Positions 1-31,608 of a stretch of DNA of 31,608 bases are shown piece by piece. The stretch is from a virus, in IMG/VR virus record IMGVR_UViG_3300023184_000364, positions 1 through 31,608 of that record; one strand, given 5' to 3'. Made by a program: the position numbers and the translations under genes. Position 1 is the stretch's first letter. Each line of letters starts with the position of its first letter. The notes beneath the pieces are model-generated. The model did not search any database. It worked only from the letters and a program-made list of their open reading frames with translations, and had not been told where the DNA came from.

Positions 1-1
1 T

Positions 2-24
2 CCCCCCCCCCCCCCCCCCCCCCC
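2..24. repeat. 23-nt C homopolymer at window edge
   Basis: An uninterrupted run of 23 C residues opens the window. It is followed by GTAC and a run of eight T. It has no coding or regulatory role that I can see. A long C run at a contig start is the complement of the poly-G artefact made by two-colour sequencers at fragment ends, so it is probably not real sequence. A genuine homopolymer cannot be excluded. Confidence 0.8.
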
Positions 25-300
25 GTACTTTTTTTTGTAACTCTTTTACGATGCAAATCGTAATGAAAGCACTTAGGCTTTGACCTACCTTTTTAGCTCG
101 GAGAATCGCCTGTTTTTTAATCCTCGGATCTAGCGTAAGATTTGTGGTTACTTTTCTCATTTAATTTTAATTTATAAATAAACCCTTGACAGTAATTATG
201 CGCATCCTATGCGTATAGGGCGTGAGATCCCCCGACCTTACTGATTCCAAGGCCAGCGCCACTACCGCCGCCCAACTTCGCCTGGCAAATAATCTTCCAG
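25..300. other. AT-rich non-coding stretch downstream of integrase
   Basis: No gene is visible here. The stretch holds a T8 run at 29-36 and a perfect 7-bp inverted repeat with a 4-nt loop at 46-63 (TTACGAT, GCAA, ATCGTAA). The AT-rich part is about 155-185. At 198-216 there is the palindrome ATGCGCAT followed by TATGCGTAT. The complement of that 9-mer recurs beside the attachment site at 1513-1521. No convincing terminator for the leftward integrase gene was found, because the hairpin is followed by A rather than T on the minus strand. Confidence 0.5.
186..213 (+). promoter_or_regulatory. Candidate rightward promoter, weak
   Basis: A perfect -35 hexamer TTGACA (186-191) is followed after 16 nt by TATGCG (208-213), a poor -10. 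It points into the 3' end of the leftward integrase gene, so a transcript would be antisense to it. No gene begins directly downstream. TTGACA also recurs elsewhere in the window just before start codons, where it cannot act as a -35, so this may be chance or another kind of site. Confidence 0.25.
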
Positions 301-1458
301 TTAGCATTGGTGAATTTTGTTTGGGGTATGGCATCCCATATTCCTACGGACGCCGTGTGTGGAATGAGGCTGGGTTCCCCTCGATCTGCGGGCGGGTTTT
401 TCCAAGGGCGTTTGAAACGTGGTCTGCACAGCCCCGCGGTCAACAAACTGGCGCAGATCTTCCACCTCATGCCGTTGGTAAAGTTGGTGGACTAGATGCG
501 AAGAATGGTTTACGAGTCGCATGGAAACAGATTGAGGCACCCCAGCCTTTCGGAGTTCGGTCACTCGCGTAACCCGTAAGGAATGAAAACAGTGAACACG
601 CAATCCCAACCGATTAAAAAGCTGGCGCCAGTAGTAGCTGGCTTTGGGCGGGATGGTGCAGGTCATCGTCTCGCCGTCGGATTTGATTTTTGTAAGCAGA
701 TCGACGAGGGCGGCGGGGATAGGGATGGTAAAGGACATTTCGGCGCCGCCTTTGGGGCAGGGGAAGGTCATCGTCTTGGCGGCCAAGTCCACCCCATCCA
801 GCGGAAGGGCAGTTTCACGGAGTCGGCAGCCAGTTGCCAGTCCGATCTCAAAACTTATTCCCATCCAACGGGGGAGAACCGGGGAGCTGAGGGCGGCTCG
901 CACCAGGGTAATCTGCTCGGGCGTAAAGGGCGGGAAGGATCGGATCTTGGGGGAGTATTTAATCCGGTAGTCGTCCAGGGCGTGAGTCTGCAAACGCCCC
1001 AACAGCCTGCCCTGCCTCTGAATCCATTTCATCATCTTGACGTCTCGGCAGGCTTGGTTGCGGTGGACTTGGTGGCCAGAGCGGTGGCGATGGGCATCGG
1101 CGGGGCGTCGATCTCCGCAACGCCAAACGATGTAGGCTTCAGCGGCCGCTGGTCCGAACTGGCTGAGTTGCAGGCCGTGCTCCGAAAGGAAAAGCTCCAG
1201 CCAGTTCCAAGAGTTCAGGTAATGGGAAATGGTCAAATGGCTTGCAGGCCAATTTTCTATGTGATATCTAACCCAGCCATGGTGCTCGAAAAGTTTTTCG
1301 TGTTCGTGGACGCTCAGCTCGGCCGCCTCGGCCAGCGCCTTGGCTCTGTGCAGTTGGGAGTCGGTTTGCCAGCGGGTAGTTTTTCCCTTCCAAATCCCGT
1401 CCGCTTTATATCGGATCGAGTAGGTCTTCTGGCCAGCTCGTTTATAAATCGAGGCCAT
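301..1458 (-). CDS. int: Tyrosine recombinase, phage integrase
   Basis: Site-specific recombinase that would integrate the phage at attP/attB. The 385-residue protein has the tyrosine recombinase layout: a basic N-terminal arm-binding region (about 1-60), a core-binding region (about 65-165) and a C-terminal catalytic domain. The visible catalytic residues are R212 in a TGCRLRE motif, a plausible lysine at K236, H292-x-x-R295, H318 in VNHSS and the nucleophile Y327 in QLYQR. The last 45 residues run past the usual end of the fold and are rich in basic residues and histidine. The gene is leftward, opposite to almost everything else, and its start lies about 90 bp from the tRNA-like attachment core. 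No Shine-Dalgarno sequence precedes the ATG. A 16-bp inverted repeat sits there instead. The 302-codon ORF on the opposite strand is a shadow. Confidence 0.9.
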   Translation of the reverse strand: MASIYKRAGQKTYSIRYKADGIWKGKTTRWQTDSQLHRAKALAEAAELSVHEHEKLFEHHGWVRYHIENWPASHLTISHYLNSWNWLELFLSEHGLQLSQFGPAAAEAYIVWRCGDRRPADAHRHRSGHQVHRNQACRDVKMMKWIQRQGRLLGRLQTHALDDYRIKYSPKIRSFPPFTPEQITLVRAALSSPVLPRWMGISFEIGLATGCRLRETALPLDGVDLAAKTMTFPCPKGGAEMSFTIPIPAALVDLLTKIKSDGETMTCTIPPKASYYWRQLFNRLGLRVHCFHSLRVTRVTELRKAGVPQSVSMRLVNHSSHLVHQLYQRHEVEDLRQFVDRGAVQTTFQTPLEKPARRSRGTQPHSTHGVRRNMGCHTPNKIHQC

Positions 1459-1466
1459 GTACTAAA

Positions 1467-1482
1467 CGTAGCATCTGCTACG
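1467..1482. promoter_or_regulatory. Inverted repeat in front of int, candidate operator or RNA hairpin
   Basis: CGTAGCA-TC-TGCTACG is a perfect 7+7 inverted repeat starting 8 bp upstream of the integrase ATG (read on the minus strand). It lies where a ribosome-binding site or promoter-proximal operator would sit. It could be a site for autoregulation by Int, or an excisionase or repressor site. As RNA it could form a hairpin limiting int translation. The symmetry is seen; the function is inferred. Confidence 0.45.
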
Positions 1483-1501
1483 ATTGCCTAGCAAGAAAAA
1501 C

Positions 1502-1521
1502 ATACGCAATGAATACGCATA
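1502..1521. repeat. ATACGCA direct repeats, candidate integrase arm sites
   Basis: ATACGCA occurs twice, at 1502-1508 and 1513-1519, 11 bp apart and about 30 bp from the tRNA-like core. The second copy extends to ATACGCATA (1513-1521). The complement of this 9-mer (TATGCGTAT) lies at 208-216, beyond the other end of int. Arm-type sites of lambda-like integrases are short repeats flanking the core, so this is a reasonable candidate. It has no experimental support. Confidence 0.4.
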
Positions 1522-1548
1522 CTCATACTGACGAAAGTAGCCAAGATT

Positions 1549-1573
1549 GGAGGTTCAAATCCTCTCGGGCGCA
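1549..1573 (+). other. attP: tRNA 3'-end fragment, probable attP core
   Basis: The 25 bp read as the 3' end of a tRNA: T-arm stem GGAGG, loop TTCAAAT, stem CCTCT (one G-U closing pair), acceptor strand CGGGCGC and discriminator A. The expected 5' half, beginning GCGCCCG, is absent upstream, so this is not a whole tRNA gene. Phages that integrate into tRNA genes carry such a copy in attP to rebuild the gene. The acceptor sequence resembles tRNA-Arg genes known to me. It lies next to int, as usual. The rest of the gene-free stretch 1459-1771 shows nothing else apart from the repeats listed separately. Confidence 0.8.
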
Positions 1574-1771
1574 AGACATATGGGGCAATGAGTTAGGGGA
1601 ATCTAGTAGCAACTCCGTAGCAAACGCTTCGACTTCGACTAATTTTTACGGCGGGGAACAACTACCCCAGCGCGGGACGGCGGCTTGGTTTTACAGTCAA
1701 AATTTAACACACCCCCGCGCCGCAGAGGCCGGACCAGAGGCCCAGTGGATGCGCCCCATGAGGACGATCTG

Positions 1772-1924
1772 ATGGACTACCAGCTCGCAAAGGATCTGTT
1801 CGGAATGGCGGCCGTGTTGGTTGGATGGGCGGTGCTGTTTGGGGTGGCGGTGAGTGGGCTGGTGTTCGCCGTGGCCTTCGTCTGCTGGTGCATCGATAAG
1901 TGCCGCAAGGAGTGGGATCTGTGA
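1772..1924 (+). CDS. Small membrane protein (50 aa)
   Basis: Unrecognised small protein. After a short polar N-terminus (MDYQLAKDLFG) it has one long hydrophobic stretch covering about residues 12-42, enough for one long or two short membrane helices. It ends in a charged tail (DKCRKEWDL), so it probably sits in the inner membrane. The ATG at 1772 is preferred over the in-frame ATG at 1685 because AGGA lies 7 nt upstream (1761-1764) and the extra upstream residues look non-coding. It is the first rightward gene after the attachment site and is followed by a good hairpin terminator. Tiny membrane proteins in this position are common in phages and may act on host physiology or superinfection. 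Confidence 0.55.
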   Translation: MDYQLAKDLFGMAAVLVGWAVLFGVAVSGLVFAVAFVCWCIDKCRKEWDL

Positions 1925-1983
1925 CTTTGCGTTCTTTTCCCTTGGGTCGTTTGCCTGGCGCCCCCGCGCTAGGTGACGGCGAA

Positions 1984-2025
1984 TCGGCCTCCACACGTTC
2001 TATCCGTGGCGGAGGTCGGCTTTTT
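1984..2025 (+). terminator. Rho-independent terminator
   Basis: A strong hairpin: TCGGCCTCC (1984-1992) pairs with GGAGGTCGG (2011-2019), and inside it CACG (1994-1997) pairs with CGTG (2005-2008) around a 7-nt loop. It is followed by C and then T5 (2021-2025). It lies 60 bp after the small membrane gene and would separate it from the next early gene. Confidence 0.6.
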
Positions 2026-2054
2026 CCCTTATTAGAAAAATTCCTGCGGCCCCT

Positions 2055-2122
2055 GGGTTTTATACCTGCCCGCAAAAACCCTTTCTTACCGTTGGCGTGG
2101 CCTGCGCCAAAAATGTCTTTTT
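2055..2122 (+). other. Two further stem-loops in early leader
   Basis: GGGTTTT (2055-2061) pairs with AAAACCC (2075-2081), followed by TTTCTT. TTGGCG (2092-2097) pairs with CGCCAA (2105-2110) around a 7-nt loop, followed shortly by T5 (about 2118-2122). Together with the terminator at 1984-2025 this makes three consecutive stem-loops in the 231-nt gene-free stretch 1925-2155. They may be a structured leader, antitermination site or small RNA. Confidence 0.4.
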
Positions 2123-2155
2123 GGAACGGTAACAAAAATAAAGGAACAAAATAAT

Positions 2156-2368
2156 ATGATTGATCCGACTGATGTGCGGGATCTGGAACAGGAAGGGGTG
2201 CTGGGTGAGTGCCAGCCTGCAGTGGCCTGGAGTGCAGGGGTGTTCGATGCCTTTGCCAACGCGGCCAGGGATATGCGGATCCAAGGAATGGAAGCAAGGC
2301 TGGGGCGACTAGAGGAAGTGGTAGCAGTTTACCTGAAAGAAAAACAACAAACCCAAGGAGAAAAGTAA
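2156..2368 (+). CDS. Small early protein with helical C-terminus (70 aa)
   Basis: Not recognised. The protein is soluble and acidic at its N-terminus. Residues about 40-62 (GMEARLGRLEEVVAVYLKEK) form a probable amphipathic or coiled-coil helix, which suggests oligomerisation. The start is supported by AAGGA about 10 nt upstream of ATG. It lies 1 bp before the ParB-like gene, so the two are likely co-transcribed and translationally coupled. It is GC-rich, unlike the following gene. Confidence 0.6.
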   Translation: MIDPTDVRDLEQEGVLGECQPAVAWSAGVFDAFANAARDMRIQGMEARLGRLEEVVAVYLKEKQQTQGEK

Positions 2369-2369
2369 T

Positions 2370-3242
2370 ATGAACACACAAATAGAAGAAACAAACAGCA
2401 GAGTTCAAATGGTGCAGCCTTTAATTGGATATGTAGATGGCGAAAGGGTAACGGTAGAGCTTGCTCAGCTAGGATCTGATTTCGCAAAAAGTTACCTTGA
2501 AAAGTTAAGAGTAAACAGACCAGAAAATGCTACCAACATTAGAAAGCTATCGAATGAAATAAATAACAATAGGTATCTATTTAATGGCGATGCATTCCGA
2601 TTTGATAAAAATGGAAACGCTGCCGACGGTGCGCACACTGCAAGAGCAATTATTGCCACAGGAAAGTCTGTCCCAAGGCTAATAGTTAGGGGTCTTGATG
2701 AGGCCGCGTTTCAAACGATTGATAAAGGGGCAAAACGAAAACTTTCGGATGATTTGTCATTATCAGGTATTGAGTGCTCACGTGATGTGGCCGCAGCTGC
2801 CAGACTTGCGTATGCGCTAGAATCTAAGCCAGGCCAACAGCCGTCATTAAAAGACAATACCGACACTGAAATATTAGATTACATAAAAGAGAATAACGAA
2901 ATTATCGAATTTGCAAAACTGCACGGAAATGAAAGGGGATTACTACTTGCCAGTTCAGTTATCTCGGCTTTTCATTTTGTTTTTTCTAAAATAAATAAAG
3001 ATTTAGCAAATACATTTATTGAAAAGCTAATAAATGGAGCAAACGTTGAAGAGAATGACCCAGTGTTTCTTTTAAGAAAAGTCCTCATAGAAAACATTAC
3101 AGCAAAGAAACGATACAAAAAATTTCACGTTTTAGCCTTCATCATAAAGACGTGGAATTCAACTAGGCAACAAATTCCCCTTAAATTATTAAAATACGCC
3201 CGAGTAGGTAAACAGGCAGAGGCGTTTCCTAAGATTATTTAA
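2370..3242 (+). CDS. ParB/Srx-fold-like phage protein (290 aa)
   Basis: Resembles a phage and plasmid protein family with a ParB/sulfiredoxin-like N-terminal domain. Its hallmark is a run of the form FNGD.IRFDKNG....DGQHR, then A....G, then l.vrGld...f.tiD.g..R...D.L. Here residues 70-130 match closely: FNGDAFRFDKNG, DGAHTARAI, IVRGLDEAAFQTIDKG and KRKLSDDL. The usual DGQHR motif reads DGAHT (86-90), so the conserved Q and R are replaced and any nucleotide-binding activity is doubtful. The C-terminal half is helical and unassigned. The gene is much more AT-rich than its neighbours and has a single GATC, suggesting recent acquisition. It has a good ribosome-binding site (GGAG). Its role in replication, partition or regulation is unknown. 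Confidence 0.65.
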   Translation: MNTQIEETNSRVQMVQPLIGYVDGERVTVELAQLGSDFAKSYLEKLRVNRPENATNIRKLSNEINNNRYLFNGDAFRFDKNGNAADGAHTARAIIATGKSVPRLIVRGLDEAAFQTIDKGAKRKLSDDLSLSGIECSRDVAAAARLAYALESKPGQQPSLKDNTDTEILDYIKENNEIIEFAKLHGNERGLLLASSVISAFHFVFSKINKDLANTFIEKLINGANVEENDPVFLLRKVLIENITAKKRYKKFHVLAFIIKTWNSTRQQIPLKLLKYARVGKQAEAFPKII

Positions 3243-3262
3243 TTTTAAAGGAGCAAAGTAAT

Positions 3263-3358
3263 ATGGAAATCCTAGATACAGCGGTGCGGATTATTGGTCC
3301 GATGATGGTGGTGGTGCTGTTTGTAATGGCGTGGCCGATGCTGAGGAGCTGGCGGTGA
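3263..3358 (+). CDS. Tiny membrane protein (31 aa)
   Basis: A 31-codon ORF with a good ribosome-binding site (GGAG, about 9 nt before ATG). The product has a polar start (MEILDTAVRI) and one hydrophobic helix containing VVVLFVMAW, and it ends in the basic MLRSWR, giving a single-pass inner-membrane profile. Its TGA overlaps the GTG start of the next gene, a strong sign of translational coupling and a real gene despite the length. Function unknown. It is the second tiny membrane protein of the early region, after the one at 1772. Confidence 0.5.
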   Translation: MEILDTAVRIIGPMMVVVLFVMAWPMLRSWR

Positions 3359-3651
3359 TTAAGCTGGCGAAGCCAAACAAGCTGGTGACTGCCCTGCGCA
3401 GGCGCAAAACGCCTGTGCAGGCCCAGCGCCTATGTGATCTGTACGGGGGCCGCCGCCGTGCCTGGCGACGCCGAGCGGAGCACAGCGCCGGAATGGTGAT
3501 AGGCACTAAGGACGGGTACGTGATGACGGCTAAGGCTACGCAAGCCCAGATGAACAACTGGCGTGCCCGTTACAACGGACAGATCCAAGAGATGAAAGCA
3601 CGGGGCCGAGCAGTGGAGCGGATCTTCAAACGGAGAATTGCAAAATCATGA
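3355..3651 (+). CDS. Basic winged-helix-like early protein (98 aa)
   Basis: Small, very basic protein. Residues about 6-55 (TALRRRKTPVQAQRLCDLYG, then TKDGYVMTA) resemble the compact winged-helix domain of many small phage regulatory proteins, in which a helix-turn-helix precedes a GY.L/V strand. It continues into a long charged C-terminal helix (RARYNGQIQEMKARGRAVERI). It probably binds DNA. The GTG at 3355 is chosen over the ATG at 3331 because GAGGAG lies 6 nt before it and the GTG overlaps the preceding stop; the upstream ATG has no ribosome-binding site. Its end overlaps the next gene by ATGA. Confidence 0.6.
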   Translation: MIKLAKPNKLVTALRRRKTPVQAQRLCDLYGGRRRAWRRRAEHSAGMVIGTKDGYVMTAKATQAQMNNWRARYNGQIQEMKARGRAVERIFKRRIAKS

Positions 3652-4109
3652 GCTCCTGCCTTATTTGCGACGAGTTCAATTTTAAAATACTAAAGAAGAA
3701 GTTTAATAGTCTTAGAGAGGGTAACGATATTGGATTAAGATCCACAATACTTGAGGCTCTACTTTGGATAGACAAAGCGGCTTTAGAGAATGACGAGAAT
3801 GGCTCTAATTTCCATGAGTTCTCAAATTCTTTTGTAGGTGTACGCTTTAGAAAATATAAGCGCCCTTGGCGGCGTGATTCTAATGATAGATGCGCAATAG
3901 TTGAATTGTATTGTAGATTTAAAAACAACAAAATTAGCAAGCGCTGGATGAGTGATTTTCATTCTTGGTGGTATCTTAACTTTGACGGCCAAGACGGATT
4001 GTATTTTGAGCTATGGAAAACGGACATTAAAGGCCAGCAGAACTTAATTTGGGCTGATTATCGAGAAGAGTACAAAATGACTCTTAGAAGTTTTAAAAGC
4101 ATTAAGTAG
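3648..4109 (+). CDS. Hypothetical AT-rich early protein (153 aa)
   Basis: Not recognised. A soluble protein with a CLICDEF start and a central basic stretch (RFRKYKRPWRRDSNDR). A tryptophan- and aromatic-rich region (about residues 100-135, WMSDFHSWWYLNFDGQDGLYFELWK) follows. No signal peptide or membrane helix is seen. The gene overlaps the preceding one by four bases and lies 4 bp before the PD-(D/E)XK nuclease gene, and both have the same AT-rich composition, unlike the genes around them. The two may have arrived together, so it could be a partner or modulator of the nuclease. That is inference from position and composition only. Confidence 0.6.
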   Translation: MSSCLICDEFNFKILKKKFNSLREGNDIGLRSTILEALLWIDKAALENDENGSNFHEFSNSFVGVRFRKYKRPWRRDSNDRCAIVELYCRFKNNKISKRWMSDFHSWWYLNFDGQDGLYFELWKTDIKGQQNLIWADYREEYKMTLRSFKSIK

Positions 4110-4113
4110 CACA

Positions 4114-4554
4114 ATGAATCAAACGTTAATTTTTCCTGATCCACCGAAAATCTGTGATCCAGTTAAAACTGGATTTACCAATCAGGGGCAAATTGCCGAA
4201 CTTGCGGTTCAGATTGATTTATTAAACATGGGGCTTTCGGCAAATAGGATTGAAAACAAGCCTTATGACATATTGGTCGAGGGAAACGGGATTGTTTTGC
4301 GAGTCCAAGTAAAAAGCACTACCTACTTCAAACAAGACCACAAAGCCTATCAGTTTAAAACCTCCCGCACTGGAGACACGGAATATACTGCTCTGGATGC
4401 TGATTTATTTGCACTAAAGGTCGTAGATAATCCGCATATTTATTACTACCGTTTACAGCATAGGAATACTCCAAACCTTTACTTAAGCGCTAAGTTCTTC
4501 ACTCCAGAGGCGTCTGCTTCTAGTAAAAAAGAATTATTTAAGGACTTGCTGTGA
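4114..4554 (+). CDS. PD-(D/E)XK superfamily nuclease-like protein (146 aa)
   Basis: The N-terminal half has the restriction-endonuclease-like core: a helix with the conserved acid (GQIAELAV, E29), then YDILVEGNG with D52, then a strand with the catalytic signature VQVKS (Q65-V66-K67). The E...D...QxK arrangement, with G before the helix, matches the small PD-(D/E)XK group that includes the cyanobacterial intron homing enzyme and Holliday-junction-resolvase-like phage proteins. It also has an aromatic strand (IYYYRL) near residues 108-115. The likely role is nucleic-acid cleavage, as a resolvase, homing-type or defence/anti-defence nuclease. The gene is AT-rich and adjacent to an unknown gene of like composition. 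Its end overlaps the next gene's GTG. Confidence 0.7.
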   Translation: MNQTLIFPDPPKICDPVKTGFTNQGQIAELAVQIDLLNMGLSANRIENKPYDILVEGNGIVLRVQVKSTTYFKQDHKAYQFKTSRTGDTEYTALDADLFALKVVDNPHIYYYRLQHRNTPNLYLSAKFFTPEASASSKKELFKDLL

Positions 4555-5102
4555 AGTCTGTGATGGATCCGGCATCGGCGCCCGAGGCGTCGTACAGGGT
4601 GGACATAGCCGGGGAGGTGGACGGCCCCGAAGATATCCTTGCTGAAATTATCTGTGCTCAGATGCCGGGTGCGACTTTGACTCAAACGCTGGCCTGTGCC
4701 CGGCACGTGTACGAATGGACGCAGGCAAGGGCCGCCGAGGAAGTGAAGATCTCTTTGTCCCAAACAATCTCGCGGGTGGTGGCCGTCCTACTACGGCCCG
4801 GCAATACAAAGATGGCCTGCTGGGCGCTGGGCTTTGCTTGTGATCTGGGATCGCTCAATGGCATGCCATCGATGCGGGCGGCGGCCCGTGAGTTTGGCTG
4901 GACGGTGGCGGCCCTCTCTAAGCGGACGATCTGGTGGCGCGATCATCTAGGGATTCGTACGAACGCAAATTTTAAATCTGCAGGGGCAGTGGAATCTTAC
5001 CGATCGGTTCAACGTGGAAACCATTGGCGCCGTGCGTCGGTGGGGGTGGAGAAAACTAAATCTGATAACCAAAAGGGAATAATGAAATCATGCAAATCCT
5101 AG
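4551..5102 (+). CDS. Helix-turn-helix DNA-binding protein (183 aa)
   Basis: A soluble protein with a probable helix-turn-helix at residues 106-135 (SMRAAAREFGWTVAALSKR, then WWRDHLGI). This pattern is common in phage regulators related to sigma-type HTH domains. The N-terminal half is helical and acidic, and the C-terminal tail (about 145-183) is basic. It might control early transcription or replication, or bind the origin. The GTG start is supported by AAGGA 6 nt upstream and by overlap with the preceding TGA; an ATG 12 nt downstream is an alternative. The 3' end overlaps the next gene by 13 bp. Confidence 0.65.
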   Translation: MKSVMDPASAPEASYRVDIAGEVDGPEDILAEIICAQMPGATLTQTLACARHVYEWTQARAAEEVKISLSQTISRVVAVLLRPGNTKMACWALGFACDLGSLNGMPSMRAAAREFGWTVAALSKRTIWWRDHLGIRTNANFKSAGAVESYRSVQRGNHWRRASVGVEKTKSDNQKGIMKSCKS

Positions 5103-5740
5103 AATTGAAACGTCTGGATAATGAAGGCAGGACGGTGGAAAAGGTGCCCGGTGTGCGAATGACTGCAAATGGGCTGGTATTCGACAAACCTCTGACGATT
5201 GAGGAGTGGAAGGAGGTGGGGCATATGTTAAAGGCGGCCCGAACTGCGACGCTATGGTGGGAGGCAGACTGGATGCAGTACGGCAAAGCGTCCTACGAGG
5301 AGACTGACTGGGACGAGGCGGTAGATCAGCTAGAGTTTGATTTTGTAGGCGGTAAGTATGACCTGCTGATGAGTCTGGCGGCGGTGCCGCTGGAGCGAAG
5401 GCGCCCTGGGCTGAGTGCCCAGCACTACCAGTTCCTAACAAAGCTTCCAACGGTAAAGGAGCAGGATAAGTGGGCGAAGGTGGCGGAGGTGGAGAAGCTG
5501 ACCCCGATGGATTTAAAACGATCGATCGCCCAAGGTGAAGTGGTGCGCGGATCTGAAGAGAGGCAGGGCGGCGTCAACACGATTCAAGAGGTGGTGCGGA
5601 GTTTCTCTGAATGGCATAGGCAGGTGGAGTCGCGCGATCCGATAGAAAACTGGTCTAGGGAAAAGCACCGGGAGCTGCTTTCGGAGATGAAGGCGATCGT
5701 GGATCTAGTGGCGTTCTTACAGAATGAGGTACAGGGATGA
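5090..5740 (+). CDS. Phage/plasmid regulatory-type protein (216 aa)
   Basis: Belongs to a family I recognise from phages, plasmids and integrative elements but which has no settled name. The family has a lead-in such as LTIEEWKEVGHML, then a WWEADWMQYG block, then a helical region ending VPLERRRPGLSAQHY..L..LP...Q..W...., then a final helix resembling the DNA-binding part of ParB-type proteins (LTPMDLKRSI). These elements are seen in order at about residues 35-150. The C-terminal helix (about 165-214) may form a coiled coil. A role in replication control, partition or transcription is likely but not shown. It is coupled to both neighbours by overlaps. Confidence 0.65.
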   Translation: MQILELKRLDNEGRTVEKVPGVRMTANGLVFDKPLTIEEWKEVGHMLKAARTATLWWEADWMQYGKASYEETDWDEAVDQLEFDFVGGKYDLLMSLAAVPLERRRPGLSAQHYQFLTKLPTVKEQDKWAKVAEVEKLTPMDLKRSIAQGEVVRGSEERQGGVNTIQEVVRSFSEWHRQVESRDPIENWSREKHRELLSEMKAIVDLVAFLQNEVQG

Positions 5741-5907
5741 GCGGCCGCACGCCGATGGAGTTAATGACGGAAAAGTACGAGCGGTCGTTACGTCATATTG
5801 CTGAGCTGAAAAAGTTAATCTCAGATATGGAGTCTGGGCAGATGGATCTTGAAAATCCTGTGCGGGCGCGGGATGCGGTGTTGTTGGGGGCTGAAGTAAG
5901 CTCGTGA
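5737..5907 (+). CDS. Small helical early protein (56 aa)
   Basis: A 56-codon ORF linked at both ends: its ATG overlaps the previous TGA (ATGA) and its TGA overlaps the GTG of the primase-helicase gene (GTGA). The product is mostly one helix (about residues 7-33, MELMTEKYERSLRHIAELKK) followed by an acidic segment, so it is probably a small oligomeric or adaptor protein. The overlaps and GC-rich codons support it as a real gene. Its place just before the primase suggests a replication accessory role. No homologue is recognised. Confidence 0.6.
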   Translation: MSGRTPMELMTEKYERSLRHIAELKKLISDMESGQMDLENPVRARDAVLLGAEVSS

Positions 5908-8417
5908 CCATCCTAGAATTAAAAGCCACTGTGTCCCTTGCGGATACAGCGGCGAAGCTGGGTATTGTTAATTTCCCTTCTGGCACGGGAAAGATGTGCT
6001 CTCCGATACGGGCGGGGGATGAAAATCCTTCGTTTAATATCTACGAGGGCAAAGACGGATTACGCTGGAAGGATTTTGGCACGGGTGATGGTGGTGATCA
6101 GGTGACTCTGATCGAGAAGGTGCGCGGTGTAAGCCAAGGTGAGGCGATTAAGATTCTCCGCGAGTTTGCTGGCGATACGAGTGAGGCGCGATCGACCCGG
6201 CCAAAGGCGGCTCCTGGTGCCAAGCCAAAGCGCAATCTGGTAAAGACGTATTCGTATCTAAACGCAGACGGGACGCTGGCTCATCAGACTCTCAGGTATG
6301 AGCCGAAGGGGTTCTCTCAACGGCGGCCTGCTAAGGAGGGGGATCGGGTAGGCGAGAAGGCGGCCTCGAAAGATTATTTTGGTGGGTGGTGGTTGTGGAC
6401 GTTAAAGGGCTCGGAGCCTGTGCTCTATAATCTGCCTGAGTTAATCGCCCGGCCGGATGAGCCTGTCTGGTTTTGTGAGGGTGAGAAGGATGCGGATCTG
6501 GCGATGGAAATGGGGTGGTTGGCGACGACGGTGCCGATGGGTGCGGGGAAGTGGCGTGACAGCTACACGGCTGCGCTAGCGGGGCGAGTAGTAAACGTTT
6601 TTCAAGATAGTGATGCTCAAGGTGAGTCGCATGCTGAGTTGGTAGCAAGGGCCTTGGTATCGAAGCGTGGGCGGGTAAGGGTATTGGATTGGTCTAAGAT
6701 CTGGCCGGAGGGACGGCCGGAGAAGGCGGATCTGTCTTTGTACGTAGCCAAGTATGGTGATGGTGAAACGATGGCGGAGCTGGGCCGTAAGGTGCGTGAC
6801 GCGTACATGGAAACTTCAGACGACGCGGTGGATCGATATGAGTGGGACGTGGCCGAGGTGGTGAAGGCCGCCGACGATAAGGACGGCCGGACGCGGGTGG
6901 AGTTGCCTGGTAATGGAAAGCTATTGAGTGAGACGGCGGATGCGCTGGGCCTAGCCCTTAAAGATAAGATGTATCAGAGGGACGGGATCCCGGTGTATGT
7001 GACGGCGGCCGGACGGCTGGAAACTATGCCCAGCGAGAAGTTCCACACTTGGCTGGAGCTACACGTGGTGCCTTACAAACGGACGCAGGGCGGTGAGGAG
7101 AACGCATCGCTGAGCGATAAGGCGTCGGCAGGTGTTTTGGAGTCGTCGCAGTTCTGTAGGCATCTACGGCCCATCCGTGGGTATTCAGAGGTGCCGTTGC
7201 CTGTGTTTCGTAAGGATGGATCCTTAGATCTGCTTTCGACTGGTTATGATGAGGAGAGTCAGGTGCTCGTGCAGGAGTCGCAAGACTTTGCTAGGGATAT
7301 GGCTTTTGAAGATGCCCAGGCGTATCTGTTGGAGCTGATAAGCGAGTTCCCTTTTGGAGAGGAACCGTCTGAGCACGCGCGAGGTAAGGCGGTGGCGCTA
7401 GGTGCGATGTTTGCCCCCTTCCTAGATCTGTTGCTGGCAGTGCGGGAGCCGCGTCCCGCGTTTATCTTTAGCGCTAACAGTGAAGGTGCAGGCAAGACGT
7501 TGCTGTGCAGATATGCGGTGTGCCCAGTGTTCGGTCCAATGCAGATCACGGCCCCGCCGGACTCGAAAGGGCAGGATGAGCTAGCCAAGCTACTCAGTGC
7601 GTGCGCGATCGCTGGGGATCGCTACCTGGTGTTCGACAACTGGCGCGGTGAAATTAAGAGTAGCCCGTTGGAGGCGTTTATCACTGCTTCTACTTGGAAG
7701 GGGCGGCTGTTGGGATTGTCGAAAAGTTTTGTGGTGGATAAGAACACGCTAATCTTTATCACCTCGAACAGTGCTAGAGTAAATCCAGACATGCGAAGGC
7801 GGACGCTTCACCTAGCGTTACATGTTAAGGAGGCGTTTATTGAGGATAGAAAGTTCAAGAAGGATGTAAGTGAGGAGGATATTTTAAGGACTAGGGGAAC
7901 TATCTTAGCGGCGATGTGGGCGGTGGCTAAGCACTGGGATGATAGCGGACGGCCGCGTGGTACTCAGACCAATAGCTCCTTTCCCCGGTGGTCTGCTGAA
8001 ATCGGTGGGATCATTGAGATGGTGACGGGTGTGCATCCATGCCAGCGGGCCACGGTAAGCACTGACGATACCCTGCACGACATGAGCAAGCTGGTGGGTA
8101 CACAGTTCTTCGCAGGAGCCTCTACTTCATTCAGGGCAGCTACATTGATGGCTGATGCTAGGGAAAAGGGGTTGTTTCATTGGGTACTAGACGAGGACAT
8201 TCCAGAAAGAGAAGATGTGGTGCGCAAGGAGAGATCATCGTTTGGCAAGATCTTGGCTAGGTTTGATGGCAGGCAGTTTGGTGATCGCATACTAACGATT
8301 AAAGGCGAGGGCCATAGCCGAGAGATAGTCATCACAAGGATCTATCCAGACCATGTAGACCACCATGCGTCTGACCATGCAGAGTCCGATCCCGCTCCCT
8401 CTCAAGATGTTTCATGA
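5904..8417 (+). CDS. Primase-helicase replication protein (837 aa)
   Basis: A multidomain phage replication protein. The N-terminus (about 30-70) resembles a CHC2 primase zinc-finger fold: CSPIRAGDENPSF, then WKDFGTGDGGDQV. Only one cysteine remains, so it is a zinc-less version. A TOPRIM-type domain follows (about 185-265), with E192 in FCEGEKDAD and the acidic DSD at 235-237. The C-terminal part is a P-loop ATPase/helicase: Walker A GAGKT at 528-532, Walker B-like YLVFDNW at 574-580, a sensor-like strand ending ITSNS, and an arginine-rich MRRRT. It would prime and unwind DNA at the phage origin; no phage polymerase is seen, so it must use the host's. The GTG start overlaps the preceding stop. 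The extreme C-terminus (DHVDHHASDHAESD) is encoded by the origin-like repeats. Confidence 0.85.
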   Translation: MTILELKATVSLADTAAKLGIVNFPSGTGKMCSPIRAGDENPSFNIYEGKDGLRWKDFGTGDGGDQVTLIEKVRGVSQGEAIKILREFAGDTSEARSTRPKAAPGAKPKRNLVKTYSYLNADGTLAHQTLRYEPKGFSQRRPAKEGDRVGEKAASKDYFGGWWLWTLKGSEPVLYNLPELIARPDEPVWFCEGEKDADLAMEMGWLATTVPMGAGKWRDSYTAALAGRVVNVFQDSDAQGESHAELVARALVSKRGRVRVLDWSKIWPEGRPEKADLSLYVAKYGDGETMAELGRKVRDAYMETSDDAVDRYEWDVAEVVKAADDKDGRTRVELPGNGKLLSETADALGLALKDKMYQRDGIPVYVTAAGRLETMPSEKFHTWLELHVVPYKRTQGGEENASLSDKASAGVLESSQFCRHLRPIRGYSEVPLPVFRKDGSLDLLSTGYDEESQVLVQESQDFARDMAFEDAQAYLLELISEFPFGEEPSEHARGKAVALGAMFAPFLDLLLAVREPRPAFIFSANSEGAGKTLLCRYAVCPVFGPMQITAPPDSKGQDELAKLLSACAIAGDRYLVFDNWRGEIKSSPLEAFITASTWKGRLLGLSKSFVVDKNTLIFITSNSARVNPDMRRRTLHLALHVKEAFIEDRKFKKDVSEEDILRTRGTILAAMWAVAKHWDDSGRPRGTQTNSSFPRWSAEIGGIIEMVTGVHPCQRATVSTDDTLHDMSKLVGTQFFAGASTSFRAATLMADAREKGLFHWVLDEDIPEREDVVRKERSSFGKILARFDGRQFGDRILTIKGEGHSREIVITRIYPDHVDHHASDHAESDPAPSQDVS

Positions 8418-8603
8418 GGTTGCGCATGGTCGCCATGGTAGGTTGCTATAAAGGTGCGAATTACCCTCGCGTGCGCGTGCGCACCCGCGCGCGCGTGTTT
8501 AAATACCCAAGTGACCATGTTGACCATGTAACTCCCTCTGTATCTTCCTTATCTTCTATCTCTTACACACCTACATGGTCGGACACATGGTCGGCACATG
8601 GTG
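8349..8603. repeat. Oppositely oriented ACCATG boxes, candidate origin iterons
   Basis: The 8-mer GACCATGT or GACCATGC occurs at 8349-8356, 8373-8380, 8513-8520 and 8522-8529. Its complement (ACATGGTC, GCATGGTC or ACATGGTG) occurs at 8424-8431, 8573-8580, 8585-8592 and 8596-8603. The last three are spaced 12 and 11 bp apart, and the pair at 8513-8529 is 9 bp apart. The cluster begins inside the 3' end of the primase-helicase gene and fills most of the gap before terminase. Grouped short repeats beside a primase gene are typical of a replication origin bound by an initiator. An operator array is the alternative. Confidence 0.6.
8468..8506. other. Alternating GC tract plus AT-rich patch
   Basis: Positions 8468-8497 are almost purely alternating purine and pyrimidine (CGCGTGCGCGTGCGCAC, then CGCGCGCGTG after a short break), a sequence type able to adopt Z-DNA. 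It is directly followed by the AT-rich TTTAAATA (about 8498-8505). Such a pairing is compatible with a duplex-melting site and lies in the middle of the repeat cluster. The 89-codon ORF that crosses this stretch has a biased, low-complexity product and is probably not a gene. Confidence 0.5.
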
Positions 8604-8604
8604 G

Positions 8605-8652
8605 CTACTCAAGAGAAGGTGATCAGTCCACACAAGGAGTCTCCTTGAGTAG
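8605..8652. other. Long inverted repeat, candidate origin hairpin or transcription stop
   Basis: CTACTCAAG (8605-8613) is perfectly complementary to CTTGAGTAG (8644-8652), with 30 nt between. The pairing extends by three more pairs (AGA with TCT) after a one-base bulge. Nested in the 3' arm is a second palindrome, AAGGAG-T-CTCCTT (8634-8646), so two alternative folds compete. No T run follows, so it is not a standard terminator. It could be a single-strand origin, primase loading site or regulatory RNA element. Confidence 0.5.
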
Positions 8653-8678
8653 AAACTCTGCGGTGGAAACGACTCCCG

Positions 8679-8684
8679 TATAAT
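8679..8684 (+). promoter_or_regulatory. Candidate -10 box for late/packaging operon
   Basis: A perfect TATAAT lies about 50 bp before the terminase small-subunit ATG. No consensus -35 is seen at 17 bp; the nearest TTGA-type hexamer (8645-8650) is too far away. It may be an activated late promoter needing a phage factor. Confidence 0.4.
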
Positions 8685-8735
8685 CCGCGTAAGGAACTTA
8701 ACTGCTGGGTAAGGTTGACAGGTTGCGTCCATGTT

Positions 8736-9338
8736 ATGACGGCCACTGATATAGCAAGGGAATGGGGGTGCTCACGGCAAGCGGTCGCCAAGTGGGTGGC
8801 CAAGGGGATGCCTCTTAACAATCTAGCAGAGGCTACAGCATGGAGATCGGTTAACGGCCAGCGGGCGCCTCGGGTGCAGTTGGCCGCGGCCGTGTCCGCA
8901 CATTCTGCAACGCATACCGATCGCCCATCGATGGAACCTATTCAGCCTGGCGAGGATCCGGGCGTGGCTGAGTACCGTAGGCACGCCGACGCGGCGGCCC
9001 GCTTCGTCTGGGCATGCGTGAAAGAATTGATTGAAGCATCAGAAGCCAAGGATCCGATGCGGATGCGTGGTGCTTTTTCGGTTTTACCAAAACTACAGGA
9101 CAACGCGATCAAGCGGCACAACGATTACGAGCGTGCTAGGACGGCCGCTGGGTTTGTGATGCCACGTTCGACGCATGTGGAAGCTATGGATCGAGTGTTT
9201 AGAGAAATGAGGGCCGGACTGGATGACTTGATGCGGACGGCCCCGCCACGTTTAGAAATGTTAAAGACTGAAGAGGTGAATGTATGGATCACGGAGTATT
9301 GCACTCGGCTGATGGCTCGAATGATTCACGGAGCATGA
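8736..9338 (+). CDS. Terminase small subunit, Nu1-like (200 aa)
   Basis: DNA-recognition subunit of the packaging motor. Residues about 3-26 (ATDIAREWGCSRQAVAKWV, then KGMP) form the winged helix-turn-helix of the lambda Nu1 family, which binds near cos and bends DNA. The middle (about 75-125) is a helical dimerisation region. The C-terminal part (WITEYCTRLMARM) would contact the large subunit. The gene lies directly before the GpA-type large terminase, the canonical order. I prefer ATG 8736 over the in-frame TTG at 8715, because the Nu1 domain starts within a few residues of it. Neither has a clear Shine-Dalgarno sequence; TTGACA sits 15 nt before the ATG. Confidence 0.8.
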   Translation: MTATDIAREWGCSRQAVAKWVAKGMPLNNLAEATAWRSVNGQRAPRVQLAAAVSAHSATHTDRPSMEPIQPGEDPGVAEYRRHADAAARFVWACVKELIEASEAKDPMRMRGAFSVLPKLQDNAIKRHNDYERARTAAGFVMPRSTHVEAMDRVFREMRAGLDDLMRTAPPRLEMLKTEEVNVWITEYCTRLMARMIHGA

Positions 9339-9342
9339 TTTT

Positions 9343-11136
9343 ATGGCGATTAACAATCATCATGCAGAACAAGAGGCGCGGGCGAAGCATATGCGTCCCG
9401 GCTTTGGGTCGGTCTCAGGATGGGCGGAATCGAATCTACAGTTCAGCGATCGGTACTCAAAAGTTCAGCCTGGTAAGTTTAGTTTAGATCGCATGCCCTA
9501 TCTGCGGGAGGTGATCGACGCATCGACGGATCCTCGGGTGCATGAGTTGGTTTTATGTTTTGCGGTTCAGTCGGGTAAGTCCACGGCCCTCCAGGTGATG
9601 CTTGCGCACCGGGTGGCCGCACGGCCGACGGCATCGATGATGGTCCTGCCTTCTTTAAAATTGGCGCGCAGCATCAGCCAGGAGAAATGGCTGGAGCTGG
9701 TTAAGTGTAATCCGTGCTTAACGGAAAAGATGCCCGCCGATCGAGATCTAATTAAATTAGACGAGCAGAGATTTAAGGACGCGACCGTCTGGTGGGTGGG
9801 CGCTGGATCTGATGCGAATCTTTCCAGCCGATCTGCTGGTCTTGTCTTTGCCGATGAGATCGACAAGTTCCCAGACTGGGGCGACAAGGAGGCTCCGCCT
9901 CTCCAGCTCGTCGGCGCCCGCATGGAGTCTTTCGCCGATTGGCTTTTCGTCATGGCATCGACCCCGACGCTGGATCGAGGGGTGAACATCTGGACCGAGT
10001 ACGAGCGTGGCGACAAAAGGGTCTACATGGTTCCATGCCCGTTTTGTAAGCATCAGTTAGAATTAGGGTGGGAGGGGATCAAGTACGACGCGGCCGCGTT
10101 CGATGAAGATTCGGCCACTTGGAACTATGATCGTGTGGCTGAGTCTACGCGATACGAGTGTCCAGGGTGCCGAGAGCTGATCGGACACGAACATAAGGCC
10201 GCTATGCTCACCGCCGGGCATTGGAAGCCCACCGCACTGGGCGAGCCCGGCCGCCGCTCCTATCATCTTAACTCACTCTACTCCCCGTTTAAAAAGTGGG
10301 GGGAGCTGAGCGTCCGCTTCCTGCAAGACAAAGACAGCCCCCGCGGTCTGCACTATTTTGTAAACTCTTACCTAGCCCGGCCGTGGTCCCCGTCTGCCAC
10401 CACCGTAAAGTCCAGCAACGTAGAGGACGTGATCCAGTCATCACCAGAATACATCATGGGCGAGATACCGCGGGAACCTGATTCAATGTTCATGACGGTA
10501 GACGTCCAGCAAACCGAACTCTGGTATCTTATCCGCGCCTCTGGAATGTCCGCAGGCAAACGATGGACGGCCATGGTCGACTACGGCACGTGTGTTGGTT
10601 GGGACGCGATCTCTGCAAAATTTCAAGAGGAGTACACGGTTAAAGATTGCCCAGGCAAAACCATGAAGTGCATAGGTGGCCTCGTCGACTCCGGCTACGC
10701 GGCCCGTCGGACAGGTGGCGTCTACGAGTTTGTTTTAAACAGTGGAAACAGATTTTGGGCGAGCAAGGGCAGGGGAGTCACCGTCGGAATGAAATCGAGC
10801 GTCGTAAAGCAGACGATCGAGCACCGCGGCCGCCTGGTCAAAATGGTCCAGTACGACGACAACCTCTGGAAAGAACGCCTCTACTTAAACAAAATCAAAG
10901 ACCGCGACGGCGGAGATTGGTGGCTCCCTCGTAATACTGGGCGCGACTACATCGCCCAGCTTACCGCCGAACGACTTGTCGAGCGCCGCATGAAATTCGG
11001 CCACAAAGAACTTCAGTGGGAAGTGGTCGGCGGGAACCACTTGGGCGACTGCGAAAAAATGCAGCTTATTTTACTCGAGAGCATGACCATAAAAGAACCC
11101 ACCCCAGCACCAGTACAGGAGCCCGTACCCGTATGA
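9343..11136 (+). CDS. Terminase large subunit, GpA family (597 aa)
   Basis: ATP-driven packaging motor and endonuclease that cuts concatemers and loads DNA into the prohead. The ATPase domain has an atypical Walker A with QSGKST (AVQSGKST, residues 74-81) and Walker B LVFADEID (167-174), both standard for the GpA family. A coupling-type motif (MASTPT) follows near residue 205. A zinc-binding insertion (CPFCKH, then CPGC) follows at about 230-290. The C-terminal nuclease domain includes DVQ and DSG motifs (about residues 385 and 450). At 597 aa it is near the usual length of about 640. It follows the small subunit by 4 bp and overlaps the next ORF by ATGA. The proline-rich end is normal. Confidence 0.92.
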   Translation: MAINNHHAEQEARAKHMRPGFGSVSGWAESNLQFSDRYSKVQPGKFSLDRMPYLREVIDASTDPRVHELVLCFAVQSGKSTALQVMLAHRVAARPTASMMVLPSLKLARSISQEKWLELVKCNPCLTEKMPADRDLIKLDEQRFKDATVWWVGAGSDANLSSRSAGLVFADEIDKFPDWGDKEAPPLQLVGARMESFADWLFVMASTPTLDRGVNIWTEYERGDKRVYMVPCPFCKHQLELGWEGIKYDAAAFDEDSATWNYDRVAESTRYECPGCRELIGHEHKAAMLTAGHWKPTALGEPGRRSYHLNSLYSPFKKWGELSVRFLQDKDSPRGLHYFVNSYLARPWSPSATTVKSSNVEDVIQSSPEYIMGEIPREPDSMFMTVDVQQTELWYLIRASGMSAGKRWTAMVDYGTCVGWDAISAKFQEEYTVKDCPGKTMKCIGGLVDSGYAARRTGGVYEFVLNSGNRFWASKGRGVTVGMKSSVVKQTIEHRGRLVKMVQYDDNLWKERLYLNKIKDRDGGDWWLPRNTGRDYIAQLTAERLVERRMKFGHKELQWEVVGGNHLGDCEKMQLILLESMTIKEPTPAPVQEPVPV

Positions 11137-11435
11137 ATAACCTAGAAGATACCTACAAACTTTCCCTTAGCCTGACGGGTAAAATCCGCTCTTACATGAT
11201 GGGATGTAATAGGACGGAACTAGTCTTTATTCGCCCTATCTTAAACAGCGCCGAAGCCATCGGCCTGTCCCTCCGCCAATCGATTGACACCACCTCTTCG
11301 CCTTGTGGAGCGGGCCCTCATATTTTCCCTTTGGATCACAGCGGCGAAAGACCCGGTGGCGTTACGCCTTGCCCTGGAGGCGATGGCCAGCAACCAGACC
11401 ACCACCATGACCAACGGGGGCCGAGTCATGATTAG
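11133..11435 (+). CDS. Small ORF between terminase and portal, first frame (up to 100 aa)
   Basis: The ATG overlaps the terminase stop (ATGA), so translation here is likely. The first about 52 residues (MNNLEDTYKLSLSLTGKIRS, then ELVFIRPILNSAEAIGLSL) look like real helical protein. After about position 11290 the product turns into a Gly/Pro/His-rich sequence typical of reading out of frame, while the frame of the next entry begins to look coding. Either this is a genuine short protein with a random-looking tail overlapping the next gene, or one gene with a frameshift. In lambda-like phages this slot holds a small head-tail joining protein (gpW). Confidence 0.45.
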   Translation: MNNLEDTYKLSLSLTGKIRSYMMGCNRTELVFIRPILNSAEAIGLSLRQSIDTTSSPCGAGPHIFPLDHSGERPGGVTPCPGGDGQQPDHHHDQRGPSHD

Positions 11436-11625
11436 CGCCAGCGTCGCGGGCAAATCCTTTAGCTACTCGCTTCAGCCAGGGATGAGCCCGGCCACCGTCG
11501 CCCAGCTTGCCTACTGCGCATGGAGAAAAGTTAAAGACTTCACTACGTCCGCCCAAGTAGAGGACTTCCTGACCTTATCCACAGGATCCGTCAGCCGCCC
11601 ATTTTACACACAGGAAGTAACCTGA
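11284..11625 (+). CDS. Small head-joining-type ORF before portal, second frame (up to 113 aa)
   Basis: Ends in TGATG overlapping the portal ATG, so it belongs to the same operon. Codon use is like the neighbouring genes from about 11290 onward (LVERALIFSLWITAAKDPV). The second half (RVMISASVAGKSFSYSLQPG, then TVAQLAYCAWRKVKDFT) looks like a compact domain. The start is uncertain: TTG 11284, GTG 11305, or ATG 11383, which has GGAGG only 2 nt upstream. The open frame extends back only to 11245. By position it may be a gpW-like head-tail joining protein, possibly the 3' part of a gene broken from the ORF at 11133. No motif proves this. Confidence 0.5.
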   Translation: MTPPLRLVERALIFSLWITAAKDPVALRLALEAMASNQTTTMTNGGRVMISASVAGKSFSYSLQPGMSPATVAQLAYCAWRKVKDFTTSAQVEDFLTLSTGSVSRPFYTQEVT

Positions 11626-13268
11626 TGAATTGGAGTGGAGTTTTCGGTCGTTTGATTCGGGCAGGGCAACCTGACCAAAATCGCAGGCGCTGGATCCAGC
11701 CCACACCGCAAGACACTCGGCGGGACGTCACAAATAATTCACGTAGTGCCGTCTTGGGCATGGCCAGATATTTTTACTATAATAACCCAGTCGTCCGTGG
11801 CGCCATCGATAGTATCACCCGCAACTCCATCGGCCCTGGCATCAAAGCCCAAGCCCGCACCGCCGACGAAGGATGGAACAAAGCCACCGAGGAATGGATG
11901 GCCAACTGGTCACTGGCCTGCGACGTGCGTGGGATCTTGGACTGGTCCGCCATGCAACAAGTCGCCTGCCGATCCATGCTCCGTGATAACGAAGTCTTTT
12001 TACTTCTGACCGATAACGGCGATGGCTACCCAATGATTCAGATGGTGGAAAGTCACCGATGCGAAACACCGAACAACATCCGCGATCCTAAAGTGATCGA
12101 CGGCGTACGCGTCAGCCCGCTCGGCCGCCCTCTTTCCTACTATCTCAAAAGCGGTAACGACGGGGATACCTACACCGAAGTTCAAGCCGCTGACGTAATC
12201 GTCCTGGCGGAACGCGATCGCCCGGACGAACTTCGCTCCCTCTCACGTCTAGTCACCTGCGTGAACCTGTTACAAGATCGCGACGAGATTTTGGACTACA
12301 CCATGCAAGCCGCCAAACGCTCAGGCCAGATCGGCCTAGCCCTTGAGGGCGACGGTAGCATGGGATTCTTTGGCCCAGAAAGTACCAGCGCTGAAGGAAT
12401 TACCACCGATGCCGTTATGGGCGGCGGTGCCATCTGGAACCTTCCCGCAGGTCGCAAAATTGTAGAGCTCAAGGATGAACGCCCATCACAGAACATCATG
12501 GATCACATGGACCAGTACCTGCGGGCCGCGGCCGCCGGACTCGGCCTGCCTTACGAGTACATGTGGAAAGCGGATCTCTCCGGCCCATCCCAGCGCTTTG
12601 TCCTGGCACAGGCCCAGCGCCGCTTTGATGAAGTCGCCCAAGCCATCATCACCCAGATGATCAGCCGCGTCCGTCTCTGGGCTTTGGCTAAAGCAATTAA
12701 ACGCGGAGATCTGACTCCGCCCAGGGGAATGAATAAATGGTGGAACGCCGTTTATCACACACCCCAACGCACCACCATCGATGCGGGCAGGGACAGCGCC
12801 GCCGATCGCGAGGATCTCAAACTGGGCATCCGCACCCTCGCCGATATTAGTGCCGAACGTGGCGACGACTGGCAAGAGATCGTCGATCAAAAGATCGCCG
12901 AACAGGTTTACATCAAAAACAAGTGCTTAGAGGCGGGGATCCCCGTCTCTGATATCCAGTTTATTCCTAACAACACATCTGCCACAGCCGCGGTCGTAAA
13001 CGATACGCCGCCCGCGATTGCCCCCGCGCAGGATGCCACCGTTACCCCAGCGCTAGAGGCGAAGGAAGTGATCGTGAATTTAACAATGGCCGAGCCGGAG
13101 CCTGTGACCATTCCTCAGGCAGTTGCAGATCCCGCGCCCGCACCGTCCACAGATACGTACACCATGCGCGACGATGCAGATTTAACACTAACTAAGGCCG
13201 AGCAGGAAATGATCGTGTCCGCCCTTGGCATCGGTAAGTACCGCCCGAAACCTAAAAAGAAAAAGTAG
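11625..13268 (+). CDS. Portal protein, lambda-type (547 aa)
   Basis: Dodecameric portal at the capsid vertex that binds terminase and later the tail. The family is recognisable from the N-terminal stretch NNPVVRGAIDSITRNSIGPGI (about 53-73), from the ESHRCETP region near 142-149, and from the central segment with LRAAAAGLGLPYEYM, SGPSQRF and the following helix (about 300-335). The length matches lambda gpB (533 aa). The C-terminal about 90 residues are a low-complexity Ala/Pro/Glu region ending in a lysine run (KPKKKK). The start overlaps the previous stop (TGATG). Confidence 0.9.
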   Translation: MNWSGVFGRLIRAGQPDQNRRRWIQPTPQDTRRDVTNNSRSAVLGMARYFYYNNPVVRGAIDSITRNSIGPGIKAQARTADEGWNKATEEWMANWSLACDVRGILDWSAMQQVACRSMLRDNEVFLLLTDNGDGYPMIQMVESHRCETPNNIRDPKVIDGVRVSPLGRPLSYYLKSGNDGDTYTEVQAADVIVLAERDRPDELRSLSRLVTCVNLLQDRDEILDYTMQAAKRSGQIGLALEGDGSMGFFGPESTSAEGITTDAVMGGGAIWNLPAGRKIVELKDERPSQNIMDHMDQYLRAAAAGLGLPYEYMWKADLSGPSQRFVLAQAQRRFDEVAQAIITQMISRVRLWALAKAIKRGDLTPPRGMNKWWNAVYHTPQRTTIDAGRDSAADREDLKLGIRTLADISAERGDDWQEIVDQKIAEQVYIKNKCLEAGIPVSDIQFIPNNTSATAAVVNDTPPAIAPAQDATVTPALEAKEVIVNLTMAEPEPVTIPQAVADPAPAPSTDTYTMRDDADLTLTKAEQEMIVSALGIGKYRPKPKKKK

Positions 13269-13302
13269 TTGCTACGGCTTCTAAGGGGAGCAGGCTTGGG
13301 GG

Positions 13303-13818
13303 GTGAGCAGTAGGATACAATTTGATCCGCCCAATCCCGTTCCTGCCGAAGAAAATGAAGAGGTTGTATTTTTTAACGACGGCACCATTCGCGTAACGCA
13401 GAAAGCGATTTTCATCGGCTCACCTCATAATCAAGCGTTTTCCATATCTCAAGTTATTGGAGTTTCCCATTTCAAAAAAGGCGAGGGCATCGGGACCCTT
13501 TTTGGCGTTTTAGTGAGCTTGGTTGGTTTTGTTATTAGTGCCGTCCTGCTAGCTACTCACAACTATGTCTTATGCGCTATCTTTGGTGCCTTCGCTTTGT
13601 ACGTCCTTACGCAATCCCTCACATTTGATTGGCAGGTGGCGCTCCAGTTTGGCGGTCTTAATAATCAAACCCTCACCATGCGGTCTCAAAAAACCGCCGC
13701 CGAATTGTCAGAGGCAATTATGCGAGCTATTAGCCATCTACCGCCACCCCCACCATCCGGCGGCGAGCCCGTCGCCTACCAGCCTTACTTTCCCAACCCT
13801 GTAAATTCCCGTAACTAA
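13303..13818 (+). CDS. DUF6232-like membrane protein, probable cargo gene (171 aa)
   Basis: Has a short strand-rich N-terminal part (EEVVFFNDGTIRVTQKAIFI) followed by two adjacent membrane helices (about residues 62-105, LFGVLVSLVGFVISAVLL and YVLCAIFGAFALYVL). A strand-rich part and a proline-rich tail (PPPPPSGG) follow. This order matches small proteins annotated DUF6232, of unknown function. No virion role is evident. It is wedged between portal and protease, where lambda-like phages have no membrane protein, and its codons are more AT-rich than its neighbours. It is probably a lysogenic-conversion or superinfection gene acquired as cargo. The GTG start has only a distant GGGGAG. Confidence 0.7.
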   Translation: MSSRIQFDPPNPVPAEENEEVVFFNDGTIRVTQKAIFIGSPHNQAFSISQVIGVSHFKKGEGIGTLFGVLVSLVGFVISAVLLATHNYVLCAIFGAFALYVLTQSLTFDWQVALQFGGLNNQTLTMRSQKTAAELSEAIMRAISHLPPPPPSGGEPVAYQPYFPNPVNSRN

Positions 13819-13826
13819 TTTGACAC

Positions 13827-13844
13827 GCCATGCGCAAGCATGGC
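13827..13844 (+). promoter_or_regulatory. GNRA-loop hairpin covering the protease start codon
   Basis: GCCATGC (13827-13833) and GCATGGC (13838-13844) form a perfect 7-bp stem closed by the tetraloop GCAA, a stable GNRA type. The start codon of the protease gene (13840-13842) lies in the 3' arm. No Shine-Dalgarno sequence precedes it. Closed, the hairpin would hide the start codon, so it may reduce or time protease expression. Function is inferred from the fold. Confidence 0.5.
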
Positions 13845-14781
13845 CTCAACAAAGTTATTTCGTAAAGTATCCGTAATCACCGCCGGACCCGCTCTGGGTC
13901 ATGGCATGGTCGTCGATGCCGACACCCTCGACCAAGTTGTCCAGGCCGGGAACGCCGCTGGCCAAGTTAAAGTCCTCAGCGACCACAGCTCCAGCATCTC
14001 CAATATCATCGGCTACCTCGAAGGCTTTGCCCTGGATGGCGGCCGCGTCCGCGCCGATCTCGTCCTCTTTGAATCGCACGACGGATTTTCCTACTTCTCC
14101 GAGATCATTAGCACCCTGCCCACGCAGATCGGCTTTTCCATCAGCTTTGCCGGGATCCCCAGGGAAGCTAAGGACGGCACCGTCCTGGCGAATGTCACAA
14201 ACTTGTATTCCGTCGATCTCGTTTTAAATCCCGCAGCCAATCCCACGGGCGTATTTCGCGCTCAGGTTGACAGCGTGCAGTCGCTTATGACCGATACAAA
14301 AGTTGAACAAGCGCCGGAGATCGTGACCGCGCCCGCGCCAGCGGCACTGGAAACCAAATTGGCCGAGCCAACCATCAGCGATCTTCTCGCCGTCGTGAAT
14401 CAGATTCTTGCAATCGTTTCCGTCGACGCATCTGGCGACGCCACCGAAGTCGCCCCCGCCATGAGCGCCAAGCTCTCCGAACCCGAAGTCGTAGCCGAAC
14501 CCGCCCCCGCGCCCAGCGCTGAGGTTGTGGTCGAAGCGACACCCGAACTTCCCGCCGTGGCCGAAGTGGCCGTTGAACTACACGAGGATCCCAAGATCGT
14601 CGCGCTGAACAACGAACTCAGCCGCTTAAAAATTGATCTCGAAGCCAGCCGAGGCACACAACCCCTCGAGATCGTGGCACCCACCCTTTCCCGCGCTGAC
14701 CTGCTCAAGCAGTTCAACGAGGAAAAAAATCCCAGTCGTGCGGCTGTGATTTATTCGAAACTAAACCAGCTCGCACGATAA
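13840..14781 (+). CDS. Prohead protease fused to scaffold (313 aa)
   Basis: Head maturation protease with a built-in scaffolding tail. The N-terminal about 155 residues contain the phage prohead protease pattern: VITAGPALGHG (12-22), DHSSS with likely catalytic H49, FGFS-type strand IGFSISFAG with the likely nucleophile S100 or S102, and YSVDLVLNPAANPTGVF near the end of the domain. The second half is an acidic Ala/Pro/Glu-rich linker, then a charged helix (about 250-310), as expected of an internal scaffold. It lies directly before the capsid gene. No ribosome-binding site is seen; TTGACA sits 14 nt before the start and a hairpin covers the ATG. Confidence 0.8.
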   Translation: MASTKLFRKVSVITAGPALGHGMVVDADTLDQVVQAGNAAGQVKVLSDHSSSISNIIGYLEGFALDGGRVRADLVLFESHDGFSYFSEIISTLPTQIGFSISFAGIPREAKDGTVLANVTNLYSVDLVLNPAANPTGVFRAQVDSVQSLMTDTKVEQAPEIVTAPAPAALETKLAEPTISDLLAVVNQILAIVSVDASGDATEVAPAMSAKLSEPEVVAEPAPAPSAEVVVEATPELPAVAEVAVELHEDPKIVALNNELSRLKIDLEASRGTQPLEIVAPTLSRADLLKQFNEEKNPSRAAVIYSKLNQLAR

Positions 14782-14802
14782 CCAAGAAAGAAGGATAGAT
14801 AT

Positions 14803-15678
14803 ATGGCAAACACACTCGCAACAGTCAGTAACGGAAAGTTAGTTTCCCAACGGGCGCTCAGCCTCTTGGTGGAGCAATTCCCTTTCCTCACGTCCGCCTA
14901 CGCGGACTTCTCCGACGCTTCCGCTCGTAAGGGCGATATCGTCACCACCCACTTGATCACTGCGGCAACCGCAGTGGCCTACAGCACTGCAAACGGATAC
15001 GTCGCGGGAGACCGCACTCAGACGGATTGCATCGTGTCGCTGGATAACTTGATCCACAGCACTGTGGCCATCAATGACTCCGAAGCCGCCAGCTCCTCGA
15101 TCAACTTGATTGAGCGTTTCGCCGCTTCCGCCGCACACGCCCTGGGCAAATCCATGGTGGATACCTTGCTCGGCACCATCAGCGCAGCGTCCTACACCTC
15201 CACGATGACCGTGGCGGCCGACGTTCTCAGCTACCGCTCCATCGTTTCGATGGGTGTGGTGTTGGACGGAAACAAAGTGCCTAGCGGCAGCCGCTACGCA
15301 ATCGTTTCGCCCAACAACAAAGCCAGCCTGCTGAACGACAGCTCGATCGTGGCAAACGCCCAGATCCAAGGGGATTCGATCCGCACAGGCTCGGTCGGCT
15401 TGGTCAACGGCATCGAAGTGTTCTCCTACCCTTCGCTCCCTTCCGCGATCAGCAAAGGCTTCGCGGCTCAACAGGAAGCGCTCTTGGTGGCGGCCCGTCT
15501 GCCCGAAGTTCCTTCGGACTACCCCGGCTCCATCGAAAACGTAACGGAACCCGTATCTGGACTAAGTTTACAGATGCGAGAATTCTATAACCCCACGCTC
15601 GGAACGAGAAACCGCTCCTATATTTTACTATTCGGATGCGGACGTGGATCGACAGCCTCGCTGGTTCGCTTGGTCTAA
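14803..15678 (+). CDS. Major capsid protein, HK97-fold-like (291 aa)
   Basis: Main shell protein, called from its position after the protease/scaffold and before a terminator, and from its strong, highly expressed style. It has an excellent ribosome-binding site (AAGGA about 8 nt before ATG) and very regular codon use. Its features are consistent with a capsid protein: a helix-rich N-terminal part, then STANGYVAGDRTQT and an insertion of Ser/Ala-rich strands. A spine-helix segment (FAASAAHALGKSMVDTLL) follows, with a strand-rich C-terminal part. I cannot name the subfamily with certainty. About 290 aa is typical of mature-sized HK97-fold subunits. Confidence 0.8.
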   Translation: MANTLATVSNGKLVSQRALSLLVEQFPFLTSAYADFSDASARKGDIVTTHLITAATAVAYSTANGYVAGDRTQTDCIVSLDNLIHSTVAINDSEAASSSINLIERFAASAAHALGKSMVDTLLGTISAASYTSTMTVAADVLSYRSIVSMGVVLDGNKVPSGSRYAIVSPNNKASLLNDSSIVANAQIQGDSIRTGSVGLVNGIEVFSYPSLPSAISKGFAAQQEALLVAARLPEVPSDYPGSIENVTEPVSGLSLQMREFYNPTLGTRNRSYILLFGCGRGSTASLVRLV

Positions 15679-15699
15679 GAGTTAGAGATTCATCAGGGT

Positions 15700-15727
15700 G
15701 CCCAGCACATCGGGGGGTGTGCTGGGC
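15700..15727 (+). terminator. Hairpin terminator after major capsid gene
   Basis: GCCCAGCACA (15700-15709) pairs perfectly with TGTGCTGGGC (15718-15727) around an 8-nt G-rich loop. Only short T stretches follow (TTCCCT), so termination may be partial. It separates the highly expressed capsid gene from the glycosyltransferase block and would lower readthrough. Confidence 0.65.
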
Positions 15728-15744
15728 TTCCCTACTCAAAAACT

Positions 15745-17886
15745 ATGAAAACCCCCCTTATCTCTTTAGCTTTAATTGTCGGCCCCAACGAAGGGGAACT
15801 CGTCGCCCGTTTAATTAAGTCCTGCGCAGGTCTATGGGACGAAGTCGTCGTCGTCTCCGCTTGCGGTAAAAATGATGCGCAGAGTGTGCGTATTTGCGCT
15901 CAGGAGGCTTGTGGCGAGGCTTTAGTCTGGGGCGAGTACCAGAACGCACCCGAGCACGCTGACTGGCCTCATATCGACAATTTCGCCGCCGCCAGAAACA
16001 TGGCCTTTAACCTAGCGACAGGTAAGTACGTCGTCTGGTTTGATGCGGACGACCTGCTGGATCCCGGCCAGGCTAAACTACACCGCGACGCCGTCCTCGT
16101 CCGCGAACAAGCCAAAGAAGGCTGGGAAATTTTAGTCACCCGGTACGACGTCCAAAATAGCGGGATGCGGGATAACCGCCGGGAAAGAATTTTCCGGCGC
16201 CAGCCCGACGGCACCCTGCCAGCCATCTGGGAACGAGCCGTCCATGAACGAGTCAAACCCGTGCCCGGCCTCGGCGTCGGCCTAGCCGATCACCTCGTCG
16301 TCATCCACGCACCTAACACCTGTAAGAAAAACTCTAGCGATCGCAACAAACGGATCCTCGGCACCCTCTTACAACATACCGGGATGAATCTTTACTACTT
16401 AGCCCAAGAGGGATACCTACGCGGCCTCTACCAAGAGAGCATCGGCCCCACACTCCTCGGCCTCGAGCATCCAGATCTAGGCGAGACCGAACGCTACCAG
16501 CTTTTCTGCATGGCTGGCGTCATGTGCGCGGATCACGTTAAAAAGCGCAAGTACCTCGGCATGGGAATTGCCCGTTGCCCCACCCGTCGCGAAGCCTACG
16601 GCCACCTCGCCACCCTCTTTATTGACGAGGGTAATTTCTCCGAAGCCGTCCGCCTGCTTAATATGATCGAGACGTTACCGCGTCCCCCAGGCGTTATCTG
16701 GAATCTAGACGCGAAGTGGTACGGCCACCTGCCCAAGCTACTTATCGAGCAGTGCCTGCGGGCCGTCGGCCAGACCGCCGACGCGGATCGCTGCCTACGG
16801 GAAAACTTCCGTGGGAACTGGGGCCAAATCACCATCGTGTTTAATGGCCCATTCCAAGACGCTTTCCGCCTACAGAAATTCTTTATGGATACCTCGGACA
16901 ATCCGGCCGCCATTCAATACCTCTTTATTACCGATCCAGGCACTGAGATCGCAGGCAAACGGATCCACATCGTCAAGGATGCGGAGGAGGCTACCGCCGC
17001 AGCTCTCGGCCGGATCCTGCTCTTTGTAAAATGTGATAAAGACACCGCCTGCCCACCCTTGCGCTGGGATGTAGATCTTATTACCCAGGGAACTGTCCCA
17101 GCCGCGGCCGTCCGCCTACCCGATCCCGTAGATCGCCCTGGGAAAATAGTCGTCGGCCTTACCACCACCCCCACGCGGATAGGGAAGATCCTGCCCACCA
17201 TCCAGAGTCTGCTGGCCCAGTCACGCCCTGCCGATCGCATCATCCTTTCCGTCCCAGAAAAACTAGCCCGCACAGGCGAACGCTTTGGGGATATCCCAGC
17301 CGAGCTCCTAGCCTTAGCCAATTCTGGTAAATTAGAAATTAACCGAACCCTAGATCACGGCCCCGCCACCAAGTTTATCGGTGCGATGGCGGCCGAGACG
17401 GATCCCACCGCCCAGATCGTCTGGTGCGATGACGACATCCTCTACGGTCCCACGATGTTGCAGGTGCTCGCCGACGAACAAAACAAAACGCAAAAAGCGG
17501 CGCTCGGCATCTGTGGCTTTTTTATGACAGGATCCACGGGCTACGCCATCGCGCCAGATCACCTCGGCCACGCCGAGATCCTCGAGGGCTTTGCTGGCGT
17601 CATCTGCAGGCGATGCGATATGCCCAGCGCGGATCTCTGGCCCGCGATGAGTCCTAAGGAGTTTGCCTCACTCGACGCGGTGGGCCGTGCCCACTTCCTT
17701 GCGGACGACTTTGTCATGAGCCAGGCACTGCGCAAAAACGGAGTCAGTACCCTAGTTTGCAATACGCCCGACTTCTCGCGATCTACCGGGATCCGTATCC
17801 GTCCAGAGGGACTGGGGGCCGATGCCTTGCAAAATAATAAAGCCACCGGGGGCAATCTGGCGGCCTACGCCTTGCTCAAAGGATGA
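15745..17886 (+). CDS. Two-domain glycosyltransferase (713 aa)
   Basis: A fusion with two glycosyltransferase-like domains. Domain 1 (about 1-200) is GT-A/GT2-type: LIVGPNEGEL, FAAARNMAF, then the metal-binding motif VWFDADD (D100, D102, D103). A middle part (about 200-370) has helical-repeat character (EGYLRGLYQESI, GHLATLFIDEGN) like GT2-plus-TPR proteins. Domain 2 (about 465-710) starts KIVVGLTTTPTRIG and has a second DDD motif (562-564, WCDDDILY) and a C-terminal DDFVMSQAL. It would transfer two sugars, or a sugar and its extension, to virion or surface glycan. It lacks a signal peptide and a ribosome-binding site. It begins a three-gene block with overlapping ends. Confidence 0.8.
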   Translation: MKTPLISLALIVGPNEGELVARLIKSCAGLWDEVVVVSACGKNDAQSVRICAQEACGEALVWGEYQNAPEHADWPHIDNFAAARNMAFNLATGKYVVWFDADDLLDPGQAKLHRDAVLVREQAKEGWEILVTRYDVQNSGMRDNRRERIFRRQPDGTLPAIWERAVHERVKPVPGLGVGLADHLVVIHAPNTCKKNSSDRNKRILGTLLQHTGMNLYYLAQEGYLRGLYQESIGPTLLGLEHPDLGETERYQLFCMAGVMCADHVKKRKYLGMGIARCPTRREAYGHLATLFIDEGNFSEAVRLLNMIETLPRPPGVIWNLDAKWYGHLPKLLIEQCLRAVGQTADADRCLRENFRGNWGQITIVFNGPFQDAFRLQKFFMDTSDNPAAIQYLFITDPGTEIAGKRIHIVKDAEEATAAALGRILLFVKCDKDTACPPLRWDVDLITQGTVPAAAVRLPDPVDRPGKIVVGLTTTPTRIGKILPTIQSLLAQSRPADRIILSVPEKLARTGERFGDIPAELLALANSGKLEINRTLDHGPATKFIGAMAAETDPTAQIVWCDDDILYGPTMLQVLADEQNKTQKAALGICGFFMTGSTGYAIAPDHLGHAEILEGFAGVICRRCDMPSADLWPAMSPKEFASLDAVGRAHFLADDFVMSQALRKNGVSTLVCNTPDFSRSTGIRIRPEGLGADALQNNKATGGNLAAYALLKG

Positions 17887-18557
17887 ATAAAACTCTGACA
17901 CTCTCCGGCTACAACAGGCCGGACTACTTCGCCACCACCCTAAAAGCCCTGGCTAAGTGCGACGGGATTAGTGAGTACGACGTCGTCGTAGTTCTCGATC
18001 CATCCGATAAAACTCCAGAGATCGCAGAATTTTGCAAAGGGCAGGGAGTGCAGACCATGGTCATGCTCGATCGTCTTGGATGCGGCGCCATGATCCGCTA
18101 CTGCATGGCGCTGGGCTTTCGGGTTAGCGATTACCATATCCACCTCGAGGACGATACCGTGCCCAGCCCGGATCTCCTGCGCTGGTTTGAATGGGCGCGG
18201 ACACACGCCCCTAAGCAGACTCTGACCATATCCGCCTACAACCAACACGGCGCCGATGCAGATCCCAGCGTCGCAGGCTTCCGCCACTGGTTTACACCTT
18301 GGGGCTGGGCTACGTGGAAAAGCGCATGGGAAAAATATCTTTTACCTAACTGGGATAATTCTTTCTGGGATGGCGGCGTCCAGAGCGTACGCGAAAGCAT
18401 GGGCAACGGGGAGATCTTCCCCAGGGTAAGTCGTATCCAGAATATCGGCGCCACCCGCGGAGCCTTTTGTCCTAGCCCAGAGTTTCACCAGGAGAACCAT
18501 CACGCCACCCGCGTGGCCACAGAATTAGATAAGCAAACAAAATGGATCCTAACCTAG
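17883..18557 (+). CDS. GT-A glycosyltransferase, GNT-I-like (224 aa)
   Basis: Starts by overlapping the previous gene (ATGA). TLSGYNRPDYFATTLKAL is the typical first strand and helix of GT-A enzymes of the GNT-I-like type. HLEDDTVPSPDLLRWF (E89-D90-D91) supplies the metal and sugar-nucleotide ligands, and the acceptor-side segment FTPWGWATWKSAW (about 138-150) is typical of bacterial members. Likely substrates are a nucleotide-sugar and a glycan or protein acceptor. It probably works with the preceding two-domain enzyme on the same glycan. Confidence 0.8.
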   Translation: MNKTLTLSGYNRPDYFATTLKALAKCDGISEYDVVVVLDPSDKTPEIAEFCKGQGVQTMVMLDRLGCGAMIRYCMALGFRVSDYHIHLEDDTVPSPDLLRWFEWARTHAPKQTLTISAYNQHGADADPSVAGFRHWFTPWGWATWKSAWEKYLLPNWDNSFWDGGVQSVRESMGNGEIFPRVSRIQNIGATRGAFCPSPEFHQENHHATRVATELDKQTKWILT

Positions 18558-19105
18558 CGCACTTAAACGCTGGGCACGAGTTTGGCGCGGACTGGTTCAG
18601 CTTTGCCGGAGTCTACCGCAGGATGGTCGCGGCTTGTCCGGCCGACGGAAAGATCGTCGAGGTGGGAAGCTGGAAGGGCAGATCCACCGCCTTCCTTTTG
18701 GTCGAGGCGTGGAACAAATCCCCAAGGATAGAAATCTACGCCGTCGATACTTGGGAAGGGAGCGAGGAACACGCAGGCGAGGAGTGCATAAAAAACGGCA
18801 CACTCTACGAAGAGTTTCTGGCGAATGTAAAACCCGTCTCACGCCAGCTCGTCCCCTTACGCATGACCAGTTTGAAGGGCGCCAACTTCTTTCCCGATCA
18901 ATCGCTCGATTCAGTCTTTATCGATGCCGCCCACGACTACGAAAACGTAAAGGCGGATATTTTAGCCTGGCTGCCTAAAGTAAAAACAGGCGGCCTCATC
19001 GGCGGGCACGATTACGGATGCGGCTGGGCCGCGGTAGATCTAGCCATCCAGCAAACCATGGGAGAAGTCGAGTCACTAGAAAACTCTTGGCTCAAACAGC
19101 TCTAG
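18542..19105 (+). CDS. Class I SAM-dependent methyltransferase (187 aa)
   Basis: Rossmann-fold methyltransferase of the Methyltransf_24 type. Motif I is KIVEVGSWKGRST (37-49), the acid after strand 2 is D69 in YAVDTW, and the motif around strand 4 is VFIDAAHDYENVKADI (125-140), followed by GGLIGGHDY (150-158). Such enzymes often methylate sugars in bacterial glycan clusters. Its overlap with the glycosyltransferase gene (16 bp) suggests it caps the same glycan. The TAG end is convergent with, and overlaps, the leftward gene's TAG at a CTAG. Confidence 0.8.
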   Translation: MDPNLAHLNAGHEFGADWFSFAGVYRRMVAACPADGKIVEVGSWKGRSTAFLLVEAWNKSPRIEIYAVDTWEGSEEHAGEECIKNGTLYEEFLANVKPVSRQLVPLRMTSLKGANFFPDQSLDSVFIDAAHDYENVKADILAWLPKVKTGGLIGGHDYGCGWAAVDLAIQQTMGEVESLENSWLKQL

Positions 19106-19362
19106 TTTCTTACACCGTTGGAATAGCTGAACTGCGAGAACAGTTTATTATTTACAATCACCGTCACGGGACCGTCTAGCGTCCCATCCAGATAAGTCAT
19201 CTCTGCCCGCCAGTTTGCGTCCGCTACAAACGCCACCCCAGAAAACGGCTTTCCTTTTAGACACCACTTTCCGTTGGCTAGGCTTAGACGTTTTTCACTC
19301 ACAGCATCAGCCCCAAGCGCCACGCTACAAATCATAACAAAGATAAAAAGCACCCTAGCCAT
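19102..19362 (-). CDS. Secreted MORN/YwqK-like protein, lysogenic-conversion candidate (86 aa)
   Basis: The only leftward gene besides int. It has an N-terminal signal peptide (MARVLFIFVMICSVALGA, cleavage likely after about residue 18). The mature part resembles MORN-like repeats of the YwqK/antitoxin-component type: GKPFSGVAFV near 37-46, then MTYLDGTLDGPVTV near 55-68, with a further degenerate unit. It would be exported to periplasm or surface. The gene is convergent with the methyltransferase, the 3' ends overlapping by 3 bases at a CTAG, and lacks a ribosome-binding site. Opposite orientation in a late operon suggests independent expression from the prophage, perhaps modifying the host. 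Confidence 0.65.
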   Translation of the reverse strand: MARVLFIFVMICSVALGADAVSEKRLSLANGKWCLKGKPFSGVAFVADANWRAEMTYLDGTLDGPVTVIVNNKLFSQFSYSNGVRN

Positions 19363-19370
19363 CTGCCAAA

Positions 19371-19376
19371 TTTATA
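19371..19376 (-). promoter_or_regulatory. Candidate -10 for the leftward gene
   Basis: On the minus strand TATAAA lies 8 nt before the ATG. A start point 6 to 7 nt downstream would give a leaderless or near-leaderless mRNA, which fits the lack of a ribosome-binding site. The -35 is weak (TTGC-type). Confidence 0.3.
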
Positions 19377-19418
19377 GGCCAGCAGTAAGACGGCAAGTTT
19401 TGACATAAGGGGTACGAC

Positions 19419-19727
19419 GTGACCGAACTCCAAACCCTTATGACCACTGGCGCGGCCGATATGATCTCCGCCATGCCCACCACCGCCACTATCTCCGGCC
19501 TAGCCGTCCAGGGCGTCTACACCCCCAGCGAGCAGACCGCAGAGCTAGGTATGGGGGGATTCGTGAATCCGCAAAACGCGGAGTTTGTTTGTCTGACCAG
19601 CGCCGTCAGTTTGCCCGCCCTTATGAGCATCGTCACCGTCGGCGGGGCCGCCAAGCGCCTTACCGGGGTGCAGGCAGACCAAGGAGTCTCTACCCTTATG
19701 CTGGCCGATCCTGAGGACGTGCGATGA
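19419..19727 (+). CDS. Head completion/joining-type protein (102 aa)
   Basis: Small, Ala/Thr/Gly-rich, strand-rich protein, the first gene after the cargo block. Its position after the capsid module and before the tail-completion gene, and its size, fit a head-tail connector or head completion protein. No specific family motif is seen. The GTG start is supported by AAGGGG about 7 nt upstream, and TTGACA lies 13 nt upstream. Its end overlaps the next gene by ATGA. Confidence 0.6.
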   Translation: MTELQTLMTTGAADMISAMPTTATISGLAVQGVYTPSEQTAELGMGGFVNPQNAEFVCLTSAVSLPALMSIVTVGGAAKRLTGVQADQGVSTLMLADPEDVR

Positions 19728-20122
19728 GCTTACGCCTAACCAGCGAGGACGGCTTAGCCGCCTACCTTACGGCCGCCAGCAAACCCGCCGGGCTTTACGT
19801 CCAGGCAGGTCACAGGATCTCAGACCTGCAACTACCCGCTTGCATCGTTCACGCAGAATCCAGCGTGCCCGTGGTGGAAGGATCTCTAGCTACCACCCGC
19901 AAGGTCACCTTCACCTGCACCATTATGACGCCAATAGAGGTGGCCAGCACCGTCACGGCTCATCGGACTAACTTTGATTGGCTGAATACTAAGCTCACGG
20001 CCGTGACCACCATCGCCGGGGCCACCCTTATGGGCGGTTATCTGGGCGAGGAGAGCACTGGATCTAACGATAAGGTCATGGAAGATTCTGTAAAATTCAC
20101 CGCCTTTGTTCAGCCCAGTTGA
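19724..20122 (+). CDS. Tail-completion/terminator-type protein (132 aa)
   Basis: Small alpha/beta protein with an N-terminal helix (SEDGLAAYLTAAS), then LQLPACIVHAESS, a strand-rich centre and a helix near residues 75-90 (TAHRTNFDWLNTKL). This order, with a strand of the form P.c.v..e and a later helix of the form r..v..l...l, resembles phage tail terminator proteins of the lambda gpU type. Position between the head-joining protein and the tail tube supports this. The assignment is by architecture and context, not by a clear signature. It starts by ATGA overlap and its TGA sits inside a TTGACA. Confidence 0.55.
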   Translation: MSLRLTSEDGLAAYLTAASKPAGLYVQAGHRISDLQLPACIVHAESSVPVVEGSLATTRKVTFTCTIMTPIEVASTVTAHRTNFDWLNTKLTAVTTIAGATLMGGYLGEESTGSNDKVMEDSVKFTAFVQPS

Positions 20123-20141
20123 CACGTAAAGAGAAATCAAT

Positions 20142-20408
20142 ATGGCTATGACTTACGGAGTAACTGCGGGCATCTCACAGAACGTTAGTAACACAGACGA
20201 CTACGTCTACATAACTGGCACTGACGGCACCGTGGTAAAACATTTTAAGAAGTACCGCCGCATTGAGACCGTTACAGAAACCCTTCCCGATACCTTTGCT
20301 TTCCCTGGCGTATCTGGCACCACCGCCTTCCGCCAAGAACTGCGCTTATCCAACACCGATTTTGCTCGGCTTTCTAACACCTCTGTCACGTTCTCGACCA
20401 TCGCCTAA
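20142..20408 (+). CDS. Small tail protein, first of a pair (88 aa)
   Basis: Strand-rich and lacking membrane segments. It has YVYITGTDGTVVKHFKKYRR near 23-42, ending in LSNTSVTFSTIA. In the tail-tube slot before the chaperone-like gene, it may be a tail tube or adaptor component. No homologue is recognised. TTGACA lies 17 nt before the ATG and only a weak GAGA ribosome-binding site is seen. Confidence 0.6.
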   Translation: MAMTYGVTAGISQNVSNTDDYVYITGTDGTVVKHFKKYRRIETVTETLPDTFAFPGVSGTTAFRQELRLSNTDFARLSNTSVTFSTIA

Positions 20409-20420
20409 GGAATTAAATAT

Positions 20421-20741
20421 ATGCCATTTAAAGGATTTACTGGGGTAACGAGCATTACGGGTATTGAGGAATTTATTTCCATGACCATCACAGGCGAGCT
20501 CACGGAGATCGTCATCGACCCCGGCACCGCCAACACCGCCCCTACCGTGACCACCTACTACAATCCTCGCTATAACGTCTCGATTGAGGGGATCAGCTCC
20601 GGCGCGTCCGTTCCCGCTACCTTTACGGTTGGTGGAAATACCTTTATCCGCACGGCAGAGAACTACACCAAGACCGTCGGCGATGTGGTGAAGGTCAGCG
20701 CCACTGGCATCTACAATCCCAACAGCGCCCTCGGCACGTAA
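20421..20741 (+). CDS. Small tail-tube-type protein (106 aa)
   Basis: Strand-rich protein with SMTITGELTEIVID near the start and a repeated strand pattern around residues 60-100 (VPATFTVGGNTFIRTAEN, TKTVGDVVKVSATG). It looks like a single beta-sandwich or tube domain. It fits a small tail tube subunit by position before the assembly-chaperone-like gene and the tape measure. With 106 aa it is shorter than the usual 130-250. It could share tube function with the gene just upstream. Confidence 0.55.
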   Translation: MPFKGFTGVTSITGIEEFISMTITGELTEIVIDPGTANTAPTVTTYYNPRYNVSIEGISSGASVPATFTVGGNTFIRTAENYTKTVGDVVKVSATGIYNPNSALGT

Positions 20742-20755
20742 GTAGTAAGGCGGCG

Positions 20756-21319
20756 ATGAATCGCCACTTTGCAGAATCATTTTTGAATAGGGAGGACCAT
20801 CGTGTCCTCGGCCTGCCACTGCGGCCGCTGTCCCTCTGGCACATGTTTAACCTAGAGGTGGCCCAGTCTCCCTATTTTACTGGCGGGACTTTCCCCAGTG
20901 CCAGGGATCTCCGCCTAGCGGTTAACATCTGCCGATCTGTCTTTCCGCGCCTGCCCGACTTGTCCGACAAAAGCCTGATCTGGGACTGGCTAAAAAGCTG
21001 GCGCTGCGAATTTCTGATTGAGACGACTAAGTTTCGCGCTTACCTAGATGATTTTAATGCGTTGCCCCAGCTCTGGCAGCCGGAAAGAAAACAGAGCAGC
21101 GGCCGGGAAGCTACGGGCTTACCCTGGTCACTGGCTATTGTGGCTAGCGTCTGCGGATCTACCGGGTGGGCCGAGGCTACCGTCTGGAACATGCCCATCG
21201 GCCAGGCGTACTGGTACCACGTGGCCTTTGCTATGCAGAAGGGCAGTAGCGTGGATCTACTTAGCGAAGGGGAGTTGCTGGCCATCGAAGCAGTCCGCGC
21301 CCGGAGGGCAGGGAAGTGA
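20756..21319 (+). CDS. Tail assembly chaperone-like protein (187 aa)
   Basis: Helical protein placed between the tail-tube genes and the tape measure, the usual place of tail assembly chaperones (gpG/gpGT). Its W.MPIGQAYWYHVAFAM.KG segment near residues 146-165 and its end LLSEGELLAIEA match a pattern common in such proteins, where a hydrophobic W..P...A is followed by an amphipathic helix. No programmed frameshift product is evident, so it would be a single-form chaperone. It has an AAGG ribosome-binding site and overlaps the next gene. Confidence 0.55.
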   Translation: MNRHFAESFLNREDHRVLGLPLRPLSLWHMFNLEVAQSPYFTGGTFPSARDLRLAVNICRSVFPRLPDLSDKSLIWDWLKSWRCEFLIETTKFRAYLDDFNALPQLWQPERKQSSGREATGLPWSLAIVASVCGSTGWAEATVWNMPIGQAYWYHVAFAMQKGSSVDLLSEGELLAIEAVRARRAGK

Positions 21320-22200
21320 TTGGACTAAAACTACAGGGAGGTGGAGGCGCTATCCAGTTTGAGGTGGATGACGTTGCCTTTCGTACAACACTTTTAAATT
21401 TTTATCGCCATTCACAAAAATCACTTAGCGAGGTAATCCGCTCGCAGGCTCGGCTTGTCGCTACCAATCTTGTTTTTCAAACCCAACCCTTTGGCGGATC
21501 TAAAGCCGTTTCAGGCCAAGACGCATCGGGCAAAGCGCTAGGGGAAGGCGCTGTGAATCGAGATATCCGCAAGGTCTACAAATTGCCTTCAGACATCTTT
21601 CAAGACGTAGCCAGAACCAGTTTAAACGCCGCTCGCGGATTTGTGAAGCTGATCAAGGACAGAAAGCTGGACGAGGCCAGAAAAATTTTAACTAGGATAA
21701 ACATTCCGCACTCGCTGTCTCTTGCCTTTGTCCAAGAGTTTGACGGTGGCCAATCGCATAGGGAAGCGCGGGCCCCCATCCCCAGGCGGCCAAGGATCCG
21801 GCGCCAGCAAAACGCTCTAAGTATTGTGGCGGATAAAGCTCCGCTTAAAAATTATATAAAAGAAGTCCAAAAACGAGTGGGCATAGCTAAGTCTGGATGG
21901 GCAGCTTGTGCCATTCAGCTAGGCGGAACCAGAGGTAGAAGTGGATCCCAGGGCAACGAACAGCAATCAGTTCCAGCTTGGGTTAAGCGCCACGCAGGCG
22001 GGAAGGGCGGTGGCAGCGTAATCGACCGATCGATGTCCGCAGGTGATGCCTTTGTCGATATGATCAATCATGTGCCTTGGATCGCTAACTGCTTGAGTGC
22101 AGGGCAACAACAGAGGGCTCTTGACATCCAGAGGGTTAAAATGGAAACGGCCATAGAATCCGCTTTAAATTACGAAGCAGGACGCGACGGCTTTAAATAA
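21316..22200 (+). CDS. Minor tail-region protein (294 aa)
   Basis: Not recognised beyond its position. The N-terminal part (about 35-70, LSEVIRSQARLVATNLVFQT) is of the form found in phage HK97 gp10-like and minor tail proteins, where a helix is followed by an aromatic-rich loop. The middle is basic (about 150-165, PRRPRIRRQQ), and the C-terminal part (about 235-275) includes MINHVPWIANCLSAGQQQRA. It precedes the tape measure and may be a tail-neck or tail-assembly factor. The GTG start overlaps the preceding TGA. Confidence 0.5.
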   Translation: MIGLKLQGGGGAIQFEVDDVAFRTTLLNFYRHSQKSLSEVIRSQARLVATNLVFQTQPFGGSKAVSGQDASGKALGEGAVNRDIRKVYKLPSDIFQDVARTSLNAARGFVKLIKDRKLDEARKILTRINIPHSLSLAFVQEFDGGQSHREARAPIPRRPRIRRQQNALSIVADKAPLKNYIKEVQKRVGIAKSGWAACAIQLGGTRGRSGSQGNEQQSVPAWVKRHAGGKGGGSVIDRSMSAGDAFVDMINHVPWIANCLSAGQQQRALDIQRVKMETAIESALNYEAGRDGFK

Positions 22201-22203
22201 TTT

Positions 22204-23583
22204 ATGGGCGCAGAACTCAAAGTCAGGGTAGGGATAAACCACGCAGGGTTTGCCACGGGTCTCAAAACCATGGAGGGCATGGTCTCTGGCTTTGCCACTA
22301 AAGCAGGGGCGGCGCTAGGCGCGGCCATTGGTGTTCACGCACTTTTTGAAACCGCAAAAGGCGGAGTCGAATTAGCCGATCGTCTTGATGATCTTTCTAA
22401 ACGATTCGACATCAGTGCGACAAAATTACAAATGCTAGGGAACGTAGCGGCCCTATCTGGAGCAGGACTAGAGGAAGTAGCTGGGAGCTTAAAGTTCCTA
22501 GGTAAGAACGCTCAAGATGCCGCCTCAGGCGGATCCTCTGAGCTACTGGACATTTTTAAAAATCTTGGTTTATCGGTTGATGACTTAAGGACATTAAAGC
22601 CTGACGAGATATTCTTAAGACTTGTTGAAAGTTTTCATTCAGGAACCTATGCCGGACAAGAGCTTCTGGTTTTAAGTAAATTGCTAGGTCGTGGCTTTGA
22701 GCAACTCGCGCCGATGATAAGGATGTCTCGTGATGAGCTAGAAAAAGCAGGCATGAGCATGGGAACATTCGCATCAGACGATGATGTGAGAAGATTGGCA
22801 GAGGTTGCCGATTTTATGGATAAACTAGGAAACCTCTCAAAAGTCCTTGGTGGTAAAGCAAGTCTCTGGTTTGTCGATAGCATTAAGGAGTTTCTCTCGT
22901 CTGGCGATCCGGGGTCAGTAATGGAAAAACTCAAGCAAATGGCTTTCCCAGAAGGACAAAGTCCTCGTAAAAAAGCCCAAGACGATACGCGCCAGCTCGC
23001 CATTCGCGAGGCCGCCGACAAGGCTTTTGCTGAGAGTGAAAAGCTAGCCGCTAAGCACGAATTAAAACTAATTGAATCGCAGATCTCTGGCAAAGAAGAG
23101 GCCGAGAGAATGAAGCAGGCGATTGAGGAAAAATACGCCCAGCGCAGTTTGGACCGGGCAATCGAGATGGCCAATCGCAAGGCTGAGCTGATGCCACAGA
23201 TTGAGGATCTACAGGCTCAGCGCCAAGGATCAGGTGCAGAGATGAAGCTACTGGAGGAAAGGGCGGCCGCGGCCAGCGCTAGGGCTAGAACCAGTGGCGG
23301 AGCCGAGGACGTCTTTAACGCCCAGAAACTTGCCCTTGAGTTGCAAAAGTCCAAGGAACAGATGTTCAGCCAGGCTGGGTTTGGCGGTCAGGCTTTCAGC
23401 CAGGCAAAATCCGCCACGGAAAGAATCGTCGGGGATATACCCCAGGCGTCTCAGCTACGTGACATCCCATCCAGCACAGAGGCCCAACGTACCCAACCTG
23501 TGAAGCTAGAAAATCCGCCCGATTTAAAAGGCATCATGGATAAATTAGATACTCTTATCAAAAACGCCGGGGTGTTTAGCTAA
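22204..23583 (+). CDS. Tape measure protein, short (459 aa)
   Basis: Sets tail length and may help DNA entry. A short N-terminal beta part (about 1-15) is followed by GLKTMEGMVSGFATKAG and a hydrophobic helix (AALGAAIGVHALFE). The phage tape-measure consensus then follows (ADRLDDLSKRFDISATKLQML, about 58-78). Long helices occupy the second half: about 270-350 are rich in E/K/A/R and probably coiled coil (KLIESQISGKEEAERM). At about 1.5 angstrom per residue, 459 residues would give a tail of about 70 nm, shorter than most siphovirus tails. Its ATG follows the previous stop by 3 nt without a ribosome-binding site. Confidence 0.75.
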   Translation: MGAELKVRVGINHAGFATGLKTMEGMVSGFATKAGAALGAAIGVHALFETAKGGVELADRLDDLSKRFDISATKLQMLGNVAALSGAGLEEVAGSLKFLGKNAQDAASGGSSELLDIFKNLGLSVDDLRTLKPDEIFLRLVESFHSGTYAGQELLVLSKLLGRGFEQLAPMIRMSRDELEKAGMSMGTFASDDDVRRLAEVADFMDKLGNLSKVLGGKASLWFVDSIKEFLSSGDPGSVMEKLKQMAFPEGQSPRKKAQDDTRQLAIREAADKAFAESEKLAAKHELKLIESQISGKEEAERMKQAIEEKYAQRSLDRAIEMANRKAELMPQIEDLQAQRQGSGAEMKLLEERAAAASARARTSGGAEDVFNAQKLALELQKSKEQMFSQAGFGGQAFSQAKSATERIVGDIPQASQLRDIPSSTEAQRTQPVKLENPPDLKGIMDKLDTLIKNAGVFS

Positions 23584-24365
23584 TGGCTCGCGGTTCTGGC
23601 GGCGGTGGTGGGGGAGGTGGCGCAGCTACCCACACAGGTATTGAGATGCTGGGTGGCGGTGGCGGCATGGATAACCGTGGTAAAACCACTATTAATAAAA
23701 AGTATTTTGTCACCAATTCGTCAGAGCTTCAGAGCGCTCCGATCATCTCTGGATATCTTGCAACCAACATCAGCTACACTAGAATAAACGATACCGCCTA
23801 CGAACAGAACGTAGTCTACGAGGCGCAATCAGACGCTTCAGGGGCCGGGACAACCGTCTGGCTGCAGAACGGGGTCAAAGGTACCTTTGAAATGTTTTGC
23901 TCCTTTGAGACTAAGCCCATCGCCCTTCACCCGCGTATTGAAAGTCTAAAACAAAAATACCAGGGATTTCCAGACGGAGCTACCATCTATTTTCCCTACT
24001 ATTATATTGATGGAACAGCGGGTGGCCTGTCCGACACAAAGCCTGCCAAAAACCCTATGTATGGCGTTACTCACTATAAGGAACCCTCTATGGTCCTGCG
24101 TCACACCTACTTTTCTAAGACGCTTAGCTCTGGCATATGGGATGTCACTGGTAGGGTAACCACTAAACTGCCAGCAAATCTGCCCATCCCTAAAGGGGAT
24201 CTCGACGACCAAGGAAAAGAAATTAAACGCCAATGGATGATGCAGGCCCCCTCCGTCACTCGTCAGGGGGAAGCCTGGCAGGTCGTCCAAGAGTACGTCC
24301 TGCTAGATGCGGTGGGCGTGGCTGATAAGATTTACATTAAAGGAACTACACCAGGGACACCATGA
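23583..24365 (+). CDS. Tail-tip-region protein with Gly-rich N-terminus (260 aa)
   Basis: The N-terminus is glycine-rich (MARGSGGGGGGGG, then GGGGGM), which suggests a flexible tether. After about residue 40 the protein is strand-rich (TAYEQNVVYEAQSD, TVWLQNGVKGTFEMF, GATIYFPYYYIDG) and has no membrane segment. It follows the tape measure directly (TAATG overlap) and overlaps the next gene (ATGA). By position it belongs to the distal tail/baseplate, but no family is recognised. Confidence 0.55.
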   Translation: MARGSGGGGGGGGAATHTGIEMLGGGGGMDNRGKTTINKKYFVTNSSELQSAPIISGYLATNISYTRINDTAYEQNVVYEAQSDASGAGTTVWLQNGVKGTFEMFCSFETKPIALHPRIESLKQKYQGFPDGATIYFPYYYIDGTAGGLSDTKPAKNPMYGVTHYKEPSMVLRHTYFSKTLSSGIWDVTGRVTTKLPANLPIPKGDLDDQGKEIKRQWMMQAPSVTRQGEAWQVVQEYVLLDAVGVADKIYIKGTTPGTP

Positions 24366-25027
24366 TCCCAGCTAATCTAAAAGCTAAAGCAGGAGACAAA
24401 ATCCTAGAAAAGTTTCGCGCTTTAGTTGCCCATATTGATACACAGAAAGCATTAAGCGTGGACGACCGCGTCCAGATTAATGAGACAGGCAACGGCACTA
24501 ACATCACCCTACTGCCTAATTCGACATCCCTAAACTTTACCTACCCGCTAAAAATCAATTTGCTTAGCAATACCCAATATCGCGTTTCTGAGGGATACGT
24601 AAACAATCAATTGCCAAAAATAAGAACAAAAAACAATCCAATCCTTCAAGATATTTTAGATATTGAAAAAGGTATTGGGTTTATAGCTAATTCCAATCCA
24701 CCAAGAGGAATTAATGAAAAGTGGTTATTCTGTGTTGTCTTTCTGGCCAGCGGCGGCCCAGACGATCCAACAGGGATAGTGATTACTTACATCGATTGCC
24801 TGAACGCCCAACAAATCGAAGATCAAAAGATAAAAATGGAGGATCTTGTTTTGGGCGCTCCTTATGCGCCTCGGGCTGTTGATAAATCAGTTGGGCTTAG
24901 GGAATTTTACGTACCTCTGGCTTTTATGAGGGCAGACAGAGTTTTACATCAGTTTACTATGCACAACGTCTACTTACGCCCCTACAAAGTAGGAATTCAG
25001 CATCGTGTTGTATTTTGGCCCGCATGA
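24362..25027 (+). CDS. Tail-tip-region protein (221 aa)
   Basis: Soluble, strand-rich and unrecognised. A helical start (MIPANLKAKAGDKILEKFRAL) is followed by a strand-rich body with INETGNGTNITLLPN (near 39-53) and KWLFCVVFLASGG (near 119-131). Stretches of the gene are AT-rich. Coupled by overlaps to both neighbours, it probably forms a tail-tip complex with them. Confidence 0.5.
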   Translation: MIPANLKAKAGDKILEKFRALVAHIDTQKALSVDDRVQINETGNGTNITLLPNSTSLNFTYPLKINLLSNTQYRVSEGYVNNQLPKIRTKNNPILQDILDIEKGIGFIANSNPPRGINEKWLFCVVFLASGGPDDPTGIVITYIDCLNAQQIEDQKIKMEDLVLGAPYAPRAVDKSVGLREFYVPLAFMRADRVLHQFTMHNVYLRPYKVGIQHRVVFWPA

Positions 25028-25950
25028 AATACACCACAAAAACTTGGGCTAAGCTCCTAGAAAAAGTAGAACGATATCTCCCGCGCAGATTCTTTGATCT
25101 AGGCGGCACCTTTCGCCCAAAATGGTCTCACCCCTGGACGGTTACTATGGGCCAAGACCGTTTACAAAATCTAACCCCATTTTTTATCCCTGGACTGGTA
25201 AACTGCTTTCCGCCTTGGGTAGAAATGGCTTGGGACAAAGCACCCGAAGCGGCCGTGAACCGCGCCACTGCTGAAAGTTTTGCCAAGGGTGAAAGCATAG
25301 ACAAAACCAAACCTTTTCGCGTTTACCTAGATGAAAAACCCACCCTTCCGCTATATTGGCGGGCCTTTAATCCTCTTGATAATGACCCGGTCCCTCCGAA
25401 ATTTGGAAACCTCCCGCAATCGGATATCTACGCCACAGACATAATTGTGAAAACTTTGCGCACCTCCCTTGATCTCACCGTGACCAAGGCAAACACAGAG
25501 GATTTTACCGGGATCAATGTGGATCCCAAGTATACCCAGCACAGCGGCTTTGGCTTTAACATTGAATCGGTCAACAAATACACCCCGCCTAAAAGTTACC
25601 TCTCGGCCGTAGATATTGCCCAAGGTAGGTTTTTTGATAACCCCTACGAGGCGACAAAGATCTGTACCATCTTTGCCCTTAAGCCGCCTGGTAATGACAA
25701 TATATTGCCAGACATAAACTGGATTTTTGCTACCAGCTATAACGCCTACTGGAACTTTACCTTTTGGAGTCCATTCCAACCCGTCCTAGATGTTACCAAT
25801 CGCATCAGCTTTTTTAGTCCACTCGCAGGTGGAGCTTTGCAGGCCGCGGTCATTCTGGGCGGGCTACTCAGCGCCAGCAACGAGTACAGCCAAGCCATGA
25901 TCGATTTTATTAACCGCAATAAACTAGCAGGCCATTACATCTCCATATGA
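25024..25950 (+). CDS. Tail-tip-region protein (308 aa)
   Basis: Start set at ATG 25024, where it overlaps the previous TGA, rather than the upstream TTG. The protein is aromatic- and proline-rich (GGTFRPKWSHPWTVTMG, GLVNCFPPWVEMAW, LPLYWRAFNPLDND) and ends in a hydrophobic helix-like segment (GGALQAAVILGGLLSASN, about 273-290). No known family is seen. The aromatic-rich character and position fit a distal tail or host-contact component. Confidence 0.5.
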   Translation: MKYTTKTWAKLLEKVERYLPRRFFDLGGTFRPKWSHPWTVTMGQDRLQNLTPFFIPGLVNCFPPWVEMAWDKAPEAAVNRATAESFAKGESIDKTKPFRVYLDEKPTLPLYWRAFNPLDNDPVPPKFGNLPQSDIYATDIIVKTLRTSLDLTVTKANTEDFTGINVDPKYTQHSGFGFNIESVNKYTPPKSYLSAVDIAQGRFFDNPYEATKICTIFALKPPGNDNILPDINWIFATSYNAYWNFTFWSPFQPVLDVTNRISFFSPLAGGALQAAVILGGLLSASNEYSQAMIDFINRNKLAGHYISI

Positions 25951-26135
25951 GCCTGTCCAAAAGCGAGCGCCTCAAAGCTAAACGCAAGCTTTTAGCCGAT
26001 CTAGCGGCCAAGAAATTAAACTCTACCTACGACGAGCCAGGCCCCATCTGGAGCATAGCGGGTCAGTCCACTATGGATCCCAACTACTTTAATGGCCTCC
26101 TTTCTGTGACCTTTCCTCCTACCCCCTTCGATTGA
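25947..26135 (+). CDS. Small protein in tail operon (62 aa)
   Basis: A 62-residue protein with a basic helical start (SLSKSERLKAKRKLLADLAAKKL) and a short aromatic/proline tail (GPIWSIAG, FPPTPFD). It starts by ATGA overlap with the preceding tail gene, and its TGA sits inside a TTGACA motif before the next gene. It may be an assembly factor or a tail-tip accessory part. Unrecognised. Confidence 0.5.
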   Translation: MSLSKSERLKAKRKLLADLAAKKLNSTYDEPGPIWSIAGQSTMDPNYFNGLLSVTFPPTPFD

Positions 26136-26154
26136 CAAGCCTTACTAGTTATTC

Positions 26155-28518
26155 ATGGCTACTTACCTTTTCGGAAATCTTTCCTCCCGCACTGCTTCCT
26201 ACACCATTGAGCCGGGTAACGTCACCCTCCCCACTATTGTCCAAGGGGATACCTTTACCCTGGCTGTGCGTCTTACTGAGACTAATAACAACGTCACCAC
26301 CGTCACCGCTCCCTCCATCTACTCCGCCCGCCTTAGCTACGGCCCGGTAGATGCCGCCCCTACCTCTGGCTCGTTCAAGGTACTGGTTAACTCCGTTACT
26401 TCCACCGTCATCACCTTTGGATCCACCGCCGCCAGCGTGGCCGCTGTCCTTAACAGCATCTCCGCAGCTACTGGCTGGGCCGTCATTGAGGATCAAGGAT
26501 CCTACCTAGTTTCCCGCACCTCTAACTGGGTGGCCACCTCTGGCATCTCCATCGTCCAGAACGAGCTTATCCCCCAATCCTTTGTTCGCGTTACCAGCTA
26601 CTCCGCTAACTCTAATTTTTATCAAGAGCTGCGGCCTATGCAATCCCCCTTGGCCTATACCTCCGCCTTCGGCCTTATTGTTCCTCCGCCGCCCAGCATT
26701 ACCCGCGTCGTCACAGGCTACTCCGACGAGCTTACAGGCACCTACGTAAACGAGGTTCAGCGCCTCTACATCCCGCCTTCCTTTGGCACTACCTTCCAGA
26801 TTTACCGCGGCACATCACGCACCGCCCTGCTTAATAAGGACGACGGCGCGGCCGAGATTCAAGGTGCCCTCATGGCCAGTTGCGTAACTAAAAACGCAGG
26901 GGAATCTTTCTTAGTTAGCAATCCAGAGGATTACGTTGCGAATATAGAATTTGCAGGAACCATGAGCGGCGCCACTCACGATCTCCTCACCGTATCTGTT
27001 CCCGTATCTCCCCAGGGCGACGTCACCTTTAACCTAGATTTTAACACCCAAGGCATGCTGGCCGCGTTGCGTGGCGATTACGAAGTTACCCACCCGCTAA
27101 CCTGCGAGCTAGGGATTAACTACGGCACCGTTGCCACTCCCAACATCCAGTACATCACCGTGTTTCAACAGAGCATGGTCGTGCAAGCGGACGGGGCGTG
27201 GACAGAATTAGCGGCCGCCCAATCCATTAATTGGCTTAATCCTCCTCAGCCCGTTAACTACATTCCGTTTACCGCAGACCAAGTTATCACCGGGATCCAG
27301 AGCTACACGCGAGTAGTCACAGGCACTGGGCCGTGGACCATCGCCCATAATCTAGGAACAGAAGCCATCCACCTTTCTGTCCGTGAGAACTATTCCACAG
27401 GCTACCTTTTAGCTAACACCGTTAGCTACAGCGTACAGACCTCCACCTCCCAATCGGTCATCGTGACTAATAAAGGATCCGCCACCACCACCCCCGGCTG
27501 GGCCGTGATGATCTCCTCCGCTGGCCCCGCTAGCGCTTTTCAAGCTCACACTCACACCGTTGCCCAGGTTGTATCATTACAAGATTACCTAAACTCTCTG
27601 ACCGATCGCATGACAGTCATTGAGGACATTCTGCCCGCAGTAGGGGCAGTAGGACTAAGCACCACCACCGTGCCTTACGTCATACCCGTACAGGAAAAAT
27701 CTGAGGTCTTATTTACCACCGCCGCTTTATCTGTGGATTCTGGCATAGGCACGATTAGTTCCCTAATCTCTGCCCCTTATCTTCTCCGCGCCCTGTCCGT
27801 CACCGTAGGCACCGCACCTAGTTCGGCCATCATTACCGCTACCACCGTGGATAAAGTTTCTGCTTACACCTCCGGCCTAGATCTGGCTATTTCACGAATT
27901 GGAGCAATCCCAGGCGCCACCCTCCCCAGCGGCATCGCCTACGTCGGAGCAGAAAGCACGCGCGGCCTTATCTACCAGGTTAACCCCTACCAAAATAACC
28001 GCACCTACTACCCCACCGCCTATACTCGCCAGCTTTTTGAAGTGGCCGTAAACGACAAAATGTTTAGAGCAAACCAGACTCTTTCCTTCAACTTTGACAT
28101 AGCCGCTCAGACCAAGGACGCCACCGCCTCCGTCCAGTGGTGGGTGGTAGTGGATGTGGGCGAGGCCACCACCGCCTCTACTCCCACCACTCAAAGCTCA
28201 AACATCACCGGCATTACCTACAATAGTTATCCTATCTTAGCCCAGCCTATCGTCGTCGTTAGCCAGCTCCAGCGCCACCAGTTTGGCGTAGAAGTTATCG
28301 CTACCGCTACCACTAACAGTGTGGTCATGAGCGCAAACCAGATCGCCTATGGGCTGGCATCTTCTGCCGTGTCGGCCGCTCCGTCTGGAAGAAACTTTGT
28401 CCTACGCGGCCGCCTGGCAAACTTTGATGTGGCCGACAATTTCTCCGATCCACGCGGCTTTGTGGGTTACGCCATCGCAAAGCAGGGGACAGATCCACTA
28501 GCCATCAACATTTCCTAA
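26155..28518 (+). CDS. Large tail/fibre-type protein with beta domains (787 aa)
   Basis: Large Thr/Ser/Val-rich, strand-rich protein typical of tail-tip fibre or baseplate proteins. The N-terminal part (about 25-120) has an Ig-like alternation (GNVTLPTIVQGDTFTLAVRL). Residues about 464-468 (AHTHT) precede a helix (VVSLQDYLNSLTDRMTVIEDI, to about residue 492), an arrangement common in trimeric fibres where an HTH-type metal-binding motif adjoins a short coiled coil. The C-terminal about 290 residues form further beta domains. Likely function is receptor contact or fibre attachment. No ribosome-binding site; TTGACA lies 17 nt before the ATG. Confidence 0.65.
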   Translation: MATYLFGNLSSRTASYTIEPGNVTLPTIVQGDTFTLAVRLTETNNNVTTVTAPSIYSARLSYGPVDAAPTSGSFKVLVNSVTSTVITFGSTAASVAAVLNSISAATGWAVIEDQGSYLVSRTSNWVATSGISIVQNELIPQSFVRVTSYSANSNFYQELRPMQSPLAYTSAFGLIVPPPPSITRVVTGYSDELTGTYVNEVQRLYIPPSFGTTFQIYRGTSRTALLNKDDGAAEIQGALMASCVTKNAGESFLVSNPEDYVANIEFAGTMSGATHDLLTVSVPVSPQGDVTFNLDFNTQGMLAALRGDYEVTHPLTCELGINYGTVATPNIQYITVFQQSMVVQADGAWTELAAAQSINWLNPPQPVNYIPFTADQVITGIQSYTRVVTGTGPWTIAHNLGTEAIHLSVRENYSTGYLLANTVSYSVQTSTSQSVIVTNKGSATTTPGWAVMISSAGPASAFQAHTHTVAQVVSLQDYLNSLTDRMTVIEDILPAVGAVGLSTTTVPYVIPVQEKSEVLFTTAALSVDSGIGTISSLISAPYLLRALSVTVGTAPSSAIITATTVDKVSAYTSGLDLAISRIGAIPGATLPSGIAYVGAESTRGLIYQVNPYQNNRTYYPTAYTRQLFEVAVNDKMFRANQTLSFNFDIAAQTKDATASVQWWVVVDVGEATTASTPTTQSSNITGITYNSYPILAQPIVVVSQLQRHQFGVEVIATATTNSVVMSANQIAYGLASSAVSAAPSGRNFVLRGRLANFDVADNFSDPRGFVGYAIAKQGTDPLAINIS

Positions 28519-28529
28519 AGGCCAGCCCC

Positions 28530-29051
28530 GTGTCAGTGCCATTTATTTTTACCACTACGACCGAAAGCGCTGTCTTTCGTATGTTTTACCCGTTCAGCCA
28601 ACTAATAGAGGTAAATTTAAGTAATCGCGCCGTTACAACACCTACTGGCGGGCTAAATCTATATCCCAACAGCTTCAGTTTTTATGCAGTGGGCATTAAC
28701 ACTGGAGTAACTGCCAGCGCCTTAAATACTACTAGCACTACAGTCAGCTTTTTTATTAGAGAAACAGCCTCATCCTCAGATCTTCTTTTTAGCGCTACAA
28801 CCATTCCATTTGGGCACGATTATAGTGATGCTTCGGAAAGTTACTCAGCAAGGAATATGTACTTTTGTGACTTTGTAATTACCTCAAGCTCAAATTCCTT
28901 GCGAGATCTGTGCAGGCAATCTTTAGGCAGCTCAACATCCCTTTCGCTTGTTGGTGCATTTAAAATAGAACAAGCCGACAACCGCGTTTTTACCTCAGAC
29001 ACCTTTGCCATAAACTGCGTTGTGCCAGTTATTCGCGATCTGGCCTTTTAA
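28530..29051 (+). CDS. Tail-associated beta protein, paralogue A (173 aa)
   Basis: Strand-rich, Ser/Thr-rich protein ending in IRDLAF. The next gene's product ends in SRDLTF, and both have a similar order of polar strands before that end, so they look like divergent paralogues. It is more AT-rich than its neighbours. The GTG start has AAGG about 10 nt upstream. Likely a small fibre- or tail-tip domain protein; function unknown. Confidence 0.5.
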   Translation: MSVPFIFTTTTESAVFRMFYPFSQLIEVNLSNRAVTTPTGGLNLYPNSFSFYAVGINTGVTASALNTTSTTVSFFIRETASSSDLLFSATTIPFGHDYSDASESYSARNMYFCDFVITSSSNSLRDLCRQSLGSSTSLSLVGAFKIEQADNRVFTSDTFAINCVVPVIRDLAF

Positions 29052-29056
29052 AAAGT

Positions 29057-29701
29057 ATGTCTTTTAATTTATTTACCGCTCCTACTGGTCAGGATCTATT
29101 CGGCATTGATCTGTATATTAACAGCATTACCGGCCAAGTAACTAACACCCGGCAAAATGCCATCGTTCGCCATAACGAAACAAACAGATTTTTTGTTATT
29201 CCTCATTCAGAAGCCTTAAAGCCCCTTGGTTTTGGCTACGGTGTGAATTTTTTACGCGGCGCTACTATTTACACTTCCCACTTTCTTGTTCGCGCAGAAT
29301 TAGCCGCAAGACCAACCGCAAACTCTGGCGATCTTGCCTTTAGTGTTGCCACAACCGTTACTCAAAACGCGAACTCCGGTGAGCCTTTTAATACTGTTGA
29401 AAACACAATCAGTCGTTTTGAATTTAGCACCAATTTCGCTACTGCCGCCACCTTTAGCACTAGCACCGTCTGTTTCGTGGTAACGCAGATGAGTCAGTCG
29501 GTTTTAGAATTATCTCGCTCCAGCCTAGCTGCTGGGGGCGATGGCTCTGTTCCTTTAACCGCGCAAATATCTTACACTGTCACCGCTTCCTTTAATAACA
29601 TGAGTTTATTCCCACGCTATATGGATAGCGTCGTGACGATCCATACCCTGCCTTTTGCTCTTACTTATGAGGCGCCTTTGTCCAGGGACTTAACCTTCTA
29701 G
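29057..29701 (+). CDS. Tail-associated beta protein, paralogue B (214 aa)
   Basis: Strand-rich protein (FGIDLYINSITGQVTN, FSVATTVTQNANSG) ending in SRDLTF, similar to the IRDLAF end of the previous gene's product. It has no signal peptide or membrane segment and only a purine-rich AAAAAG just before the ATG. It is AT-rich like paralogue A. The two adjacent copies may have arisen by duplication or may form a two-part appendage. Confidence 0.5.
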   Translation: MSFNLFTAPTGQDLFGIDLYINSITGQVTNTRQNAIVRHNETNRFFVIPHSEALKPLGFGYGVNFLRGATIYTSHFLVRAELAARPTANSGDLAFSVATTVTQNANSGEPFNTVENTISRFEFSTNFATAATFSTSTVCFVVTQMSQSVLELSRSSLAAGGDGSVPLTAQISYTVTASFNNMSLFPRYMDSVVTIHTLPFALTYEAPLSRDLTF

Positions 29702-29727
29702 CTTTGACAAGCGCCTAGCAATTATCC

Positions 29728-30060
29728 ATGAGCGCCTCCTACAACATAACCATTGAGCAGGGGACAGACTTCTCCCGCACCCTCTTTCTCACCACCGATA
29801 CGTCTACCCCCATTAACATAGCCGGGCGTACCTTTACCGCTCAGATCCGCCAGATGCCTGGAGGGACCGTAGCCACAGCCTTTACCTGCACCGTGACCAG
29901 CGCGGCCGGGGGCCAGCTCACTATGGCACTATCCGCGGCCGCCACCCTCGTCGTCCCTACCAGCGGCGGAAAGTACGATCTGCTGATGAATAATTCCGGC
30001 ACCTACACCCGGCTACTTGAGGGCGTAGTGACATTATCCCCTAGAATAACCGTAGCTTAA
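29728..30060 (+). CDS. Ig-like tail/fibre domain protein (110 aa)
   Basis: A single compact beta-sandwich: the start NITIEQGTDFSRTLFL, a central AGRTFTAQIRQMPGG and the end GVVTLSPRITVA fit a phage domain often placed at the N-terminus of BppU-type fibre or baseplate proteins (QG.df...l......G.tf.aqIR). It may attach the next fibre protein to the tail. TTGACA lies 18 nt before the ATG and no Shine-Dalgarno sequence is seen. Confidence 0.65.
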   Translation: MSASYNITIEQGTDFSRTLFLTTDTSTPINIAGRTFTAQIRQMPGGTVATAFTCTVTSAAGGQLTMALSAAATLVVPTSGGKYDLLMNNSGTYTRLLEGVVTLSPRITVA

Positions 30061-30067
30061 AAAAACT

Positions 30068-30991
30068 ATGAGCGACATCTACCTAGCCGTTAGCGAAACA
30101 CCCACCGTTGTCACCCTGACCAGTGCCGTGATTAACAGCGCCGTGGCCAGCTCCGTCACCGTCATGAACACCGTCACCGTGGCGCTGGATGCGAATAGCC
30201 TGTCCGCCCTAGAAAACGTTACCGTCACCGTCGGTGCAGCGATTACTGGGACAGTCACTGTCTCCTCCCTTCCCGCCATCTCTGGCACAGTGACGGCGAA
30301 TGTTCCTGTATTCTCTGATGGATACACGGCAACTACTGGAATTAGAGTTATTGGAACTGGCATTGATGGAACTCTAAGGATTCAAGGTATTGATCCTAGC
30401 ATCCCTGCCCCCGCAAATCTTGAAGAAGGTGGGGCAATTCCAATTTTCTCACTTAATAACAACGCTCTACCTGTTTCTGGAACTATCAACGGCCTTCAAG
30501 ATGGTGATGGAACAACTTTTGGAGTTGATCGTAATTTTCCTGTCGATATTATTTCCGCCCTCCCCGCTGGCACAAACCGCATAGGCGTGGTGACGATTGG
30601 CGGGGGAACGGTGACAATCGGAGCAGGTATTTCGCAGATCGGGTCAGTTACCGCATCCATCTCCAACAGCGTCACCATCGGCTCGCTCCCTGCGATCAGT
30701 GGGACGGTGACGGCTAACCTATCAATCTCAGCCACCGCCATCACCTCGGGCAGTTTTAGCTCGCTCACATCAGCCACCCTCGTCCCTGCTAACACTGTCC
30801 GCAAAATGGCTACCGTCTTTAATCAAGGAGCAGGGCAACTATTCGTGAACGCAGGGGCATCGGCCACAACGCTCGGCGGTGGATTTATGGTCGCACTATC
30901 GAGTGGGGATTTTTACGAATGCGATTACACCACCACTACCCTCTCAGCCATCTTCGCCACGGCTGGCACGGCTAGCTGGGTCAGTCACTAG
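30068..30991 (+). CDS. Repeat-containing tail fibre-like protein (307 aa)
   Basis: Very Val/Thr/Ser-rich with repeating strand pattern (VTVTVGAAITGTVTV). SLPAISGTVTAN is repeated exactly at 30266-30301 and 30683-30718. Between the copies, about 30305-30560 has different, more AT-rich codon use, so a cassette may have been inserted or exchanged. The C-terminal about 80 residues (AGQLFVNAGASATTLGGGF, then FYECDY) look like a small globular head. Probably a fibre. The start lacks a ribosome-binding site and follows an A-rich stretch. Confidence 0.6.
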   Translation: MSDIYLAVSETPTVVTLTSAVINSAVASSVTVMNTVTVALDANSLSALENVTVTVGAAITGTVTVSSLPAISGTVTANVPVFSDGYTATTGIRVIGTGIDGTLRIQGIDPSIPAPANLEEGGAIPIFSLNNNALPVSGTINGLQDGDGTTFGVDRNFPVDIISALPAGTNRIGVVTIGGGTVTIGAGISQIGSVTASISNSVTIGSLPAISGTVTANLSISATAITSGSFSSLTSATLVPANTVRKMATVFNQGAGQLFVNAGASATTLGGGFMVALSSGDFYECDYTTTTLSAIFATAGTASWVSH

Positions 30992-31002
30992 AGGAGTAGG
31001 CA

Positions 31003-31485
31003 ATGGCACTTTTTCGTTCCACTCCGCAAATCTTCACGCTTTATGACACGACACTTACTCAAGCCCTTTCAACCGCCTTTGTTTCTTCTGCTAAACAGAT
31101 CACGCTTCCTGCTGGAACATACCAATATGAAGGATGGGTGGGCGGCGATACTGCCTCAACCACAGGGGGAGTATCCCTTCAACTTTCCTCATTAACTGGG
31201 TCTGGTTGCTTTATAATTAGAGTAAGCCGTGGTAACGGATATTTTTCATTAACCACAGACCAAGGAGCATCACGCAGAGCAGATTCAAACGCTCAGCTAC
31301 ACGCAAGCGTAAATATGGATGGCGGTGCAACCTCTAAGAATGTTTCTGGTTGGATCAATGGAACTCTAATTTTAACAAGCGCACAAACCTTTGGACTTCA
31401 AGTTGCTCAAAGGACAATAACCGATGCAAGCAATCCCGCCATTATGTCGACTGGTTGTTACATCAAATACACAAAAATAGCCTAA
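31003..31485 (+). CDS. Beta-sandwich tail/fibre protein (160 aa)
   Basis: Strand-rich protein of one probable jelly-roll or C1q/TNF-like domain: AKQITLPAGTYQYEGWVGG, GCFIIRVSRGNGYF and a final SGWINGTLILTSAQTFGL. It lacks signal peptide and membrane segments. It has a good ribosome-binding site (GAGGAG 7 nt upstream). Being the last complete tail gene, it may be a receptor-binding tip or a virion decoration protein. The stop overlaps the next start (TAATG). Confidence 0.55.
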   Translation: MALFRSTPQIFTLYDTTLTQALSTAFVSSAKQITLPAGTYQYEGWVGGDTASTTGGVSLQLSSLTGSGCFIIRVSRGNGYFSLTTDQGASRRADSNAQLHASVNMDGGATSKNVSGWINGTLILTSAQTFGLQVAQRTITDASNPAIMSTGCYIKYTKIA

Positions 31486-31608
31486 TGCCCCTCCTCCTCC
31501 TCACCCTCTGCCTCTGCTCATGTTCTCCCAAACAGCAACATGACCAAGAAACGCATACCATATATCCAAATACGGCAACTATGCAGGCCGCCGAAGATGC
31601 AGGCCGTA
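31485..31608 (+). CDS. Start of a lipoprotein, truncated at window end
   Basis: Only the first 41 codons are present. The product starts with a short hydrophobic segment (MPLLLLTLCLCSC) and a lipobox-like LCSC, with cysteine 13 the likely lipidated residue, followed by a polar Gln/His/Asp-rich region (SPKQQHDQETHT). A short lipoprotein right after the tail genes would fit an outer-membrane spanin (Rz1-like) or a superinfection-blocking lipoprotein. It overlaps the previous stop (TAATG). Confidence 0.5.
   Translation, partial: MPLLLLTLCLCSCSPKQQHDQETHTIYPNTATMQAAEDAGR

Follow-up and report, generated by a model that had tools for sequence, protein, structure and literature searches.

Does the cluster of ACCATG boxes that starts within the 3' end of a phage primase-helicase gene and ends shortly before the terminase genes function as a replication origin, as the original prediction for this DNA proposed, or does it serve packaging, transcription or some other purpose? 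The sequence analyzed is the 31,608-base virus record IMGVR_UViG_3300023184_000364 (positions 1 to 31,608), hereafter the window.

Genomic context of the array

The array is flanked on the left by a replication cluster that includes genes for a PD-(D/E)XK endonuclease-like protein (4114-4554, PF11645), a conserved small protein with a weak helix-turn-helix (HTH) match (gene 4551, 4551-5102, plus strand), a conserved protein with no function assigned (gene 5090, 5090-5740, plus strand) and an 837-aa primase-helicase (5904-8417, plus strand) that consists of a TOPRIM-type primase part and a P-loop helicase part and yields PHROG primase/helicase matches. On the right are the genes for the Nu1-like terminase small subunit, TerS (8733-9338, plus strand, phrog_57), the terminase large subunit of the lambda gpA type, TerL (9343-11136, plus strand, PF05876 and PF20454), and a lambda-type portal. 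An integrase gene (301-1458, minus strand) is identified by profile matches. The window opens with a run of 23 C (1-24), and the contig of one relative, G002 (locus L060), finishes in a run of C; such a poly-C tract in this phage group may interrupt assemblies or differ in length.

TerL searches of IMG/VR identified 37 related loci. A TerL search of genome contigs for the prophage and its host returned only relatives with 24-29% identity and found neither, and a tblastn search of phage isolates with gene 5090 and TerS produced no match. The window and its near relatives have a single fused primase-helicase gene, whereas L033 (2494-5039) and L044 (2485-5039), which are more distant, encode the primase and the helicase in two overlapping genes, of 311 and about 542 aa.

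Architecture of the array

The original prediction described a box cluster in both orientations, which is indeed present, but its count of eight boxes, four per orientation, is too low: ten exact ACCATG boxes, five per strand, lie within 8350-8602, arranged as >>> << GC tract >> <<< over a span of 253 bp. The outer left triple (8350-8379, plus strand; boxes at 8350, 8362 and 8374 in 12-bp steps) lies in the last codons of the primase-helicase gene, as originally noted, and encodes the Asp/His-rich end of the helicase, thus accounting for this previously recognized oddity. It is followed, at a distance of 51 bp, by the inner left pair (8425-8439, minus strand; boxes at 8425 and 8434, 9-bp step), and then by the inner right pair (8514-8528, plus strand; boxes at 8514 and 8523, 9-bp step, ACCATGTTGACCATGT) and the outer right triple (8574-8602, minus strand; boxes at 8574, 8586 and 8597, in 12- and 11-bp steps).

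The boxes form five mirror pairs with midpoints at 8476.0, 8476.5, 8476.5, 8476.5 and 8476.5, i.e., the array has dyad symmetry to within 1 bp, a degree of symmetry that was not reached once when ten oriented boxes were placed at random 200,000 times. Across the whole window, ACCATG occurs 28 times against 12.8 expected, a number not reached in any of 100 shuffles, whereas outside the array it is unremarkable (18 matches in 31 kb). The maximum cluster of any 6-mer within 260 bp in 40 dinucleotide shuffles of the window is 5, compared to the observed 10, and this is the only iteron-like array in the genome, with 10 copies versus at most 5 for unrelated 6-mers. The mirror symmetry was absent from the original prediction, as was the lambda-type cos about 60 bp to the right.

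The symmetry axis at 8476.5 falls within a GC-rich tract (8468-8497) that was previously described as alternating purine-pyrimidine; the tract is present, but the alternation is not strict, with one break (ACCCG). Its distance to the inner right pair is 15-16 bp throughout the relatives, and it could adopt Z-DNA or a hairpin, although the predicted DNA hairpin, at -13.8 kcal/mol, has a z-score of only -1.6. The TTTAAATA sequence that was also singled out originally is found in the window, but the relatives carry TTTGGGTA or TTTGTATG instead. In the right half of the array, the two opposed clusters are separated by a 45-bp AT-rich gap (8529-8573, 62% AT), a candidate unwinding (or bending) element, which is among the least stable 2.3% of the 45-bp windows of this genome. 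The corresponding gap belongs to the least stable 0-1.6% in seven relatives and 9.8% in G001, so that an easily melted AT-rich segment inside the array falls within the least stable 2.3% in eight of the nine genomes.

Conservation of the array

Every locus with DNA upstream of TerS in the normal order possesses the array; L021 (IMGVR_UViG_3300020042_011790) seems to be chimeric, given that TerS is preceded by inverted TerL sequence. The array-bearing relatives reach down to 60-62% identity in TerL and 59-60% in the helicase, and the array is present in the helicase relatives found, wherever the contig includes the helicase 3' end. Searches for cases in which the linkage of array, terminase and helicase is broken, started from TerL, the helicase, gene 5090 and box patterns, retrieved the same contigs again, with the array never apart from either neighbor. 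At greater distances, no comparable array was detected in the terminase regions of six distant TerL-bearing phages, nor in Moulinsart, a distant helicase/terminase relative.

In an alignment of ten lineages, 92 of the 100 box positions (ten boxes in ten lineages) carry an exact ACCATG core: the boxes of the outer left triple are exact in nine, four and ten lineages, those of the outer right triple in ten, ten and nine, both boxes of the inner left pair in all ten, and the inner right pair likewise in all ten. Column identity is 98.5% in the boxes and 90% in the GC tract, compared to 63% for the other intergenic bases. The prediction that the boxes would be conserved in relatives is thus borne out, but not the accompanying expectation of changed spacing, because the box-to-box distances are constant inside each half (12+12, 51 and 9 on the left; 9, 51, 12 and 11 on the right). 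The middle gap, by contrast, varies, with 80 bp in the window, 79 bp in L025 and 88 bp in the other lineages. A pattern search in which the gap could be 3-6 bp within a box pair and 38-52 bp from one cluster to the opposed one identified 14 contigs, and all matches are 78 bp long, so that the gaps are always exactly 3 and 45 bp. The combination of fixed spacings within the halves and a changing middle gap indicates two rigid half-modules with a variable center between them.

In five loci (L033, L038, L039, L044 and L054), an eleventh, forward ACCATG box follows 11 bp past the last right box and forms a box-box inverted repeat with it. Judging from the sequences, this spot appears to retain some hairpin potential while the sequence itself changes: the repeat at 8605-8652 in the window is unrelated, and L025 has yet another one. 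In L033 and L044 (5060-5965), a 301-aa open frame extends from an ATG in the inner left boxes through the array and cos into TerS; because the matching frame in the window stops at 8683, this is probably a chance opening.

A cos site next to the array

Several contigs of this group from different metagenomes start at the base homologous to 8663, upstream of TerS, with the sequences GTGGCGACGACT (L032, L036 and L041), GTTGGAACGACT (L020 and L024) and GCTGTTAAAGCC (L045 and L047). Given that several IMG/VR contigs end exactly at this point, their start represents a true virion end and not a random break. The complete 31,510-bp relative, G001, starts with GTGGCGACGACTCCCG, ends with CTGCGGTGGCGACGACT and carries the array within its last 320 bases; its 12-bp terminal direct repeat, GTGGCGACGACT, matches window positions 8663-8674 and is what filled-in 12-base cohesive ends are expected to produce. 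Both ends of another relative, the 33,144-base G006, also lie near this point. Thus, cosN is assigned to the 12-base cohesive-end sequence GTGGAAACGACT (8663-8674, plus strand), which begins with the first base of the left virion end, and the central GC tract, considered as an alternative cosN, was dropped because the contig ends map to 8663. Because the window contig runs through cos, the sampled DNA would have been circular, concatemeric or prophage.

In lambda-like phages, the cohesive ends are 5' extensions of 12 bases, and the parts of cos follow the order cosQ-cosN-cosB (PMC4669245). By sequence, the 12-base ends next to TerS point to a cos of the lambda type, with the polarity of the overhang assumed, and the predicted gpA-type TerL and Nu1-type TerS are the terminase subunits that accompany such a site. 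The alignment reveals two further conserved blocks. The first (8632-8645, plus strand; ACAAGGAGTCTCCT in the window, GTAAGGAATCTTTT in relatives) is located about 20-30 bp left of cosN, and its position relative to lambda cosQ suggests a cosQ-like function. The second (8710-8725, plus strand, TAAGGTTGACAGGTTG, about 90% identical columns) is a 16-bp block at bp 48-63 from the left end that contains no ACCATG box and is a candidate TerS-binding site (cosB); R3 of lambda is at bp 50-65 (PMC9026076). In a cosB of the lambda type, R sites would be expected from about bp 50 to 165, on the stretch from cosN to TerS, and this block is the one R3-like candidate there. With these two blocks, all parts of a lambda-type cos can be placed without recourse to the array.

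Two other elements that the original prediction assigned to the origin fall into this cos zone, namely the inverted repeat CTACTCAAG/CTTGAGTAG (8605-8613/8644-8652) and the TATAAT at 8679-8684. Both are present but not conserved in sequence, and they were rejected as origin parts. A search of this region for promoters and terminators gave no match, an Rfam search retrieved nothing, and the hairpin energies are little or no better than those of shuffled sequences.

The proximity of the two sites raises the possibility that the array is itself a terminase-recognition element, an unusually large cosB-like structure on the helicase side of cosN. TerS dimers of the Nu1-like family would then bridge the opposed clusters, bend the 45-bp gaps and position TerL at cosN, with the bending analogous to that by IHF between R3 and R2 in lambda cosB. 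Consistent with such a role, cosN is only 61 bp right of the last box; the arrangement of opposed clusters around an AT-rich gap that could bend is reminiscent of lambda cosB, in which R2 has the reverse orientation to R3 and R1 and the IHF site lies between R3 and R2 (PMC4669245); and the DNA-binding end of TerS (GCSRQAVAKWV) is nearly invariant in the relatives while the remainder of TerS diverges, which matches the invariant boxes. Nevertheless, the box-free R3-like block at the position of lambda R3, together with the cosQ-like block, makes up a normal cos in which the array has no part. Furthermore, the array, at -313 to -61 relative to cosN, is on the wrong side, away from TerS, whereas lambda terminase remains on the cosB end next to TerS. 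Box steps of 9 bp leave too little room for R sites of 16 bp, and the 253 bp of the array plus cos would exceed 350 bp, compared to about 200 bp for lambda cos. Taken together, these features render a terminase-recognition array unlikely, although it is the main competitor of the origin reading. A distinct cos of the usual kind, with conserved blocks of its own, accounts for packaging without the array and was counted in favor of the origin.

The array as a probable replication origin

The array is probably an iteron-type replication origin, located directly downstream of the primase-helicase gene in a phage with a lambda-type cos. This is the best reading given the placement of the array, the conserved spaced boxes, its uniqueness in the genome, its symmetry and the easily melted gap. 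The repeats begin in the 3' end of the helicase gene, which corresponds to the location of the SaPI and SCCmec origins, and are kept as spaced sites with free spacers. Thus, the central claim of the original prediction is retained for the array, whereas the inverted repeat and TATAAT are reassigned to the cos region and GC skew offers no support. The switch in skew anticipated near 8.5 kb is not observed at the array: the cumulative skew of the window peaks at 10.2 kb, and G001 shows positive skew left and right of the array alike, although this test is weak and non-defining in phages with one-directional gene order. Also counted against the origin are the GC-rich, rather than AT-rich, center of the array and its absence from Moulinsart.

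Under the origin reading, an initiator would bind the ten ACCATG boxes. In each half (>>> 51 << and >> 51 <<<), two opposed clusters would be occupied about five helical turns apart, a distance at which the bound proteins could meet by looping or bending of the 45-bp gap. Two helicase assemblies, oppositely directed, would be loaded by the mirror-image halves, the AT-rich gap at 8529-8573 would open, and bidirectional theta replication of the circularized phage would begin. We infer the identity of the binder, the opening of DNA at the gap and the start of replication at the array from these features.

The most likely initiator is the primase-helicase, acting through its C-terminal domain, and the product of gene 4551 is an alternative candidate by virtue of its HTH match. 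In the last 100 residues of the helicase, the predicted order of helices and strands would fit a winged-helix domain, at a low AlphaFold pLDDT of about 60; the models of both proteins are poor overall, too poor for a fold search, and a comparison of the C-terminal part of the helicase with PDB sequences detected no match to a solved origin-binding domain, so the assignment of the binder is inferential.

Other readings of the array

In every case, the array adjoins cos and TerS as well as the helicase gene. Because the three always co-occur, this linkage is not specific to replication, and the comparative data do not separate replication from terminase recognition. A combined ori-cos control element can be envisaged, in which the replication initiator and the terminase would both use the boxes (or the terminase alone would do so, via two DNA hairpins lying across cosN from where lambda has cosB), so that packaging would be linked to the completion of replication; we regard this version as improbable.

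Transcription control, either by autoregulation of the replication operon or by an operator or enhancer acting on the late (terminase) operon, would fit the position of the array between early and late genes and the HTH protein encoded upstream by gene 4551. A regulator does not usually require as many as ten strictly mirrored sites spread over 253 bp, the search for promoters and terminators was negative, and the TATAAT is not conserved, so that this role, too, appears doubtful.

Arrays of short boxes are typical of partition sites, and a centromere-like site for partition or plasmid maintenance in an extrachromosomal prophage state would account for such an array. Against this very improbable explanation, the window encodes an integrase, and no ParA-like family match was found among the scanned window proteins, which are those encoded outside the tail region.

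Finally, the notion that the boxes mirror only the His/Asp-rich protein end or the overlapping ORF 8414-8683 can be dismissed, even though the helicase reading frame includes three boxes and this ORF overlaps the other seven, because those seven lie outside the helicase gene, the 8-bp difference in the inner gap among lineages breaks the ORF frame, which therefore is not the cause of the boxes, and the spacers diverge while the boxes do not. Coding constraint being refuted by the alignment, the array is best described, from its sequence pattern, as a set of predicted protein-binding sites in two rigid half-modules.

Relationship to known systems

Both an iteron-type origin beside its helicase and a lambda-type cos are known; as far as the searched collections show, the strict mirror-image plan of four clusters around a central GC tract, at a distance of 60 bp from cos, is new. 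If the array is indeed an origin, this group of uncultured phages offers a concrete, testable origin of unusual mirror-image architecture together with a cos that defines the true genome ends, a clean case for two-direction loading of an initiator helicase, and replication and packaging sites 60 bp apart, which poses the problem of how they avoid or use each other.

The origins of SaPIs contain iteron arrays directly downstream of the initiator helicase, and a putative origin of SCCmec is supported by biochemical evidence; in these systems, the C-terminal domain of the helicase binds the iterons, in the case of SaPI Rep apparently as two hexamers (PMC7581432). The SaPI Rep-ori, SCCmec Cch2 and the window share short repeats directly downstream of the helicase gene, and the SaPI/SCCmec initiator helicase works with a primase, which is a further likeness. 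The window differs in its four clusters, strict mirror plan and central GC tract, and it is neither a satellite nor a cassette but a complete phage with a cos; the resemblance to SaPI Rep is one of gene arrangement, not of sequence homology.

The origin sites of phage P4 consist of short repeats in both orientations. The alpha protein of P4 is a primase-helicase fusion (PMC7145576), and the window likewise encodes both activities in one protein, unlike those relatives in which the genes are split. Compared to P4 alpha, its origin and crr, the window has only one array, which has a fixed mirror geometry and lies at the gene's 3' end, and the two are likened by layout, not by homology.

In lambda, the O iterons are direct repeats that overlap the replication gene and are bound by the initiator. 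The window array also overlaps a replication gene, but comprises two mirrored halves that are mostly outside it. The cos regions of lambda and the window are alike in their 12-base cohesive ends, gpA-type TerL, Nu1-like TerS, and R3-like and left cosQ-like blocks; they differ in the ten-box array opposite to the cosB side, in the cohesive end GTGGAAACGACT, which is not that of lambda, and in the short distance, about 70 bp, from cosN to TerS.
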